Shown here one piece after another: positions 1-64,000 of a DNA stretch of 64,000 nt. The notes under the pieces were generated by a model that worked only from the letters and a program-made list of their open reading frames with translations, had not been told where the DNA came from and made no database searches. Position numbers and translations under genes: made by a program. Numbering within the stretch: the stretch's first letter is position 1; each line of letters begins with the position of its first letter. Origin of the DNA: Leeuwenhoekiella blandensis MED217 (GTDB taxonomy: Bacteria; Bacteroidota; Bacteroidia; Flavobacteriales; Flavobacteriaceae); assembly GCF_000152985.1 (NCBI RefSeq), contig NZ_CH672395.1, forward strand, positions 4,003,823-4,067,822. Direction: 5' to 3'.

Positions 1-1335
1 AAAGGCTTCTAACAATTCATCATCCTTATCATAAGGATAAGCTCTCCACGTAAAACCTGTTCCTTCATATTTCCAAACGACTTCTTTGTCTTGCGTTACC
101 TCCCAACAGCCATAATCTCCTTCGGTGATGAGCGTATTACCATTACTCATGCGATAGGCTCCAGAAACTCTTGGCGCAAATAAATCTTCATCAGTAAAAC
201 TCCATACCACCTGAAGTTCGTTGTCGCTTTCCGCTTTTAACTCATAGTTTGCCGGTTGTTGCAATTCATAAACGACAGATTGTGTAACACCTCCTAGTCC
301 GCCGTTAGCATAAACCATCACATTATTAGACTCCGGAACCATATTTACGCCGTGATTATAGAAAAAGGAACGCTCACCTGCAGTGTTGTTATAAGCTCCG
401 GGATTACCAAATCTATAGACTAAATCACCCGCAGTACCCGAAGCTTCTTCTGTGGTTGTATTATGATCTATGACCCATACTTCGCTATAAAAATTGACGC
501 TCATAAAAACAAGGTCGTGCTCTTCATCGTAGGCAATCCCGTTAGCGTGCATAATATCGCCATTAAAGCTATCTGCCTCGCGCAAGGGATCCCGATAATT
601 GAGATCTATCAACTGCGGATGTTCTGCGATTGTTCCAAAATTCGGCTTGTCTTGATTTAGATCTTGTATGGTATGATCCCACGAACTCCATTGCCATACG
701 ATCTCGTTTGTATTAGGATTGATTTCTATAAGCTTTTCGGCATAAATCACATCATCCTGATAGGCATAGCCAAAGCTTTCTTGCGCTTCATCAAGCGGCC
801 TTCCTTCCCAAATTAAGACCAGAATATTACCATTGGGTAAGCGCTCTACATCGTGATGCCCTAATTCAAATGCTGTAGCTACTATATAACTCCATTTTAC
901 TGAATTATCAGGGTTTACCAATTGCACTACACCACCATATCCTCCAAAACTAAAAGAAACGTCATCCGCTATTAAACTAACGAGCAATTCTGAATTTTCA
1001 ATCAACTCAGCGTCGTTACCTATTCCGCGTTCAAGTTCCCACTCATGGCGTATTTCAGCTTTGTCCTTGTTGATCAAATACACCCTGTTAAAACCTACGT
1101 CATTCACGAGTACATAACCGTCGCCAGCCAAACTCTCATTATATAGCTCTACTTCGCCGGCGATCTCGTACTCACTTTGTGGTTCTTCTGGCTCCTCGGG
1201 TTCTTCTGGTTCTTCTGGTTCTTCAGGAAGATTTTCTTCTGGTTTTTCTTTTTCGACCTCTTCAAAATTAGGATTGTCCTCGGAACAGGCCACAGAAAGA
1301 CTTAGCCAACAAAGGCATAGGATAATTTTTCTCAT
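1..1335 (-). CDS. ASST-type (arylsulfotransferase-like) beta-propeller lipoprotein, 3' end cut by window
   Basis: The reading frame is open from the ATG at 1333-1335 to the window edge (445 codons, no stop), so the C-terminus is missing. The N-terminus is a lipoprotein signal ending in Cys17 (SVAC/S), followed by a Glu-rich linker with a run of PEE repeats (about residues 34-50). The body holds repeated blade-like segments with His and Trp clusters (HDVERLPNGNILVLIWEG, IMHANGIAYDEE, GNTLITEGDYGCWEV), the pattern of the arylsulfotransferase/ASST propeller superfamily. Family assignment is by pattern. Many ASST-like proteins in Bacteroidota have no proven sulfotransferase activity, so the substrate is unknown. 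It is probably anchored to an outer or periplasmic membrane face. Confidence 0.7.
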   Translation of the reverse strand, partial: MRKIILCLCWLSLSVACSEDNPNFEEVEKEKPEENLPEEPEEPEEPEEPEEPQSEYEIAGEVELYNESLAGDGYVLVNDVGFNRVYLINKDKAEIRHEWELERGIGNDAELIENSELLVSLIADDVSFSFGGYGGVVQLVNPDNSVKWSYIVATAFELGHHDVERLPNGNILVLIWEGRPLDEAQESFGYAYQDDVIYAEKLIEINPNTNEIVWQWSSWDHTIQDLNQDKPNFGTIAEHPQLIDLNYRDPLREADSFNGDIMHANGIAYDEEHDLVFMSVNFYSEVWVIDHNTTTEEASGTAGDLVYRFGNPGAYNNTAGERSFFYNHGVNMVPESNNVMVYANGGLGGVTQSVVYELQQPANYELKAESDNELQVVWSFTDEDLFAPRVSGAYRMSNGNTLITEGDYGCWEVTQDKEVVWKYEGTGFTWRAYPYDKDDELLEAF

Positions 1336-1439
1336 AACATTTTTTGATTGAAGAATGGCACATTATGCGCCAATTGCCGCTTCTAAAATAGACAAAAAAC
1401 GTTTGAAACTATTGAAAACGAAATACTTATTGAAAAAAG

Positions 1440-2120
1440 CTATTTTTTCCCTTCCCATTCTGCGTAAAATTGCTCGAGAAAATCTAGCATAAACTGGTGA
1501 CGTACCTGAGCAATTTGACGGGCAGTTTCAGTATGCATTTTATCTTTTAACAAGAGTAATTTCTCATAAAAATGATTGATGGTAGGCGCCTCAGACTTTT
1601 TATATTCTTCGGCAGTCATATCGGGTTTTGGAGGAATTGCAGGATTGTATAGTTTTCGGTTTTTAAAGCCACCGTAATTGAAGGTTCTGGCAATACCAAT
1701 AGCGCCTATTGCGTCCAAACGATCTGCGTCCTGTACGATCTTGAGTTCTATACTTGAATAGTCTGATTTAGGATTTCCGCCACGATATGAAACATTAGCG
1801 ACGATTTTCACTACAGCTTCTAGGCGTGAAAAAGCAACATTTTGAGATTGTAAAAATTCACGCGCCATTTTAGGACCTATTTGCTCGTCTCCCTTATAAA
1901 ACTTTGAATCTGCTATATCGTGAAGCAGAGCGCCTAAAGAAACTACTACTACATCTGCTTCCGTCTCGCCTTTAGCGATATTTAAAGCGTTTTTGTACAC
2001 CCTCAAGGTATGAAACCAGTCGTGACCTCCTTCGGCTTCTTCTAGAGTCTTCTTTACATAAGCGCTGGTCTTTTCGATCAGGAGAAGATCAGACTTGTTT
2101 AGCTTTAACGATTCGGTCAT
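1440..2120 (-). CDS. HD-domain metal-dependent phosphohydrolase (YedJ-like)
   Basis: A 226-residue soluble protein with an HD-superfamily metal site: His33 (GGHDWFH), His67-Asp68 (LLHDIAD) and Asp131/Asp133 (QDADRLDAIGAIGIAR). The tail FNYGG...E matches the YedJ-like subgroup of predicted phosphohydrolases. The nucleotide or phosphate substrate is not known. It lies 2 bp downstream of plsC on the same strand, so the two are almost certainly co-transcribed. Nothing in the sequence says whether it takes part in lipid metabolism. Confidence 0.85.
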   Translation of the reverse strand: MTESLKLNKSDLLLIEKTSAYVKKTLEEAEGGHDWFHTLRVYKNALNIAKGETEADVVVVSLGALLHDIADSKFYKGDEQIGPKMAREFLQSQNVAFSRLEAVVKIVANVSYRGGNPKSDYSSIELKIVQDADRLDAIGAIGIARTFNYGGFKNRKLYNPAIPPKPDMTAEEYKKSEAPTINHFYEKLLLLKDKMHTETARQIAQVRHQFMLDFLEQFYAEWEGKK

Positions 2121-2122
2121 TT

Positions 2123-2890
2123 TTAAATCAGTTTTGATTTTCGCGTATGCGCTTTAACACTAGGAAAATCGGCCAATACGATATCCTGTACGCGTTTTAC
2201 AAGTTCTTCAGGATCATTCCCGGCAACCGGGATCGGCTCGTGAACGGTATGCTTTACGTGCACTCCAATATCCTGAGGAAAACCACCCCAACGCATCAGC
2301 TTCCAAGAATTGTTGATGGTAACCGGCACGATAATAGCCGTAGGCATAAATTTAAATAAGGTTATAAGTCCGCCGGTGGCAAATTGCTTAGGAATGCCAT
2401 CTTTACTACGGGTCCCTTCAGGAAAAATCACCACAGAGCGATTGGTCTTATTCAAGGTTTTAGTAAGATCGCGTATCGCCATAATAGATTGCCGCTTATC
2501 CTTGCGATCAATCAATGCCGAACCACCTTTTCTCAAATTATACGAGATACTGGGAATACCTTTACCCAATTCAATTTTACTTATGAATTTGGGATGTAAA
2601 CGTCGTAAATACCAAATTATAGGTGAAATATCCCATTGTCCCTGATGATTGGCAACAATGATAATAGGTTGATCACGCGTAATCGTATGTGGGTTTTCAA
2701 AAGTAAACCGTGTACCCAGCAAGTTCAAGCATTTTAAAATGCTGAAATTTAAATAGTCTACACTTTTTTTATGCGCCTGATATCCAAACCAATTATAGCA
2801 CACCCATTGTACAGGATGAAATATTACGATCGTCAAACCAAAAGCCAGATAAAAAATCACGCTTAAGGGATAGGCAAAAAACTTTCTCAT
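2123..2890 (-). CDS. plsC: 1-acyl-sn-glycerol-3-phosphate acyltransferase
   Basis: Transfers an acyl group to lysophosphatidic acid to give phosphatidic acid, at the inner membrane. The N-terminal hydrophobic segment (about residues 8-30) is followed by acyltransferase motif I, NHQGQWD (His82, Asp87; HX4D), and motif III, FPEGTRS (156-162). The 255-residue length is usual for PlsC. It is the first gene of a two-gene operon with the HD hydrolase. The upstream 150 bp is shared with a divergent small membrane protein and contains a GGGGA-AAA-TCCCC hairpin at about 2981-2993 of unknown role. Confidence 0.9.
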   Translation of the reverse strand: MRKFFAYPLSVIFYLAFGLTIVIFHPVQWVCYNWFGYQAHKKSVDYLNFSILKCLNLLGTRFTFENPHTITRDQPIIIVANHQGQWDISPIIWYLRRLHPKFISKIELGKGIPSISYNLRKGGSALIDRKDKRQSIMAIRDLTKTLNKTNRSVVIFPEGTRSKDGIPKQFATGGLITLFKFMPTAIIVPVTINNSWKLMRWGGFPQDIGVHVKHTVHEPIPVAGNDPEELVKRVQDIVLADFPSVKAHTRKSKLI

Positions 2891-3041
2891 GAACTTATAA
2901 ACTTATTGGCAAAGAAAACACATAGCCGTGAGCCTGCAAATTTAATCAACCGCTCACTTTAAAAAATAAAATGTCATTTGGGGGAAAATCCCCTTATACA
3001 GTATTTGTCTTGCTAATACATTTGATACAAAATAATAGTAC

Positions 3042-3404
3042 TTGAGAAAAATTCACAAAATAAGACTTACAGTGGTGTTGCTATTACTCAATTGTATAGC
3101 CTATGGAGTGAATTATTTTGAATTTAGCCCGAAAATTGAAGCTATTTCTGAAAGTACAACTTTTGAAATATTTTTATTTACAGATAAGGAGACCGGTACT
3201 AAATCTTCGTTGTTACAAGTTGGGGAATTTTTGCAGGATCAAGATGGTTTTTGGCCTTTTGAATCGTTTTATGTCGAAACACCTAAAGGCACCAATCAGC
3301 ATACCGGAAGATTCAGAGGATTTTTTACCGGTTATCTTCTTTCAGAATTTCTATTTTATAACCTAATGATACTAGCTATAGTCGTTTTCATCAAGCTATG
3401 GTGA
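3042..3404 (+). CDS. small membrane protein of unknown function
   Basis: I do not recognise this 120-residue protein. It has one hydrophobic segment near the N-terminus (about 8-25) and one at the C-terminus (about 99-118), with a polar, probably extracytoplasmic domain of some 70 residues between them (FLFTDKETGTK, FLQDQDGFWPFESFYVETPKG). The proposed start is a TTG. It is supported by a Bacteroidota -7 element TACATTTG at 3017-3024, which would place the transcript start about 11 nt upstream, although no -33 TTG is seen at the right distance. It stands alone between the plsC operon and a convergent TVP38 gene. Confidence 0.55.
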   Translation: MRKIHKIRLTVVLLLLNCIAYGVNYFEFSPKIEAISESTTFEIFLFTDKETGTKSSLLQVGEFLQDQDGFWPFESFYVETPKGTNQHTGRFRGFFTGYLLSEFLFYNLMILAIVVFIKLW

Positions 3405-3427
3405 ATTTTTAGCCTTAAGACCAGGAT

Positions 3428-4120
3428 TTATTTTTTGCTTTTCTTTCGCCTTTTAGACCAATAGACATACAGTGCAAAAATAATCACACTCACTATAGAC
3501 CCCCAGAGCAACCCATTTTCTAACCCGTCTGAACTTTCACCCATAATGGCAATAAAAAGCGTGAGCGGTGCGATCCCGGCGAGTGTTGCTCCCAAGAATT
3601 TTAGGTAATTCATTTTCAAAATACCGCCTACAAAGCTTATCGCATCATTAGATAAAAACGGATTGAGACGTGTGATTGCAATTGCCCAAAACCCGTAGTC
3701 GTTTAAAAAATCTTCAAGTTTATCTTCGGTTGAAGAACCTACCAAATTTTTAACTACCCCATCGCCTAATTTTCTACCTAAAAAGTAACCAACGGTTGAG
3801 GCGCAGCTTATCGCTAATGCCACGAGCAAACTTCCCCAAACCGGACCATAAGCCAGAATACAAACGACCATAAGTGCAACCGAAGGAATTACGATCAAAA
3901 ACATTTGTACGATCATTGCCAGGATCAACACCACAGGCCCTGCCCATCCAAAAGAAGCTATCCAATTCTTGATTTCTTGCTCGTCGCCACCAGATAAAAC
4001 CTTCCAGGCTTCATCAAAAAATTGTTGCGCCTCCGGAATAAAAAAATAGGCCAGAACCAATCCTGCTAACAGGAGTACAGATAAGATTTTGGGTAGATGC
4101 TTTAGGATTTTATCGCGCAT
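3428..4120 (-). CDS. TVP38/TMEM64 (DedA-like, SNARE-associated) membrane protein
   Basis: A 230-residue integral membrane protein with about six hydrophobic segments and the VTT/SNARE-assoc core: a re-entrant Gly-rich region (GYFLGRKLGDGV) and FWAIAITRLNPFLSNDAISFVGGILKM. Family members are proposed lipid scramblases or envelope-maintenance proteins. The role here is inferred only from the family. It sits 3 bp downstream of the XRE regulator and is the last gene of a tight three-gene operon (4TM protein, XRE, TVP38). The C-terminus is Lys/Arg-rich (SKRRKKSKK), consistent with a cytoplasmic tail. Confidence 0.85.
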   Translation of the reverse strand: MRDKILKHLPKILSVLLLAGLVLAYFFIPEAQQFFDEAWKVLSGGDEQEIKNWIASFGWAGPVVLILAMIVQMFLIVIPSVALMVVCILAYGPVWGSLLVALAISCASTVGYFLGRKLGDGVVKNLVGSSTEDKLEDFLNDYGFWAIAITRLNPFLSNDAISFVGGILKMNYLKFLGATLAGIAPLTLFIAIMGESSDGLENGLLWGSIVSVIIFALYVYWSKRRKKSKK

Positions 4121-4123
4121 GAA

Positions 4124-4324
4124 TTAAGATTCAGATTCATAAACAAACAGCTCTTCTATACTGCAGTTAAAAACCGCTGCCAACCGAAAAGCTGTAGGTA
4201 AGCTGGGATCAAATTTACCTTTTTCTATGGCATTCACCGTTTGCCGTGACACCTCAATTTGTTGCGCCAAGTCACTTTGTGTCATTTTTAACGCCGCTCG
4301 TAATTCTTTTATATTGTTTTTCAT
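4124..4324 (-). CDS. XRE-family HTH transcriptional regulator (66 aa)
   Basis: The whole protein is a single HTH_3 domain: KMTQSDLAQQIEVSRQTVNAIEKG forms the helix-turn-helix and FDPSLPTAFRLAAVFNCSIEELF the remaining helices. Such short XRE proteins commonly pair with a small multi-TM protein and regulate their own operon. Here the start codon overlaps the stop of the upstream 4TM gene (4-bp ATGA overlap). The operator candidates at 4731-4790, just upstream of the operon, are the likely targets, but this is inference from position. Confidence 0.88.
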   Translation of the reverse strand: MKNNIKELRAALKMTQSDLAQQIEVSRQTVNAIEKGKFDPSLPTAFRLAAVFNCSIEELFVYESES

Positions 4325-4710
4325 GAGTACTTGCGCGCATTAAAGAATACACAAAGGATGTAAGTAATCCCCATAAAAAGCACCAAAAAGCTTATTTCGG
4401 CATCCTGTTTTATCAGGTTTGTAGTGTCTAACTGGGAGTATGCAATACCACCTACCACTGCAAGCCCCAATGTCAATGCCATAGATTCTAACTGTATTTT
4501 GCGCTGCAACTCATCACCGTCATTCACAAACTTACGATTGGCCATCACCATTCCCACGCCTACTGCAAGACTTAAAATTATCGCTAAGCCTGTAATAATT
4601 TGAGATTCCCATAAAAATTGAGAACCAAAGGTGACTAAGGCAGTAGTGGCGACCCAAGCCATAGACCATTTTGCCAACCGGTTTCTTGATGTGATTAATT
4701 TTGAATTCAT
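4321..4710 (-). CDS. four-TM membrane protein paired with XRE regulator
   Basis: About 129 residues from the ATG at 4708-4710 (MNSKLITSRNRLAKW). The longer frame starting at 4749 runs back into the promoter palindrome and is less likely. Four hydrophobic helices are visible: about 12-32, 37-55, 75-93 and 105-125. A polar loop (NRKFVNDGDELQRKIQLES) joins helices 2 and 3. I cannot assign a function. The genetic linkage (overlap with the XRE gene, then TVP38) suggests that the three products act together at the membrane under autogenous control. Confidence 0.65.
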   Translation of the reverse strand: MNSKLITSRNRLAKWSMAWVATTALVTFGSQFLWESQIITGLAIILSLAVGVGMVMANRKFVNDGDELQRKIQLESMALTLGLAVVGGIAYSQLDTTNLIKQDAEISFLVLFMGITYILCVFFNARKYS

Positions 4711-4730
4711 ACTATTTGATTTTTGATTAA

Positions 4731-4790
4731 TGTAAAGTTTACTTGACAAAGATAAGTAATATTTTAAATGTAAAGCAAACTTTACATTTA
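4731..4790. promoter_or_regulatory. paired palindromic operator candidates of the XRE operon
   Basis: Two inverted repeats share the half-site GTAAA. 4765-4775 and 4780-4790 form a perfect inverted repeat with 11-bp arms (arm TAAATGTAAAG, spacer CAAA). 4731-4742 (TGTAAAGTTTAC) is a shorter dyad with 5-bp arms. They sit 20-80 bp upstream of the 4TM/XRE/TVP38 operon start. The palindromy is seen directly. Binding by the XRE protein encoded in the same operon is inferred. Confidence 0.6.
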
Positions 4791-4856
4791 TTTTTTATTT
4801 CAGTAAACTACCTTGAGCCAAATATCTGGGTATTATACGCTTTGGCGGTGCCAGCT

Positions 4857-4910
4857 AACTACTTCAGGGCAAGCCTCGGAGAATTAAACCCTTTGGCGGC
4901 GCCAATAAAA
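4857..4910 (+). repeat. dispersed flavobacterial intergenic repeat, copy A (partial)
   Basis: This copy carries the block GGCAAGCCTCGGAG followed about 8 nt later by CCCTTTGGCGGCGCCAATAAAA. It matches copies at 31658-31734 and 52079-52197. A second GGCGGTGCCA block lies just upstream at 4843-4852. The conserved hairpin core is TTGGC-3 nt-GCCAA. It lies between the XRE operon promoter and glycerate kinase. Confidence 0.75.
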
Positions 4911-4946
4911 ACGCTAAATTTCTACAACTAACCCTATCGCCTTATC

Positions 4947-6074
4947 ATGCCTAGAATTCTAATTGCTCCAGATTCTTTTAAAGAAAGTCTTACCGCAACG
5001 CAAGTTTGTAGGGCTATTGCTGAAGGACTCCAAACGATAAATCCCAAGCTGCAAATAGACCAGTTGCCTTTTTCTGACGGCGGCGAAGGTGCTTTTGAAC
5101 TTTTTGAAGCGTTAAATCTGGGAAGCACGATTGCTTGTGATGCTCAGGATCCTCTGGGTCGCTCTATAAGCGCATCTTATTACGGTTTTGAGGATGGAAA
5201 AACTGCCTGGATCGAATTGTCTCAAGCATCGGGAATCGCGCTTTTAAAAGATGCAGAAAAGAATCCGATGCTCACATCAACCTTTGGCACCGGATTACAG
5301 CTGAAGCATGCCTTAGAAAATGGGTTTAAAAACATCCTATTGGGAATAGGCGGAAGCGCAACTAATGATGTCGCAACAGGCATTTTTACCGCTTTAGGCG
5401 GAAAACTTTTAGACCACGCAGAAAATGCTATTCAGGCCCGCGGGGAGCATTTGGGGACTGTAGCTGGTTTAGATTTTGACCACCTCATACCCGAGCTCGA
5501 ATCGGCACAACTTACGGTCGCCTGTGATGTTTCTAACTTGCTACTTGGAGCAACGGGGGCAGCAACTATTTATGCACCGCAAAAAGGTGCTACTCCGGCG
5601 CAGGTCACAGCCCTAGAAAAAGGCGCCGAACATCTAGCGCAAATCATTCAGCAAAAAACAGGAAGAACGATTACAAGCATTGCCGGTGGTGGCGCTGCAG
5701 GAGGAACAGCCGCCGGAATGTACGGCTTCTTCAACAGCAAACTTGAACCCGGCTTTGAATTACTCAGCAAATTGGCAAACTTAGAAGAACGCGTAAAACA
5801 AGCCGATTTGATCATCACAGGAGAAGGAAAAACCGATAACCAAAGTCAGTACGGTAAAGTGCCCTTCAAACTCGCAGAATTGGCTCGTAAGCACAATAAA
5901 CCGCTTTACCTCTTTGCCGGAAGCGTTCAGGCAGATCAAAATGTTTTAACTGCCGCCGGAATCACTAAAGCCATTGCCATTAAAACAGAAACGATGGCTT
6001 TGGAATACGCAAAGACCAATGCTTTTGAGTTGCTTAAAAATGCGGTTGCACACCATTTAAAAACACAACTATAA
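4947..6074 (+). CDS. glycerate kinase (GarK/GlxK family)
   Basis: Phosphorylates D-glycerate to a phosphoglycerate in the cytoplasm, feeding glycerate into glycolysis. The 375-residue length and the motifs APDSFKESLTA (residues 7-17), LPFSDGGEGAFE, GIGGSATNDVATG, SIAGGGAAGGTAAGMYGF and ITGEGKTDNQSQYGKVPF are diagnostic of glycerate kinase family 1 (PF02595). It starts at the ATG after TTATC. A GntP-type permease gene follows after 2 bp, which supports a glycerate uptake and use operon. Which phosphoglycerate (2- or 3-) is made cannot be read from the sequence. Confidence 0.93.
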   Translation: MPRILIAPDSFKESLTATQVCRAIAEGLQTINPKLQIDQLPFSDGGEGAFELFEALNLGSTIACDAQDPLGRSISASYYGFEDGKTAWIELSQASGIALLKDAEKNPMLTSTFGTGLQLKHALENGFKNILLGIGGSATNDVATGIFTALGGKLLDHAENAIQARGEHLGTVAGLDFDHLIPELESAQLTVACDVSNLLLGATGAATIYAPQKGATPAQVTALEKGAEHLAQIIQQKTGRTITSIAGGGAAGGTAAGMYGFFNSKLEPGFELLSKLANLEERVKQADLIITGEGKTDNQSQYGKVPFKLAELARKHNKPLYLFAGSVQADQNVLTAAGITKAIAIKTETMALEYAKTNAFELLKNAVAHHLKTQL

Positions 6075-6076
6075 CT

Positions 6077-7414
6077 ATGGGCCTCGATCTACTCTATATT
6101 TTACTTGTTGTTATTTGGATCATCGTGGGCACAAGCTACCTGCGCTGGCATCCCTTTTTCGTATTGCTTATTAGCGCCTTAGGCCTGGCCTTTCTTCTTC
6201 AGATCCCATTAGAAGAAATCCCGGAAACGATAAGCACGGGTTTTGGCGCAATGTTTAAAAATATAGGACTGCTGATTCTTTTTGGCGCGTGGATTGGCGT
6301 GGCGCTAGAAACTACCAATGCCACAACTGCCATTGCTAAAGGCATCATTAAAAAACTCACCATTTTACCCTTACCTTTTGTCATAAGTGCTTTGGGCTAT
6401 CTCGTTTCGATCCCGGTTTTTTGTGATGCCGCTTTTGTTATTTTAGCTCCGTTAACCAAAAAACTAGCGCTCAACAATACCGCCAGACGTAACGCCTTAA
6501 CAGTTGCGCTTTCCACCGGATTGTTTTCGGCTCACGTATTGGTGCCACCAACTCCGGGACCTTTGGCAGCTGCGGGCAATCTTCAGCTCGAAAATTTATA
6601 CCTGTTGCTTTTAGCAGGCGGAATTTTTGGTCTTGTACTGATGCTTATCGGTGCCTTTTTCTCGTATTATTTCTTCAGAAAAAGCAATCAGCACGATGCA
6701 TTTGATCGCAACAATTTGGAAACCTATTTTGATCAAAACACCGATCTTCCTTCATTTTCAGCAGCCATTTGGCCTTTGGCACTTCCTATTGTACTAATGG
6801 CAGCAGCTTCAATCATCCCTCTGTTTTTTGAAGGTTCCAATCTATTCATCGATATACTTCTATTTCTGGGAGATCCTGCCATTGCCCTTCTAGCCGGTGT
6901 ATTAGTTGCCTTCAGCATCTGTAAAAAACAACAACGAGATATTTCTGAAATTATTAAAAAAGGAATGGAGCAAGCTGCTCCTATTCTCTTGATTACAGCG
7001 ATGGGTGGCGCTTTGGGAACCGTTATTCAAACCGCAAATCTTACCGAAGGGATCAATTTAGAATCTTTTAGTAATGGATTGGGCTTGGCGATTCCTTTTA
7101 TATTGGCCGCTTTACTCAAATCGGCTCAAGGTTCTTCTACCGTCGCGATCATCACCATAAGCTCTATAATGCTGCCGTTGCTTCCTGCATTAGGTTTTGA
7201 TTCTGAACTGGGCAAAGTATGGGTAATTCTAGCCATCGGAGCAGGATCTCTCACCGTATCGCACGCTAATGATTCGTATTTCTGGATCGTAAGTCAACTG
7301 GGAGAAATGCCGGTAAAAGAAGCCTACCGCAAACACACCTTAGGCACCTTGCTTCAAGGAGTCGTGGGGTTTGTTATTCTGTTTTGTACGTATAGCGTGT
7401 ATTCGGCCTTTTAA
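6077..7414 (+). CDS. GntP-family organic acid:H+ symporter, probable glycerate permease
   Basis: A 445-residue integral membrane protein with 12-14 hydrophobic helices and GntP-family motifs: GFGAMFKNIGLLILFGAWIG, SIPVFCDAAFVILAPL, HVLVPPTPGPLAAAGNL and SAQGSSTVAIITISSI. The family carries gluconate and related sugar acids. Pairing with glycerate kinase makes glycerate the likely substrate (inference). It is translated from the same transcript, 2 bp after the kinase stop. The tRNA-Asn terminator downstream could stop this transcript as well. Confidence 0.88.
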   Translation: MGLDLLYILLVVIWIIVGTSYLRWHPFFVLLISALGLAFLLQIPLEEIPETISTGFGAMFKNIGLLILFGAWIGVALETTNATTAIAKGIIKKLTILPLPFVISALGYLVSIPVFCDAAFVILAPLTKKLALNNTARRNALTVALSTGLFSAHVLVPPTPGPLAAAGNLQLENLYLLLLAGGIFGLVLMLIGAFFSYYFFRKSNQHDAFDRNNLETYFDQNTDLPSFSAAIWPLALPIVLMAAASIIPLFFEGSNLFIDILLFLGDPAIALLAGVLVAFSICKKQQRDISEIIKKGMEQAAPILLITAMGGALGTVIQTANLTEGINLESFSNGLGLAIPFILAALLKSAQGSSTVAIITISSIMLPLLPALGFDSELGKVWVILAIGAGSLTVSHANDSYFWIVSQLGEMPVKEAYRKHTLGTLLQGVVGFVILFCTYSVYSAF

Positions 7415-7451
7415 TGGATAAGATTGTGGTACTAAACAAACCATCTACAAA

Positions 7452-7484
7452 CAAAAAAGCCTCAACTACAAGTAGTTAAGGCTT
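7452..7484 (-). terminator. intrinsic terminator of tRNA-Asn
   Basis: The stem 7457-7469/7472-7484 (AAGCCT.AACTAC with GTAGTT.AGGCTT) has one U-G wobble when read on the minus strand. It is followed there by TTTTTT at 7458-7453. Confidence 0.75.
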
Positions 7485-7491
7485 AATTTTG

Positions 7492-7565
7492 CTCCCCCTC
7501 TTGGGCTCGAACCAAGGACCCTTTGATTAACAGTCAAATGCTCTAACCAACTGAGCTAAGGAGGA
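7492..7565 (-). tRNA. tRNA-Asn (anticodon GTT)
   Basis: The minus strand reads as a 74-nt cloverleaf. The acceptor stem is TCCTCCT/AGGGGGA with discriminator G. The D arm is AGCTCAGTTGGTTAGAGC. The anticodon stem-loop TTTGACTGTTAATCAAA has anticodon GTT, and the T arm is TTGGTTCGAGCCCAA. No CCA is encoded. Confidence 0.96.
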
Positions 7566-7663
7566 ATTTAATCTTTCAATTTTTAAAGTCACACAGGGTA
7601 TCGCAATACTTCTGTTTTTGTTGTGCCTTAAAGAACGCTTCGCTTATTTGCTGAAAGCGGATG

Positions 7664-7693
7664 CAAATATACACAACTATTTAAACCCACAAA
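7664..7693 (-). promoter_or_regulatory. Bacteroidota-type promoter upstream of tRNA-Asn
   Basis: On the minus strand, TTTG (7693-7690) is followed after 18 nt by TATATTTG (7671-7664). This fits the TTG-N17..23-TAnnTTTG consensus of flavobacterial housekeeping promoters. The predicted start lies about 90 nt before the tRNA. Confidence 0.65.
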
Positions 7694-7743
7694 ACTAATT
7701 TTAAAAAATATTTGATAGATTTTTTATCGTCGTATTTTTTGGC

Positions 7744-9060
7744 TTAGCTACCGGTAATCCAGCGGTAAATGTCATTTCCGTTAGCGTATAATACTAAGGC
7801 AATTAGCAAGAAGAACCCTATCATCTGTGCATACTCTAGAAATTTATCGCTCGGCTTTCTTCCGGTGATAATCTCATACAATAAGAACATCACGTGCCCA
7901 CCATCTAAAGCAGGAATTGGTAGAATATTCATAAACGCGAGTATGATCGAAATAAAAGCCGTGGTTTCCCAAAATGATAACCAGTTCCAGGTATCTGGAA
8001 ACAATCCCGCGATCGCACCAAAACCACCTACTTGAGACGCACCCTTTTTAGTAAACACATATTTAAACTGTGCCACGTAGTCGTGCAACTTCCAATACCC
8101 GTGATTGATTCCCTTAGCAATACTTTCTCCAAAAGAATATTTAACCACTTTTGATTTGTAATTGGCTTTAGGATACACCCCAAAATTTCCGTCATCATCT
8201 AAGGTTACGGTAGTGTTTGCCAGTTGCCCATCACGAGAATAGGTCACGGCATACTCGGTAACGCCCTCTTCTTTACGCGCTTTAAAATCGGTCCAGGAAA
8301 CGATCGATTTATCATTGATTTGCGTAAGTACGTCTCCTTTTTTTAGTCCGGCTTTTGCGGCAGCAGATTCTGCAACCACACTATCCAACACCGGTTTAAT
8401 AAGTGGCGCCAGGGCATCGGTCTCTCCAGACTGAAACATTTTGGTCCCGATATCTTCCGGAATAGTGATCGTTTCTTCGCTTCCGTCAGTGTGCGCTACA
8501 GTAATTGTATTCACATCGCGCAACATCATATCGCGATTGATCGCCAGATTATTTTCGTAAGGCGCTCCATTAACCGCCAGAATCTGATCTCCGTCTCTAA
8601 AACCGTATTCTTTAAATCCTTCAGAAACCTCAATTCCGTCAGGCATTTGCTCAGGCCCTACCACCGGATTACCGTAATAGGCAATGATCATTATGTAGAT
8701 AAAAAAACCAAGAATGATATTTACGGTTACCCCACCAATCATCACAATAAGACGCTGCCAGGCCGGTTTTGAGCGGAATTCCCACTCCTTAGGCTCTTGT
8801 GCCATCGCTTCCTTATCCATACTCTCATCGATCATCCCGGCGATCTTCACATAACCTCCAAGCGGAAGCCAACCTATCCCATAAACGGTCTCGCCTATTT
8901 TCTTTTTGAAAAGCGAAAACTTAACATCAAAAAAGAGGAAGAATTTTTCTACGCGTATTTTAAAAAGACGGGCAGGAATAAAATGCCCAAACTCGTGAAG
9001 TACTATTAATAGTGAAAGGCTCAAAAACAACTGAGCTCCTTTTACAAAAAATGGATCCAT
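7744..9060 (-). CDS. rseP: RIP metalloprotease RseP (site-2 protease)
   Basis: An inner-membrane zinc protease that cuts within transmembrane segments, for example of anti-sigma factors. The zinc motif HEFGH is at residues 22-26 in the first helix and the partner motif PALDGGHV is near residue 387 in a late helix. Between them lie PDZ-like regions (around EVSEGFKEYGFRDGDQILAVNG and ESAAAKAGLKKGDVLTQIND). The 438-residue length is normal for the family. The substrate is not indicated by the neighbours; no anti-sigma factor gene is nearby. It is monocistronic and divergent from the SCO gene. Confidence 0.94.
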   Translation of the reverse strand: MDPFFVKGAQLFLSLSLLIVLHEFGHFIPARLFKIRVEKFFLFFDVKFSLFKKKIGETVYGIGWLPLGGYVKIAGMIDESMDKEAMAQEPKEWEFRSKPAWQRLIVMIGGVTVNIILGFFIYIMIIAYYGNPVVGPEQMPDGIEVSEGFKEYGFRDGDQILAVNGAPYENNLAINRDMMLRDVNTITVAHTDGSEETITIPEDIGTKMFQSGETDALAPLIKPVLDSVVAESAAAKAGLKKGDVLTQINDKSIVSWTDFKARKEEGVTEYAVTYSRDGQLANTTVTLDDDGNFGVYPKANYKSKVVKYSFGESIAKGINHGYWKLHDYVAQFKYVFTKKGASQVGGFGAIAGLFPDTWNWLSFWETTAFISIILAFMNILPIPALDGGHVMFLLYEIITGRKPSDKFLEYAQMIGFFLLIALVLYANGNDIYRWITGS

Positions 9061-9197
9061 AAAAAATTTATCTAACTAGTGGCAACTAACCACCGCCTTA
9101 TTAGTAGCAAAAACAACTTTCAACAGGAGCTTATCATCAGTAATTCTACCTAAGGGTAGTTTAACTTATGATGATCGCACCACGATTAAAAAGTGCA

Positions 9198-9227
9198 CAA
9201 AAGTAACCTTTTACTTCCGCATTCAAA
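9198..9227 (-). promoter_or_regulatory. Bacteroidota-type promoter for rseP
   Basis: On the minus strand, TTTG (9227-9224), 18 nt, then TACTTTTG (9205-9198). The predicted transcript start near 9191 leaves a leader of about 130 nt before the rseP ATG. Confidence 0.6.
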
Positions 9228-9278
9228 ACTTTGCGTCACACCGCTTTGGTTAAATCGCAAAGATTAAAGGCTTCCGGC

Positions 9279-9309
9279 TTTGTTACCGAGGTTTCAGACC
9301 GTAATTTTG
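9279..9309 (+). promoter_or_regulatory. Bacteroidota-type promoter for the SCO gene
   Basis: TTTG (9279-9282), exactly 19 nt, then TAATTTTG (9302-9309): a full match to the family consensus. The start codon is 20 nt downstream of the -7 box. Confidence 0.75.
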
Positions 9310-9328
9310 CAGTCATAAAACACGCGTT

Positions 9329-10009
9329 ATGCTTCAGTTTTTTGCTAAATACAAAAAGTTTGCCATCGTGATGGCGATTCTTTCCGCAGTTATACTTTAC
9401 ACCTTTTACACCTTAATGCAACCGGCGCCCAGTCTTCCGATCTATCAACCAACTATGGTAGATAATACGCTTGTAGACAGCACGGTTCAGTTTGTAAAAA
9501 AATACCATAAAATAGCCGATTTTGAATTGGTAAATCAAAATGGAGAAACCATCACTCAGGATGATTATCCCGGGATTTATGTAGCCGATTTTTTCTTTAC
9601 CACCTGCCAGACCATTTGCCCGATTATGACCGAGCATATGGTTCAAATTCAGGAAAAGTTGAAAGATGATCCTTCGGTTAAATTGCTCTCGCATACGGTG
9701 ATCCCTGCAACCGACACTGTTGCTCAGCTTAAACGTTATGCTTTAGAAAAGGGCGTGAATGACTCCAAATGGAATCTTGTAACCGGTCCTAAAAAAGAGA
9801 TTTATGACCTTGCCAGAAAGAGCTACCTCGCTGTAAAAACTCAGGGCGATGGCGGTAAATATGATATGATTCATACCGAAAATTTTATGCTCATCGATTC
9901 TAAAAAACGCATTCGCGGCTATTATGACGGTACCAATCCTGAAGCTATTGAAGATCTTTTAGAAGATATTGCTATTCTAAAAGCGATTGAAGGTGACGAA
10001 AACTCTTAA
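9329..10009 (+). CDS. SCO1/SenC family copper chaperone
   Basis: A membrane-anchored thioredoxin-fold protein that delivers copper to the CuA site of cytochrome c oxidase. One N-terminal TM helix (about 12-30) precedes the thioredoxin domain. The copper ligands are visible: Cys93 and Cys97 in TTCQTICP and His182 in MIHTENFML. The 226-residue length is usual. It lies upstream of the feo genes but has its own promoter, and a hairpin after the stop (10004-10023, CTTAAACC/GGTTTTAAG) separates it from feoA. Confidence 0.92.
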   Translation: MLQFFAKYKKFAIVMAILSAVILYTFYTLMQPAPSLPIYQPTMVDNTLVDSTVQFVKKYHKIADFELVNQNGETITQDDYPGIYVADFFFTTCQTICPIMTEHMVQIQEKLKDDPSVKLLSHTVIPATDTVAQLKRYALEKGVNDSKWNLVTGPKKEIYDLARKSYLAVKTQGDGGKYDMIHTENFMLIDSKKRIRGYYDGTNPEAIEDLLEDIAILKAIEGDENS

Positions 10010-10067
10010 ACCTTCGGTTTTAAGGCAGTTTGTAGCTAAAATCTTTTCGCATCTGTTGGTTTTCGTT

Positions 10068-10075
10068 TACTTTTG
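10068..10075 (+). promoter_or_regulatory. -7 element (TACTTTTG) of the feo operon
   Basis: TACTTTTG matches TAnnTTTG. No -33 TTG is found 17-23 nt upstream, so the promoter may be weak or activator-dependent. A start near 10082 would rule out the upstream TTG (10078) as the feoA start. Confidence 0.45.
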
Positions 10076-10101
10076 CCTTGTTTAAATTCAATCTAAATAA
10101 A

Positions 10102-10338
10102 TTGACTACTTCCTTAGATCTTTTGAAGCGCGGCGAGAAAGCCATTATTGTAGAGTTTACCTTAAACATGGTTCCTCTAAAGCTTTTAGAAATGGGTTGC
10201 CTTCCCGGCAACGAAGTAGAACTGGTACAAATCGCGCCTTTTAAAGACCCGATGTACCTCAATATTAACGGCAGCCATCTTGCCATACGTAAAGAGACTG
10301 CGAGTCATATCACTGTAGAAAAGCTCACTCATGAGTAA
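10102..10338 (+). CDS. feoA: FeoA-domain ferrous iron transport accessory protein
   Basis: A cytoplasmic SH3-like FeoA protein that works with FeoB. The core KAIIVEFTLNMVPLKLLEMG, then CLPGNEVELVQIAPFKDP and YLNINGSHLAIRKETASHI, is typical. I start it at TTG 10102 (about 78 residues) rather than TTG 10078, because the extra N-terminal residues would overlap the predicted transcript start. Neither start is an ATG. It overlaps feoB by 8 bp, so the two are translationally coupled. Confidence 0.88.
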   Translation: MTTSLDLLKRGEKAIIVEFTLNMVPLKLLEMGCLPGNEVELVQIAPFKDPMYLNINGSHLAIRKETASHITVEKLTHE

Positions 10339-12433
10339 ACAGCTCAATGTAGCCCTTATAGGAAATCCTAACACCGGTAAAACTTCGGTTTTTAACCAGT
10401 TGACCGGTCTTAAACAACAGGTAGGAAACTACCCGGGAATTACTGTTGAAAAGAAAGAAGGTATTTGCAAACTGCCACGCGGAGTTAAAGCGCACATTCT
10501 TGACCTTCCGGGAACCTACAGCCTTAATGCAAGTTCGCTTGACGAGAATGTGGTCATTGAACTGCTTCTCAATAAAAACGACAAAGACTATCCTGATGTT
10601 GCTGTTGTAGTTTCTGATGTAGAAAATCTTAAACGGAATCTACTCCTCTTTACCCAGATCAAAGATTTACACATCCCCACGATTCTGGTTATCAATATGG
10701 CCGATCGTATGGAGCGTAAAGCCATAAGTCTTGATATTGAAAAACTTGAGGAGCGCCTAGAAACCAAAATTGCGCTGGTAAGTTCGCGTAAGAATACCGG
10801 TTTTGATAAGCTGAAAGAACTCATTGGCAATTACAAAAATCTTTCTGTAGAACCTTGTGTAAACGCTTCGGTGATCGCTCCGGAATATTTTGACCGTTTG
10901 CGCAAAGCTTTCCCAAAGCAAGATTTGTATAAACTGTGGTTGGTGATCACCCAAGATGTGAATTTTGGTAAACTCGACAGAAATGAGATGCAAAGCATCA
11001 GCACATTTCAAACCGAAAGTAAATCAAATCTTAAGCGGCTTCAGCAAAAAGAAACCATCGTACGCTATCAATTTATCAACGGTGTTTTAAAAGAAACCTT
11101 AAGCATAGATCATCTGGCGGCCAAAGATTTACGCAGCCGCTTAGATCGTGTGCTTACGCATAAGGTGTGGGGTTACCTCATTTTCTTTGCCATCTTACTC
11201 CTTATTTTTCAGGCGATTTACGACTGGTCTTCTTATCCTATGGATTTGATCGATGAAGGTTTTGCCGCGATGGGTGAATGGGTGCGCAACACGATGCCTC
11301 CAGGTGCTTTTACCAATTTGATCTCTGAAGGAATCATCCCGGGTCTTGGCGGTATTGTGATCTTTATTCCGCAGATTGCCTTTTTATTTTTATTCATTTC
11401 GTTACTCGAAGAAAGCGGTTATATGAGTCGTGTGGTCTTTTTGATGGACCGTATTATGCGTCGTTTTGGTCTTAGCGGAAAAAGCGTTGTGCCTCTCGTT
11501 TCGGGAACTGCCTGCGCCATTCCTGCGATTATGGCCACCCGAAATATTGAGAACTGGAAAGAACGTCTTATCACGATTTTGGTTACGCCATTTACGACCT
11601 GTAGCGCGCGTTTACCGGTATATCTTATTATCATTTCGCTTGTGATCCCTGACGAGCGTGTGTTGTACATCTTCAATCTGCAAAGTTTAGTGTTGATGCT
11701 CTTGTACCTCATCGGTTTTGGAACTGCCATTCTTTCGGCTTGGATTTTAGACCGAATTTTAAAAATAAAGAGCCGTACTTTTTTTGTTATTGAAATGCCC
11801 AATTATAAGTTGCCGTTATTCAAAAACGTAGCCTATAATGTCATCGAAAAAACAAAATCATTTGTCGTTGGTGCCGGAAAAATAATTCTAGCGATCTCTA
11901 TCGTACTGTGGGTTTTAGCCTCTAACGGGCCGGGCGACGCTTTTTCTAATGCTGAAGAAAACAGCATCGCGCGAATGGAAGCCGGCGAGTTTCCTGAAAG
12001 CGAACTAGACAAACATATTGCTTCAGAAAAGCTCGAGTATAGTTACATAGGTTATATGGGTAAAGCCATCGAGCCGGTTGTGCAACCTTTAGGTTACGAC
12101 TGGAAGATTGGTATAGCTATTGTGAGTTCTTTTGCGGCACGTGAGGTATTTGTGGGAACGCTCGCAACCATTTACAGTGTGGGAAGCGATGAAGAGGAAA
12201 CCATTAAAAACCGAATGGCAGGTGAGGTCAATCCTATTCTTGGCGGACCTTTATTCAATCTTGCCAGCGGGATTTCCCTGCTGCTGTTTTATGCCTTTGC
12301 CATGCAGTGTATGAGTACACTCGCGATTGTTAAACGCGAAACCAACACCTGGAAGTGGCCGATACTACAACTTGTAGTTATGAGTGGTTTTGCTTACGTT
12401 GTAGCACTAGTTGCTTATCAACTTATAATTTAA
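10331..12433 (+). CDS. feoB: ferrous iron transporter FeoB
   Basis: The inner-membrane Fe(II) transporter with an N-terminal G domain. G1 is GNPNTGKTS (11-19), G3 is DLPG (58-61) and G4 is NMAD (122-125). The membrane part from about residue 275 holds the two Gate motifs (IPQIAFLFLFISLLEESGYM; VVPLVSGTACAIPAIMATR, with the conserved Cys) and FAAREVFVGTL. At 700 residues it is full length. The operon is feoA-feoB followed by a FeoB-associated Cys-rich peptide gene. Confidence 0.96.
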   Translation: MSKQLNVALIGNPNTGKTSVFNQLTGLKQQVGNYPGITVEKKEGICKLPRGVKAHILDLPGTYSLNASSLDENVVIELLLNKNDKDYPDVAVVVSDVENLKRNLLLFTQIKDLHIPTILVINMADRMERKAISLDIEKLEERLETKIALVSSRKNTGFDKLKELIGNYKNLSVEPCVNASVIAPEYFDRLRKAFPKQDLYKLWLVITQDVNFGKLDRNEMQSISTFQTESKSNLKRLQQKETIVRYQFINGVLKETLSIDHLAAKDLRSRLDRVLTHKVWGYLIFFAILLLIFQAIYDWSSYPMDLIDEGFAAMGEWVRNTMPPGAFTNLISEGIIPGLGGIVIFIPQIAFLFLFISLLEESGYMSRVVFLMDRIMRRFGLSGKSVVPLVSGTACAIPAIMATRNIENWKERLITILVTPFTTCSARLPVYLIIISLVIPDERVLYIFNLQSLVLMLLYLIGFGTAILSAWILDRILKIKSRTFFVIEMPNYKLPLFKNVAYNVIEKTKSFVVGAGKIILAISIVLWVLASNGPGDAFSNAEENSIARMEAGEFPESELDKHIASEKLEYSYIGYMGKAIEPVVQPLGYDWKIGIAIVSSFAAREVFVGTLATIYSVGSDEEETIKNRMAGEVNPILGGPLFNLASGISLLLFYAFAMQCMSTLAIVKRETNTWKWPILQLVVMSGFAYVVALVAYQLII

Positions 12434-12438
12434 AAGTT

Positions 12439-12579
12439 ATGATACAGAATATTTTAGTCGTATTGATCTTTCTTTTTGCCGTAGGATATCTGGTAACCAA
12501 ATACATCTGGAAGCCGGCCTTTCTAGGCGGAAAATCTAATGATAAATCCTGCGGAAGCGATAACTGCGGTTGTCATTAA
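12439..12579 (+). CDS. FeoB-associated Cys-rich membrane peptide (46 aa)
   Basis: A 46-residue protein starting at ATG 12439, 5 bp after the feoB stop. A longer reading back into feoB is an artefact of the open frame. It has one TM helix (MIQNILVVLIFLFAVGYLV) and a C-terminal tail with three cysteines (DKSCGSDNCGCH). This is the PF12669 type of FeoB partner, in the place where many bacteria keep FeoC. The cysteines may bind iron (inference). Confidence 0.85.
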   Translation: MIQNILVVLIFLFAVGYLVTKYIWKPAFLGGKSNDKSCGSDNCGCH

Positions 12580-12580
12580 G

Positions 12581-13012
12581 TTAAAAAAGACTCCAAACCA
12601 CATTAAGCACATAATCTTCCTGCTTGATTTTTGGCTGAGATACGTCGGGATAAGGTGAAACAGAATGCCCCATCAATTCTTGAGCTGAAGAATTAAAAAG
12701 CGTTTTTGCCGGACTGTTCAAATTCACTTTTCGGGTTTCAATAGGTTTTCCATCTTTAAAGATCGAAGCTTCTACCACTACTTCGCCTGCCCAAACACAG
12801 GTTGTATTTTTTGGGCACCGTGAGTCGATCACTTTTGTAAGTTCGATTTCAACATCACCAAAAGTAACCCGTTCCCCAAACGGAACTTTCACTACTATTT
12901 GCGGTACTTTAACCGGTTCTTCAGCAAAAATGCTGTCTTGTTTTTTGATGCTAATTTGGGCAGAGACGGTAAAGCTTATGAGGCTGATTAAAATAAATAC
13001 GACGGTTTTCAT
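12581..13012 (-). CDS. secreted protein of unknown function with DSRCP...CVWAGE motif
   Basis: 143 residues with a signal peptide (cleavage after SFTVSA) and a compact domain. Its most striking part is DSRCPKNTTCVWAGEVVVE, a two-Cys motif that recurs in small Bacteroidota exported proteins of unknown function. The cysteines could form a disulfide in the periplasm. It is convergent with the feo operon (1 bp between the coding ends) and upstream of, but oriented with, the ZIP/DtxR pair. A metal-related role is possible but rests on position only. Confidence 0.6.
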   Translation of the reverse strand: MKTVVFILISLISFTVSAQISIKKQDSIFAEEPVKVPQIVVKVPFGERVTFGDVEIELTKVIDSRCPKNTTCVWAGEVVVEASIFKDGKPIETRKVNLNSPAKTLFNSSAQELMGHSVSPYPDVSQPKIKQEDYVLNVVWSLF

Positions 13013-13060
13013 AAATAATGCGTTTACTATAAAGACGTATTTATTTCAATCTGTTGCAAA

Positions 13061-13882
13061 TTATCCTAACCCTACATCAAGCGTCATCATCAAGATAAAG
13101 CCACCTATGAAGCCCATCGTTGCAATATCGGTATGATTTCCTTGTTGGGTTTCGGGAACTACTTCTTCGACCACTACAAAGATCATCGCCCCTGCTGCAA
13201 AAGCAAGCGCATAAGGTAAAATAGGCTGAAACGTCATCACCGCATAGGCGCCTACGACCGCTGCAATAGGCTCTACAATTGCCGAAAGCTGCCCATAATT
13301 AAAACTTTTCCACCTGCTGAATCCTTGTCGGCGTAAGGGCATCGCCACCGCAAAACCTTCGGGAAAATTTTGTAAACCTATACCTATTGCCAGAGCCACG
13401 GCACCTCCAATAGTTGCGCCGTCAAATCCTGCCGCCACACCTCCAAACAAAACACCCACAGCTAAACCTTCTGGGATGTTATGCAGCGTGATCGCCAGCG
13501 TAAGCAGTACCGATTTGTGCCAAGGACTCCTAATTCCTTCCTTATCTTCCTCTTTAAAATTGACATGTAAATGCGGCAAAACCTTGTCAAGACCAAATAA
13601 AAATGCAGCTCCTAAAGCAAAGCCCACCGCTGCAGGAATCACTTTAACAAACCCATCACCCGGACTCATTTCAATACCGGGCGCAAGCAAACTCCAGAAA
13701 CTTGCCGCGACCATCACACCGCCGGCAAATCCCAACATAGCATCAAATAATGCCCTGTTCATTCCTTTAAAAAAGAACACGAGCGCAGCTCCTAAAGCAG
13801 TCACACCCCAGGTAAAGAGTGTCGCGTAAAACGCTCCTAAAACCGGGTCCAAAGTTTCAAAATAGTTGATTATATCATTCAT
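13061..13882 (-). CDS. ZIP-family metal transporter (ZupT-like)
   Basis: 273 residues and about eight hydrophobic helices. The two metal-site motifs of ZIP proteins are intact: TLHNIPEGLAVGVLFGG in TM4 and GLQNFPEGFAVAMPL in TM5. A His/acidic loop (HLHVNFKEEDKEG) lies between TM3 and TM4. ZIP proteins import divalent cations such as Zn, Fe or Mn. The gene follows the DtxR-type regulator by 35 bp on the same strand, so the regulator and the transporter are probably one operon. Confidence 0.9.
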   Translation of the reverse strand: MNDIINYFETLDPVLGAFYATLFTWGVTALGAALVFFFKGMNRALFDAMLGFAGGVMVAASFWSLLAPGIEMSPGDGFVKVIPAAVGFALGAAFLFGLDKVLPHLHVNFKEEDKEGIRSPWHKSVLLTLAITLHNIPEGLAVGVLFGGVAAGFDGATIGGAVALAIGIGLQNFPEGFAVAMPLRRQGFSRWKSFNYGQLSAIVEPIAAVVGAYAVMTFQPILPYALAFAAGAMIFVVVEEVVPETQQGNHTDIATMGFIGGFILMMTLDVGLG

Positions 13883-13917
13883 AGGATTTACAATTCTAAA
13901 TAGTGAAGTTGGTTAAT

Positions 13918-14568
13918 TTAAATGCGCACATAAATATGTTCTGTAGCGATTTGGGAAAGTAAGAGTTCGCGATCATCTATGCGCACGGTCATACTTTTAT
14001 CAAACTCTTGAATGTTAACGATCTCAAGAACACTGCCCAGACGTATATTTTGCTGATCTAAAAACTGAAGAAACGAGGAGGAAGTATCGTTTACGCCAAT
14101 ACACGTACCTGTATCCCCCGGTTGCAATTGCGACACGCGTTTCTTCTCTAGCTTTGCAATGTTACCTGCTTCATCAGGAATGGGATCTCCGTGCGGGTCG
14201 TGCTTGGGATAACCTAAAAATTTATCCAATTCCCGAATCAGTTTATCCGATTTGATATGCTCCAACTGCTCGGCGACATCGTGAATCTCGTCCCAACTGA
14301 AATCGAGTTTATTAGCCAAAAAAGTTTCCCACAAACGATGTTTACGAATCACTTTTAATGCGGAAACCGCTCCGGAATCTTTTAAAATAACACCTTGATA
14401 CGGCTGATAATGTACTAACCCCTTCTCATCCAGCTTTTTGATCATTTCAGTTGCTGAAGCCGGTTTTGTGTCAAGATACTTCGACAACACATTAGTACTC
14501 ACTCCTTTAGGATGCTCTTTTTGTAACGTATATATCGATTTTAAATAGTTTTCTTCAGAAAAAGTCAT
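13918..14568 (-). CDS. DtxR/MntR-family metal-dependent repressor
   Basis: 216 residues in three parts: a winged helix (about 1-65; KGVSTNVLSKYLDTKPASATEMIKKLDEKGLV), a dimer and metal domain (66-140) with the ligand-type motif WDEIHDVAEQLEHI, and a C-terminal SH3/FeoA-like domain (about 150-216). Members bind operators when loaded with Fe(II) or Mn(II). It is divergent from a TonB receptor across a 90-bp gap containing a DtxR-box-like palindrome. It is upstream of, and co-directional with, the ZIP gene. Whether it senses Fe or Mn cannot be decided here. Confidence 0.93.
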   Translation of the reverse strand: MTFSEENYLKSIYTLQKEHPKGVSTNVLSKYLDTKPASATEMIKKLDEKGLVHYQPYQGVILKDSGAVSALKVIRKHRLWETFLANKLDFSWDEIHDVAEQLEHIKSDKLIRELDKFLGYPKHDPHGDPIPDEAGNIAKLEKKRVSQLQPGDTGTCIGVNDTSSSFLQFLDQQNIRLGSVLEIVNIQEFDKSMTVRIDDRELLLSQIATEHIYVRI

Positions 14569-14619
14569 ACTGCTTTTTAATTATACCACAATAATACACC
14601 AAATTTATCAAATATATTT

Positions 14620-14635
14620 TTTAGGTTTGCCTAAA
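14620..14635. promoter_or_regulatory. DtxR/IdeR-type operator on the TonB receptor promoter
   Basis: TTTAGG-TTTG-CCTAAA is a 6-bp-arm inverted repeat very close to the classical DtxR/IdeR half-site TTAGG. It contains TAGGTTTG (14622-14629), a perfect Bacteroidota -7 element for the receptor gene. Repressor binding would therefore block the promoter directly. The palindrome is seen; the regulator assignment is inferred from the divergent DtxR-family gene. Confidence 0.75.
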
Positions 14636-14657
14636 CTTTAATTTTTAAAAACCTTAA

Positions 14658-17012
14658 ATGTCTGTTAAGTACGTATTTATTTTGCTTCTTTGTCCTTTCT
14701 TCTTAAAAGCACAAGAACACGTGATGCTTTCAGGAAGCGTTTCAGACGGAACCAATCCCATTCCGTTTGCAACTATTCTCGTAAGCGGAACTACAACGGG
14801 TGCTTCTGCAAATGAAGACGGAAACTTTCAGCTGCAACTACAGCAGGAACCAGTGACTTTGATCGTTCAGGCAGTAGGTTTTAAAACCCAACGCCAAACG
14901 GTCACGCCTTCGGCTTATAAAAATTCAGTTTTAAAGATCACGCTTCAGGAAGATCTTTTAGGTCTGGAAGAAGTTGTGGTGAGCGCTACGCGTAATCGCA
15001 TCAGTAAAAAAGAAGCTCCGGTTATTGTTAAAGTGCTTAGCCCTAAACTTTTTAAAGCCACACAGTCGATCTCGCTTGCCGATGGCTTGAATTACCAACC
15101 CGGCGTTCGGGTAGAAACCAACTGCCAAAATTGTGGCTTTACACAAGTGCGCCTTAACGGTCTTGAAGGGCAATACACGCAGATTTTGGTCAACAGCAGA
15201 CCGGTGTTTAGCGCACTCAACGGCGTTTACGGTCTCGAGCAAATTCCCGTAAGTATCATAGATCGTGTAGAAGTAGTGCGCAGTGGCGGCTCGGCGCTTT
15301 TTGGCTCCAATGCAATAGCAGGAACCGTAAATATCATTACTAAAGAACCGGTCAACAACAGCTGGGAAGTGAACAGCAATCTGGCACTCATCGATGGAAA
15401 AACGGCAGACCGTAGCCTTAATCTCAACACCTCGATCGTAAGTGAAGATCTTACCACCGGTGTTACCCTTTTTGGAATGTACCGCGATCGTAACACCTAT
15501 GACGCGAATGGTGATGGTTTTAGCGAAATCACCAAACTCACCAATCATTCTTTTGGTACAAAAGCCTTTTACCGCCCTAACGATAACAGCAAAATAGGTT
15601 TAGACCTTACTGCTATCAAAGAATACCGTCGCGGTGGTGACCGCGTAGATCTCGCACCTCAATTCACAGACATTACCGAAGAACTCGATCATAACACCTT
15701 CTTTGCCGGGGCAGATTATGAATTATACAATGACGAGCGTACCATTAATTTTACAGCCTATGCTTCTATACAACATACTGATCGCGCCAGCTATTACGGC
15801 GGTTTGGGAGGCGGAAGAACAGCAGCAGATTCTGTCGCCGCCAACAATGCCTTCGGAAACACCAAAGATCTCGCGTTGGTTTCAGGAGCAAAATTCAGTT
15901 ATACATTTGCTAACGATGATGTTTTAACCAGCGGACTGGAATACCAATTGAATGATACCGAAGATGCCATTCCCGGTTATAATCGCATTGTTGATCAGCG
16001 TGTGAACAGTGTCGGACTTTACAGTCAGTACGAGTGGAAACCTATTGAAGCGTTCACGACCTTACTTGGGGCAAGGCTCGATCATATTTCGGTAGATGGC
16101 TTTTATAGCATTCAAGATATCGAGCGCCGTTCTCAAGTTTCAGAGACCGTTTTGAGTCCGCGCATTACGCTGCTTTTTGACATTACAGAGGATTTACAAT
16201 TTAGAGGAGGCTATGCACGCGGATTTCGAGCGCCGCAAGCATTTAACGAAGACTTACACATCAGTTCTGTGGGTGGCGAGCAGCGCTTTGCGATTCTGAG
16301 CGATGACCTGGAAAGTGAGTTTTCTAATGCGTACACCGCCTCGTTAAATTTCACTAAAGACTTCAATAAAACACAAACCGCACTATTACTCGAAGGCTTT
16401 TATACCACCTTGCAAAACCCGTTCACTTTGGTAAGCACCGGGGCTTCACTACCCAACGGTGCCATTCTTGATGAATCCCGTAACGGAAGCGGTGCCTATG
16501 TCGCCGGCACTAATATTGAACTTACCGTCTCCCCCAGTCAAGACTTGTATTTTCAAGCCGGAATGACCTTCCAAAAATCAATTTATAAAGAAGGTCAGGT
16601 GCTTTTTGAAAGCGACGGAACTGTTCCCGGAGAAAGCGATGTTATCATTTCAGAATTTACCCGCTCCCCCAATCTTTACGGCTTTTTAAATGCCAACTGG
16701 GTAATGAGTGAAGCCTTTAAACTGGATCTCACTGCGAGTTATACCGGCAGTATGATCGCACCGCACATCATAAGTGATAGCGGTTTTATGCTCCTTGAAA
16801 AAACACCCGATTTTATTGATGTCACTCCCAAACTCACCTATCATCTTGACGTGAAAGATACGTTTCACGTAGAGTTGAGCACGGGCGTTCAAAATGTGTT
16901 TAACAGCTATCAAAACGATTTTGATCAAGGACCGCTTAGAGATTCAGATTACATCTATGGTCCTAATCGTCCGCGTACCTTTTTCTTCGGAATACGCTTC
17001 GGCGACTTCTAA
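14658..17012 (+). CDS. TonB-dependent outer-membrane receptor, probably for a metal or metal chelate
   Basis: 784 residues. Signal peptide (1-19, ending KAQ), then a CarbopepD_reg-like beta domain (about 22-110), a plug domain (about 115-235; DGLNYQPGVRVE, VRLNGLEGQYTQILVNSRPV, IPVSIIDRVEVVRSGGSALFGSNAIAGTVNIIT) and a 22-strand-type barrel ending in the aromatic terminus FGIRFGDF. The plug has a Cys pair, NCQNCGF. Transport is powered by TonB-ExbBD encoded elsewhere. The DtxR-type box on its promoter suggests metal repression. The ligand is unknown. The thioredoxin gene downstream is probably co-transcribed. Confidence 0.92.
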   Translation: MSVKYVFILLLCPFFLKAQEHVMLSGSVSDGTNPIPFATILVSGTTTGASANEDGNFQLQLQQEPVTLIVQAVGFKTQRQTVTPSAYKNSVLKITLQEDLLGLEEVVVSATRNRISKKEAPVIVKVLSPKLFKATQSISLADGLNYQPGVRVETNCQNCGFTQVRLNGLEGQYTQILVNSRPVFSALNGVYGLEQIPVSIIDRVEVVRSGGSALFGSNAIAGTVNIITKEPVNNSWEVNSNLALIDGKTADRSLNLNTSIVSEDLTTGVTLFGMYRDRNTYDANGDGFSEITKLTNHSFGTKAFYRPNDNSKIGLDLTAIKEYRRGGDRVDLAPQFTDITEELDHNTFFAGADYELYNDERTINFTAYASIQHTDRASYYGGLGGGRTAADSVAANNAFGNTKDLALVSGAKFSYTFANDDVLTSGLEYQLNDTEDAIPGYNRIVDQRVNSVGLYSQYEWKPIEAFTTLLGARLDHISVDGFYSIQDIERRSQVSETVLSPRITLLFDITEDLQFRGGYARGFRAPQAFNEDLHISSVGGEQRFAILSDDLESEFSNAYTASLNFTKDFNKTQTALLLEGFYTTLQNPFTLVSTGASLPNGAILDESRNGSGAYVAGTNIELTVSPSQDLYFQAGMTFQKSIYKEGQVLFESDGTVPGESDVIISEFTRSPNLYGFLNANWVMSEAFKLDLTASYTGSMIAPHIISDSGFMLLEKTPDFIDVTPKLTYHLDVKDTFHVELSTGVQNVFNSYQNDFDQGPLRDSDYIYGPNRPRTFFFGIRFGDF

Positions 17013-17055
17013 GTGCGGGCCGCACTGGCAAAAAGTGCGGGCCGCACCGGCAAAA
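17012..17055 (+). repeat. two tandem 22-bp GC-rich palindromic units
   Basis: Two units (17012-17033 and 17034-17055) are identical at 21 of 22 positions. Each holds the dyad GTGCGG-G-CCGCAC followed by TGGCAAAA or CGGCAAAA. They fill the whole gap between the receptor stop and the thioredoxin gene. Confidence 0.85.
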
Positions 17056-17064
17056 TGGATTATT

Positions 17065-17535
17065 ATGAAACAATTAATCTTTTTTCTATTCCTTTCTTGC
17101 GGAAGCCTTATTGCTCAAAAGAGCGATCAACAAATCAATTGGTTAAGCTGGGAGCAATTAGAGTCTGCTTTAGCTAAAAAACCCAAGAAAACCTTGATAT
17201 TTTTCTACGCCGATTGGTGCGCGTATTGCAAAAAAATTGACCGTGTCGTTTTCACAAAGCCCGAAGTAATAAAAAAAATCAATCAGGATTTCTACGCGGT
17301 CAGAATGAATGCAGAAACTACAGACACCATCTCTTTTGATGGAACGTTGTTTACTAATCCGCTTGCAAAAACGCAGCGCAATGCAGTGCATCAACTGGCG
17401 GCGCTATTAGGCTCAAGAGAAAACTACGCATTCTCCTTACCGGTTACTTTATTTTTTGATGAGCAATTCAAAGTGAAGAGTCGTGTATTTGAATATTACA
17501 CTTCAGAAGAATTATTGAAGTATTTAAACCAATAG
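17065..17535 (+). CDS. periplasmic thioredoxin-family protein
   Basis: 156 residues from ATG 17065; a longer frame back into the receptor gene is not real. Signal peptide (about 1-17, SLIAQ), then a thioredoxin fold with active site WCAYC (Cys52, Cys55) and the cis-Pro region FSLPVTLFF. It is likely a periplasmic thiol reductant or oxidoreductase, of the type with the YADWCAYCKK signature. It follows the TonB receptor after two short palindromic repeats. One possibility, not shown, is maintenance of the receptor plug Cys pair. Confidence 0.85.
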   Translation: MKQLIFFLFLSCGSLIAQKSDQQINWLSWEQLESALAKKPKKTLIFFYADWCAYCKKIDRVVFTKPEVIKKINQDFYAVRMNAETTDTISFDGTLFTNPLAKTQRNAVHQLAALLGSRENYAFSLPVTLFFDEQFKVKSRVFEYYTSEELLKYLNQ

Positions 17536-17577
17536 ACCGTTGCCGGGACGCTTTTTTAATCCTAGTTTTAAACACAG

Positions 17578-18732
17578 ATGGAATTTGCTTCAAATCACTT
17601 TGACTATATCATGCTCGGCGCCGGACTTTCGGGCTTGATGCTGGCGTATCGCATGAGTCAGGATGCTTTTTTCAAGGATAAATCAGTTTTAATTCTTGAT
17701 AAGTCAGACAAAACAAAGAACGATCGCACCTGGTGTTTTTGGAGTGAAAACACGAGGGAGTGGGATTCTATTATTTCAAAAAAATGGAGCAACATTTGTT
17801 TTAAAAGCACAGGATTTGATGCTGAAATTCCCCTTACCAACTACACCTACAACAAAATTGAAGGACTCGACTTTTACCAATTTCTTTTTGAAAAGCTTCA
17901 GTCTTCAAAAAACATTGTTTTTAAAACGGAAACCTATATTTCACATATAGAAACTCCAACCTCGGTTGTGGTGCAAACACAAGCGGCCCGATACACAGCG
18001 GCAAAAATGTTTACCAGTATTCTTCCTGTGGAAAGACTTACCGATCAAAATCGATATCCCGTTTTACAACAGCATTTTATAGGTTGGGAAGTATGTACTC
18101 AAGAGTCCATTTTTGAACCGGAAGTGGCTACGTTTATGGATTTCTCAATACCTCAAAAAGGTAACACGCGCTTTATATATGTTTTGCCTACGGCGAAAAA
18201 TAAAGCCTTGGTAGAATACACGCTTTTTTCTGAAAACTTACTTCCTAAAACCGAATATGAAGCAGCTATTGAAGATTATATGGATGCCTTGGGGGCTTCA
18301 GAATATCAAATAACGGCAACAGAGCAAGGCAGCATCCCGATGACCGCGTATCCTTTTGAACAACACAACACTCAAAATGTGTTACACATAGGTACAGCCG
18401 GCGGCTGGACCCGCGGAAGCACTGGTTACACCTTTACATACACCTTAAAACGTACCGAACAACTAATTGATTTTTTAAAAACAGAAACCGACTTTTCCCA
18501 GTTTAAAATAGCCGATCGCTACCGCTGGTATGACTCAATTTTTCTCGATGTTCTATATCGCAGAAACGAAATGGGCGCTGATCTTTTCACACGTATGTTT
18601 CAAAAAAATGATGTTGCTTCAATTTTTAGATTTCTAGATGGGGAAAGCAGTCTCAAAGACGATTTGAACATAATCTTAAGTATGCCCAAAAAAGAGTTTA
18701 TCAAATCATTTTTGGGTTTTACAAAACATTAA
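17578..18732 (+). CDS. crtY: lycopene beta-cyclase
   Basis: Converts lycopene to beta-carotene; in flavobacteria this leads on to zeaxanthin, the usual yellow pigment. 384 residues with an N-terminal Rossmann dinucleotide-binding motif DYIMLGAGLSGLMLAY (Gly14, Gly16, Gly19). Family signatures are DRTWCFWSE, GSIPMTAYPFEQ and IGTAGGWTRGSTGYTF. It stands alone: no crtB, crtI or crtZ is in the window, so the rest of the pathway must lie elsewhere. It is convergent with the GH43 gene with a 4-bp overlap of coding ends. The inverted repeat TTAAGGTT/AACCTTAA (18729-18736/18750-18757) spans both stops. Confidence 0.93.
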   Translation: MEFASNHFDYIMLGAGLSGLMLAYRMSQDAFFKDKSVLILDKSDKTKNDRTWCFWSENTREWDSIISKKWSNICFKSTGFDAEIPLTNYTYNKIEGLDFYQFLFEKLQSSKNIVFKTETYISHIETPTSVVVQTQAARYTAAKMFTSILPVERLTDQNRYPVLQQHFIGWEVCTQESIFEPEVATFMDFSIPQKGNTRFIYVLPTAKNKALVEYTLFSENLLPKTEYEAAIEDYMDALGASEYQITATEQGSIPMTAYPFEQHNTQNVLHIGTAGGWTRGSTGYTFTYTLKRTEQLIDFLKTETDFSQFKIADRYRWYDSIFLDVLYRRNEMGADLFTRMFQKNDVASIFRFLDGESSLKDDLNIILSMPKKEFIKSFLGFTKH

Positions 18733-20084
18733 GGTTTATACGGCGCGACAACCTTAAGTTTATCTCCCGAAAGGTCTACCTCAAATAAATGCGGAACTCT
18801 GTGATACTTCCCATTAACTACCGCGTGGCTGTGTGCTGCCATAAGTGTTTTGCCGTCAAAAGTTTTGAACAACATACCATGGCCATAATTGCGGGGCGTG
18901 ATGGGATCCTTTTCCTGAATCCACGGCCCGTCTAAAGTGCCACTTTCAGAATAAGCAACACCTTGCACGTACTCATTATAGATCCAGCTTGTCCACAACA
19001 TTCCTAGTTTTCCGGTTTCGGTTTTAAACAGGAATGGACCGTCAGTAACTTTATTAGGTTTATCATTTCCGTCTTTGTCTTTTTCGCGTGACCAGGGAGA
19101 AGCGCTGGCTTTAAATAACAATTCGCCATTCCCTACCGAACCGCTTAGATCAGGTTTCAGTTCAATTTTTTCTATGGTTCCGTTTCCATTTTGCAACCAT
19201 TCATAACAATACACCATATAAGGTTTCCCGTCTTCGTCTACCCAAAAAGTTCCGTCTAAGGTTGGCATATCTGCAGGCAAATACGTCTCGTCTTCCATAG
19301 GTTTGTATGGTCCAAAAGCCGAATCACTAACTAAAATGTGACTCGCGCGCCGTTCGATCACATTGCCGTCGACCGTGTCTATTTTCACCGCCCTGTTGGT
19401 GAAAGTGGCAAAATCGTAATACTTGTCTTTGTATTGATGTAATTCTGCCGCCCAAATCATAGGTTTGGGTCCCATCCAGGAGTCGGGATCGGTCTCTACA
19501 ACATCAAACGGACCTTCCCAATAGGCCAGGTCTTTGCTTTTCCACATCTTGCCACCGGTACCCGTCATATAATACATTTGGGTCACTTCATCTGCCAAAA
19601 TATAAGGATCGCTCAGCCGTATGGAATCTATTGCTGTTAAGTGGGTTCTGTCTTTTTTTACGTGAATAGACTGCCCGGTAAGCTTCCAGCTGCCCTTTAT
19701 TTTCTCGAGCATTCGTATTTCTACGGTTTTACTTATACTTCCGTCAGGTGCGGTTGATTGCTCATCGTGACTTACCCAGGCCTCATTGTCGTTGATGTAA
19801 AATTTATAATTTGAATTTACCGAAGTTCCTCCCGAGCCCATCATCCCTTCCGGCGGGTTGATCATCAATTGAGGATCCAGATCGATCACTTGTCCGTCGC
19901 CGGTAGATATCAAAATACGGCTGTAAGGTTTAATTGCCCAGCAGCTCGCGTGTCCCTCAACATCACCAGAACGCCACGTAGCCGATTCTTTTTCTAAAAC
20001 CTTGATGATCGCTGCTTCTTCTTTGCTTTGCGCAAAAACGCTAGCAAAAACGAATAAAAACAGCACAAAAAATATATTCTTCAT
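18729..20084 (-). CDS. secreted GH43-type glycosidase with N-terminal NTF2-like domain
   Basis: About 451 residues from ATG 20084 (MKNIFFVLFLFVFASVFAQ, a signal peptide); the TTG further upstream is less likely. Residues about 20-130 look like a SnoaL/DUF4440 (NTF2-like) domain (EKESATWRSGDVEGHASCWA; NEAWVSHDEQ; VEIRMLEKIKGSWKLTG). The rest is a five-bladed GH43-like propeller: SDPYILAD, MIWAAELHQYKDKYYDF, LDGTFWVDEDGKPYMVY and VTDGPFLFKTETGKLGMLW carry the candidate catalytic Asp and Glu residues. GH43 enzymes cut arabinan or xylan side chains; the substrate here is unknown. No other CAZyme or SusCD pair is adjacent. Confidence 0.8.
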   Translation of the reverse strand: MKNIFFVLFLFVFASVFAQSKEEAAIIKVLEKESATWRSGDVEGHASCWAIKPYSRILISTGDGQVIDLDPQLMINPPEGMMGSGGTSVNSNYKFYINDNEAWVSHDEQSTAPDGSISKTVEIRMLEKIKGSWKLTGQSIHVKKDRTHLTAIDSIRLSDPYILADEVTQMYYMTGTGGKMWKSKDLAYWEGPFDVVETDPDSWMGPKPMIWAAELHQYKDKYYDFATFTNRAVKIDTVDGNVIERRASHILVSDSAFGPYKPMEDETYLPADMPTLDGTFWVDEDGKPYMVYCYEWLQNGNGTIEKIELKPDLSGSVGNGELLFKASASPWSREKDKDGNDKPNKVTDGPFLFKTETGKLGMLWTSWIYNEYVQGVAYSESGTLDGPWIQEKDPITPRNYGHGMLFKTFDGKTLMAAHSHAVVNGKYHRVPHLFEVDLSGDKLKVVAPYKP

Positions 20085-20185
20085 AAGTAAAAGGCTCAAA
20101 TTTTGTATTTCTCTGAATCCTCTAACTTACAGCTTATTTATGAAAAACAAGAACAGACTATTCAAACTGCTTAATCTCTAGATTT

Positions 20186-21331
20186 TTACTCCTGTATCAA
20201 ATCAAAAGCTCCTTTAGTAAGAAACTGAGCATCATTTTTAAAATCTTCTGCATTTAAAATTTGGGTCATTCCGTCCTGGGTGTTTCCCGGTTTTACATCT
20301 ACCCTATCAAACAAATAACTTCCGTTTTGCTGCTCTTTCAATTGAAGAACATAATGCGTGTTCCCAAGCTTTACTACCGCATCTTTTGGCAAGGCAAATC
20401 CTTCAGCAGAACCGGTTTCAATTTGCGCTTCAATAAACATTCCTACTGCAAAATTTGGAGTCGCTTTTTCGTGCTCAATATGCCCATGAACGGTTACCGT
20501 TCGCCCTTCCTGATTGAGCGAATTCCCTATTAAATGTACTTCGCCTTCGTAACTTTTATCAGAAGATTCAGGAATGCTAAACTGAATTTTTTGTCCCTTT
20601 TTAACCTTAAGCATATCTTTCTCAAAAACCTCAAGCTCTAAGTGAATGTGGTCTATATCTACGATTTCCATAATGGGATCAGCCGATGAAACATAACTCC
20701 CTTTACTCACAAAAGTCTCTGCGATCGTCCCGGTAATAGGCGCAAAAATGCTGGCTTGCGTGGTGTAAGCGCCTTGTAAAACACGCTCCGGACTTATATG
20801 CAGCATTTCTAATTTTTTACGCAAACCGGTATAAGTTGCCAAGCTTCTTTTGTACTCGCTTTCTGCTTTTAAAAAGTTTTTCTTAGAAGTAATGTTTTCT
20901 TCCATAAGCGCTTGCTGGCGCTCATACTCTGACTTTAAATAATCAAGCTGTTCTGCCAATTCTTGAAACTGCTGTTGAATTTCTACAAACTCAGGGTTCT
21001 CTAAAGTGATCAAAACCTGACCTTTTTTTACCGCGTCTCCTATAAGCAAGGGATTGTTTTTAATATAACCACCCATAAAAGCAGTGATCACCGCTCTATT
21101 TTCGGGAGGAACATCGATCATTCCGCTGGCTGCTACCCAGTTAGGAAAGCTTGCTTCTTTAAGCCTCCCTAATTGCATGGAAGCACCGGAGAATTGCGCT
21201 TTGGTCACGGTTACATCTGCGCTTGCTTCAGTCGTTTCTGCTGAAGTTAAAGTTTCTGTTTCTTTAGTTCCGCAGCCTATTAAGATTAATAAAAGGCTGA
21301 ACTGTATTACTATGAGGATTGATTTTTTCAT
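20186..21331 (-). CDS. RND efflux periplasmic adaptor (CzcB/CusB type)
   Basis: The membrane-fusion subunit that connects an RND pump to the outer-membrane channel. 381 residues. Lipoprotein signal with Cys20 (LILIGC/G), a barrel-sandwich/lipoyl half (PPENRAVITAFMGGYIKNNPLLIGDAVKKGQVLITLENPEF), an alpha-hairpin (about 110-175, coiled coil), the second lipoyl half (IFAPITGTIAETFVSKGSYV) and a beta-barrel. It lies 10 bp downstream of the pump gene. It is the last gene of the efflux operon. Confidence 0.92.
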   Translation of the reverse strand: MKKSILIVIQFSLLLILIGCGTKETETLTSAETTEASADVTVTKAQFSGASMQLGRLKEASFPNWVAASGMIDVPPENRAVITAFMGGYIKNNPLLIGDAVKKGQVLITLENPEFVEIQQQFQELAEQLDYLKSEYERQQALMEENITSKKNFLKAESEYKRSLATYTGLRKKLEMLHISPERVLQGAYTTQASIFAPITGTIAETFVSKGSYVSSADPIMEIVDIDHIHLELEVFEKDMLKVKKGQKIQFSIPESSDKSYEGEVHLIGNSLNQEGRTVTVHGHIEHEKATPNFAVGMFIEAQIETGSAEGFALPKDAVVKLGNTHYVLQLKEQQNGSYLFDRVDVKPGNTQDGMTQILNAEDFKNDAQFLTKGAFDLIQE

Positions 21332-21341
21332 CGTTATGCTT

Positions 21342-24300
21342 TTAAAGTAGGATATAATTGAGTTGAATCACGGTCTGGTTGTAGTTGTTCAGACTTTCTA
21401 AATAGGCCAGTTTAATGTCGTACGCCTGTTGCAAAATCTGTATGTATTCAAAGAAGTTGACCTCGCCATTTTTATAACTGGTAATTGCTGTTTTTTCCAG
21501 TTCGCTCGCCAGAGCGTTTCCTTCAGAATCATAATAATTGAGTTGTTCTGCGTAGGTATTAAGCGCACTTCTAAGTTGAGTTACGCGCGATTGTAACTGA
21601 ATTTTATAATTCGCCGCTTCTTGACTTGCCGCTTCTGCAGCGATTTTTGCTGTTTTAATTCGGCTGGAAGCCCCGGAAAAAAACAACGGAATCTTAACGC
21701 CAAACTGATACCCGATCAAATTCTGATCAAGACCGTCGTTTGAACCTTGAAAGTAATTCACCGTAAGATCTGGCAATAACTCCTGTGCACTGAATTTACG
21801 TTGGGCTTCAGCCAGATCAATTTGATAATCGTAATACGTATTTGCGACCTCTAAATTTTCCTGACTTACAGATGGCACTAAGCGTTCTATTGGATCAGGC
21901 GTGATCTGCAGCGTATCTACCTGAACCAACTGCGTAAGCAGTTTTTGTGCCGCCAGTAATTCTTCTTGAACTTGTTTGCGCAGCGTTTCAATTTCTTTTT
22001 GTTTGGCTTGCGCCGAAATTTTCTCGAGATAATTGCTTTCTCCAAGCTCAAACCTGCGCTTTGCCGCGTAGGCAAAATTTTGATAGATGCTGTCCAGATT
22101 TTGGTACAGCTGAAGCTTTTCATTCACATATTGCAAACTATAATAGGCATTGGCCAAACTTTGCTCCAGTTGCATTTTGCTCAGTTCTGCCCGACTTGAA
22201 GCCACAGCATAAGTAGCCTTATTCACTTTTGCCTGTGCAAAATATACTGTGGGAAAAGAAAAGGTCTGACTCACCCCAAAAACATCAATCGGTCTGTTGT
22301 TTGTTGCGAGGTTGTTCTCGTCATAATGATAGTACACTTCGGTCTTATCAAAGCTAAATGCACTACCTATAGCCGCATTGGCTTCATCACTACGCAAGTT
22401 GGCCGCTTTGATCCCGGCGTTATTCTCATAAGCCAATTCACGCACTTGCTCAAAACCAGAAACCTCCTGCGCCTGTGCCACTCCGCCTGCTAAGAGCAGC
22501 AGTAGCAAGACAGAAACCCCTTTATTAAAGCCTTTAGCAGGTTTGCTCGTATCTTTTAAATCTTTATCAAACCAAGACACCAGGACCGGTAAAACCACCA
22601 AAGTCAATAAGGTCGCAGAAATTAAACCGCCAATGACTACGGTAGCCAGTGGGCGCTGTACTTCTGCCCCGGCATTTGTAGATACTGCCATAGGTAAAAA
22701 GCCTAAAGCTGCAGCAGTAGCAGTAAGTAACACGGCACGCAAACGATCTGTAGCACCTTTGGTTATGAGTTCGTTCCTGTCAATCATCCCCTGTTTCTTT
22801 AATTCTTTAAAATGTTCAAGCATCACAATACCGTTGAGTACGGCGATACCAAAAAGCGCTATAAAACCTACACCGGCAGAAATACTAAACGGCATCCCGC
22901 GTAACCACAATAAGAAGATTCCGCCCACAGCAGAAAGCGGAATAGCAGTAAAGATCAACAAGGCTTCTTTTACCGATTTAAAAGCGAAGTACAACATCAT
23001 AAAAATCAAGAGCAATGCTACCGGCACTGCGATCTTTAAACGTGCAGTGGCACTTTGCAGGTTTTCAAATTGACCACCATAATCAATCGTATAGCCTGTT
23101 GGTAGTTTTACATTTTTACTTACGATTGCCTGAATCTCATCAACCACAGACTGCAGATCCCGATTACGCACATTCACTCCCACAACAATGCGTCGCTGGG
23201 TCTGATCTCTTGATATCTTTGCGGCTCCTTGCGTATACTCGATTGCTGCCAGTTCGCTTAGACGTACCTTGGCACCCGTAGGCGTGTCTACATACAGGTT
23301 TTTAAGGTTGTCAATATCCTTACGCTGATCCTGATCTAAGCGCACCACCAGATCAAAACGCTTTTCTCCTTCAAAAATATTTCCCACACTTTGTCCTGAG
23401 AAGCCCATTTTGATCAGGTCATTAAGGTCTGAAATATTAAGGCCATAACGGGCGATTTTCTTTCGGTTAAAACGCACACTCATTTGTGGGAGTCCGGTAA
23501 CTTTTTCTACTGAAATATCAGCCGCACCTTCTACATTCTGAATTAGATCACGTATTTCATTTCCTTTTTTATTGAGAATCTCGAGATCTTCGCCAAAGAT
23601 TTTAATAGCGATATCTGCCCGTACTCCCGTAATGAGCTCGTTAAAACGCATTTCTATAGGCTGGGTAAATTCGATTTCCATTCCCGGAATCACACTCAAA
23701 GCTTCTTTAAATTGAGCTGCGAGTTCATCTTTAGTTTCAGCAGAAACCCACTCGCTTTTATCTTTTAAAGTAATGATAACGTCACTATCTTCCATAGACA
23801 TCGGATCGGTAGGAACCTCAGCAGCGCCAATTCGGCTTACCACTTGTTTTACTTCAGGAAAATTGTCTAACAGGATTTTTTCAATCTGTGTAGTGCGTTC
23901 AATCGTTCCGCTTAGCGAAGTACCGGTCTTCAAAATAGGCTGAATCACAAAATCTCCTTCATCAAGCTGTGGGACAAATTCGCCTCCCATCGTCGTAAAA
24001 AGATAAACTGCAGCTACTAAAAGCGCCACCGAAACACCAATAATCAACCTACGCGCACCAAGCGCCCAATGAATGACACGCTCATACTTTCCCTTTAAAT
24101 AATTGACCAATCGCACGGAAATATTTCGATCTGAAGGGGTTTCTGCCTTTAAGAATACCGAAGCTGCCACAGGAACGTAGGTAAAACAGAGCAGCATTGC
24201 ACCAATAACCGCAAAGCTGAAAACCAATGCCATCGGGATAAACATTTTTCCCTCAACACCGCTTAACGAGAGAATAGGAATAAAAACAATGAGAATGATC

Positions 24301-25673
24301 AACTGTCCAAATACAGCAGAATTCATCATCGTTGATGCCGCATCTTGGGTGATCTCATCTTTTAACGCACGTGTTTCTGACTTGCTTAGAGCTCCAATGG
24401 CATCCTGCCGCTGAGACATTTTATACGCCACAAACTCAACAATGATCACTGCACCGTCAATGATGATCCCAAAATCAATAGCTCCCAAGCTCAATAGGTT
24501 GGCATCTACATCAAAAATATTCATCATTCCCAAGGCAAAAAGCAAACACAAGGGTATCACCGAAGCGACAACCAAACCGCTGCGCCAATTACCTAAAAGA
24601 AGCACCACCACAAAAATCACAATAAGAAAGCCTAGAATTAGGTTTTCACTAATGGTAAAGGTGGTTTTTACGATGAGTTCGCTGCGGTCCAAAAAAGCAT
24701 TGATATACACACCTTCTGGCAGCGTACTGCTTATTTCTTCAACACGCTCTTTTACCGCTTCAATAACCTTATTGGTGTTGGCATCCTTAAGCATCATCAC
24801 CTGCCCCAGCACTTTTTCTCCCTGACCGTTTCCTGTAATTGCACCAAAACGCGTTGCGTGACCAAAACCTACATTTGCTACATCTTTAATGTAAACGGGG
24901 ATCCCGTTGTGATTGGCTACTACCATCTGCTCGATATCTTCGAGAGAGGTCGCGAGTCCTTCACCACGAATGAAATAAGACTGGTTGCTTTTTTCAATAT
25001 ATCCACCACCGGCTACACTGTTGTTCTTTTCTAGCGCTGCAAAAACTTCTGAAGCAGCAATATTCATCGCATGAAGCTTTTGTGTATTAAGTGCGACTTC
25101 ATATTGCTTTAAATAACCACCCCAAGAATTGATCTCGACCACTCCGGGAATCCCTGAAAGTTGCCGTTTTACGATCCAATCCTGAATCGTTCTCAGCTCT
25201 GTGGCCGAATACCTCTCTTCATAGCCCGGTTTTACATCAAGAACATATTGATAGATCTCACCAAGTCCCGTGGTAATAGGTCCCATTTGCGGCGTACCGA
25301 AACTCGCCGGGATTTGTTCTGAGGCCGATTTGATTTTTTCGGCTAATAATTGTCGGGGAAGATAAGTTCCCATAGCATCTTCAAAAACCACAGTAACTAC
25401 CGAAAGACCAAATTTTGATACCGAACGTATTTCTTTAACTCCCGGTAAATTGGCCATTTCGAGTTCTACAGGATAGGTGATAAACTGTTCCATATCAACT
25501 GTAGAAAGATTTTCTGAAGTAGTAATTACTTGCACTTGATTGTTAGTAATATCAGGTACAGCTCCTACTGAAATTTGGGTTAGCGAAAACAGTCCAAAAA
25601 CAATGATCGCAATAGTAAACAACAGGATGATTAACTTATTCCTGATGCTAAAGTTTATGATAGCATTAAGCAT
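21342..25673 (-). CDS. CzcA/CusA-type heavy-metal RND pump fused to a TolC-like outer-membrane factor
   Basis: 1443 residues in one open frame. Residues about 1-1045 form a complete HME-RND pump with 12 TM helices. The proton-relay motif of heavy-metal RND proteins is intact: DFGIIIDGAVIIVE with Asp400, Asp406 and Glu413. After a second hydrophobic, signal-like stretch (GVSVLLLLLLAGGVAQAQ, around 1055-1072) the remaining 370 residues are a TolC-type outer-membrane factor (long helices, FGVSQTFSFPTVYFAQAKV, FGVKIPLFFSG, ITSYKNGEVNFFEYIQIL). The fusion is known in Bacteroidota. Signal cleavage after VAQAQ would release the channel from the pump. Metal specificity is not readable. Confidence 0.92.
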   Translation of the reverse strand: MLNAIINFSIRNKLIILLFTIAIIVFGLFSLTQISVGAVPDITNNQVQVITTSENLSTVDMEQFITYPVELEMANLPGVKEIRSVSKFGLSVVTVVFEDAMGTYLPRQLLAEKIKSASEQIPASFGTPQMGPITTGLGEIYQYVLDVKPGYEERYSATELRTIQDWIVKRQLSGIPGVVEINSWGGYLKQYEVALNTQKLHAMNIAASEVFAALEKNNSVAGGGYIEKSNQSYFIRGEGLATSLEDIEQMVVANHNGIPVYIKDVANVGFGHATRFGAITGNGQGEKVLGQVMMLKDANTNKVIEAVKERVEEISSTLPEGVYINAFLDRSELIVKTTFTISENLILGFLIVIFVVVLLLGNWRSGLVVASVIPLCLLFALGMMNIFDVDANLLSLGAIDFGIIIDGAVIIVEFVAYKMSQRQDAIGALSKSETRALKDEITQDAASTMMNSAVFGQLIILIVFIPILSLSGVEGKMFIPMALVFSFAVIGAMLLCFTYVPVAASVFLKAETPSDRNISVRLVNYLKGKYERVIHWALGARRLIIGVSVALLVAAVYLFTTMGGEFVPQLDEGDFVIQPILKTGTSLSGTIERTTQIEKILLDNFPEVKQVVSRIGAAEVPTDPMSMEDSDVIITLKDKSEWVSAETKDELAAQFKEALSVIPGMEIEFTQPIEMRFNELITGVRADIAIKIFGEDLEILNKKGNEIRDLIQNVEGAADISVEKVTGLPQMSVRFNRKKIARYGLNISDLNDLIKMGFSGQSVGNIFEGEKRFDLVVRLDQDQRKDIDNLKNLYVDTPTGAKVRLSELAAIEYTQGAAKISRDQTQRRIVVGVNVRNRDLQSVVDEIQAIVSKNVKLPTGYTIDYGGQFENLQSATARLKIAVPVALLLIFMMLYFAFKSVKEALLIFTAIPLSAVGGIFLLWLRGMPFSISAGVGFIALFGIAVLNGIVMLEHFKELKKQGMIDRNELITKGATDRLRAVLLTATAAALGFLPMAVSTNAGAEVQRPLATVVIGGLISATLLTLVVLPVLVSWFDKDLKDTSKPAKGFNKGVSVLLLLLLAGGVAQAQEVSGFEQVRELAYENNAGIKAANLRSDEANAAIGSAFSFDKTEVYYHYDENNLATNNRPIDVFGVSQTFSFPTVYFAQAKVNKATYAVASSRAELSKMQLEQSLANAYYSLQYVNEKLQLYQNLDSIYQNFAYAAKRRFELGESNYLEKISAQAKQKEIETLRKQVQEELLAAQKLLTQLVQVDTLQITPDPIERLVPSVSQENLEVANTYYDYQIDLAEAQRKFSAQELLPDLTVNYFQGSNDGLDQNLIGYQFGVKIPLFFSGASSRIKTAKIAAEAASQEAANYKIQLQSRVTQLRSALNTYAEQLNYYDSEGNALASELEKTAITSYKNGEVNFFEYIQILQQAYDIKLAYLESLNNYNQTVIQLNYILL

Positions 25674-25768
25674 GATAAAAAGGTAAAACGTGAAAACTAA
25701 GAATAGCTTCCTCAGAATAGAGGAACTAGGCTAATGTGAAACCTGATAATACCAGGTTCTAGAAATGT

Positions 25769-26170
25769 TTACGCGTTTTTAGGCGGCTGAAAAATAGAAG
25801 AGGCTACCGCAAATGAATAAAAATCGCGATAGTCAAAAGAAGCAGTAGTTTGATCTACAGGAACACTCTTAGGTTCTGGAATCAATTCTACCGAATTAAA
25901 ATAAGCAATAGCTGTGTGCACGCAAGAGTGCTGATGCTCAAAAGGTAGTTTCTCGTGATCTTCACGCTCCTCTTGATGCTCGATATTATGCTGTTGTTTG
26001 AGTTCGCCGTAATGCTTGTTTAAAAAACTGTAAACATCATCGCCAAACTTTACCTGATGATACTCATAATGATCGAGTAAATCTTCTATATGCAAAAAGT
26101 CACCAAAACTTATCTTGAAGCTTTGGCCAAGAAGCATAATAGAGAGAATACAGATTAACAACTTTGACAT
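25769..26170 (-). CDS. small exported His/Glu-rich protein of the efflux operon
   Basis: About 133 residues from the ATG at 26170 (MSKLLICILSIMLLGQSF, a signal or TM segment). The mature part is rich in His and acidic residues: DLLDHYEYHQVKFGDD, KQQHNIEHQEEREDHEKLP and FEHQHSCVHTAI. I do not recognise a named family. Its place, first in line and 95 bp before the metal pump, and the clustered His with one Cys suggest a periplasmic metal-binding or metal-sensing protein. That role is inference. The C-terminus ends FQPPKNA. Confidence 0.6.
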   Translation of the reverse strand: MSKLLICILSIMLLGQSFKISFGDFLHIEDLLDHYEYHQVKFGDDVYSFLNKHYGELKQQHNIEHQEEREDHEKLPFEHQHSCVHTAIAYFNSVELIPEPKSVPVDQTTASFDYRDFYSFAVASSIFQPPKNA

Positions 26171-26270
26171 CGCCACAAAGTTAATCAAGAAGTGTAAAAA
26201 AGTTTCGGGTCAAGCGATTTTTAGAATCAAATTAAATAGATGACAATCTCTATGCGACTATAAGCGTATT

Positions 26271-29200
26271 CTATCTTTTAAGGGTAAAATGTGATTTGAA
26301 CGTTGCCGGCACCTCTTCAAAGGTATATTCCACACGAAACCAATAGTCATCAGAAGGCATTTTTTCTCCTCTGTAAGTGCCATCCCAACCCGGACCTTGT
26401 GGAGACAAGCTTTTTAACAACTTACCAAAACGGTTAAATATGAATATTTGCGCTTCAGGATAATCTTCTAGGGAAGTGATGTTCCATGTATCGTGATAAC
26501 CGTCATTGTTGGGAGTGAAATATTTTGGGAAGTTTATTACCTGCACTTCTACGGTAGTTGCACCACAGGTTCCATTGATCCCTCGTACGGTGATAAGATG
26601 CGTTCCCGGAGTTACATCTACAAACCGAGGCGTATTTTGAAAAGCTTGATCATCTAACCGATATTCATACTCACCAAAACCAGCAGCAACCGTCACGTCT
26701 ATAGCCGAAACATTTTCAAAAGGCTGCGATACCTGAACATCAAGAAGCGGCTGTGCCGACTCTAATACTTCAACCGTCGTGGGATTGTAATTACACGCTG
26801 CGCCAACTTCAGGGTTTAGTTTTTCGGTAGAAACTGTGTAGATGCCTGCTTCTTCTGCCGTAAATGTTGCTCCTTGCCCTACCAATTGTTCATTTAAAAA
26901 CCAACTCACTAAAAATTCTGAAGGATCAAGACCTGAATTTAAAATCACGGGATTTTCTACAGCTCCGGTTTCCGCATTGCGACAAATGGTTCCACCTTCT
27001 ACGGTAAAATTTAATAGCGGGTATACGGTTACCTCAAAAACATCTTCGTCAAAACAATTAGGATTATCTGTAGCTTCAGCATATTTATAAATCGTGTAGG
27101 TGCCGGGTAATAATTCGTAATCAGCCGGATCAATTGGCGATTGTTTATCAGGTCCAAAATAATAGCCTTGATTAAAATTGGTTTGTGATAAATTGGGAAG
27201 AATGTAACTGCCACACTGCTCAACATCAGGCTCTGGAACCAAAACAGGAGTTTCTGAAATGGTGACGGTAAAACTACTTTCGTCTTCACAGAAAAAACGA
27301 GTTCCGTTGCGCGCATAAATAAAAACCTCCTGCGTCGTGGTTAAAACATCTCCGGCATTAAGCTGCGTTCCCTGACCACCAGATTGCGTAAAATAATTAC
27401 CCTCAGCGAGGGCTGGAAGCGTATAACTATCGCATTGTGCTATATCATCAAAGGTTTCAACCTCAACTCCAAGAATATTTACCGTGAAGGTGTTTTCACT
27501 ATAACACGCAGTAAAATCATCGTAAGCATTATATACATAAAGCGTTTGTGTAGCTGAAATAACATCCCCGGCAAAAAGCTGCACCCCTTGTCCCATAGGC
27601 TCTGAAAAATAGTTACCATTCTCCAGTTCAGGAAGCGTATACGGCTCACAACTATATACAAACGTGAGGTTATCTACCGGAAGTAAAGGTCTGATCTCAA
27701 CCTCAAATTGAGTCTCATTCTGACAACCACTTACTTGATTGTTTATAAATATGATTTGAGATTCATCAATTACATCACCGGCAAAAAGCTGGGTCCCGCC
27801 ACGTCCGGTTTCGGTGAAATATTCACCATCGGTTAAGGTTGGTAATGTATACGTCTCACCCTCACACAAGAGTTGATCAGGCAAGGTATCTACCGGCGGG
27901 ATCGCTATGACGTTGATGTCAAAAAATGCATTGGTCGTACAATTAGATCCCGATGTTGTGTTTACATAATAATAAATACGCTGTGAAGTGGTGAGCACCG
28001 TACCTTCGGGAATGAGGCTTCCTCCGCCTGCAGCTTCGGTATAAAAAGCGCCCTCTTCTACAGCAGGAATGGTATAGGATCCACACGCATCAAGGTTTTG
28101 AAATTCGGGAACGATAAAAATGCGCCATTCATAGAAGTTGGTACACGTACCATCATCATTAAAAATATAGAGCGTTCTTGTGGTATTGATGACATCTCCT
28201 GCATTCAAGGTGCTACCTGAACCATTTGCCCGGGTATTGTAGCTTCCATTAGTTAAAGCAGGTAATGTAAACGAATTACACGCCACTACATCTGCGGGCT
28301 GGTCTACCGGAGGAAGCGGATGTATAATAATGTTTACAGGTTCCTCCCGACATACCGAACCACCTTCTTCATAATAAAAATAGATGATTTGACTTGTCGT
28401 TAACTCATCTCCGGCATCAAGTCGGGTTCCACCTCCACCGGGACCGCCTGCAGCGGTATAAAATGCTCCAGCCAAAGTCGTCGGAATGATATAGCCTCCG
28501 CAAGCCTCTCTATCGCTCAAATCATAATTATCAACAAAAGTTATGCTGAAGGAAGACTGATTGCTACACCCATTAGCATCAGGACCGTTGAATATAAAGA
28601 GCACCATATCTTCTGTAATGATATCACCGGGATTATAGCGCGTTCCGGTACCGTTAGCGCCAGAAAAATAGGCTCCGTTTGTTAGTGGCTCCAATTCGTA
28701 AGCATTACAGGTGATGACATCAGCAATTTGATCTACAGGAGGTAGATTATTAACCTCTATTACAATGTTTACCGTCTCATAGCACAAATCTTCGTCAGCA
28801 AAAGAAACACGAGCAACTAGTGTTTGAGAAGAAGTTTCTGCCGGTACGACATATGGAGAGAACACTTCATTACTCATCGCATCTGCATCTGCTTGACTTT
28901 CATAATAGGTAATGTTATACAATGCCGGACTCTGACCGCTTAGAATTTCATTAGTTACTTGGGTTAAATCTACGGCCACATCATTACCAGGTCGCGTACA
29001 GGATTGTATCGGGTCTGGAGTTGTTACTTGAATTTCTGGACGCACTTCTAACTGAAAAGAGTAAACCGCGTCACAGGTATTACCAGTATTTAAATTGCGA
29101 AGTCTTATAAAAATACGTTGGCCGGTGCTTTGAAAAGCATTCAGTTCACTGGTAGGTATAGGTTGGTCATTTGACAAGTCGGTTGAGCTGGCATAATACA

Positions 29201-30332
29201 CCACTTCAAACTGACTCGCATCCAGGCCTAGCGCTTCAGCATCATTTTCTGTGAGATTAAAGGCTGAAGGATTTCCTTCGTTATAACAGGCAACCAGATC
29301 TTGTGGTGCAGTTACTGAAAGTGCATTTACATTAACCTCATCAGTAATTACACAACCATTATTCGAAATCTCCACACGATAAACACCGTTGTTGCTTATA
29401 GCTAACGAGTTTGTGGTCTCTCCAACAATTTCACTTCCATTAAAAAACCAGCGATGCGCATATATCGAAGCATCTAAACCGGTAGAAAGTGTGGCAGCGT
29501 CACCACTACAAAGAACCAGATCAGGTCCCAGATCTACACTCGTATTAAAGCTACCACCAGCGAGAAAAATAGCAGAATCGTAATTGGTATCGTTAGAATC
29601 TCCTATGACGATTCTAATATTGTAAGAAGTTCCCGGAGTCAATGTTGAAGAGGCCGTTAACACCTGCGTATAACCACGCATGTTTATCGTAGACTGTCCA
29701 TTGGTCACTTCATAAGAATCAAAAAGACCCGGATTTACAGAATTACAACTCGAATTATACTGTGTATCTCTAATATTACGCACAGAGATTTCTTCTCCAC
29801 TGGGAGTCAGCGCTAAGTTTTGTGAAGTTCCGGTGCTTAAATCGGTGAGAATAAATGCAACGACATCTTGAGAAGCACACTGCCACTCCCCATACTCATT
29901 AGAAGCAAAAATAAAGTCAAAACTAAAATTGCTCGAAAGCGGCACAAAGTCGAATTCTAAAAAAGAAGTTTCTTCAATGGTTGCGCTATTTCCTGTTGCG
30001 TCATTTATAGCTTGCAAATAAGGATCACCGTTGGTATTGAGTTCGCTGCTCAATTCATCTGTATTTCCCGAGTAAGCGCCTCCGGTCAATTGCGCATTTC
30101 CGGTGCGTAATAGCACACCATTTGCTAAGGGGAATGCGCCACCGTTGTTAGAAAATAATCCAGCAGCTTGGGTTGAAGATATTGAAACATTACTGATTTC
30201 TGCACACGCATCACCCACTAGGGTACTTACTAATTCTTCAGCAGGTCGCGGACTATCAACACTTACTTGCTGGGCGTTTATGTGCAAATAGGAGAAAATC
30301 AAAGCTAAGACAAGTAGGTATTGCTTGCTCAT
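26271..30332 (-). CDS. giant T9SS type B sorting-domain surface protein with choice-of-anchor L domain
   Basis: 1353 residues. Signal peptide (1-20), then a choice-of-anchor L domain (about 25-270; SSNFSFDFIFASNEYGEWQC) and an Ig-like segment (270-345). From about 545 to 1110 lie roughly eight divergent repeats of 65-78 residues, each with a Cys, a YxLPxLxxGxYF block and a GDVI...Q.I/L.IY strand; the Cys pairs may form disulfides. The C-terminal gliding-motility/CHU_C domain (FPKYFTPNNDGYHDTWNI ... IFNRFGKLLKSL) is the T9SS type B sorting signal. Probably an exported surface adhesin; the ligand is unknown. It has no co-directional close neighbour. Confidence 0.9.
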   Translation of the reverse strand: MSKQYLLVLALIFSYLHINAQQVSVDSPRPAEELVSTLVGDACAEISNVSISSTQAAGLFSNNGGAFPLANGVLLRTGNAQLTGGAYSGNTDELSSELNTNGDPYLQAINDATGNSATIEETSFLEFDFVPLSSNFSFDFIFASNEYGEWQCASQDVVAFILTDLSTGTSQNLALTPSGEEISVRNIRDTQYNSSCNSVNPGLFDSYEVTNGQSTINMRGYTQVLTASSTLTPGTSYNIRIVIGDSNDTNYDSAIFLAGGSFNTSVDLGPDLVLCSGDAATLSTGLDASIYAHRWFFNGSEIVGETTNSLAISNNGVYRVEISNNGCVITDEVNVNALSVTAPQDLVACYNEGNPSAFNLTENDAEALGLDASQFEVVYYASSTDLSNDQPIPTSELNAFQSTGQRIFIRLRNLNTGNTCDAVYSFQLEVRPEIQVTTPDPIQSCTRPGNDVAVDLTQVTNEILSGQSPALYNITYYESQADADAMSNEVFSPYVVPAETSSQTLVARVSFADEDLCYETVNIVIEVNNLPPVDQIADVITCNAYELEPLTNGAYFSGANGTGTRYNPGDIITEDMVLFIFNGPDANGCSNQSSFSITFVDNYDLSDREACGGYIIPTTLAGAFYTAAGGPGGGGTRLDAGDELTTSQIIYFYYEEGGSVCREEPVNIIIHPLPPVDQPADVVACNSFTLPALTNGSYNTRANGSGSTLNAGDVINTTRTLYIFNDDGTCTNFYEWRIFIVPEFQNLDACGSYTIPAVEEGAFYTEAAGGGSLIPEGTVLTTSQRIYYYVNTTSGSNCTTNAFFDINVIAIPPVDTLPDQLLCEGETYTLPTLTDGEYFTETGRGGTQLFAGDVIDESQIIFINNQVSGCQNETQFEVEIRPLLPVDNLTFVYSCEPYTLPELENGNYFSEPMGQGVQLFAGDVISATQTLYVYNAYDDFTACYSENTFTVNILGVEVETFDDIAQCDSYTLPALAEGNYFTQSGGQGTQLNAGDVLTTTQEVFIYARNGTRFFCEDESSFTVTISETPVLVPEPDVEQCGSYILPNLSQTNFNQGYYFGPDKQSPIDPADYELLPGTYTIYKYAEATDNPNCFDEDVFEVTVYPLLNFTVEGGTICRNAETGAVENPVILNSGLDPSEFLVSWFLNEQLVGQGATFTAEEAGIYTVSTEKLNPEVGAACNYNPTTVEVLESAQPLLDVQVSQPFENVSAIDVTVAAGFGEYEYRLDDQAFQNTPRFVDVTPGTHLITVRGINGTCGATTVEVQVINFPKYFTPNNDGYHDTWNITSLEDYPEAQIFIFNRFGKLLKSLSPQGPGWDGTYRGEKMPSDDYWFRVEYTFEEVPATFKSHFTLKR

Positions 30333-30473
30333 TAGAAAGGGGCATTTAATCGTTTAAAGACAAAAACCTAACGATGAGTTTCTACTAAAATTATGGGGCG
30401 AAGCAAAAACTAACGTTAAAATAAATTGCCCTCAAAACTACCTTTTAAAAAACTGAATTTCAAAATATTAACA

Positions 30474-30523
30474 ACAAATAAAGAACCCTTTGCGTTTTTA
30501 CGGGCAAAGGGTTCTTTATTTGT
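30474..30523 (-). terminator. strong intrinsic terminator after the TerB/DnaJ gene
   Basis: A perfect 20-bp stem, 30474-30493 with 30504-30523, and a 10-nt loop. It includes AAGAACCCTTTGC/GCAAAGGGTTCTT. On the minus strand the distal arm is T-rich. It may act in both directions, but only the minus-strand gene ends here. Confidence 0.85.
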
Positions 30524-30541
30524 AAGTTATTTCGGTCAAAT

Positions 30542-31291
30542 TTACAAGCCACGTTCTTTTTGAATGGTTTCATAAGCATCCTGCACATTTCTGAATTTTT
30601 CTTCAGCACCGGCGCGATAGGCTTCATCCATATGTTGCAATTTATCTGGATGGTATTTTTTTACCATATCACGATAGGCTTTTTTCACTTCTGCATCAGA
30701 AGCTGTTTTTTCGATCTCTAAGATCTTATAAGCACTGTCTGAATTTTTAAAGAACATCGCTTTGAGGCCTTCAAACTCATTACGACTTAATCCTAAATAT
30801 CCCGCGATTGAAGAAATCTGATTGACCTCGGCCGTAGAAACGTTTCCATCTGCTTGAGCAATGCCAAATAAAAAATGTACAATTTGCAGGCGAACTTCTC
30901 TGCGTGTGCGTTGCACCAGATAGGCACAAATACGCTGCGCATTGATCTCCCGTTTCTTCACCACATCGTTAAACGTTCTAAAAGTGGCATTGGCACGTTC
31001 TTTACCATAAGCCTGCACAAAATATTGACGTACATAGTCCATCTCCCGCTGACTTACTTGCCCATCGGCTTTAATGACAATAGAGCAAAGCGAAAGTAAA
31101 TTCAGTTCAAAATCTCCGGGGGTTACCGTCTGTTGACCACCGCCAAAAGGCGAGCGGCTTCTGCCTGAAGCTTGACCGTCACTTTTGTTGAAAAATAAAT
31201 TATCTATAAGCATGCCTATCACATAGCCTGCCACCGCGCCTAGAAAACCACGGTATGCAAAGCCTATGATGGCTCCTATCCATCGTACCAT
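30542..31291 (-). CDS. TerB-DnaJ co-chaperone (DjlA-like)
   Basis: 249 residues: an N-terminal Gly-rich hydrophobic segment (IGAIIGFAYRGFLGAVAGYVIGMLID), a TerB-like helical domain (about 60-180) with two acidic KADGQVSQRE / QADGNVSTAE motifs, and a C-terminal J domain (about 186-249) with HPD at 214-216. This is the architecture of DjlA, a membrane-anchored DnaK co-chaperone. Transcribed alone, with a strong terminator 20 bp after the stop. Confidence 0.9.
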   Translation of the reverse strand: MVRWIGAIIGFAYRGFLGAVAGYVIGMLIDNLFFNKSDGQASGRSRSPFGGGQQTVTPGDFELNLLSLCSIVIKADGQVSQREMDYVRQYFVQAYGKERANATFRTFNDVVKKREINAQRICAYLVQRTRREVRLQIVHFLFGIAQADGNVSTAEVNQISSIAGYLGLSRNEFEGLKAMFFKNSDSAYKILEIEKTASDAEVKKAYRDMVKKYHPDKLQHMDEAYRAGAEEKFRNVQDAYETIQKERGL

Positions 31292-31657
31292 TTAATTTTT
31301 TTTATTCAGTTTTGGTTTATCTACCTGAAGCATATAAACCATCTCGCAGCAAAGCCCGCGAGACCTTTGTTAGAAACAAATTTTAATATATAGTCATCCC
31401 GTTAGCTATCGGAACAGGGTAACAGCATCTTTGACAATGCCAAAAAACCCGTGCAAAAATAAAGCCTTTGCTACAGGTAGGTCGCAAATATGACAAATTG
31501 TTACTTGATGTAGTGTTGGCTTGCTTAGCTTTTACGACTGTCTTTTAGTATAAAATAAAGGCTGCGCAAGGGATTGGGGCCTTGTGGTGCTCGTTTGCAA
31601 TGTTGCCCATTGAAAACAGCGACAGCCATAAGCTTACCCATCGGTAAAGGCAGGCTC

Positions 31658-31734
31658 ATGAGATTGCTTGGAAACGAATTTTCGATTTCGAGGCAAGCCT
31701 CGGAGTATTCAACCCTTTGGCGGTACCAATAAAA
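31658..31734 (+). repeat. dispersed flavobacterial intergenic repeat, copy B
   Basis: The block runs ATGAGATTGCTTGGAAACGA, then TTTCGAGGCAAGCCTCGGAG, then ACCCTTTGGCGGTACCAATA. It aligns over its full length with copy C (from 52119). It contains the perfect hairpin CGAGGC-AA-GCCTCG. Confidence 0.85.
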
Positions 31735-31752
31735 AACGAGATTCAAACGTAG

Positions 31753-31797
31753 GGTTTACAAAATATGCCCGACTATTATTTTATATCTTTGTAAACC
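31753..31797. promoter_or_regulatory. inverted repeat overlapping the bacilliredoxin promoter
   Basis: GGTTTACAAA (31753-31762) and TTTGTAAACC (31788-31797) are perfect 10-bp inverted arms 25 nt apart. The right arm overlaps a -7 element TATCTTTG (31784-31791). No -33 TTG is present, which fits an activated or repressed promoter. Regulator unknown. Confidence 0.55.
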
Positions 31798-31816
31798 AAA
31801 AATTAAAATAGAACTT

Positions 31817-32227
31817 ATGTATCCAGCAGAATTAGTAAAACCTATGCGTGAAGACCTTACTTCTGTAGGTTTCACAGAATTACATACAACAGATGATGTG
31901 CAGGCAGCTATGAAAAAAGAAGGTACTACGCTTGTAGTAGTAAATTCGGTTTGTGGTTGTGCAGCTGCAAATGCTAGACCGGGAGCCCGTATGGCTTTAC
32001 AAAATGCAAAAACTCCAGATAATTTATATACTGTTTTTGCAGGTGTAGACCGCGAAGCAACAGAATTGGCTCGTAATTTTATGGTGCCATTTCCTCCTTC
32101 TTCACCATCTATGGCATTGTTTAAAGATGGCGAATTGGTTCACATGTTAGAACGTCACCATATTGAAGGGCGTCCTGCAGAACTTATCGCAGATAATCTT
32201 GTAGATGCTTTTAATGAATATTGCTAA
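31817..32227 (+). CDS. BrxA/BrxB-family bacilliredoxin
   Basis: 136 residues with a thioredoxin-like fold and the family active site VNSVCGCAAANARPG (Cys46-Gly-Cys48). Bacilliredoxins remove bacillithiol from mixed disulfides after oxidative stress. In bacteria without bacillithiol the role is less clear, and no bacillithiol biosynthesis gene is in the window. A single gene with its own terminator (32246-32280). The promoter has an unusual spaced inverted repeat. Confidence 0.9.
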   Translation: MYPAELVKPMREDLTSVGFTELHTTDDVQAAMKKEGTTLVVVNSVCGCAAANARPGARMALQNAKTPDNLYTVFAGVDREATELARNFMVPFPPSSPSMALFKDGELVHMLERHHIEGRPAELIADNLVDAFNEYC

Positions 32228-32245
32228 TAAAAGACCTTTAGCTTT

Positions 32246-32280
32246 AAAATCCCCGGTTTTAAAAACACGGGGATTTTTTT
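32246..32280 (+). terminator. intrinsic terminator of the bacilliredoxin gene
   Basis: Stem AAAATCCCCG (32246-32255) with CGGGGATTTT (32268-32277), followed by a T run. Confidence 0.85.
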
Positions 32281-32303
32281 TTAAATAAGTATCCTAAGTT
32301 ACC

Positions 32304-32332
32304 TTGCGTAAGAATTTGAGCTATTACTTTTG
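32304..32332 (+). promoter_or_regulatory. Bacteroidota-type promoter of the ClC gene
   Basis: TTG (32304-32306), 18 nt, TACTTTTG (32325-32332). The start codon lies 23 nt downstream. Confidence 0.65.
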
Positions 32333-32354
32333 TAGGCCTTAAAATCTAAAAACA

Positions 32355-34145
32355 ATGCCTGGTAAAAAACCTCTTTTACATCGCTTTCACGCCTGGCGTT
32401 ATAAGCATATTTCAAAGACCACATTTATCTATTTTTTAAGTGTGATCACGGGACTTCTTGCCGGTTTGGGAGCTGTTTTGATCAAGAACTTTACTCACGT
32501 AATTCAAAACTTGCTTGAGGGTAAACTTGTTGAAAATTACAGGTACGGTTTTTACTTTTTATTCCCTATTGTAGGTCTTGCTCTTACTGTGCTCATTGTA
32601 AAATTTGTGATCAGAAATCCGCTAAGTCATGGTGTACCTATGACGCTTAGGGCTATCGCAAAGCGCAAAGGCTTACTACGCAATTATCAAGTTTATGCCT
32701 CGTTGATCACCGCACCTATAACCGTAGGTTTTGGAGGTTCGGTGGGATTAGAGAGCCCTACTGTGGTTACCGGTGCAGGAATTAGTTCGTACCTGTCTCG
32801 TATATTTCACATGGATCAGGCACATCGTAATTTACTTTTAGGTTGTGCCGCCGCAGGTGCGATGTCGTGTATTTTTAAAGCGCCCATCGCAGCGATCATT
32901 TTTGCGGTAGAGGTTTTTAGTCTTGACCTTACCTTACTATCGCTTATGCCGTTACTTTTGGCTTCCCTTTCAGCGATTTTGACTTCTTATTTCTTTTTTG
33001 GTTCAGACACCATTTTGCCGTTTGAATTGAAAGATGCTTTTACCATTGCAGATTTCCCGTACTATATGGTACTTGGAGTAGTTGCAGGATTGACTTCGGT
33101 ATATTTTAGCAAAGCCTATTTTGCAACACAAAAATTTTACAGTAGATGGACTTCAGCAACCACCAGGTTAATCATTGCAGGAGCCTCGCTAGGTGTACTT
33201 TTGTTTTTTATTCCGCCGCTTTATGGTGAAGGTTTTGACATTATCAACCAGCTGCTCGAAGGGCATACCATAAGCGCTCTAGGCGAAACTTTTTTCAACG
33301 ATTATCTCGAGAATATTTGGGTGGTGATCGCACTTTTGGCAGGTTTAGTTTTCTTTAAAGTAATCGCTTCTGCTATCACTTTTGCCGGTGGAGGAATCGG
33401 TGGGATTTTTGCTCCTGTTCTATTTATGGGTAGCGTGATGGGAAATTGCATCGCAAAAGTCATCAACAATCTTGGCATCAACGGCGTTCATATTTCAGAA
33501 AGTAATTTTACACTTGTAGGTATGACCGGTTTACTCGCCGGAGTACTTCACGCCCCACTAACCGCGATTTTCCTTATTGCTGAAATTACCGGTGGTTACG
33601 GACTTTTTATTCCGCTTATGGTTACGGCCGCTATCTCTTACGGAATCAATAAGTACTTCTTATCCTACTCGGTTTACGGGATGGAACTGGCTGTAAAAGG
33701 CGAACTCATCACACACGATAAAGATCAGGCTGTGCTTACCTTGCTGAATGTAGATCAGATCATTGAGTCTAATTTTATTCGGGTACGTCCTAATATGACT
33801 TTGGGCGAAATGGTAAAATGCGCAGTAGCCAAGTCAACCCGAAACTTGTTCCCTGTGGTGAATGAAGATGATGAGCTCGTAGGCGTAATCACCCTTGATG
33901 ATATCAGAGAAATTATGTTTGATGCGTCGCTGTACGACACAACAAAAGTGGGGAGTTTAATGCACGCCGCTCCAGAATATATTTACTTAGAATCTGATCC
34001 CGCAAAAGAGGTGATGCGCAAGTTTCAAGACAGCGGCGCCTGGAATTTACCGGTGATCAAAGACGGAAAATACCACGGTTTCATTTCAAAATCAAAACTC
34101 CTTACCGCGTATAGACGTATGTTAGTGAGTTTTTCTAGAAAATAA
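32355..34145 (+). CDS. ClC-family chloride channel/transporter with C-terminal CBS pair
   Basis: 596 residues: a ClC membrane domain (about 20-445) and two CBS domains (about 465-590). Ion-path motifs are visible: SHGVP (91-95, the GSGIP position), GLESP (131-135), which carries the gating Glu133, and GGGIGGIFAPVLFMG. CBS domains in this family often bind adenosine nucleotides and tune gating. Whether it is a channel or a Cl-/H+ exchanger cannot be settled from the motifs. A small 2-TM protein gene follows 4 bp downstream. Confidence 0.93.
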   Translation: MPGKKPLLHRFHAWRYKHISKTTFIYFLSVITGLLAGLGAVLIKNFTHVIQNLLEGKLVENYRYGFYFLFPIVGLALTVLIVKFVIRNPLSHGVPMTLRAIAKRKGLLRNYQVYASLITAPITVGFGGSVGLESPTVVTGAGISSYLSRIFHMDQAHRNLLLGCAAAGAMSCIFKAPIAAIIFAVEVFSLDLTLLSLMPLLLASLSAILTSYFFFGSDTILPFELKDAFTIADFPYYMVLGVVAGLTSVYFSKAYFATQKFYSRWTSATTRLIIAGASLGVLLFFIPPLYGEGFDIINQLLEGHTISALGETFFNDYLENIWVVIALLAGLVFFKVIASAITFAGGGIGGIFAPVLFMGSVMGNCIAKVINNLGINGVHISESNFTLVGMTGLLAGVLHAPLTAIFLIAEITGGYGLFIPLMVTAAISYGINKYFLSYSVYGMELAVKGELITHDKDQAVLTLLNVDQIIESNFIRVRPNMTLGEMVKCAVAKSTRNLFPVVNEDDELVGVITLDDIREIMFDASLYDTTKVGSLMHAAPEYIYLESDPAKEVMRKFQDSGAWNLPVIKDGKYHGFISKSKLLTAYRRMLVSFSRK

Positions 34146-34149
34146 AATT

Positions 34150-34422
34150 ATGCGTAACGCAATTATCATACTCTTTTGCCTTCTTTGTCTAAGTCTTGGC
34201 TACGGACTGTACCTGAGATATTTCACAGCAGACACGTTAACCGGCGATCGGTTTTTAGGCATCACCATTTTGGCGGTTGCTTTTATCCTGATGCCTATGT
34301 TTTTATATCATCGTTGGAAAGACCGAAACGTAAAAGACTATATGCTTGATGAAGATAACATAAGGAGGATGAGAGACTTCAATGAAAGTAAAGATTCACG
34401 CAAAAATTCTGAAAATCAATAA
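34150..34422 (+). CDS. small two-TM protein of unknown function
   Basis: 90 residues with two hydrophobic helices (about 3-23 and 37-55) and a charged C-terminal tail (HRWKDRNVKDYMLDEDNIRRMRDFNESKD). It starts 4 bp after the ClC stop, so the two are probably co-transcribed. I do not recognise a named family. It could be an accessory subunit of the channel, but only its position suggests this. Confidence 0.65.
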   Translation: MRNAIIILFCLLCLSLGYGLYLRYFTADTLTGDRFLGITILAVAFILMPMFLYHRWKDRNVKDYMLDEDNIRRMRDFNESKDSRKNSENQ

Positions 34423-34474
34423 CTTTTGCTAAAATAAATTTACCTTAAGTTAACTTTCGTGTTGTTTAAACACG

Positions 34475-34482
34475 TAGCTTTG
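34475..34482 (+). promoter_or_regulatory. -7 element (TAGCTTTG) of the cold-shock gene
   Basis: TAGCTTTG fits TAnnTTTG. Transcription would start near 34489 and leave a 24-nt AT-rich leader. Confidence 0.5.
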
Positions 34483-34512
34483 TATCAATATTAATTTTTT
34501 TACAACTTTATA

Positions 34513-34704
34513 ATGAAAGGTACAGTTAAATTTTTCAATGAATCAAAAGGTTACGGATTCATTACTAACGATGACACAGGCAAGGACATCTTTGTACACG
34601 CAACCGGTCTTAACGGTGAAGTGTTAGAAGAAGGTGACCAAGTTGAGTACATCGAAGAAGAAGGAAGAAAAGGTATGGTAGCTGCGCAAGTACGCGTACT
34701 ATAA
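34513..34704 (+). CDS. CspA-family cold-shock RNA chaperone
   Basis: A 63-residue single cold-shock domain. RNP1 is KGYGFIT (12-18) and RNP2 is DIFVHA (25-30). It binds single-stranded RNA or DNA and melts secondary structure. The leader is short, unlike the long thermosensing leader of E. coli cspA, so cold control of that type is not evident. Its own terminator follows. Confidence 0.95.
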   Translation: MKGTVKFFNESKGYGFITNDDTGKDIFVHATGLNGEVLEEGDQVEYIEEEGRKGMVAAQVRVL

Positions 34705-34738
34705 GACTAAGATATATATAAGTATATTTAAGATTCCA

Positions 34739-34769
34739 ATACCCGCTGCGTTGCAGCGGGTATTTTTTT
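34739..34769 (+). terminator. intrinsic terminator of the cold-shock gene
   Basis: Stem ATACCCGCTGC/GCAGCGGGTAT (34739-34749/34753-34763) and a T7 run. Confidence 0.92.
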
Positions 34770-34804
34770 GTCCTAACCTCAACAGCTTTTTGTACTTTTA
34801 AGTT

Positions 34805-35572
34805 ATGCAAAACACCTTAAAAATAGCCGCTATTCAAGCAGATCTGGCTTGGGAAAACCCGGAAGCGAATCGTGCATATTTTGATCAGAAAATCAGTGTA
34901 ATAAAAAATGTAGATCTTATCGTTCTACCAGAAATGTTTGCTACAGGCTTTAGTATGCATCCAGAAGGAATAGCAGATACCGGTGTGATGGTCGAGTGGA
35001 TGAAAGCTACAGCGAAAACCACTCAAGCAGCAATCGCCGGAAGTTTGATGATTAAAGAGCAGGATAACTATTACAACCGGTTTTATTTTATCACTCCGGA
35101 AGGAACTTGCACTACATACGATAAACGCCACACCTTTACTCTAGCGGGCGAACATAAGGTTTACAAACGCGGTGAGCAGCCCGTGATTGCAACATATAAA
35201 GGGTGGAAATTTCTATTACAAGTATGTTACGACTTACGCTTTCCTGTTTTTGCACGAAATACCTCAAATTATGATGTGATGCTCTATGTAGCCAACTGGC
35301 CCAAAAAGCGTGTTTTTGCCTGGGATACTTTGCTCAAAGCGCGTGCAATCGAAAATATGAGTTACTGCATTGGCGTAAATCGGGTAGGCATAGATGGCAG
35401 CAATTATGAATACAACGGCTACAGTGGTATTTATGACAGTCTCGGGGCCACTTTAGCTTTCGCAGAAGCGGAAGAAAAAACAATTTATGCAACCTTGAGC
35501 AAAACTCATCTTGAAGAAACCCGCAACCAACTGAATTTTCTCGCAGATCAAGACAAATTTGAACTGAAGTAA
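34805..35572 (+). CDS. nitrilase-superfamily amidase (YafV/omega-amidase type)
   Basis: 255 residues with the Glu-Lys-Cys triad of the C-N hydrolases: Glu43 (LPEMFATGF), Lys107 (YDKRHTFTL) and Cys141 (LLQVCYDLRFPVF). The closest type is the omega-amidase group (YafV/Nit2), which hydrolyses alpha-ketoglutaramate or alpha-ketosuccinamate in metabolite repair. The precise substrate is inferred from the subgroup. It has the usual family length and no evident operon partner. Confidence 0.88.
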   Translation: MQNTLKIAAIQADLAWENPEANRAYFDQKISVIKNVDLIVLPEMFATGFSMHPEGIADTGVMVEWMKATAKTTQAAIAGSLMIKEQDNYYNRFYFITPEGTCTTYDKRHTFTLAGEHKVYKRGEQPVIATYKGWKFLLQVCYDLRFPVFARNTSNYDVMLYVANWPKKRVFAWDTLLKARAIENMSYCIGVNRVGIDGSNYEYNGYSGIYDSLGATLAFAEAEEKTIYATLSKTHLEETRNQLNFLADQDKFELK

Positions 35573-35584
35573 GCACCAACTACA

Positions 35585-37204
35585 CTATTCCTGCGTAAGA
35601 ATAAAGGTGTGCTTAGGATACCAGCCTGAGCGTAAATCCAATAAATCGGGATAGTATAATACTTCTTCCGGCTGCTTTTGTTCCAGAAAATTCCCGGTGT
35701 CGTATTTACCGTTCTCGTTGAGGTCTACAATAACCCGCGCGTAGTATTTTCCGGGCTCGATACGGTTAAACTGAAACAAGGTTTTTCCCGGTTCTCCAAT
35801 GATCTCACGTTTTACATCGCCTTTTTCGGTTACCAACTGCACAATGTGTTGTACCTCTGCGGCTCCTTGTAACGTAAGGTCGTATTCCCCATAATCGCCA
35901 TAGGCTTTGGTGGATGCGCTAAAGTTGAGCGTATCATTCTTCGAGTCGTAGAAATCGGTTAGCGCTTCAGGAAGCATTTGTATTTTGTAAGACTCGTTTT
36001 CTTCGGTTTCAAAAGTCAGCGATATCTGCAGTTTTTTCGGAAATAAATTCACCTGAAAGGCTTCAACCAGCGTAGAATCTTTACGACTAATCACAATTTT
36101 GGAAGTGTCTACCGCCATTACCGGAATCGTAGTATTCAGCATATACGGTTCTTCTAAGATCAAGCTGCTGGACACCGATTGCACTTGTAGTGAGTCGGCC
36201 TTTAATGGGCGTCTGCGTACATACATCGTGTCTAGCAATTCCGTGTTTCCGTAAGTTTTAAAAATAAGGGAGTCGGTTTCAACTTGAGGCTTATACCAAT
36301 ACTGTAATGAATCCTGATCTTTTTTTAGCGTTACTAAGCGTTCAAAACCTTCAGGCTTTGCGCTTATCAATTCGATATCTATACTATCTGGATTCCCCGT
36401 AAACGGAAACGCTACACGTTGCGCAGCGCCTTGTTTAGGACGACCGGTTTCGGTTTCTAATTGCTCATTAAACAAGCGCAACACAAAAACCGAATCTGTA
36501 GGGACATCTATAAAGCCATCGTAAAATGCGATTTTATCTTTATCAGGCTGAAAGGTATAATTATTAGCGTCGTCTTTCAGCGCCACCAACTTATAACGCC
36601 CTTCCTTCACGTTAGTCAGTTCAAAAACCACGGTGCTATCTAAGGTATTGGTAATATATCGCGGCACATCTTTATACACGATAGAATCAGAATACGTTGA
36701 GTCGGCCTCATACAACATTACCGTCACGTACTCATCTGGTTTTTGCAAAAGCGCATCTCTAATGACTCCGGTTACATTAAGAGAATCTATATAATCACCC
36801 GTTGAAAAAACGTATTTAAAAAACTGAAAAGGATTTCCTTCATTATTGTCGGTAACGCTTTCTCCAAAATTGAATTGATAGGTTGTATTGGGGGCAAGTG
36901 TATCAGTAATCTGAATATCTATATACCTTGAAGCACTTCCTTGCGGACTCACTTGGGCCTTGGGATCCATTGGTGGAGAAACGATAAGGTTTTTACTCAG
37001 ATCTTTGAGTTTGATGTATTCATCAAAATAAATCCTGATTTCCTTTCGGTCAAAATTAGTTGTGTAATTGGGTGGATCGGCGCGCACCAAAACCGGTGGC
37101 GTTTCATCTTTGGGTCCGCCTGTAGGAGTACCGCGTTTGGCACATTGCACTACAAAAAGCAGTAATATAAAAACAGATACGAGCTGTAAAACCTTTTTTG
37201 ACAT
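35585..37204 (-). CDS. Ig-like-domain lipoprotein, Bacteroidota conserved
   Basis: 539 residues. Lipoprotein signal with Cys21 (FVVQC/A). It is followed by an N-terminal bacterial Ig-like (Big_5) domain (GTPTGGPKDETPPVLVRADP; IRIYFDEYIKLKDLSKNLIVSPP) and long beta-rich segments. The C-terminal part includes a prealbumin-like block (FNRIEPGKYYARVIVDLNENGKYDTGN). This is a common flavobacterial envelope lipoprotein of unknown function. The stop is 12 bp from the convergent nitrilase gene. Confidence 0.8.
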   Translation of the reverse strand: MSKKVLQLVSVFILLLFVVQCAKRGTPTGGPKDETPPVLVRADPPNYTTNFDRKEIRIYFDEYIKLKDLSKNLIVSPPMDPKAQVSPQGSASRYIDIQITDTLAPNTTYQFNFGESVTDNNEGNPFQFFKYVFSTGDYIDSLNVTGVIRDALLQKPDEYVTVMLYEADSTYSDSIVYKDVPRYITNTLDSTVVFELTNVKEGRYKLVALKDDANNYTFQPDKDKIAFYDGFIDVPTDSVFVLRLFNEQLETETGRPKQGAAQRVAFPFTGNPDSIDIELISAKPEGFERLVTLKKDQDSLQYWYKPQVETDSLIFKTYGNTELLDTMYVRRRPLKADSLQVQSVSSSLILEEPYMLNTTIPVMAVDTSKIVISRKDSTLVEAFQVNLFPKKLQISLTFETEENESYKIQMLPEALTDFYDSKNDTLNFSASTKAYGDYGEYDLTLQGAAEVQHIVQLVTEKGDVKREIIGEPGKTLFQFNRIEPGKYYARVIVDLNENGKYDTGNFLEQKQPEEVLYYPDLLDLRSGWYPKHTFILTQE

Positions 37205-37309
37205 AACAGCGCAAAGTAACGATTATTTTTAAAGATGAGACAGCAGTGTTTTTTGGATAATTCCTAGAAACATTAGCTGGTTTTTCATCCAGGTTTTAAA
37301 ACGTAAAAA

Positions 37310-37987
37310 TTATTGGGCTATTGCCATTACGGCTACACTCAATTTTATTTCCGGTATTTTCTCTAAAGCCAGCGCACAACCTTCTACAGTTCCGCCTGTG
37401 GTAATTAAATCATCTACGAGTAAAATATGCTTTCCTTGAAGGCTTGTGGTTTCGGTAACGGCAAAAGAGTCTAAAACTTCGGTACCTCTAAAAACCCGAT
37501 TTAAAAATACTTGCGTGCGTGTTGCTTTAGTTCGGTATAAAATGTGATCATAATACGGCTTATTTAAACATTGGGCAATCGCCTTGCCAAATCCCGCCAC
37601 CTGATTATAGCCGCGTTCGCGCAACCTCGATTTATGCAAAGGTACCGGCATCACACAGTCAATTTGATTAAATGCAGCCGCTTCTGCAAGTTGCGCTCCA
37701 AGCCATTGTCCTAAAAAATCACTTAACCCTTCCTGACCACGATATTTTAAATTATGAATAAGCTGTTGAACGCGGGTTTTCTTGTCAAAATAAAATAAAG
37801 CAGCCTCTAAATTAAGGCTTGTTCGCCCGTACAATAATTTTTTGATGGGTTTTTGCGTTGTAGTGTGCAAATGAGTTACCGGCAATGCGTGGCGGCAAGA
37901 AGTACAAATGAGTTGTTCCCCTTCGCTCAGGATGGTTTCACAAGCACTACATTGCTCAGGAAAGAAGAGTTTCAGCAAAGACTTCAT
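37310..37987 (-). CDS. comF: ComF-family phosphoribosyltransferase-like protein
   Basis: 225 residues. An N-terminal zinc-ribbon-like set of cysteines (Cys13, Cys16, Cys28, Cys31) precedes a type I PRTase domain with the PRPP loop ILLVDDLITTGGTV. ComF proteins take part in natural transformation in several bacteria. In flavobacteria a DNA-uptake role is assumed from the family only. It is divergent from the coiled-coil membrane protein gene by 53 bp. Confidence 0.9.
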   Translation of the reverse strand: MKSLLKLFFPEQCSACETILSEGEQLICTSCRHALPVTHLHTTTQKPIKKLLYGRTSLNLEAALFYFDKKTRVQQLIHNLKYRGQEGLSDFLGQWLGAQLAEAAAFNQIDCVMPVPLHKSRLRERGYNQVAGFGKAIAQCLNKPYYDHILYRTKATRTQVFLNRVFRGTEVLDSFAVTETTSLQGKHILLVDDLITTGGTVEGCALALEKIPEIKLSVAVMAIAQ

Positions 37988-38040
37988 CTCATTTTGATTA
38001 ATTATTTTAACTTTCGCACTAAGATATCAAAATAGGCTGC

Positions 38041-38922
38041 ATGAGCGCGACTCGCAATAACAATGCTTTAAAGATTCTTATCGGTATACTTTTTCTATTG
38101 CTCTTGGGATTGGGTGGTTACACCTATAAATTCTATCACGAGCTGAGTGCCAGTAAAGTAGCACTTTCTGAAGAAAAAGAACTTCTTAAAGAAGAACTGA
38201 GTGACCTTTTGACCAACTATAATGCTGAAATTGAAACCAACAAGCTGCTTTCTACTGAATTAAAAGAAGCACGGGCTCGTATTCAAAACTTGCTAAATCG
38301 TCTTGAGCAAGCAAATTCTACACAGACGACACTTCAAAATTACAGGCGTGAGCTGGCTATTTTAAGGGATGAGCGCGATGCCTTACGTAAAAAAGCAGAC
38401 AGTTTACTCCTTGAAAATGCATTGCTGGTAACTCAAAAAACAAATGCCGAAGCTGCTTTTGATGAAAGTGTTGTTGAACGCGACTCACTAAAACAACAAA
38501 ACGAAGCGCTGCAAGAAAACCTGAGTAAAGGTGCTCAACTTACCGTGAGTAAATTTAGAACCAGTGGTGTCATCCTGCGCCGTAGTGGTAAAACCGTGCC
38601 TAATGATCGCGCAAGACGTATTGATAAAATTGAAATTTGCTATACGATCAATGAAAATATTTTGGCCAAGCCGGGCATTCACGATTTCTACATTCAGGTG
38701 ATCAATCCCAGAAATAACGTGATGGGCGAACACGTTTCACTCGCTTTTGGAGAAAATATTCTGATTTACAGCGCTTACCAACAGATCAATTATCAAAATG
38801 AGGAGCTTCAATCCTGTGTTTGGATCAATCCGATGGCCGAAGAATTTGATCCGGGAATTTACCGCATCAATCTGTTTGAAAACGATCGCTTGCTTAGCAA
38901 TAGCGTGGTTGAGCTCGAATAA
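38041..38922 (+). CDS. membrane-anchored coiled-coil protein of unknown function
   Basis: 293 residues. One TM helix near the N-terminus (about 11-30; LIGILFLLLLGLGGYTY), a long coiled coil (about 36-165) and a beta-rich C-terminal domain (about 180-293; TIDE-like strands around KIEICYTINENILAKPGIHDFYIQVINPRNN). Homologous flavobacterial proteins are often mislabelled as chromosome-partition proteins because of the coiled coil. I see no ParA/ParB features. An extracytoplasmic structural role is plausible. Confidence 0.75.
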   Translation: MSATRNNNALKILIGILFLLLLGLGGYTYKFYHELSASKVALSEEKELLKEELSDLLTNYNAEIETNKLLSTELKEARARIQNLLNRLEQANSTQTTLQNYRRELAILRDERDALRKKADSLLLENALLVTQKTNAEAAFDESVVERDSLKQQNEALQENLSKGAQLTVSKFRTSGVILRRSGKTVPNDRARRIDKIEICYTINENILAKPGIHDFYIQVINPRNNVMGEHVSLAFGENILIYSAYQQINYQNEELQSCVWINPMAEEFDPGIYRINLFENDRLLSNSVVELE

Positions 38923-38944
38923 TTCAGCTTCAAAAATCATCTTA

Positions 38945-38977
38945 TAAAAAAACCGCTGCATTGCTGCGGTTTTTTTA
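38945..38977 (+). terminator. intrinsic terminator of the coiled-coil gene
   Basis: AAAAAAACCGC.GC-ATT-GC.GCGGTTTTTTT has one T-T mismatch in the stem and ends in a T run. Confidence 0.85.
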
Positions 38978-39040
38978 TTTTTACCTCCTTGTTTCGCAAC
39001 AGCAAAACAACCAAAATCAAATACAAAAGCAACATACCAA

Positions 39041-40576
39041 ATGGCACAACAGGAAGATCATTTTAAGAAGGTAATATCACACGCAAAAGAATATGGCTAC
39101 ATTTTTGGGAGTAGCGAGATTTATGACGGTTTAAGTGCCGTGTATGACTACGGTCAAAACGGAGCCGAACTCAAGAAAAACATACGTGATTACTGGTGGA
39201 AGAGTATGGTGCAAATGCACGAGAATATCGTGGGTATTGATGCTTCGATCTTTATGCATCCTACCACGTGGAAAGCTTCTGGACACGTTGATGCTTTTAA
39301 TGACCCGCTTATTGACAATAAAGATTCAAAAAAACGCTATCGCGCCGATGTATTGATCGAAGATTATGCTGAAAAACTGAATCAAAAAGCGCTTAAAGAA
39401 ATAGCAAAAGCAAAAAAACGCTTTGGTGATAAGTTTGACGAGCAAGAGTTTGTAACTACAAATCCACGTGTTTTACGCTATCGCAAGGAACAGGAAACCG
39501 TTTTACAACGCATGGCGCGTTCTCTGGAAGCCGAAGATCTTGCCGATGTAAAAGCTTTGATCGAAGAACTAGGCATTGCAGACCCCGATACCGGTTCAAA
39601 AAACTGGACAGACGTGCGTCAATTCAATTTGATGTTTGGGACTAAATTAGGAGCTTCTGCAGAAACTGCTACCGATCTCTATTTAAGACCAGAAACTGCA
39701 CAGGGAATTTTTGTAAACTTTCTGAACGTGCAAAAAACCGGAAGAATGAAAATTCCATTTGGGATCGCTCAAACCGGTAAAGCTTTTAGAAATGAGATCG
39801 TAGCGCGTCAGTTTATTTTTAGAATGCGTGAATTTGAACAGATGGAAATGCAGTTTTTTGTGCGTCCCGGTGACGAACTAAAATGGTACGAGCATTGGAA
39901 AGAAACGCGTCTAAAATGGCATTTATCACTTGGTCTTGGTGAAGAAAATTACCGTTTTCATGATCACGAGAAGCTAGCCCACTATGCGAATGCAGCAGCA
40001 GATATTGAGTTTGATTTCCCATTTGGTTTTAAAGAATTAGAAGGAATTCACAGCCGTACCGATTTTGACCTTAAAGCACACGAAGAATTCTCAGGTAAAA
40101 AGCTTCAATTCTTTGATCCTGAATTGAATGAAAATTATGTGCCTTATGTGGTTGAAACTTCAATAGGTCTTGACCGTATGTTCCTAGCGGTATTCTCAAA
40201 ATCTTTAGAAGAAGAAGAACTAGAGAACGGTTCTACCCGTACCGTTTTAAAACTTCCGGCGATTTTAGCACCTGTAAAAGCTGCCATACTTCCACTAGTT
40301 AAAAAAGATGGATTACCTGAAGTTGCACAAAAGATCATCGATGATTTGAAATTCGACTTTAATGTGGCTTATGATGAGAAAGATGCTGTGGGACGCAGAT
40401 ACCGCCGCCAAGATGCTGCGGGAACTCCGTTTTGCATCACTGTAGATCACGACACCTTAGAAGATGAAAGTGTAACCATTCGCGATCGCGACACAATGGA
40501 GCAAAAACGTGTAAAAATCAGCGAGCTTGCTACCATTTTGCACGAAAAAATAGATTTTAAACATTGGGCAAAATAA
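39041..40576 (+). CDS. glyS: glycyl-tRNA synthetase (single-chain, class II)
   Basis: Charges tRNA-Gly in the cytoplasm. 511 residues of the alpha2 (eukaryote/archaea-like) type rather than the alpha2-beta2 type. Class II motifs are present: motif 1 near SSEIYDGLSAVYDYGQNGAELK, motif 2 at FRNEIVARQFIFRMREFEQMEMQFF and motif 3 at VVETSIGLDRMFLAV. The anticodon-binding domain is at the C-terminus (APVKAAILPLVKKDGLPE on). Single gene with a strong terminator. Confidence 0.96.
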   Translation: MAQQEDHFKKVISHAKEYGYIFGSSEIYDGLSAVYDYGQNGAELKKNIRDYWWKSMVQMHENIVGIDASIFMHPTTWKASGHVDAFNDPLIDNKDSKKRYRADVLIEDYAEKLNQKALKEIAKAKKRFGDKFDEQEFVTTNPRVLRYRKEQETVLQRMARSLEAEDLADVKALIEELGIADPDTGSKNWTDVRQFNLMFGTKLGASAETATDLYLRPETAQGIFVNFLNVQKTGRMKIPFGIAQTGKAFRNEIVARQFIFRMREFEQMEMQFFVRPGDELKWYEHWKETRLKWHLSLGLGEENYRFHDHEKLAHYANAAADIEFDFPFGFKELEGIHSRTDFDLKAHEEFSGKKLQFFDPELNENYVPYVVETSIGLDRMFLAVFSKSLEEEELENGSTRTVLKLPAILAPVKAAILPLVKKDGLPEVAQKIIDDLKFDFNVAYDEKDAVGRRYRRQDAAGTPFCITVDHDTLEDESVTIRDRDTMEQKRVKISELATILHEKIDFKHWAK

Positions 40577-40598
40577 GTCCGCTATTTTATCAAAAATT

Positions 40599-40627
40599 CA
40601 AAAAGCCCCAAGTCGGGGCTTTTTTTG
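40599..40627 (+). terminator. intrinsic terminator of glyS
   Basis: AAAAAGCCCC-AAGTC-GGGGCTTTTTTT, with complementary TTC/GAA flanks. Confidence 0.92.
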
Positions 40628-40677
40628 AACCTTATAGTTGATTCTTTCGTACATTTAATGACCGCAACACGCTAACT

Positions 40678-43600
40678 ATGAAACATTTTTACCCGCACGA
40701 TCTCAAGAAAGCACAACTGTTAACATGCTTTCTGGTTTTACTTAGTTTTTCCTGTTCGTTTCAGGTTATTGGCCAAGAGAAAAAAAAGCCTACGGTAATT
40801 AGAAAAATGCGTTTGGTGCGTGAAGTTCCCAGTCTCGCCTCTCAACTAAAAAAAGGAACTTTTAAAGCGGTAGAGAAATCAAATAATCCGCAAGAAATTA
40901 ACCCAAAAAGACGCCGGGCTAATCAAGTGGTGCCGGGCAAAGGTTTGCCTAAAGACGGTGATCCTCTGCTTAAAAAGCAAACCGAAAAAGAAAAAACCGA
41001 CGCAAAGTCCTACAGCTTAGAACCGCTTCAGGTTTTTGAAGCAAACACTTCAAACTTTACGCCATCTGATCCCACTGGGGCTGCAGGACCCAATCACTAT
41101 GTAGCTGCCTGGAATGTTGGTTTTAAAATTTATGATAAACAAGGAAACGAACTTGTACCTCAGGCGAGTCTGGGAACGCTTTTTGAAGGAAACACTGCCG
41201 GAGATCCTATTGTACTTTACGACGCTCCTGCAGACCGGTTTATCATAACGCAATTTGAAAATGAAGATGAAAGCGATGCAGACAATGACTTTGAAAACGG
41301 ATTAAATATCGCGATTTGTCAAGGCTCAGATCCTGTAAACGATGGTTGGTATATTTATACCGCCGGTTTTGAAACCGGTGCTTTTCCTGATTATCCCAAA
41401 TATTCTGTTTGGCATGATGGGTATTATGTAACTTCAAATATTGCGATTAGCGGCGGTGACGCGACAGGAGATGCTGTTTTTGTTATGGAGCGTGATCAAA
41501 TGCTTCAAGGGCTTGCTGAAGTAGGCTTTTTGGGATTCCCCTTGCCTACGTTGCAAAGAGCAGGATTTTACAGTCCGCAGTTTTTTAATGTCAGCACTTC
41601 TGAAGCACCAACGACAGGTGGTGCTACCGTAGTTTATTATCAAGATGATGCGTGGTCTGGCGTTGATGATGATCACCTTAAATTATGGACGGTAGACGTG
41701 GACTGGGACACACCTGAAAATTCAAGTATTTCACAACCGGAGCTTATCAGCGTAAGCGATTTTAATGGTGTTTTTGACGGCGGAAGTTTTTCAAATTTAC
41801 CGCAGCCTGCAGGTGCCGAAATTGACGCCATGCAAGGTACCGTAATGAATCAAGCCCAGTTTAGAAAGTTTGACGATCATAACTCGGCTATTTTTAATTT
41901 TGTGGTCAATGTCGCTCCTTTGGGAGAAGAGCAAGCCGGTATACGCTGGTATGAGTTACGACAAACAGGAGATGGCCAACCGTGGACGATTTATCAAGAA
42001 GGAACTTACGTGTCTCCTACCGGAAATAATGCCTTTGGTGCAAGTATGGCGATGGACGGTGCCGGAAGCATTGCCATGGGATACACGACCGTAAGCGCCG
42101 ATTTACCTGTAACCTTAAATTTTACCGGAAGATATACCAACGATCCTTTGGGCGAAATGTCTGTGCCCGAAGCATTTCTCGCAACCAGTACCGGAGCCAG
42201 TACTTCTGAGCGCTATGCCGATTATACACACCTTACTATTGACCCGGCAGACGATGAAACCTTTTGGTTTATTTCAGAATATTTCAATCCGCAACGCACG
42301 GATATAATTAGCGTTTTCAAATTGGCGTCAGATAATGCCAATGATGTTCAGACCATTTCTATTGATAGTCCAGAAGACGGCGCTTTAACCAGCACCGAAA
42401 GTATTACGATCACGATACGAAATGCCGGTAATACCACGCAAACCAGTATTCCCGTAAGCTACACTGTAGACGGAACAACGGTGAATGAAACTTTTACAGG
42501 AAGTCTTGCTTTTAATGAAAGTGTCAGTTATACCTTTACGCAAACCGCTGATCTTTCTAACATAGGAGAAGAATACACTATTACTGCCACCACCAATCTT
42601 GAAAACGATGAAGACACCACCAATGACAGTATGTCAACCACGGTACAAAACCTCTGGCAAAACAATGTGGGCGTTTCTTCGATAGATAATCCACAGTCTG
42701 ATTCCGGACTGGGAGCTGCGATTCCTATTACTGTTACGGTCACCAATTTTGGACAAGCAGATCAGGCTAATTTTCCGGTGTACTACAGCATCAATGACGG
42801 GGAGCAAATCACAGAAACCTTTGACCGAACCATAGCCGCTCAGACTTCAGAATCCTTTACTTTTAATGCTACCGAGGACTTTTCAGCTATTGGCTCTTAT
42901 GAGATTACCGCCGGGACGGCTTTAGAAACCGATAGCGACACCAGCAATGATGAAATTTCGGCAACCGTAACCAATGACTACTGTCAACCGGTTTCTAACT
43001 GTAGTGGTTTTGGTGATGGTGTAACAGAAATAAGCCTCGAAGGAACTACGATCACGACAGCCTGTTCAGCTACAGGTTATGATGCCGATCTGGATACTGT
43101 TTTTGATCTTGATATTCAAGAAAATGCATACACAGGAATGCTTGAAGTAGGCTATCAAAATTCTAACTACGCAATCTTTATAGATTTTAATAACAATGGT
43201 GGGTTTGAAGCATCAGAAATGGTTTCAAACGGCAATGTGCTGTTTGCTGATACTGCCGAAGAATTTGAACTCGAATTACCAGAAGGCGTTGCCTTAGGAA
43301 CCTACAGAATGCGCGTGCGTGGTCAAGACAGCAATGAAGAAGGTGATGTGACAGATCCTTGTGGCGATCTTGCCTATGGCCGTACCAATGACTACAGCGT
43401 ACGTATCTTTAACAGTCTTTCGGTGGAAGAGAATATTTTTCCGGATAGTGAATTAGTAATTCTTGAGCCTGAACAAAATCATTTTCAAATTTCTTTAAGC
43501 ACTCAAGAAACCACCGAAAAAATGGCGGTAACTGTGTACTCTATTTTAGGGCAAAAATTAGCCGAAAACTGGATCGAAAATGAATACGGAAGCTATGTAT

Positions 43601-43695
43601 ATGACTTGGATATGTCTTACGCTTCAAGCGGTGTTTACATCGTGCGTATCGGGAATCGTAACGGTGGGCAATCTAAAAAGATTATTGTCAATTAA
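40678..43695 (+). CDS. T9SS type A sorting-domain protein with CARDB-like and GEVED domains
   Basis: 1005 residues. A long signal peptide (cleavage near VIGQ, 33) is followed by a basic linker, a large N-terminal domain (about 115-555; DPTGAAGPNHYVAAWNVGF, a recurring motif of secreted Bacteroidota proteins) and two CARDB/Ig-like repeats (about 560-660 and 660-765; SIDSPEDGALTSTESITITI, SIDNPQSDSGLGAAIPITVT). A GEVED domain follows (about 785-905; YAIFIDFNNNGGFEASE). The last 75 residues (AVTVYSILGQKLAENW ... SGVYIVRI) are a type A sorting domain, so the protein is exported by T9SS. Ligand or enzyme activity unknown. Confidence 0.88.
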   Translation: MKHFYPHDLKKAQLLTCFLVLLSFSCSFQVIGQEKKKPTVIRKMRLVREVPSLASQLKKGTFKAVEKSNNPQEINPKRRRANQVVPGKGLPKDGDPLLKKQTEKEKTDAKSYSLEPLQVFEANTSNFTPSDPTGAAGPNHYVAAWNVGFKIYDKQGNELVPQASLGTLFEGNTAGDPIVLYDAPADRFIITQFENEDESDADNDFENGLNIAICQGSDPVNDGWYIYTAGFETGAFPDYPKYSVWHDGYYVTSNIAISGGDATGDAVFVMERDQMLQGLAEVGFLGFPLPTLQRAGFYSPQFFNVSTSEAPTTGGATVVYYQDDAWSGVDDDHLKLWTVDVDWDTPENSSISQPELISVSDFNGVFDGGSFSNLPQPAGAEIDAMQGTVMNQAQFRKFDDHNSAIFNFVVNVAPLGEEQAGIRWYELRQTGDGQPWTIYQEGTYVSPTGNNAFGASMAMDGAGSIAMGYTTVSADLPVTLNFTGRYTNDPLGEMSVPEAFLATSTGASTSERYADYTHLTIDPADDETFWFISEYFNPQRTDIISVFKLASDNANDVQTISIDSPEDGALTSTESITITIRNAGNTTQTSIPVSYTVDGTTVNETFTGSLAFNESVSYTFTQTADLSNIGEEYTITATTNLENDEDTTNDSMSTTVQNLWQNNVGVSSIDNPQSDSGLGAAIPITVTVTNFGQADQANFPVYYSINDGEQITETFDRTIAAQTSESFTFNATEDFSAIGSYEITAGTALETDSDTSNDEISATVTNDYCQPVSNCSGFGDGVTEISLEGTTITTACSATGYDADLDTVFDLDIQENAYTGMLEVGYQNSNYAIFIDFNNNGGFEASEMVSNGNVLFADTAEEFELELPEGVALGTYRMRVRGQDSNEEGDVTDPCGDLAYGRTNDYSVRIFNSLSVEENIFPDSELVILEPEQNHFQISLSTQETTEKMAVTVYSILGQKLAENWIENEYGSYVYDLDMSYASSGVYIVRIGNRNGGQSKKIIVN

Positions 43696-43696
43696 G

Positions 43697-43721
43697 CTTT
43701 TTTATTTGAAGGTTAAAAAAG
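43697..43721. terminator. AT-rich bidirectional terminator between convergent genes
   Basis: CTTTTTTA (43697-43704) and TAAAAAAG (43714-43721) form an 8-bp stem just after the plus-strand stop, overlapping the minus-strand stop. No GC-rich core, so strength is uncertain. Confidence 0.5.
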
Positions 43722-46700
43722 TGCTCGTAGCTGAACCGTTCCTGTATGAATGGTTCTAGAATCTTCACTTTTACGACCAAAATACGACAGGTTTAAATCT
43801 AGAAATTTAGTCAGGCGTTTTTGCGCGATTACATTCCAGGTGAAGTTTGAACCCGGCTGCAAGCCTTCTAGCATTTGATAAGCAACCGGTGAAAATGCAG
43901 CACCTTCAAATTCATTTTTGATGTATTGCGCCTCGATATTGAATGAAATCTTTTCAGCATTGCTGTAGGAAAATGCCACCCCAAAATCCTGTTTATTTAA
44001 ATATTCCAAAGCCCCCAAACTATTTTCTTTGGTTCCCAAACTGTAAAAAGCTTCAAGCCGCGTGTTATCGTCAAATAAGTACGAAATTTTAGGATTTAGT
44101 TCAAAAGTCTCGAGACTGTAATTGCGTTGTGCAAAATTTTCTGACGCACTACTATTGGTTCCTAAAGCTGTATTTAAGTTAAACAAATAACTTGCTTTTA
44201 TTTTATGCAGAAAAGACACTTGATGGCTGCGTAATTCATTAGTTTGTAATCCTAACGAAACTAAATTACGTGCTGTATTTGCTAGATAGGTGTAGCTTGT
44301 CGTATACTGCTGTTTTCCTCTGTTGAAAAAAAGCGTGTTTCTAAAATTGAGATTCAATCCCAGTGCATTGTCATCATCTTCAAACGGATTTAAATCAAAA
44401 GAATTCCCATCCCGAAGGACTTTACGATCGATTAAATAACTGGTTTGATTGTAAAAATGCGAAGCAAATTTTTGAAAGCCTTTTTTACCACTCCATTGCT
44501 GAAAATTTACCGTAAGAATCTGACTTAACTTATTCTGATGTGTTTTTACAAAAAGCTGGTTAGGTAACAATACTCTTATGAAATCGGCTTCATCCTGAAA
44601 CTGCGCCAGTTCAAACTCTTCTAATTGCTGAACCCCGTCGTTATTGTAATCCTTCCACGTGTAAACTCCAAGACCTTCATCAACCTTAACATAAGTGAAT
44701 TCCTGTTGTGGCAAAGTCCCGCTGCTCGTTTCAAAAACCGTATTCAATCGTACAAGATTTTTAAAAAGCTTTTGATTGTACAGCAACCGGGAGTTCAAAG
44801 ATTGCTCAGATGCTGTCCCTTCGGTATAGCGCAATTTCCTATAATTAGCATACAATCCTAAAGAAGTATTTTCATTTTGAATCAGTTGTGATTTCAGATA
44901 ATAAGTGTCACTGTGGTTTACCTGTTGTACGTTATTGCCTCGCAAACTATCATTCACGCGATAGCGATAGCCCAATTCCACAAAAACCGCCGTACTGTCT
45001 CCCCGCCCTACAAAAGCTTCATAGGATTGAAACCGCTGACTCAAAGGATCAAAAACTTCTGAAACAGGATTACGGCTTACATTATCTTCAGCACGCAACT
45101 TGGCACCGATCCAAGATTTTTGCATTCCGTATATAGCTGCAGCATTCATTCTAAAAAAACGCGTAGTTGCAGTATCTGCTTCAGATTTTAAATAGCTGGC
45201 ATTAAACTGTGTTCGCAGTTTGTTAAACCGAAGATTGCCATAAATAGAATTGCGGGAGCCGGAATAATTCTGACTGTAATTCAAATGTTCAAAACTATAA
45301 TTCACCACTCCAATTGCGGTATCCTGAAAATGTAATCCTGAAGTAAGCAAGGTTTGATCACCCTGGGGAAATAAGGGTAAATTCCAGTCGCGGCTAAACT
45401 CGATCGCATAGGTGCGCTCAATATTTCGAAAAGTGTTTTGGATATAGTCTACCGTTCCATACGCCCGCAACTGCCTGACTTCATTTTTTTCGTAAAGCGT
45501 TTGATCAACATTGAAACGACCTGCAAAACCATCATTATCTCCATCGTCTAAATCTGAAAAGAGGTTCAAATCCTCTTTGCTTCCTGCACCTTCAAATGAA
45601 ATACGCGTCTTTGCTGAAGGATTATAAGCTCCTTGTAACACGGCCATTTGCAACTGGGTCGGGGCAAACAAACGCGCCACCGGTTCAAAATTCCCTTGTG
45701 GAATTCCGTTTATTGGTGCTACATATTCATAAATACGATTGATCGCCGATGCGTTGGTGAGTACGTAATTTCCTTGATTTGTACCTACATCTGTAAAACG
45801 CACATTGAACAATTCGTCCTCAGGATCGTTAGAAAACTCAAATACTTCCTGACCGTTTCTAAACACTTTTCGGTATAAAATTTTATTCTCATTATAAGTG
45901 TCAGGATTTGCACTTGGTGCGATCATTTGTTCGCTATCATCTCCTGCACTCTGCAAAACTGCTACTTGTTCTTGATTTAAATTTTGCAATAAGGGTTGAT
46001 TTTTAGCATCATTTTCAGAATACACATGCGCCCGAAGCTTAAGTTTGCCGTCATCGGTCTGATGGCCACCTCCTGCATAGGCAATTATGCGAGTAAAATT
46101 TTGTTCACTGTATTGATACTCAACCGAAATACGCATCTCGCTGGTAATGGGAAACGTAGGATTAAAACGGATTTCCCCGGCATTATAATCAATTACATAA
46201 TCTGCGGTTTCCCCGCGCTCTAGCAAGATACCGTTAACAAAAACGCGTTCACTTCCGCTAACGATAAGCACGTACAACTCGCCATTAGGTCCGGTCAATT
46301 TATACGGCCCTTGATTCCCTTCTTGTCCTGTAAATCTACTTTGTGTAAAAACACCGCGTACCAAAGCTCCGGTGGCAAAAGCTTCGGTTTGCGAATTCTC
46401 TTGATCCAGTCGCCCGCTCAAGGATAAGCCCTGTACTTTTTTTGTAAATCGACCAAAAAAGGAGATGTTATTTTCCAGATTAATATCTCCGGCGCGTATG
46501 TTCCACATATCGCTGTAGAGCTCTATAAAGATCTGATCAAACTCATCTAAACGCTGTGAGTATCCCCCATTTTGCTGCGGAATATTCGCATCTTGCAACG
46601 AAGTGCGCAAAGAGACCTTTTTGCTTAGTTTCCCGGTGATTTGCAGGTCTAGCTCGCTGGTAAGCGTACTGTTTTGATTATTTCCGCTGGTGATCCCACG

Positions 46701-47129
46701 CACCAAACTCCCTGAAGTTGTAAGTCCGTCAAAAGGTTTAAAATCGGGCTTTGTTGTTTTTTTCTTCAGTGCATAGACTCGGCTCAAATTGCCACTGCTG
46801 TTCACCACCTTGCTAGGATCATATTCAAAATACGATTTAGTTAAAAAATCGGGATACACGCTGTACTTGAAATCTAAGGTATCTAGTGATGCATCTGGTT
46901 GTTTTAACCAAAAAAGCGACCGCCCATAATCTACTTCATAAGCTGTTGTATCCAGGATGCTTCCATCTTTTTGAAGCACTTGGAATAAAACAGGATTAAT
47001 ACTTGTCGTATCGATCACCACAGTATCCTTTATGGCCAATCGTTTTGTTCGGCGCAGTTTAGACTGAAAATCCTGTGCAAAACCGGTTGCAGCAATCAGG
47101 AAACACGATATCAAGATCAGGTGGCGCAT
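43713..47129 (-). CDS. very large predicted outer-membrane beta-barrel protein, unknown function
   Basis: About 1138 residues from MRHLILISCF (an ATG two codons upstream is also possible). Signal peptide MRHLILISCFLIAATGFAQ. The N-terminal third has Bacteroidota-specific blocks (LVRGITSGNNQNSTLTSELDLQITGKLSKK, given here as two shorter cores: GITSGNNQNSTLTSEL and DLQITGKLSKK; then IRAGDINLENN and VFVNGILLERGETADYVIDY). The rest is dense alternating beta strands and ends in VQLRALF, with a terminal Phe as in barrels. It resembles conserved hypothetical outer-membrane proteins of T9SS-bearing Bacteroidota; I cannot name a function. Monocistronic. Confidence 0.65.
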   Translation of the reverse strand: MRHLILISCFLIAATGFAQDFQSKLRRTKRLAIKDTVVIDTTSINPVLFQVLQKDGSILDTTAYEVDYGRSLFWLKQPDASLDTLDFKYSVYPDFLTKSYFEYDPSKVVNSSGNLSRVYALKKKTTKPDFKPFDGLTTSGSLVRGITSGNNQNSTLTSELDLQITGKLSKKVSLRTSLQDANIPQQNGGYSQRLDEFDQIFIELYSDMWNIRAGDINLENNISFFGRFTKKVQGLSLSGRLDQENSQTEAFATGALVRGVFTQSRFTGQEGNQGPYKLTGPNGELYVLIVSGSERVFVNGILLERGETADYVIDYNAGEIRFNPTFPITSEMRISVEYQYSEQNFTRIIAYAGGGHQTDDGKLKLRAHVYSENDAKNQPLLQNLNQEQVAVLQSAGDDSEQMIAPSANPDTYNENKILYRKVFRNGQEVFEFSNDPEDELFNVRFTDVGTNQGNYVLTNASAINRIYEYVAPINGIPQGNFEPVARLFAPTQLQMAVLQGAYNPSAKTRISFEGAGSKEDLNLFSDLDDGDNDGFAGRFNVDQTLYEKNEVRQLRAYGTVDYIQNTFRNIERTYAIEFSRDWNLPLFPQGDQTLLTSGLHFQDTAIGVVNYSFEHLNYSQNYSGSRNSIYGNLRFNKLRTQFNASYLKSEADTATTRFFRMNAAAIYGMQKSWIGAKLRAEDNVSRNPVSEVFDPLSQRFQSYEAFVGRGDSTAVFVELGYRYRVNDSLRGNNVQQVNHSDTYYLKSQLIQNENTSLGLYANYRKLRYTEGTASEQSLNSRLLYNQKLFKNLVRLNTVFETSSGTLPQQEFTYVKVDEGLGVYTWKDYNNDGVQQLEEFELAQFQDEADFIRVLLPNQLFVKTHQNKLSQILTVNFQQWSGKKGFQKFASHFYNQTSYLIDRKVLRDGNSFDLNPFEDDDNALGLNLNFRNTLFFNRGKQQYTTSYTYLANTARNLVSLGLQTNELRSHQVSFLHKIKASYLFNLNTALGTNSSASENFAQRNYSLETFELNPKISYLFDDNTRLEAFYSLGTKENSLGALEYLNKQDFGVAFSYSNAEKISFNIEAQYIKNEFEGAAFSPVAYQMLEGLQPGSNFTWNVIAQKRLTKFLDLNLSYFGRKSEDSRTIHTGTVQLRALF

Positions 47130-47248
47130 GGCCATAAAACTACGGGAAAAAGCCTTAACGTTTAGCGATGCAAGACTATTTGTATTGAGAACATCAACAG
47201 AAGATTTCTAGCGAAATAACTACCTTCGCCAAAACCCAAAATTAAAGC

Positions 47249-48016
47249 ATGAAAATAATCACATATAACGTAAACGGAATTCGTGCAGCTATTCGTAAAG
47301 GTCTTCTTGACTGGCTAAAAGCTGCTAACCCAGATGTACTTTTACTGCAAGAAACCAAGGCCCATAAAGAGCAACTAGACATAGATTTGTTTGAAGAAAC
47401 CGGCTACCATGATTATTGGTTTAGCGCACAAAAAAAAGGATACAGCGGCGTAGCGATTTTAAGTAAAAAAGAACCCGATAATATCGTGCACGGCACCGGT
47501 ATTGATTATATGGATCACGAAGGACGTAACATCAGAGCAGACTTTGGCGACCTGAGTGTTATGAGTATGTATTTACCAAGTGGGACAAATGTAGACCGTC
47601 TAGAACATAAGCTAAAATATATGGCAGACTTTCAGGCCTATTCTGAAGAGCTGCGCAAAACACGCCCTAATCTTATCGTGAGTGGCGATTATAATATTTG
47701 CCACGAACCTATAGACATTCACGATCCCGTACGTCTTAAAAATGTAAGTGGTTTTTTACCGGTAGAGCGTGAGTGGCTTAGCGGCTTTATCAACAGTGGT
47801 TTTACAGACAGCTTTAGACATCTTAATCCCAATGTTGAACAATACAGCTGGTGGAGTTATCGCGCAGATGCACGTGCCAATAACAAAGGCTGGCGACTGG
47901 ATTATAATATGGTAAGCGAACCCTTAAAAGACAAGATCAAGCGCGCTGTTATTCTTCCGGAAGCAAAGCATAGTGATCATTGTCCGGCATTGGTAGAGCT
48001 CGATCTCAACACGTAA
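47249..48016 (+). CDS. xth: exodeoxyribonuclease III (AP endonuclease)
   Basis: 255 residues of the EEP fold: LQETKAHKEQ (metal Glu), GYSGVAILSK, SGDYNICH (Asp/Asn) and the terminal HSDHCPALVELDL with the catalytic Asp-His. It repairs abasic sites and 3' blocks in DNA. Usual length. It starts at the ATG after TTAAAGC. The transcript runs into a 120-bp gap before the ompA-type gene. Confidence 0.94.
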   Translation: MKIITYNVNGIRAAIRKGLLDWLKAANPDVLLLQETKAHKEQLDIDLFEETGYHDYWFSAQKKGYSGVAILSKKEPDNIVHGTGIDYMDHEGRNIRADFGDLSVMSMYLPSGTNVDRLEHKLKYMADFQAYSEELRKTRPNLIVSGDYNICHEPIDIHDPVRLKNVSGFLPVEREWLSGFINSGFTDSFRHLNPNVEQYSWWSYRADARANNKGWRLDYNMVSEPLKDKIKRAVILPEAKHSDHCPALVELDLNT

Positions 48017-48921
48017 ACAACCTCAGCACGAGCCTCGGGCTATTTGATTTGGATCATCAGGAAAATGTATTGCTTTTGTCTTAACCGAAGCCAATAATTT
48101 TAACCCCAAAACGTTGATTATAAAAAACAACCATAACCCTATGTTTAGAAAAGTCTGCCTTATCGTGGGCGCTGCCGCCACACTATCTTCGTGTGTTTCA
48201 GCAAAAGTGTATAAAGATCTTGAAGCTCGGTTTGCCAATCTCAAAGCCGAAAATCAAGAATTACAACAAGACCTCTCTCAGGAAGAACGCTTGAGAAAGC
48301 AATTTGAAGATCAAGCAGCTCAGCTAGAAAAAGAGCTCGCTCAAGCGACAAGTGAGCGTGATGATTTACAGCGTAAGTACGCCACAGCGCAAGCCAATCT
48401 TAAGAACTTGCAGGATTCTTATGACGCGCTTGAAGCCAATAGCTCTAAAGCTTTAGCCGAAAACTCAAAGCAAAATCGAGAGCTTTTAGCACAATTAGAT
48501 GAAAAGCAGGCCGATCTCGCCGCTGAACAAAACCGACTGGAAAAAATGCAACGCGATCTCACCGAGCGTTCGCGCCGTGTTGAAGAGTTAGAGTCAATGA
48601 TCGCTGCAAAAGATGCCAAAATGCGTGCATTGAAAGATGCAATTTCTAAAGCCCTCGTAGATTTTGAAGGAAACGGTCTTACCGTAGAACAACGTGACGG
48701 AAAAGTTTATGTTTCGCTAGAGAACAAACTACTTTTTGAAAGCGGAAGCTGGAATGTAGGTGCCAAAGGACGACAAGCAGTAAACCAACTGGGTAGCGTA
48801 TTGGCTCAAAATCCTGAAATCGCTGTTCTGATCGAAGGGCATACCGATGATGTACCGTATGGCGGCAACGGACCTTTAAAAGACAACTGGGATCTTTCTA
48901 CTAAACGCGCTACAGCCATCT

Positions 48922-48929
48922 TAAGTTTG
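48922..48929 (+). promoter_or_regulatory. -7 half of a promoter completed only in the circular IS110 form
   Basis: TAAGTTTG at the extreme left end fits TAnnTTTG. In the inserted state no TTG lies 17-23 nt upstream. If the ends are joined with one copy of the 2-nt core, the right-end TTG (50102-50104) comes to lie 17 nt before it, giving TTG-N17-TAnnTTTG. The predicted transcript would start near 48936, just before the structured RNA. Confidence 0.6.
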
Positions 48930-48935
48930 ATTCTG

Positions 48936-49110
48936 TTTAAATTATAGCATTAATCAGAAAGAACAAAAGAGCAGGTTAAGGTTACTATAGCCGTTGGAAC
49001 TTCAGATTCCGTCAACATTGATAATCACTGCTCTTTTCTACTTAGATTTCGATCAGTTCTGTGAGGCGCTAACCTCGATTTAAAGTTGTTGAACACCAAG
49101 TAGATCGTCC
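48936..49110 (+). ncRNA. predicted IS110 bridge RNA (seekRNA)
   Basis: There are two consecutive stem-loops with large internal loops. Loop 1 is closed by AAAAGAGCAG/CTGCTCTTTT (48965-48974/49028-49037) and has apical stem GGAA/TTCC (48996-48999/49007-49010). Its 5' side CTATAGCCGTT (48985-48995) can pair, with three G-U wobbles, to the strand opposite the left flank CTACAGCCATC (48910-48920). Its 3' side TCAACA (49012-49017) is complementary to the right flank TGTTGA (50123-50128). Loop 2 is closed by TCTACTT/AAGTAGA (49037-49043/49098-49104) with apical GAGG/CCTC (49063-49066/49073-49076). Its 5' side TCAGTTCT (49053-49060) is identical to the element's right end (50114-50121). Its 3' side GATTTAA (49077-49083) can pair with the left end TTAAGTT (48921-48927). 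This is the target-loop/donor-loop plan of IS110 bridge RNAs. Confidence 0.75.
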
Positions 49111-49129
49111 TTTCCAAAATCTAATTGTT

Positions 49130-50095
49130 ATGAGTAAATATAGTGAAACTTATGGAGTAGATATTAGCAAAGATGTCTTTGATGTAGCAAATACAACAGG
49201 CTTTTACCGTCAATACCCTAATACTGTTGCCGGGTTCAAAAAGTTCATTAAAGAGCTTGAAAAATCAGCAATTGTCGTTATGGAAGCAACCGGTTATTAT
49301 CATTATTGTTTAGCACAATTCCTGTTTGAATCTGGCCAACCGGTTTCTGTAGTAAATCCATTATCTGTAAAGAGGTTTATACAGATGCGTTTATCTAAAG
49401 TAAAGACCGATAAGAGTGATGCTAAAGCCATATGTGACTATGCTTTGATCAACCCAGTGCCTTTATATACGGGAAAGGATCAGAATCAAGCAGAATCTCT
49501 ACAACTTCTACGTTTATTAGAGCTGTACTTAAAACAGCGCACTCAGCTAAAGAATAAAATTCACGGAGAGCAAGCTTTAGGTATACCTTCAAAAGCGGTT
49601 TTTAGATCATTGAACAGATCAAAAAAGATATTGGATAAAGAGATAAAATCCCTAGAAACGCGCTTATTATCTCTAGTTAAAGCAGAGCACCAGCAACAGT
49701 TGACTAATTTAAAGAGTATCCCAGGTTTAGGAGATAAAACAGCAGCTTTATTGATCGTGTTAACTGATGGTTTTACCAAATTTGAAACTGCATCGCAGCT
49801 TTGTAGCTTTGCAGGCACAACGCCCACCATACGGCAATCAGGGAGCAGTGTCAGGGGTAAAAGCAGAATCAGTAAAATGGGTAACCAAAAACTCAGAAAT
49901 CTTTTGTTTTTATGTGCCTTCTCTGCAAGTAAATACAATACTGCCTGTAGGAAAATTTATGAACGTATTATAGCAAAAGGCAAAAGTAAAAAGCTAGCAC
50001 TAATAGCAGTTATAAATAAACTAATAAAACAAGCTTTTGCAATCGCAAAGAGCGGCTTGCCCTATGACCCAAATTATGCGACAAAATTGAACTAA
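49130..50095 (+). CDS. IS110-family DEDD transposase (recombinase)
   Basis: 321 residues. The N-terminal RuvC-like DEDD domain shows GVDISKDVFDV (first Asp), VVMEATGYYHY (Glu), and KTDKSDAKAICDYAL (Asp pair). A helical linker is followed by the C-terminal Transposase_20 domain with SIPGLGDKTAALLI, LCSFAGTTPTIRQSGSS and GKSRISKMGNQKLRNLLFL, which holds the candidate nucleophile serine (GSSVRGKS). Complete and without frameshift, so the element may be active. The ATG follows the structured left end by about 20 nt. Confidence 0.95.
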   Translation: MSKYSETYGVDISKDVFDVANTTGFYRQYPNTVAGFKKFIKELEKSAIVVMEATGYYHYCLAQFLFESGQPVSVVNPLSVKRFIQMRLSKVKTDKSDAKAICDYALINPVPLYTGKDQNQAESLQLLRLLELYLKQRTQLKNKIHGEQALGIPSKAVFRSLNRSKKILDKEIKSLETRLLSLVKAEHQQQLTNLKSIPGLGDKTAALLIVLTDGFTKFETASQLCSFAGTTPTIRQSGSSVRGKSRISKMGNQKLRNLLFLCAFSASKYNTACRKIYERIIAKGKSKKLALIAVINKLIKQAFAIAKSGLPYDPNYATKLN

Positions 50096-50327
50096 ATACT
50101 CTTGGATTTTAACTCAGTTCTTTGTTGAGATTTTACGTCAAAATGCACAGATTGATCCTAAAAATCTTACCGCTGCCGGTCGTGGTGAGTTTGCTCCGGT
50201 TGCTACAAACAGTACCGCAGAAGGTAAAGCAAAAAACAGAAGAATTGAAGTCATTCTTACGCCTAAGCTAGATGAAGTAACTAAGTTGCTCAACGATATC
50301 TAGCATCTAAACACCAACAAACGTGGC

Positions 50328-50358
50328 AAACCCCGGCTTTTAAAGTCGGGGTTTTCTT
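50328..50358 (+). terminator. intrinsic terminator of the split ompA-type gene
   Basis: AAACCCCG..C-TTTTAAA-G..CGGGGTTTT then CTTTT (50328-50335 with 50347-50354). Confidence 0.85.
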
Positions 50359-50497
50359 TTGTCTATTACGTCCTAAAAGAGACCGGTCAAAAACCTTTTC
50401 CGTAGAAACACCGTACATATAAGTAAGTGATTCACAACTCTCAGTTCAGTTCCGCTTCAAACGATATAGATATGTAACAACTTTAAATACGATCATT

Positions 50498-50974
50498 ATG
50501 AATAGAAAAGAATTTATTTTTTCGGTAGGAAAAGGAGTATTAATTGCGTGTTCGGGCGCTTGTATGATGTCTTCGTGTAGTTCTGGCGACGATGCCGGTA
50601 TGGAAACTATGGGAGGGTCACAAAGCGGTTCTGGAGGAAATTCTGGGAGCAGCGGCACTATGGTGAACCTTGAGATCTCAGAGCTTCCCAATGTAGGTGA
50701 TCAAAAACGCGTGAGCAACGTACTGTTCATTCGCATAGCTACAGGCAATGACGTATCTTCTTTTGTCGCAACAGAGGCGGTTTGCCCGCATCAGGGTGGA
50801 CAATTGGTTTTTCAAAGCGAGGAGAATGTGATTGAATGTCAGCTGCATTTTGCACAATATGAAGTGGATGGCGACACGGTGCAAGGCCCACAAAATTCTG
50901 CAGGAAGCACGCGTGACCTAAGAATTTATGCGACCTCTTTAGATGGAAACACTTTAACGGCAACTGTAAGCTAA
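50498..50974 (+). CDS. Rieske [2Fe-2S] lipoprotein
   Basis: 158 residues. The N-terminal signal ends in a Cys-rich stretch (SGACMMSSCSSGDD) suited to lipidation. A Ser/Gly-rich linker (about 38-54) leads to a Rieske domain with cluster ligands Cys96-x-His98 (CPHQGG) and Cys114-x2-His117 (CQLHF). The second loop lacks the usual Cys-x-x-His-Gly ending (FAQYEV instead of HG). It looks like a single electron-transfer protein at the envelope; no oxidoreductase partner is adjacent. The downstream aldo/keto reductase is 44 bp away but has its own AT-rich leader. Confidence 0.85.
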   Translation: MNRKEFIFSVGKGVLIACSGACMMSSCSSGDDAGMETMGGSQSGSGGNSGSSGTMVNLEISELPNVGDQKRVSNVLFIRIATGNDVSSFVATEAVCPHQGGQLVFQSEENVIECQLHFAQYEVDGDTVQGPQNSAGSTRDLRIYATSLDGNTLTATVS

Positions 50975-51018
50975 AACCAGTAGACATTGTAATACCTTCG
51001 CAAGAAATTCAGATTTAA

Positions 51019-52053
51019 ATGCGATACACAAAACTACCCGGTACTTCAATTGACGTAAGTAAAATTTGCTTAGGTACCATGACGTGGGGCGAGCAAAACA
51101 CCGAGGCAGAAGGTCACGCTCAGCTTGATTATGCTATAGAACAAGGTGTAAATTTTATAGATACTGCAGAATTATATAGCGTTCCCGCTCGTGCAGAAAC
51201 CTACGGAAGCACAGAACGCATTATTGGTTCTTGGTTGAAGAATAGAGGAAAACGTGATGATCTCATTATTGCCTCAAAAATTGCAGGCCCTGCTGAAATG
51301 TCTAAACATATTCGTACCGGCGGCTATACCAAAGCAGAGTTTAAAGATGCGATTCACAAAAGTTTAAAACGCCTACAAACCGATTATATCGACCTGTATC
51401 AACTGCATTGGCCGGAGCGAAATACCAACTATTTTGGGAAATTGGGCTACACCCACGACCCTGAAGAACAATGGCAAGATAATTTTAAGAAGATTCTTGA
51501 AGACCTTAAGGAATTTGTAAAAGAAGGACTTATAAGACACGTAGGTGTAAGTAATGAAACGGCGTATGGTTTATCGCGCTATATGGAAGAAAGTCGCAAA
51601 GGACTTCCTAAAATGATCACCGTGCAAAACCCGTATAATTTGCTCAACCGTAAAGACGAAATTGGTCTCACCGAAATTATGCAGCGCGAAGAAGTGGGAT
51701 ATCTCGCATATTCTCCTTTAGGTTTTGGAACCCTCAGCGGAAAATACATTGAACAAACAGATACTGAAGCTTCCCGCATCAATAAGTTTCCACAGTATAG
51801 CAGGTATTCTAATGAGCAAGCTGTAGCGGCAACCAAGCGCTATCTCGATCTTGCTAAAAAACACAATTTATCACTCACGCAACTGGCTTTAGCCTTTGTA
51901 ACCGGCAGGCCTTTTATGACTTCAAATATTATAGGAGCCACAAACCTTGAACAATTGAAAGAAAATATAGGCAGTGTAAACATTGAGCTTTCTTCAGAAA
52001 TTCTAGAGGAAATAGAAGCTATACATAAAGCGATCCCAAATCCTGCTCCTTAA
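51019..52053 (+). CDS. aldo/keto reductase (Tas-like)
   Basis: 344 residues, a TIM-barrel NADPH-dependent carbonyl reductase. Catalytic tetrad positions: Asp48 and Tyr53 (FIDTAELYSV), the Lys in IIASKIAG and the His in LYQLHWPE. The late cofactor region is NIIGATNLEQLKENIGS. The closest family is Tas (GTMTWGEQNTEAEGHAQLDYA). The physiological substrate is unknown. Confidence 0.92.
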   Translation: MRYTKLPGTSIDVSKICLGTMTWGEQNTEAEGHAQLDYAIEQGVNFIDTAELYSVPARAETYGSTERIIGSWLKNRGKRDDLIIASKIAGPAEMSKHIRTGGYTKAEFKDAIHKSLKRLQTDYIDLYQLHWPERNTNYFGKLGYTHDPEEQWQDNFKKILEDLKEFVKEGLIRHVGVSNETAYGLSRYMEESRKGLPKMITVQNPYNLLNRKDEIGLTEIMQREEVGYLAYSPLGFGTLSGKYIEQTDTEASRINKFPQYSRYSNEQAVAATKRYLDLAKKHNLSLTQLALAFVTGRPFMTSNIIGATNLEQLKENIGSVNIELSSEILEEIEAIHKAIPNPAP

Positions 52054-52078
52054 GCAAAACAGTAAACAAGGCATCAAA

Positions 52079-52197
52079 CCCTTTGGCGGTGCCAATAAAC
52101 TACCTCAGGGCAAGCCTATGAGGCATTGCTTAGAAACAAATTTTTAATTTCGAGGCAAACCTCGGGGTGTAAAACCCTTTGGCGGTGCCAATAAAAA
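52079..52197 (+). repeat. dispersed flavobacterial intergenic repeat, copy C (longest)
   Basis: Contains two GGCGGTGCCAATAAA blocks (52085-52099 and 52181-52195). Between them lie CTACCTCAGGGCAAGCCT, TGAGGCATTGCTTAGAAACA and CGAGGCAAACCTCGG. The first and last parts match copies A and B. It ends directly on a strong palindromic terminator. Confidence 0.85.
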
Positions 52198-52220
52198 AGC
52201 CGCTTTAAAGCGGCTTTTTT
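52193..52220. terminator. perfect 28-nt palindromic terminator
   Basis: AAAAAAGCCGCTTT joined to AAAGCGGCTTTTTT; it is symmetrical, so it can act on both strands. It terminates the aldo/keto reductase transcript. Confidence 0.85.
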
Positions 52221-52272
52221 ATTTATAGCTTTGTCCCGTCCTGAAATAAGTTGACACAAATTCGACTTATTT

Positions 52273-52668
52273 ATGAAAGACTCAGAAGGAGCTGAGAAGA
52301 AACGCACTCAGCGTGATTACAATTTAGGCTTTAAATTGGCGGTTGTATCTCAGGTAGAAAAGGGCGAAATGACTTATAAGCAAGCCCAAAAAGCATATGG
52401 TATTCAAGGAAGGAGTACTGTTTTGGTTTGGTTACGCAAACACGGTAACTTAGACTGGAGTAAACCAAAGACAAGACTTACCTGTAACACAATGAAAGAA
52501 ACACCTGCTCAAAAGATCAAGAGGCTTGAAAAAGAGCTATCAGATGAGAAGCTTAAAAATAAGATTCTCAACACGATGATCGACATCTCAGATCAGCAAT
52601 ACGGAACTTCTATTCGAAAAAAGCATTTGCCCAATCAATCCAACGAATCCGGCAAGAACACCGACTAA
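52273..52668 (+). CDS. IS3-family OrfA (HTH, DNA-binding subunit)
   Basis: 131 residues. The HTH_Tnp_1 helix-turn-helix (YNLGFKLAVVSQVEKGEMTY; KQAQKAYGIQGRSTVLVWLR) is followed by a leucine-zipper-like coiled coil (PAQKIKRLEKELSDEKLKNK). It reads through the slippery A6G to stop at 52668; ribosomes that slip back one base continue into OrfB. The normal product alone usually acts as a regulator of transposition. Confidence 0.93.
   Translation: MKDSEGAEKKRTQRDYNLGFKLAVVSQVEKGEMTYKQAQKAYGIQGRSTVLVWLRKHGNLDWSKPKTRLTCNTMKETPAQKIKRLEKELSDEKLKNKILNTMIDISDQQYGTSIRKKHLPNQSNESGKNTD
52617..52623 (+). other. programmed -1 frameshift site A-AAA-AAG
   Basis: The heptamer is in the correct phase relative to orfA (A AAA AAG). 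Slipping -1 gives K-A-F-A-Q... and stays open through the OrfB frame, yielding one OrfAB transposase. This is the standard IS3 arrangement. Confidence 0.88.
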
Positions 52669-52688
52669 GCCTGTCACGTTGTTGCAGA

Positions 52689-53510
52689 TTGTTTGGGATA
52701 AGCAGACAGGCTGTCTATCAATCAGAAAAGCGAGAACAGATAAGAGCTGATGAACTTGCTTTAATCAAACCGCTGATTTTAAGGGTCCGCCGGCAAATGC
52801 CAAGGCTAGGCACTCGTAAACTGTATTATTTACTCAAGGTTGAGTTTCAAAAGATGGGAGTTAAAATAGGCAGAGATGCCCTATTTGACTATCTCAGGTC
52901 AGAATCAATGCTTATAAAACAAAAAAAGAATTACACAAGAACAACAGATTCTAGGCATTGGCTAAAAAAACACCCCAACCTGATGAAAGATGTTACCCCC
53001 GTAAGACCAGAGCAATACTTTGTAAGCGATATTACTTACATCAAGAGTAGAGAAAGAACTCACTATCTTTCCTTGGTGACAGACGCTTTTAGCAGAAAAA
53101 TAATGGGCTACCACCTAAGTGATGATATGAGTGCAGAAAATGTAGTTAAAGCAATGAAAATGGCTAATAAAAGTAGAACCACATCAAGCGAGGTAATACA
53201 CCATTCTGACAGAGGCTTGCAATATTGCTCCTCGTTATATCAAACTCAATTGAAGCGATCAAATGCATTACCATCAATGACAGATGGGTATGACTGCTAT
53301 CAAAATGCGTTAGCAGAACGAATTAACGGGATATTGAAGGAAGAGTTCTTCATAAACAAATGCAATACAGGTAAAGAACTCAGACTGTTGATTCAGCAGT
53401 CAATAAAAACATATAACAATGAAAGACCACATCTAAGCCTTAACTACAAAACACCTAATTTTATACACAACAAAAAATCCGGTGAAGCTAGCTTCACCGG
53501 ATTGATTTAA
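52689..53510 (+). CDS. IS3-family OrfB (DDE integrase core), part of OrfAB
   Basis: 273 residues counted from an internal TTG. The frame is open back to the slippery site, and the natural product is probably the OrfAB fusion. N-terminal HTH_21 region (LPRLGTRKLYYLLKVEF-like: MPRLGTRKLYYLLKVEFQKM), then an rve integrase core with the triad Asp (FVSDITYIKS), Asp (VIHHSDRGLQYCS) and Glu (NALAERINGILKEEF). Complete, no stop codons. Confidence 0.93.
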   Translation: MFGISRQAVYQSEKREQIRADELALIKPLILRVRRQMPRLGTRKLYYLLKVEFQKMGVKIGRDALFDYLRSESMLIKQKKNYTRTTDSRHWLKKHPNLMKDVTPVRPEQYFVSDITYIKSRERTHYLSLVTDAFSRKIMGYHLSDDMSAENVVKAMKMANKSRTTSSEVIHHSDRGLQYCSSLYQTQLKRSNALPSMTDGYDCYQNALAERINGILKEEFFINKCNTGKELRLLIQQSIKTYNNERPHLSLNYKTPNFIHNKKSGEASFTGLI

Positions 53511-53552
53511 ACTTTTAAAAACTGTCAACCTATTTTAGGACGACTCACTTTG

Positions 53553-54254
53553 TTACTTCACTTTGAGCAATTCAATATCAAAGATCAATGTGGAACCCGG
53601 CGGAATTTCACCCATATCTCGGTCACCATATGCCAGATCTGCCGGAATATACGCTCGATATTTTGCACCTTCTTTCATCAATTGCAAGACTTCGGTCCAA
53701 CCTTTTATCACTTGACCAACGCCAAAGGTGATCGATTCACCACGCTCATACGAACTGTCAAAAACCGTCCCATCGATCAACGTTCCTTCATAATGCACTT
53801 CTACACGGTCTGATGCTTCAGGCGATGCTCCTGTTCCAGCTGTAATGATCTCATATTGCAAACCACTTTCTGTAGTGATTATACCCGCTTTGGCTGCATT
53901 CTCTTCTAAAAACGCTTTTTGCGCAGCGATACGCTCAGCCTTCAGTTTTTCTTTAAGCTCCATCAATTCACGAGAATATCTTCCCATCACTTGACGTCCT
54001 TCCTTTTCTGAAATTTGTGCGCTATCCTTCAAGGCTTCTTGAAAACCGGTCATGAACACTTTTTTATCAAAGTAATTCTCATAGGTAGCTTTGTCTTTCT
54101 TGATATTTTCGGCAATAGAAACGCCCATATAATACGCCACCGAATCTTGAAACGATTGAAATAACGGCGGTTCCGGAGTTTCTGCAATTTTCTTACTCCC
54201 TCCGCAACTGGCCAATATGACTGCTGCAGCTGCTGCAAGCACTAATTTTTTCAT
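53553..54254 (-). CDS. FKBP-type peptidyl-prolyl isomerase lipoprotein (copy 1)
   Basis: 233 residues from ATG 54254 (the MMNLSS extension is less likely). Lipoprotein Cys17 (VILASC/G), an N-terminal helical dimerisation region (about 30-120), and an FKBP domain (about 130-233; VEVHYEGTLIDGTVFDSSYERGE; GWTEVLQLMKEGAKYRAYIP; LAYGDRDMGEIPPGSTLIFDIELL). It helps fold exported proteins at the envelope. A close paralogue lies at 56331-57056. The IS3 element is immediately downstream. Confidence 0.92.
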   Translation of the reverse strand: MKKLVLAAAAAVILASCGGSKKIAETPEPPLFQSFQDSVAYYMGVSIAENIKKDKATYENYFDKKVFMTGFQEALKDSAQISEKEGRQVMGRYSRELMELKEKLKAERIAAQKAFLEENAAKAGIITTESGLQYEIITAGTGASPEASDRVEVHYEGTLIDGTVFDSSYERGESITFGVGQVIKGWTEVLQLMKEGAKYRAYIPADLAYGDRDMGEIPPGSTLIFDIELLKVK

Positions 54255-54289
54255 AGAACTTAAATTCATCATTTAATTAAGCTACTAAA

Positions 54290-54580
54290 CTACTCATAAA
54301 TGCGCAGTCTGTTTTGTGTTTTTATCAATTGCTTATTTAAATCTTCAATTTTGTCAAGCAGATTAAGAATCACATCGATGCCTTCAATATTAATATCCAA
54401 CTCTGCGTGAATACGCATAATTTTCTCAAAGGTAGCAATGCTCTCGTGCGGTAAGCACAACGACTGCTCTACGCGAATGACTTCAAGCACGCCTTTCTCG
54501 TGCAATTCTGTTATAAAGGTTTGTTCAATGCGATATTGCGCGCACAACTCGTGTACCGGAATATAGTTTGTCGTACTCAT
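54290..54580 (-). CDS. cbpM: CbpM-like modulator of the DnaJ-type co-chaperone
   Basis: 96 residues, a MerR-like HTH fold (YIPVHELCAQYRIEQTFITE; LPHESIATFEKIMRIHAELD) with a C-terminal coiled coil (INIEGIDVILNLLDKIEDLN). In E. coli CbpM binds the J domain of CbpA and restrains it. The start overlaps the stop of cbpA by one base, the operon arrangement of that pair. Confidence 0.88.
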   Translation of the reverse strand: MSTTNYIPVHELCAQYRIEQTFITELHEKGVLEVIRVEQSLCLPHESIATFEKIMRIHAELDINIEGIDVILNLLDKIEDLNKQLIKTQNRLRIYE

Positions 54581-55500
54581 CAGGATCTTAGTTTTGCAAG
54601 TTCTTGAAACAGTTCTTTTTCTTTTGCTGAAAGATTTTGCGGCATTTTGAGGTCATAGGTAATGAATAAATCACCAAACTGCCCTTCCTTTTTATACACA
54701 GGAAAACCTTTACCTTTGAGTTTTACCTGCTTGCCATTTGAAGTTTCTGGAGCCACTTTCAGCTTTACACTACCGTCAAAAGTTTCAACGATAAGTTCGC
54801 CTCCCAAAACAGCAGTATACAAGTCTAGATCGACAGTTTTATAAAGATTTGCTCCATCCCTGCGGAAGCCTGACGTATTGTTGATTTCAAACTGAAGGTA
54901 TAAATCTCCGTTAGGACCACCGTTTAAACCTTCTCCTCCGTAGCCTTTGATCTTTATTGTCTGCCCATTTTCTACACCGGCAGGAATCGTCAAACGAATG
55001 TTTTTACCATTCACGGTAAGTGTACGTTTATGCTTCTCATACACCTCACGTAAATCAAGACTTAGCGTAGCATTAAAATCCTGGCCTCTAAACTGTGCCT
55101 GACGCCCGCCACCGCGGAAACCTCCACCAGAGCCACCAAACATCGAACTGAAAAAATCTGAGTAATCTTCCTCATTAAAACCGCCACCACTGTACTGGGC
55201 TCTACCGCTATTACCCGATGTTCTGCCACTAGCATATTGCGCACGTTGCTGTTCTGCTTGCTCATAAGCTTCAGCGTGTTGCCAGTCTTTACCGTATTTA
55301 TCATATTTCTTACGGTTTTCGGGATTGCTTAAAACCTCATTGGCTTCATTAACCTGTTTGAACTTTTCTTCGGCTTCAGTATCGCCGGGATTTACATCAG
55401 GATGATATTTACGGGCGAGTTTGCGATAGGCTTTTTTTATTTCGGCTTCACTTGCCGATTTGTCGAGCCCTAAAACCTTATAATAATCTATATATGCCAT
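54580..55500 (-). CDS. cbpA: CbpA-type DnaJ co-chaperone
   Basis: 306 residues: J domain (1-70) with HPD at 33-35, a Gly/Phe-rich linker (about 85-135; [20 protein letters not shown]), and the two beta-sandwich substrate domains of the DnaJ C-terminus (about 135-300). There is no CxxCxGxG zinc finger, so it is CbpA-like rather than DnaJ. It stimulates DnaK ATPase. Encoded upstream of and coupled to cbpM. Confidence 0.93.
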
Positions 55501-55630
55501 TACCTAAAGATTAAAATGAGTCTCCAATAGACACACTTAAAGTTAGCGCGTTTAGCGCTAAAGGCATACTAAAGTGATGTGAAATTTAGACAGAATCGCC
55601 TCGGTTTGTAAAGATGATTTTATTCAAAAA

Positions 55631-56323
55631 CTATCCCAAACTATTGAGATAAAACGCCAGCACCAGACCTAGTGCAGTTGCAATTCCCGCCCAATACGAA
55701 TCTTGCTTATAGGCTTTAGGAAACACTTCGATCGCAAGTGAGGCGACTACGGCGCCGCCGGCAAAACAGCGTATGTATGCGAGAATTTCTTCTGAAACAT
55801 CTGCGAGTGCCCAATTGCCAATTAAAGCCGCTAATGAGAGTATAAATGCTGTTGCAGACCAAAGCCAAAGGATTTTCTTTTTTGACGCGCCATTTTCAGT
55901 CATTTCTTTGGCGCCACCAGCTGCTTCGGGAAGATTGGATAAAAATATAGAGCCAGAAAGTGCGGCTACCGTCAAAGCATCGGCACCTATGAGTGCCACG
56001 CCCAATGCGAGATTTTCAGGGATTCCATCCAGGGTGATTGCAGCCAGTAAACCACCGCCACTATCTGATCCCCATTGTTGTTTTACCAGATAATCGAGCG
56101 CTGTAAAAACACCTGCTCCAAGTAAAACAATGCCTAATGCGATTAACACATTAGCCTTTTCTACAGCCGGATTGATCAATTCGAGAACTGTAGAAACAAT
56201 GAGGGCTCCTCCTGCCAAAGCAACGAGAAAGCCCTCTGTTTTCTTTTGTAAATTTCCGTAAATGCCCCAAACTGCGCCTAAAATGAGCGCTCCGGAAACT
56301 ACGGCAATTACAAGATATGTCAA
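55631..56323 (-). CDS. ZIP-like membrane protein with altered metal motif
   Basis: 230 residues with about seven or eight hydrophobic helices. The TM4 position reads TLDGIPENLALGVALIG where ZIP transporters have HNxPEG: Asp replaces His and Asn replaces the final Gly. The TM5-like motif is FLSNLPEAAGGAKEM. It probably belongs to the ZIP superfamily. Substrate unknown; the changed site may alter or abolish divalent-cation transport. It lies 7 bp downstream of the second FKBP gene. Confidence 0.75.
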   Translation of the reverse strand: MTYLVIAVVSGALILGAVWGIYGNLQKKTEGFLVALAGGALIVSTVLELINPAVEKANVLIALGIVLLGAGVFTALDYLVKQQWGSDSGGGLLAAITLDGIPENLALGVALIGADALTVAALSGSIFLSNLPEAAGGAKEMTENGASKKKILWLWSATAFILSLAALIGNWALADVSEEILAYIRCFAGGAVVASLAIEVFPKAYKQDSYWAGIATALGLVLAFYLNSLG

Positions 56324-56330
56324 ACCGTGT

Positions 56331-57056
56331 TTATTTATCGATCACGTCAAGAAGCTCAACGGTAAAGATCAAGGTCTCACCAGGACCAATTTTTGGACCA
56401 GAACCACGCTGACCGTAAGCAAGATCTGCAGGAATGTAGAACTCATACTTTGCCCCTTCTTTCATCAACTGAAGTCCTTCTGTCCAACCTGAGATCACTT
56501 GATTTACACCAAATGTTGCAGGTTGCTGACGCTCATACGAACTGTCAAAAACAGTACCGTCAAGTAATTTTCCTTCGTAATTCACCTGAACCTGATCGGT
56601 TTCTACTGGAGAAACACCATCGCCTTCTTCGATCACTTTGTATTGAAGTCCGCTCTCTGTCGTTTGTACACCTTCTTTTTCAGCATTCTCTGCTAAGAAC
56701 GCTTCTTCTTTTTCCTTATTTGCAGCAGCTTTAGCAGCTTGCTCCTCTTGTTGCTTCGCGCGTAGTTTCGTTTGAAACTCATTCATAATGCGACGCATAT
56801 CTGCTTGAGGCATTTCTACACTATCAGTAAGTGCAGTTTCAACCCCTTGCATATAAATTTCCATATCAAAAAACTCATCAGGATTATCTCCCAAAGCTTG
56901 CTTAAACTGAGCACCGGTATTTGCACCAATGATATAGGAAACAGAATCTTTAAATGTTTTAAGTTCAGCATCTCCTCCTGAACTCATTTTAGAATCATTA
57001 CAATTCACTAAAGTAAGCGCAACAGGTAACGCTAGAAATAATCTATTGAATTTCAT
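56331..57056 (-). CDS. FKBP-type peptidyl-prolyl isomerase lipoprotein (copy 2)
   Basis: 241 residues. Lipoprotein Cys19 (TLVNC/N), a helical N-terminal region with an Ala/Glu/Lys-rich stretch (QQEEQAAKAAANKEKEEAFL), and an FKBP domain (VQVNYEGKLLDGTVFDSSYE; GWTEGLQLMKEGAKYEFYIP; LAYGQRGSGPKIGPGETLIF). It shares long identical blocks with copy 1, so the pair arose by duplication. The two flank cbpA/cbpM and the ZIP-like gene on the same strand. Confidence 0.92.
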   Translation of the reverse strand: MKFNRLFLALPVALTLVNCNDSKMSSGGDAELKTFKDSVSYIIGANTGAQFKQALGDNPDEFFDMEIYMQGVETALTDSVEMPQADMRRIMNEFQTKLRAKQQEEQAAKAAANKEKEEAFLAENAEKEGVQTTESGLQYKVIEEGDGVSPVETDQVQVNYEGKLLDGTVFDSSYERQQPATFGVNQVISGWTEGLQLMKEGAKYEFYIPADLAYGQRGSGPKIGPGETLIFTVELLDVIDK

Positions 57057-57136
57057 GTTATAGTTTTTAAAATTTCAGTTGCAAATAACGGCATATTAAA
57101 ACACCTATAAAAATCTTATTGATATTGATTGCAACT

Positions 57137-58501
57137 CTAGCTTACAAAAGCACTATAACCGGTAATCGCTCGACCTACAATAAGTGAATTGATCTCTTTT
57201 GTTCCTTCATAGCTATAGATCGCTTCGGCATCAGCTACAAAACGCGCCACATCGTACTCCAGCAAAATACCGTTACCACCCATAACTTCTCGGGCTCTGC
57301 TCACCACATCCCGGGTGCGCATCGAACAAAATACTTTGGCTAGAGAAGCGTGCTCATCGGTCAATTGGCCGCCGTCTTGCATTTCGCTCAAGCGGAAACA
57401 TAAAGTTTGCATGGCTGTAAGATTAGAAATCATCTCTACCAAGTGATTTTGGATCAACTGAAAGCTCGCAATAGGTCTACCAAACTGCTCCCGCTTTTTA
57501 GTGTACTTCAAGGCTGCTTCATACGCACCACGCGCGCAACCCACAGCCTGCCAAGCTACACTAGCACGGGTCATTTGTAAAACTTTGGCTGTGTCTTTAA
57601 AGGAATTTGCATTTTGTAAACGATCACTTTCAGGCACGCGGCAATCGGTCAAGGTGATCAAGGCGTTTTGTACGGTACGAAGGGCCATTTTATCTTTCAT
57701 CTTCTCTGCGTGAAAACCGGGATTTTCTTTACGCACAATAAAGCCTTTTACGCTACCGCTGTCTTCGTCACGCGCCCAAATAATGGTAATATCAGAAAAG
57801 GTAGCATTCCCAATCCATTTTTTCTCTCCGTTTAAGATCCACTCGTCGCCCACTTTCTTACAGCTGGTTCCCAGACCACCGGCAGCACCAGAGCCCACTT
57901 CGGGTTCGGTAAGACCAAAAGCTCCAATTTTTTCAAACTTTTGCATTTTGGGTAACCATTCTTGTTTTTGTTCTTCGCTTCCGCAGAGGTAAATAGATCC
58001 CATTGCAAGACCGCTATGCACTCCAAAAAAGGTCGAGATAGAAACATCAACGCGTGCCAACTCCATTGCTAAAATTCCTTCAAGCAAAAAGGATTGCCCG
58101 GGACAACCGTAACCTTTATAGGCAATTCCTGCCAGATTCAATTCGGCAAACTTCGGGATGATCTCGTGTGGAAATTCGGCACGATTCCAAAAATCATTGG
58201 CGATAGGTTTTACTTCATCTTCCATAAAATTGCGCATCTTCATTTGAATTTCGCGCTCTTCGGGAGTGAGTTTTTGAGCCAGGTTGTAAAAATCGCCATC
58301 AATTGGCGGCAATTTATGCTGCCCTTTTTTGGCCTGCGAATTCAACATTTTCATCAAGCCTTGCAACTGGCGATCGTCGAGATTGCCTACGGCACTCATC
58401 ACTTTTGAAAGGTCAACTTTTTGAGATAATTTATTAAGCGCCTCTAAGTCTACCGACTTTAAAAGGCCTATGGTATTCTTTACTTTTCCAAATAACGACA
58501 T
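57137..58501 (-). CDS. acyl-CoA dehydrogenase, glutaryl-CoA dehydrogenase-like
   Basis: 454 residues, FAD-dependent. The ACAD body starts near residue 75 (KLTPEEREIQMKMRNFMEDE) after an unusual N-terminal extension (MSLFGKVKNTIGLLKSVDLE). FAD/substrate motifs: FGLTEPEVGSGAAGGL, WIGNATFSD, and the catalytic-type YEGTKEINSLIVGR near the C-terminus. The best fit is the glutaryl-CoA dehydrogenase/ACOX4 group. The extension has no motif I know. Confidence 0.88.
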   Translation of the reverse strand: MSLFGKVKNTIGLLKSVDLEALNKLSQKVDLSKVMSAVGNLDDRQLQGLMKMLNSQAKKGQHKLPPIDGDFYNLAQKLTPEEREIQMKMRNFMEDEVKPIANDFWNRAEFPHEIIPKFAELNLAGIAYKGYGCPGQSFLLEGILAMELARVDVSISTFFGVHSGLAMGSIYLCGSEEQKQEWLPKMQKFEKIGAFGLTEPEVGSGAAGGLGTSCKKVGDEWILNGEKKWIGNATFSDITIIWARDEDSGSVKGFIVRKENPGFHAEKMKDKMALRTVQNALITLTDCRVPESDRLQNANSFKDTAKVLQMTRASVAWQAVGCARGAYEAALKYTKKREQFGRPIASFQLIQNHLVEMISNLTAMQTLCFRLSEMQDGGQLTDEHASLAKVFCSMRTRDVVSRAREVMGGNGILLEYDVARFVADAEAIYSYEGTKEINSLIVGRAITGYSAFVS

Positions 58502-58640
58502 CGTTTGATATTTTGTTTAATACTTTTAAAAATACCAAGGTTTTAAGCGCTAAGCAGCCAAAAAACTGTTAATTGAAATGAGTGTAAATCCATTCACATT
58601 ATAAAAAAATATCAGAAAAAAGTTCTTCGATCTTTATTTA

Positions 58641-58656
58641 ATCGTAATATTGCAAT
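58641..58656. promoter_or_regulatory. ArsR operator candidate 1 (arsR promoter)
   Basis: ATCGTAATATTGCAAT is an imperfect copy (2 mismatches) of the perfect palindrome at 59022. It overlaps TAATATTG (58645-58652), a near-consensus -7 element, 19 bp before the arsR ATG. Confidence 0.7.
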
Positions 58657-58670
58657 ACAACAATAAAGAA

Positions 58671-59003
58671 ATGGGCTTAGCCAAAACTGAAATCTTTACC
58701 GACGAGCAAAATGCCATTGCTGCTTTTGCCAAAGCTTTTGCGCATCCTGCTCGTGTGTCTATTCTTCAGCATTTATACAAGATCAATTCTTGTGTTTGTG
58801 GCGATCTAGTAGAAGAGATCGGTCTTGCACAACCTACCATTTCGCAACATCTGAAAGAGCTTAAAAATTTAGGCTTGATCAAAGGCAGCGTTGAAGGAAC
58901 GAGCGTGTGCTATTGCATCGATACCGAGAATTGGACTGCAATGAAGAATTTGATGTCTCAATTTCTCGATCAAGATCTTACAAACAAGCAAGATTGCTGC
59001 TAA
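58671..59003 (+). CDS. arsR: ArsR/SmtB-family arsenic-responsive repressor
   Basis: 110 residues from ATG 58671; the TTG upstream lies inside the operator and is rejected. Winged helix with the As(III)-type motif INSCVCGDLVEE (Cys41, Cys43) in the recognition region and VEEIGLAQPTISQHLKELKN as the DNA-binding helix. A C-terminal Cys pair (DCC) may add a ligand. First gene of the ars operon. Derepressed by arsenite in characterised relatives. Confidence 0.93.
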   Translation: MGLAKTEIFTDEQNAIAAFAKAFAHPARVSILQHLYKINSCVCGDLVEEIGLAQPTISQHLKELKNLGLIKGSVEGTSVCYCIDTENWTAMKNLMSQFLDQDLTNKQDCC

Positions 59004-59021
59004 AAAAATTTAGGTTTAATC

Positions 59022-59037
59022 ATCGTAATATTACGAT
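59022..59037. promoter_or_regulatory. ArsR operator candidate 2 (perfect 16-bp palindrome)
   Basis: ATCGTAAT-ATTACGAT sits between arsR and the DUF6428 gene. It matches the arsR-promoter site, so it suggests an internal, repressible second promoter for the downstream genes. Confidence 0.75.
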
Positions 59038-59052
59038 ATAACAAAAAGGATT

Positions 59053-59520
59053 ATGAAACTATCAGAAGTAAAATCAGCTTTAAAAAGTCTCGAGACTATA
59101 GGTTTTCAATTGCCTGACGGAAGTTTGGTTCCCAGTCATTTTCACGTGACCGAAGTTGGCAAAGTATCTAAGCATTTTATTGATTGCGGTGGCACCGTGC
59201 GTCAAGAAGATGTAGTGAATTTTCAATTGTGGAATGCCGATGATTATGACCATCGCTTGCATCCTGAAAAACTCATCAGCATCATTGAATTATCTGAAAA
59301 AGTATTGCAGATCGAAGATCACGAGGTTGAAGTAGAATATCAGGGCGAAACCATTGGAAAATTTGGGATCGATTTTGACGGAACACATTTCCTCTTGACT
59401 ACCAAACAAACCGATTGTCTTGCTAAAGATGCCTGCGGAATTCCCGCTGAAAAACCCAAAGTAAAACTCGCTGACCTCAACAACGCATCGGCCTGCACTC
59501 CGGGTGGTGGTTGCTGCTAA
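59053..59520 (+). CDS. DUF6428-family protein of the ars operon
   Basis: 155 residues, soluble. It shows HFHVTEVGKVSKHFIDCGG and LWNADDYDHRLHPEKLI, with a C-terminal Cys cluster (CLAKDAC; ACTPGGGCC). The family is typical of Bacteroidota arsenic operons. Function unknown; the paired terminal cysteines could bind As(III) or a metal (inference). Located between arsR and the arsenate-reductase-like gene. Confidence 0.85.
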   Translation: MKLSEVKSALKSLETIGFQLPDGSLVPSHFHVTEVGKVSKHFIDCGGTVRQEDVVNFQLWNADDYDHRLHPEKLISIIELSEKVLQIEDHEVEVEYQGETIGKFGIDFDGTHFLLTTKQTDCLAKDACGIPAEKPKVKLADLNNASACTPGGGCC

Positions 59521-59540
59521 CCCCAAAGATCCCTACGCTT

Positions 59541-60164
59541 ATGGAAAATGTATTATTTCCGGAAATTGACCAGTTTATCAACACCTTAAAGCCGGAAACG
59601 ATTTCCGAAGAACGCAAAGCGACGCTTCAACCCTTGATCGCTTTTATTCAAGAGAAAGTGAGTGCAAATTCAGCTATACGCATCAATTTTATTTGCACCC
59701 ACAACTCGCGCAGAAGCCACCTTTCTCAAGTTTGGGCACAAACGATGGCGGCACATTTTGGTATTAAAAATGTGTTTTGTTATTCCGGTGGAACCGAAGC
59801 AACAGCTTTGTTCCCGATGGTGGCAAAAACTTTAGCAAATACCGGTTTTCAGATCGCAAAGCTTTCACAAGAAAAGAATCCGGTTTACAGTATTAAGTAT
59901 GCCGAAAACGCACATCCGGTAATTGGATTTTCTAAACGTCTCGATGACGCATTTAATCCTGCTTCAGCATTTGCGGCGATTATGACGTGCTCACAAGCCG
60001 ACGCCGGTTGCCCGTTTGTTCCTGGAGCTGAAAAGCGTATTCCTATCACATTTGACGACCCCAAAGCATTTGATGATACGCCACAGCAAGCTGAAAAATA
60101 TCACGAGCGCAGCGTGCAGATCGCTACGGAATTGTTTTATGTATTCTCAAAAATAAGCCATTAG
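59541..60164 (+). CDS. LMW-phosphatase-type arsenate reductase
   Basis: 207 residues from ATG 59541. The active-site loop [11 protein letters not shown] holds the Cys-X5-Arg motif of low-molecular-weight phosphatases and thioredoxin-linked ArsC. Further cysteines in [15 protein letters not shown] match the redox pair of the longer Bacteroidota form. In the context of arsR and ACR3 it probably reduces arsenate to arsenite. Annotated elsewhere often as protein-tyrosine phosphatase. It ends 1 bp before the ACR3 start. Confidence 0.88.
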
Positions 60165-60165
60165 T

Positions 60166-61212
60166 ATGAGCACCAAAAAACTAAGCTTCCTTGACCGAAA
60201 CTTAACCTTATGGATCTTTGTGGCGATGGCCGTTGGCGTGGCGATAGGCTACTTTTTCCCATCCTTTCCAGAAGTGGTGAATACGATGAGTAGCGGCACT
60301 ACCAATATTCCGCTGGCGATCGGATTGATCTTGATGATGTATCCGCCGTTAGCAAAAGTCAATTATGCCTTATTGCCTAAAGTCTTTAAGAACGTCAAGA
60401 TCCTTTCGGTTTCCTTGCTGCTCAATTGGATCATTGGCCCCGTATTGATGTTTATCTTAGCCATTACCTTTCTTCAGGATTATCCTGAATATATGGTGGG
60501 ATTGATCTTGATTGGTCTTGCGCGTTGCATCGCGATGGTTTTGGTATGGAATGACCTCGCAGACGGAAGCAGTGAATACGGCGCAGGTCTCGTTGCCTTA
60601 AACAGCATTTTTCAAGTGTTTGCTTACAGTTTTTATGCGTGGATCTTTATTACGGTACTCCCGCCCTATTTTGGTTTTGAAGGTGCGATCGTAGACATTT
60701 CCATTGCTACCATTGCAGAAAGTGTTGCCATCTATCTGGGAATTCCGTTTGTGTTGGGAATTTTGAGTCGGTCTATTCTGGTACGCCTGAAAAGCGAAAC
60801 CTGGTATAACCAAAAGTTCATCCCTACCATTTCGCCAATTACCTTGATCGCCCTGCTTTTTACCATCGTGGTGATGTTCTCGCTTAAAGGCGAACTTATT
60901 GTCGAAATTCCGCAAGATGTATTGATCGTAGCGATCCCCTTGCTGGTATATTTTGCTTTGATGTTTATCATTGGCTTTTTTGTCACCAAAGCTATGGGCG
61001 CTACGTATGACAAGACGGCTTCTGTAGCATTTACCGCTGCCGGGAATAATTTTGAACTGGCAATTGCGGTGGCTATCGCTGTTTTCGGACTCAACTCCGG
61101 GCAAGCTTTTGCGGGTGTTATTGGTCCGTTGGTTGAAGTTCCCGCGCTGATCTTTTTGGTACGTGTTTCGTTTTGGTTTAGAAAGAAATACTTTCCAAAA
61201 GCTACCGCATAA
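60166..61212 (+). CDS. arsB: ACR3-family arsenite efflux transporter
   Basis: 348 residues, ten TM helices (BART superfamily). The conserved Cys121 lies in [14 protein letters not shown] and the Glu in the last helices ([28 protein letters not shown]). It exports As(OH)3 produced by the reductase encoded just upstream. Last gene of the ars operon. Confidence 0.95.
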
Positions 61213-61234
61213 ATTATCTAGCAGCATCAGGAAA

Positions 61235-62365
61235 CTACAAAGCTTTTACCAAACTCTGATGCACAAAAGCACGCTGCGCTGCGGACGTTTCAATATGCAG
61301 CCAATCGGCACTTTTGCCTAATAATCGTACGGTATCTTTTCGCGCAAGCGCACCGATTTTTTGAGATTTCGCAGAAGCGCTACTTCTCAAATTGGCTTGT
61401 GCAGTTGTAATCGTATAGGTTTTATAAAATTCTGTTGAAGTATCAAGGGCCGGTAACTCCGGCTCTTCTTTTACAAACGGCAACGGATTGATCGCTCCGC
61501 GGCTATACACCCCAAAATGCAGATGTGGCGGCGTGGTACGGGCATTACCTGTGTTGCCCACGAGTCCCAAAGTGTCGCCCACTTTTACACGCTGGCCGCT
61601 GGTCGCGATAATGCTATCCAAATGCGCATAATACAGGCTGTTGCCAAATAATCCCTCACGCAACCAAACCTGCTTACCGCCCAAACCGCGATTTCCCGTT
61701 CTGCTTACATAGCCGTCAACACTCGCGACGACCGGCGTACCGCGCTTGGCAAAAATATCTACACCCTCGTGACTGCGTTTGCCACCATCACGTGCTGCTC
61801 CCCAAAAGCTCTGAATGGATTTTGCTGAAGCGCCACTTACCGGAAAATAATATGAAGGCTTGCTCTGAATGCGAATTGCAAAACTAGAGACGGAATTCAA
61901 TTCCGGCTGAAAAAGCACTTTATAAGTTCCTGAATTTTTAGGTGAAAAGTCTAAAGTGGTAGCCTTATCGTCGGCTTGCTGTACCAATTTATACGGTCGG
62001 ATACTGTCTGAAGTCTTTTCGTAGAGGTCAATAAAAACCTTCGGTTGAAGCGTGTCTGTTTGAATACTGAAGGTATAGCTGCGGCCGCGCTCCAGATCAA
62101 GATCATAACCGTACACCGGATGAATTTCCGAATTGAATATTCCGGTTTCTTGATAAGGAGAAGTAATTTGTAAACTATCATTCAACGCATTTTGAAAAGC
62201 GTTCGTCCATAGGCGATACGGCAACGAATCTGCATCAAAATTACGCGCATAGACTTCTCGTGCAGTAGGCTGCGTGATCACATCGGTCACTTGGGTAAGC
62301 TTTCCGCAGGAAAAACAGAGGAATACTAAAATGACTCCAATAAATTTTAATAAATGATTTTTCAT
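61235..62365 (-). CDS. M23-family peptidoglycan endopeptidase lipoprotein with SH3 domain
   Basis: 376 residues. Lipoprotein Cys20 (LCFSC/G), a beta-rich region (about 25-170), an LytM/M23 zinc peptidase (HEGVDIFAKRGTPV; HLHFGVYSRG) and a C-terminal bacterial SH3 domain (about 310-376; ANLRSSASAKSQKIGALARKD). It cuts peptide cross-links in the wall. The zinc-ligand His/Asp set is intact, so it is probably active rather than a regulatory EnvC-like form. Confidence 0.9.
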   Translation of the reverse strand: MKNHLLKFIGVILVFLCFSCGKLTQVTDVITQPTAREVYARNFDADSLPYRLWTNAFQNALNDSLQITSPYQETGIFNSEIHPVYGYDLDLERGRSYTFSIQTDTLQPKVFIDLYEKTSDSIRPYKLVQQADDKATTLDFSPKNSGTYKVLFQPELNSVSSFAIRIQSKPSYYFPVSGASAKSIQSFWGAARDGGKRSHEGVDIFAKRGTPVVASVDGYVSRTGNRGLGGKQVWLREGLFGNSLYYAHLDSIIATSGQRVKVGDTLGLVGNTGNARTTPPHLHFGVYSRGAINPLPFVKEEPELPALDTSTEFYKTYTITTAQANLRSSASAKSQKIGALARKDTVRLLGKSADWLHIETSAAQRAFVHQSLVKAL

Positions 62366-62401
62366 AGCTTCTGATAATAATCAGAAACTGTGCCAATTGC
62401 A

Positions 62402-63478
62402 CTAAAATAGCGAGAGCTGTCCCGGGCGGTATTGCTCAAAAAGTTCGCAATTGAGCGGGGCGATACTTCGGCCTTTGAGATATTTCTTTCTGCCGAGTTC
62501 CATTTGTGCTGCGATTTGCTTCGCAAACTCACCGCTACCACGCATACGGCGACCAAATTGCGAATCGTTTAAATTGCCTTCGTGACACGCGGCGATCTGG
62601 TTAAGCACTTTATCAGCCCGGTCTGGCATCGCGGTTTTAAGCCACTGCTCAAAGATCTTACCTATCGCACCATTCAAGCGCACCACGGTATATCCTACCG
62701 ATTTTGCTCCGTGATCTGCTGCGGCTTTGATCAAAGGCAACACCTCATGGCTGTTGATTCCCGGGATGATAGGCGCGGTCATCACATTTACCGGAACTCC
62801 AACCTCAGCAAGTTTCTTTACCGTTTCCAAACGTTTTTTAATGCTCGCAGTACGCGGTTCCAGCAAGCGACGCGTTTTTTCTTCTAAAGTGGTGATCGAC
62901 ATATTGACCTGAATCAAGTTATAAGAAGCCAACTCTTTAATGATGTCCAAATCCCGCTGAATCAACGCATTTTTTGTAATGATCGCCACCGGGTGTCGGT
63001 AATTGAGAAAGGTCTCGAGCAATTTTCTAGTGATCTTAAATTGCTTTTCTGCCGGTTGGTAACAATCGGTATTTCCTGAAAGGACAATGGGTGACGCTTG
63101 CCAGGATTTTTTAGCCAAGTGTTTTTCGAGGAGGCGAACTGCATTGCGTTTTACGAGAATGCGACTTTCAAAATCCAAGCCTGCATCGTAGCCCCAATAT
63201 TCGTGCGAATTGCGCGCATAACAATACACACAGCCGTGTTCACAGCCCTGATACGGATTTAAGGAATATTCCATTCCTACATCGGGGCTTTCTACTTTAT
63301 TGACAATGGTTTTTGGGAAGGTGTCTATAAAAAGGGTTTTCAGATCTTGAGGCTCGTCCCCTTCCTGCGCGCAGTAATTGAGAAAATCGTCCCGCAGCTC
63401 GTGGCTGTTGGCATCAAATCTATTGGCGATATGACGCTGTGCTCCACGCCCTTTTAAGTGTTCTCCTTCGACTTGCAT
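62402..63478 (-). CDS. PA0069-family radical SAM protein
   Basis: 358 residues from ATG 63478 (MQVEGEHLKGRGAQRH). The longer frame to 63556 is unlikely because a -7 box TATATTTG lies at 63502-63495, just upstream. The radical SAM cluster motif is CEHGCVYC (Cys79, Cys83, Cys86), followed by ILVKRNAVRLLEKHL. The substrate of this family is unknown; it occurs in many bacteria. No peptide substrate or partner gene is adjacent. Confidence 0.9.
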   Translation of the reverse strand: MQVEGEHLKGRGAQRHIANRFDANSHELRDDFLNYCAQEGDEPQDLKTLFIDTFPKTIVNKVESPDVGMEYSLNPYQGCEHGCVYCYARNSHEYWGYDAGLDFESRILVKRNAVRLLEKHLAKKSWQASPIVLSGNTDCYQPAEKQFKITRKLLETFLNYRHPVAIITKNALIQRDLDIIKELASYNLIQVNMSITTLEEKTRRLLEPRTASIKKRLETVKKLAEVGVPVNVMTAPIIPGINSHEVLPLIKAAADHGAKSVGYTVVRLNGAIGKIFEQWLKTAMPDRADKVLNQIAACHEGNLNDSQFGRRMRGSGEFAKQIAAQMELGRKKYLKGRSIAPLNCELFEQYRPGQLSLF

Positions 63479-63569
63479 AAAATAGGATTTATTACAAATA
63501 TATGGAATATTTCCTATTAAAGTTGAAATCAAAATAACCTGATTGCTTTTTTCCACTTCAGTTTTACTT

Positions 63570-63986
63570 TTAGATTTTTCCTTTCAAGTAGGTTTCCGGA
63601 GTAAGAATGGCAAGTGTACTATGCTTATAGTCTTTTACATTTCTCGTCAAAATCACAGTGATTTCCTGAATTTTTGTTGCAGTAAAATTCTGCAACGCAT
63701 CTTCAAAATCTTTAAATTTTGAGTTGAGCGCATCAAAAACTACTTCTTGATCCATAGTTAGCACATCGATGATGCTAAGGAGTTGTTTGACTTTCTCGAT
63801 TACCGTTTTGTGATTTGCAGTTTTACGCAATAAATAATACACGTTACAAATGATCACAGGCGTTACATAACCTCTAAGCGCGCCTGCTTCGCATTGATTT
63901 AGAATTTCGGTGGCAAATTCAGAATAGGGTTTACGATCAAAAAAGAAATCTAAAATGACATCGGTATCAATAAGAACGTGGTCCAT
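63570..63986 (-). CDS. PIN-domain ribonuclease, probable VapC-type toxin
   Basis: 138 residues. PIN_3-type fold with acidic residues Asp7/Asp9 (VLIDTDVILDFF), Glu95-Asp96 (FKDFEDALQ) and Asp119 (RNVKDYKHS). It probably cleaves RNA and is held by an antitoxin. Only 14 bp remain before the window edge; on the minus strand they can read K-Y-S-stop immediately before the toxin ATG, which fits the end of an upstream antitoxin gene outside the window (inference). Confidence 0.8.
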   Translation of the reverse strand: MDHVLIDTDVILDFFFDRKPYSEFATEILNQCEAGALRGYVTPVIICNVYYLLRKTANHKTVIEKVKQLLSIIDVLTMDQEVVFDALNSKFKDFEDALQNFTATKIQEITVILTRNVKDYKHSTLAILTPETYLKGKI

Positions 63987-64000
63987 CTAAGAATATTTTT

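What the first reader, a model, noticed from the sequence alone, without database searches (positions are those of the whole stretch)
48921..50122. IS110 element whose predicted bridge RNA matches both its own ends and its insertion site in ompA
Seen in the sequence: the non-coding left end has two tandem hairpins with internal loops. In the first loop, CTATAGCCGTT (48985-48995) pairs over 11 contiguous positions (three G-U wobbles) with the strand opposite the ompA flank CTACAGCCATC ending at the left junction. TCAACA (49012-49017) is complementary to TGTTGA, starting just past the 2-nt repeat at the right junction. In the second loop, TCAGTTCT (49053-49060) is identical to the element's right end, and GATTTAA (49077-49083) pairs with its left end TTAAGTT. 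Each guide touches or nearly touches an apical stem, and the order is target-left, target-right, donor-left, donor-right. Established: IS110-family recombinases use such a bridge RNA (seekRNA) with target and donor loops. Inference: this is a working RNA-guided element in a flavobacterium, with a 2-nt core TT (or CT).
Basis: partly seen in the sequence, partly recalled or inferred. Interest (0 to 1): 0.92.

Follow-up and report, generated by a model that had tools for sequence, protein, structure and literature searches.

The report
RNA-guided jumping element aimed at integrons
A bacterial jumping gene carries a short RNA whose sequence matches the places where it lands; its other copies and its relatives bear this out, and they indicate that its usual landing sites are the joints of gene-cassette arrays, with the hit in ompA a look-alike.

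Summary
The window carries an IS110-group element (48920-50122, 1203 bp) whose left end encodes a two-hairpin bridge RNA with target and donor guides at the stated places.

Three tests support the RNA-guided reading. The structure co-varies among 37 relatives: 19 of 31 pairs change on both sides, 0 of 500 shuffles. All six full copies in this genome sit at guide-matching sites. Over 80 guide/flank pairs with 40 guides, guides fit their own flanks better than permuted guides, 0 of 10,000.

One part is corrected: the shared 2-nt core is not in the target. Empty sites mostly read left-target|TGTT with nothing between (43 of 48 pattern hits, none with 3 nt). All 9 congeners with a matching ompA lack the extra bases. 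CTT belongs to both ends of the element.

One part is new here: the usual target is one end of attC-like sites in flavobacterial cassette arrays; ompA looks like an off-array match. Attack on attC was known for IS1111-group elements. An IS110-group clade doing so, with unlike core bases in target and donor, is a new variant of a known kind. Activity was not tested.

The parts
48920..50122 (+). IS110-group insertion sequence, CTTAAG...GTTCTT, 1203 bp
   Evidence: six full copies in the genome; ends fixed by empty sites and ompA of congeners
48910..48919 (+). left target half in ompA (CTACAGCCAT)
50123..50128 (+). right target half in ompA (TGTTGA)
48141..48919 (+). 5' part of the interrupted OmpA-family gene (start codon at 48141 presumed; the listed ORF starts at TTG 48114)
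   Evidence: Pfam OmpA PF00691; ORF list
50123..50303 (+). 3' part of the interrupted OmpA-family gene
   Evidence: flanks joined without CTT read in frame as in congeners
48965..49037 (+). target-binding hairpin: outer stem 48965-48974/49028-49037, inner stem 48980-48983/49023-49026, apical stem 48996-48999/49007-49010
   Evidence: RNAalifold and pair counts on 37 relatives; coordinates
48985..48995 (+). left target guide; positions 48986-48993 carry the match across relatives
   Evidence: permutation tests
49012..49017 (+). right target guide TCAACA, complementary to TGTTGA
   Evidence: right flank begins TGTT in 74 of 82 distinct insertions
49038..49103 (+). donor-binding hairpin: outer stem 49038-49043/49098-49103, inner stem 49048-49051/49090-49093, apical stem 49062-49066/49073-49077
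49053..49060 (+). left donor guide TCAGTTCT, identical to the right end of the element
   Evidence: the variable bases of guide and right end go together in 78 of 80 insertions
49077..49085 (+). right donor guide GATTTAAAG, partly complementary to the left end CTTAAGTT
   Evidence: two registers possible; alignment of relatives
49130..50095 (+). IS110 recombinase, 321 aa, D11/E52/D94/D97 and S237

Best explanation
This is an IS110-group insertion sequence guided by a bridge RNA from its left end. After excision its abutted ends (GTTCTT|CTTAAG) would form the donor. [quoted passage not shown] The recombinase cuts and exchanges strands at left-target|TGTT without duplicating target bases. The usual target is the R''/L'' end of attC-like sites; the ompA copy is at a site that fits the same guides by chance. 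Shown here: RNA covariation, guide/flank covariation, the form of empty sites, attC-like context. Inferred from IS621 and ISEc21: the circle, the transcript, the strand chemistry and present activity.
For: Homology to IS621 with the catalytic letters kept. RNA covariation, 0 of 500 shuffles. Six of six full copies at guide-matching sites. Guide/left-flank permutation: identity at positions 2-9 6.80 of 8 against 4.93, maximum 5.81, 0 of 10,000. Right flank TGTT in 74 of 82. Left donor guide and right end agree at their variable bases in 78 of 80. Empty sites: 43 of 48 with nothing between the halves; own paralogue; ompA of 9 congeners. attC-like arms in 86 of 133 sites, shuffled mean 24.1, maximum 41.
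Against: The single sequence does not fold unusually well. The right donor guide has no single clean register in this copy. In 16 of 80 insertions the right end reads ACAGTACT where the guide reads ACAGTTC, a fixed mismatch. 8 of 82 right flanks do not begin TGTT, five of them reading CTTA. The ompA copy and the copy at 3.48 Mb lack the attC partner arm, and 47 of 133 sites in all do. A first, coarser attC arm test was negative. Relatedness of elements is not modelled in the permutation.
Confidence: 0.85

Rival explanations
1. One reading: target and donor share a 2-nt core (TT or CT), present once in the empty site and once at each junction.
For: CTT is found at both junctions. The 42%-identical Sphingobacterium elements do share AT between target and donor. 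T just before the cut is commoner in occupied than in empty sites (56 of 92 against 16 of 43, Fisher p 0.016).
Against: Empty sites in the loci held have nothing between the halves in 43 of 48 pattern hits and never CTT. ompA of 9 congeners lacks the bases. The two target bases before the cut vary: AT 28, GT 26, GG 17, AA 8, TG 4, GA 3, TT 2, AG 2, GC 1, TA 1 of 92.
Confidence: 0.05
2. The protein itself recognises the site, and the likeness of RNA loops to the flanks is incidental.
For: The right half (TGTT) and the right guide hardly vary in this clade, so that side alone could be protein-read.
Against: The left guide and left flank change together over 40 guides, 0 of 10,000 permutations.
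Confidence: 0.03
3. The copies did not spread by transposition; they were carried along with cassettes or copied by homologous recombination.
For: Three of the six copies share an identical 60-nt left flank inside arrays (121 nt at 99-100%).
Against: Their right flanks differ. Left halves of attC-like sites are alike within an array, so similar left flanks are expected. The copies in ompA and at 3.48 Mb have other surroundings.
Confidence: 0.05

Closest known systems
IS621 (IS110 group, E. coli; bridge RNA)
   Same: Homologous recombinase (E 1.6e-34), RNA in the left end, two loops in the order target then donor, left guide to the bottom strand and right guide to the top strand (passages of PMC11208160 and PMC11208158).
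   Different: IS621 prefers the same CT core in target and donor (passage). Here donor bases before the cut are TT and target bases vary. I saw no counterpart of the 5' stem-loop in the structure predicted here, but did not search for it apart.
ISEc21 (IS110 type, seekRNA)
   Same: Noncoding region upstream of the gene, insertion without duplication of target bases (abstract and passages of PMC11187229).
   Different: Different target; no sequence comparison made here.
IS1111-attC group (ISKpn4, ISPst6)
   Different: There the noncoding region is downstream of the gene; here it is upstream (210 nt left, 27 nt right). So the same kind of target appears to be reached from another group of the family.
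IS110-family elements of Sphingobacterium sp. CZ-2 (L042-L048, L050-L052, L055)
   Same: Related recombinase (41-42% identity) and RNA; the donor junction aligns without gaps.
   Different: Sit at REP-like CGTCATTGCGAGGA sites with a shared AT core: 22 of 22 empty sites in 16 loci scanned have one AT. 'REP-like' is my recalled label.

Membership tests
IS110 family, IS110 group | DEDD RuvC-like domain plus C-terminal transposase domain with conserved serine | tested here: met
IS110 family, IS110 group | long noncoding left end upstream of the gene (in IS1111 it is downstream) | tested here: met
   210 nt on the left against 27 nt on the right
IS110 family, IS110 group | left-end RNA with two loops that match target and donor | tested here: met
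IS110 family, IS110 group | circular form with abutted ends and RNA expressed from it | not testable with these tools
   needs PCR and RNA sequencing
IS621-type bridge recombination (a mechanistic sub-feature; not used by Pfam or NCBIfam to define the family) | same core dinucleotide in target and donor | tested here: not met
   met in the Sphingobacterium relatives by the same kind of test
IS1111 group | noncoding region downstream of the gene | tested here: not met
   27 nt only between stop codon and right end
IS1111 group | subterminal inverted repeats of 7-17 bp | not tested
   no dedicated search made
integron (for the target arrays) | attC sites: RYYYAAC/GTT ends with paired inner arms | tested here: met
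   own partner arm followed by GT[TC] in 86 of 133 sites, shuffled mean 24.1, maximum 41; an earlier 12-nt test was negative
integron (for the target arrays) | IntI integrase with its additional domain | tested here: not met
   0 of 11 genomes searched have a TIGR02249 match over cut-off; the array-side protein of this genome is XerA-like and leaves profile positions 181-240 unmatched

The most novel reading that the evidence does not exclude
A flavobacterial clade of bridge-RNA elements specialised on attC-like sites has given up the shared core: target and donor differ at the two bases before the cut, and strand exchange is steered by pairing of each RNA loop with the incoming strand (handshake pairing) instead of core identity.
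Probability: 0.4. Interest if true: 0.7.

Novelty: new variant of a known kind. Interest (0 to 1): 0.52.

Why it matters
It is a natural test of RNA-guided insertion: 40 guides in related elements, each fitting its own sites better than swapped guides do. If target and donor need not share a core, a limit on where bridge recombinases can be aimed would be relaxed, and this clade shows what to test. It also links an RNA-guided element to cassette arrays in a group of bacteria for which my searches found little in print on integrons.

Tried and rejected
Folding the single RNA was not informative. A first genome pattern search for empty sites used the wrong form, with CTT inside; at up to 1 mismatch it gave 4 hits against 3 control hits. 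With the corrected form and no mismatch five empty sites appear against 2 control hits; three of them lie in attC-like contexts I saw, two I did not examine. My first left-end finder took a wrong TTAACTT in L003, L004 and L006; corrected. L039's left end is probably still mis-called and was left in. A 12-nt arm comparison gave no clear attC signal (mean 7.93 against 7.57 of 12, 75 sites); a 6-nt arm followed by GT[TC] did. Rfam has no match over the left end at E up to 1 (48000-51000 searched). Handshake pairing was tested on natural variation and is only weakly supported: second base 10 of 3,000 shuffles, first base 269, third base 156; Fisher p 0.034 where left-guide position 9 is G; relatedness not controlled. 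No structure prediction and no covariance-model search were run.

Full report
What is there. The element is an IS110-group insertion sequence. The protein at 49130-50095 scores 219 bits on NCBIfam NF033542 (cut-off 140) and has both IS110 Pfam domains. It aligns over residues 8-315 with IS621 (8wt6, E 1.6e-34); D11, E52, D94, D97 and S237 stand where I read the IS621 catalytic residues to be aligned (letters checked; the IS621 residues are from passages of PMC11208158). The genome (4.24 Mb, one contig) holds six full copies and two 3' fragments. Four full copies, the window copy included, are listed at 100% identity (one is 3 nt shorter), the others at 97 and 96%. The closest recombinases come from Flavobacteriaceae, and a genome of the host's own family has element coordinates that match those of Flavobacteriaceae bacterium MAR_2010_72.

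The RNA. I aligned 37 of 46 non-redundant left-end RNAs; the nine most distant were left out. RNAalifold found two tandem hairpins, each with an outer, an inner and an apical stem, and the guides lie in the loops between. 19 of 31 pairs have changes on both sides. 97.7% of cells are paired, against 89.2% in shuffles and 44 to 53% when partners are slid by 1 to 3 columns. None of 500 shuffles reaches any of the five measures. The structure was derived from this same alignment, which favours it in the slide control. The window sequence alone does not fold better than shuffles.

Target guides. In the six copies (L001 to L006), guide positions 2-9 are identical to the flank at 6, 6, 7, 7, 8 and 7 of 8 positions and pairable at 8, 7, 8, 8, 8 and 8, and every right flank begins TGTT. 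For relatives, 153 RNA places in the loci held were reduced to 115 with readable guide and left end; the 38 dropped were 29 without the motif before the guide, 8 without a left end and 1 with a short flank. Repeat fetches of the same insertion were merged, leaving 92 distinct insertions and 80 distinct guide/left-target pairs with 40 guides. Mean identity at positions 2-9 was 6.80 of 8, against 4.93 (maximum 5.81) when guides were permuted, 0 of 10,000. An earlier run on 76 pairs and 38 guides agrees, also 0 of 10,000. Positions 1 and 10 show no excess. Among the 92, 82 have a readable right flank, and 74 of these begin TGTT; the other eight are L013, L020, L062, L094 and L186 (CTTA) and L037, L159 and L199.

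Donor guides. The left donor guide repeats the right end, and the variable bases go together (TCAG with TCAG 58, ACAG with ACAG 18, TTAG with TTAG 2) in 78 of 80 insertions; two do not. In 16 of the 80 the right end reads ACAGTACT where the guide reads ACAGTTC, a fixed mismatch. For the right donor guide two registers are possible.

The ends and the core. Empty sites say otherwise. In the loci held, a pattern of four left-target types followed by 0 to 6 nt and TGTT[AG] hits 48 distinct places: 43 have 0 nt between, 3 have 2, one has 5, one has 6, none has 3. In this genome an empty attC-like site, 95% identical over 85 nt to an occupied one, reads GGTAACA-ACGGCTATAG. ompA was found in 9 of 12 congeners; all 9 are 3 nt shorter at this point than the flanks joined with TT. 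Joined without them, the gene reads ATAIVEILRQ in frame. So the element is CTTAAG...GTTCTT and enters between the two target halves. In 90 of 92 insertions the base before TTAA is C, as this predicts. A similar reading of the Sphingobacterium relatives gives a shared AT: 22 of 22 empty sites hold CGTC-AT-TGCGAGGA and the 11 CZ-2 copies have AT at both ends. The donor junctions align without gaps (GTTCAT|CGTAAGTT and GTTCTT|CTTAAGTT). Hence the flavobacterial clade differs where IS621 and the Sphingobacterium elements have a common core. Its two target bases before the cut are AT 28, GT 26, GG 17, AA 8, TG 4, GA 3, TT 2, AG 2, GC 1 and TA 1, of 92. T just before the cut is commoner in occupied than in empty sites (56 of 92 against 16 of 43, p 0.016), so some preference may remain.

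What the target is. On the other strand most joined sites read: end of a gene, then an RYYYAACA-like end, an arm such as ACGTGTATAATTAATTGC, a variable stretch often with a hairpin, the partner arm, and GTT. Of 133 occupied and empty sites, 86 carry the partner of their own arm followed by GT[TC] (53 of 92 occupied, 33 of 41 empty); with arms shuffled among sites the mean is 24.1 and the maximum 41. A coarser test showed nothing. In the 20 kb around two own copies the non-transposase genes lie mostly on one strand. This is the make-up of integron cassette arrays. No IntI reaches the NCBIfam cut-off in this genome or in 10 relatives. In those 11 genomes, which I chose because they hold element copies, a Tyr recombinase with an N-terminal part matching TIGR02249 lies within 40 kb of 19 of 46 listed copies, against 1.07 expected by rotation (0 of 5,000). 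The one in this genome is XerA-like. The ompA copy and the copy at 3.48 Mb have no such partner arm, so the ompA insertion is best seen as a look-alike hit. Five further sites in the genome fit TAYAGCCRNTGTTR and are empty; the reversed control pattern gives 2.

How it works, most likely. By analogy with IS621 (passages of PMC11208160 and PMC11208158) and ISEc21 (abstract and passages of PMC11187229): excision to a circle, transcription of the RNA, pairing of the two loops with target and donor, serine-linked cleavage and exchange. None of these steps was tested here. Pairing of RNA bases with the incoming strand is only weakly supported by natural variation.

Known and new. Bridge RNA guidance is established; PMC11208160 predicts such an RNA in 85.7% of the IS110-group elements it examined (passage). 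Attack on attC is known for IS1111-group elements (passage of PMC11187229). Integrons are reported from Bacteroidota in reviews (passages of PMC8618304 and PMC9668308; PMC2426708). My searches for print on IS110-group elements at attC or in flavobacteria (openly licensed PubMed Central papers only) listed none that describes this. They do not cover subscription papers, preprints or ISfinder. Non-CT cores were tested for IS621 with target, donor and RNA changed together (passage); natural elements with unlike target and donor cores did not come up in the passages I saw.

Noticed in passing
L125, L127 (own genome 2.756-2.780 Mb); G033, G036, G073, G125, G133, G238, G247, G345: attC-like cassette arrays without an IntI over cut-off, near a XerA-like Tyr recombinase with an extra N-terminal part (405 aa in this genome). 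Possibly an integron-like system with another integrase.
   Followed up: partly
L013, L020, L062, L094, L186, right flanks: Five of 82 insertions have CTTA (like the element's own left end) where others have TGTT; perhaps recombination with donor-like sites.
   Followed up: no
L021 and L190 (same insertion), left flank: The left flank ends in 12 nt identical to the element's right end (AGCTCAGTTCTT).
   Followed up: no
L007 and L008 (own genome 2.213 and 3.853 Mb): 3' fragments of the element, one of them (L007) still followed by TGTTG.
   Followed up: no
L042-L048, L050-L052, L055 (Sphingobacterium sp. CZ-2): Eleven copies of a 41-42% identical IS110 element at CGTCATTGCGAGGA-type sites, with matching guides and a shared AT core.
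   Followed up: partly
L125:10319-11866 and 18059-19606, split copy at 4741-7508: Another transposase-like ORF (515 aa) recurs three times in the same array; one copy is interrupted by two ORFs on the other strand that look like an IS3-type pair (names recalled, not searched).
   Followed up: no
window 49130-50095: The recombinase also has a sub-threshold match to TIGR-Tas endonuclease NF052498 (35 bits, cut-off 100).
   Followed up: no
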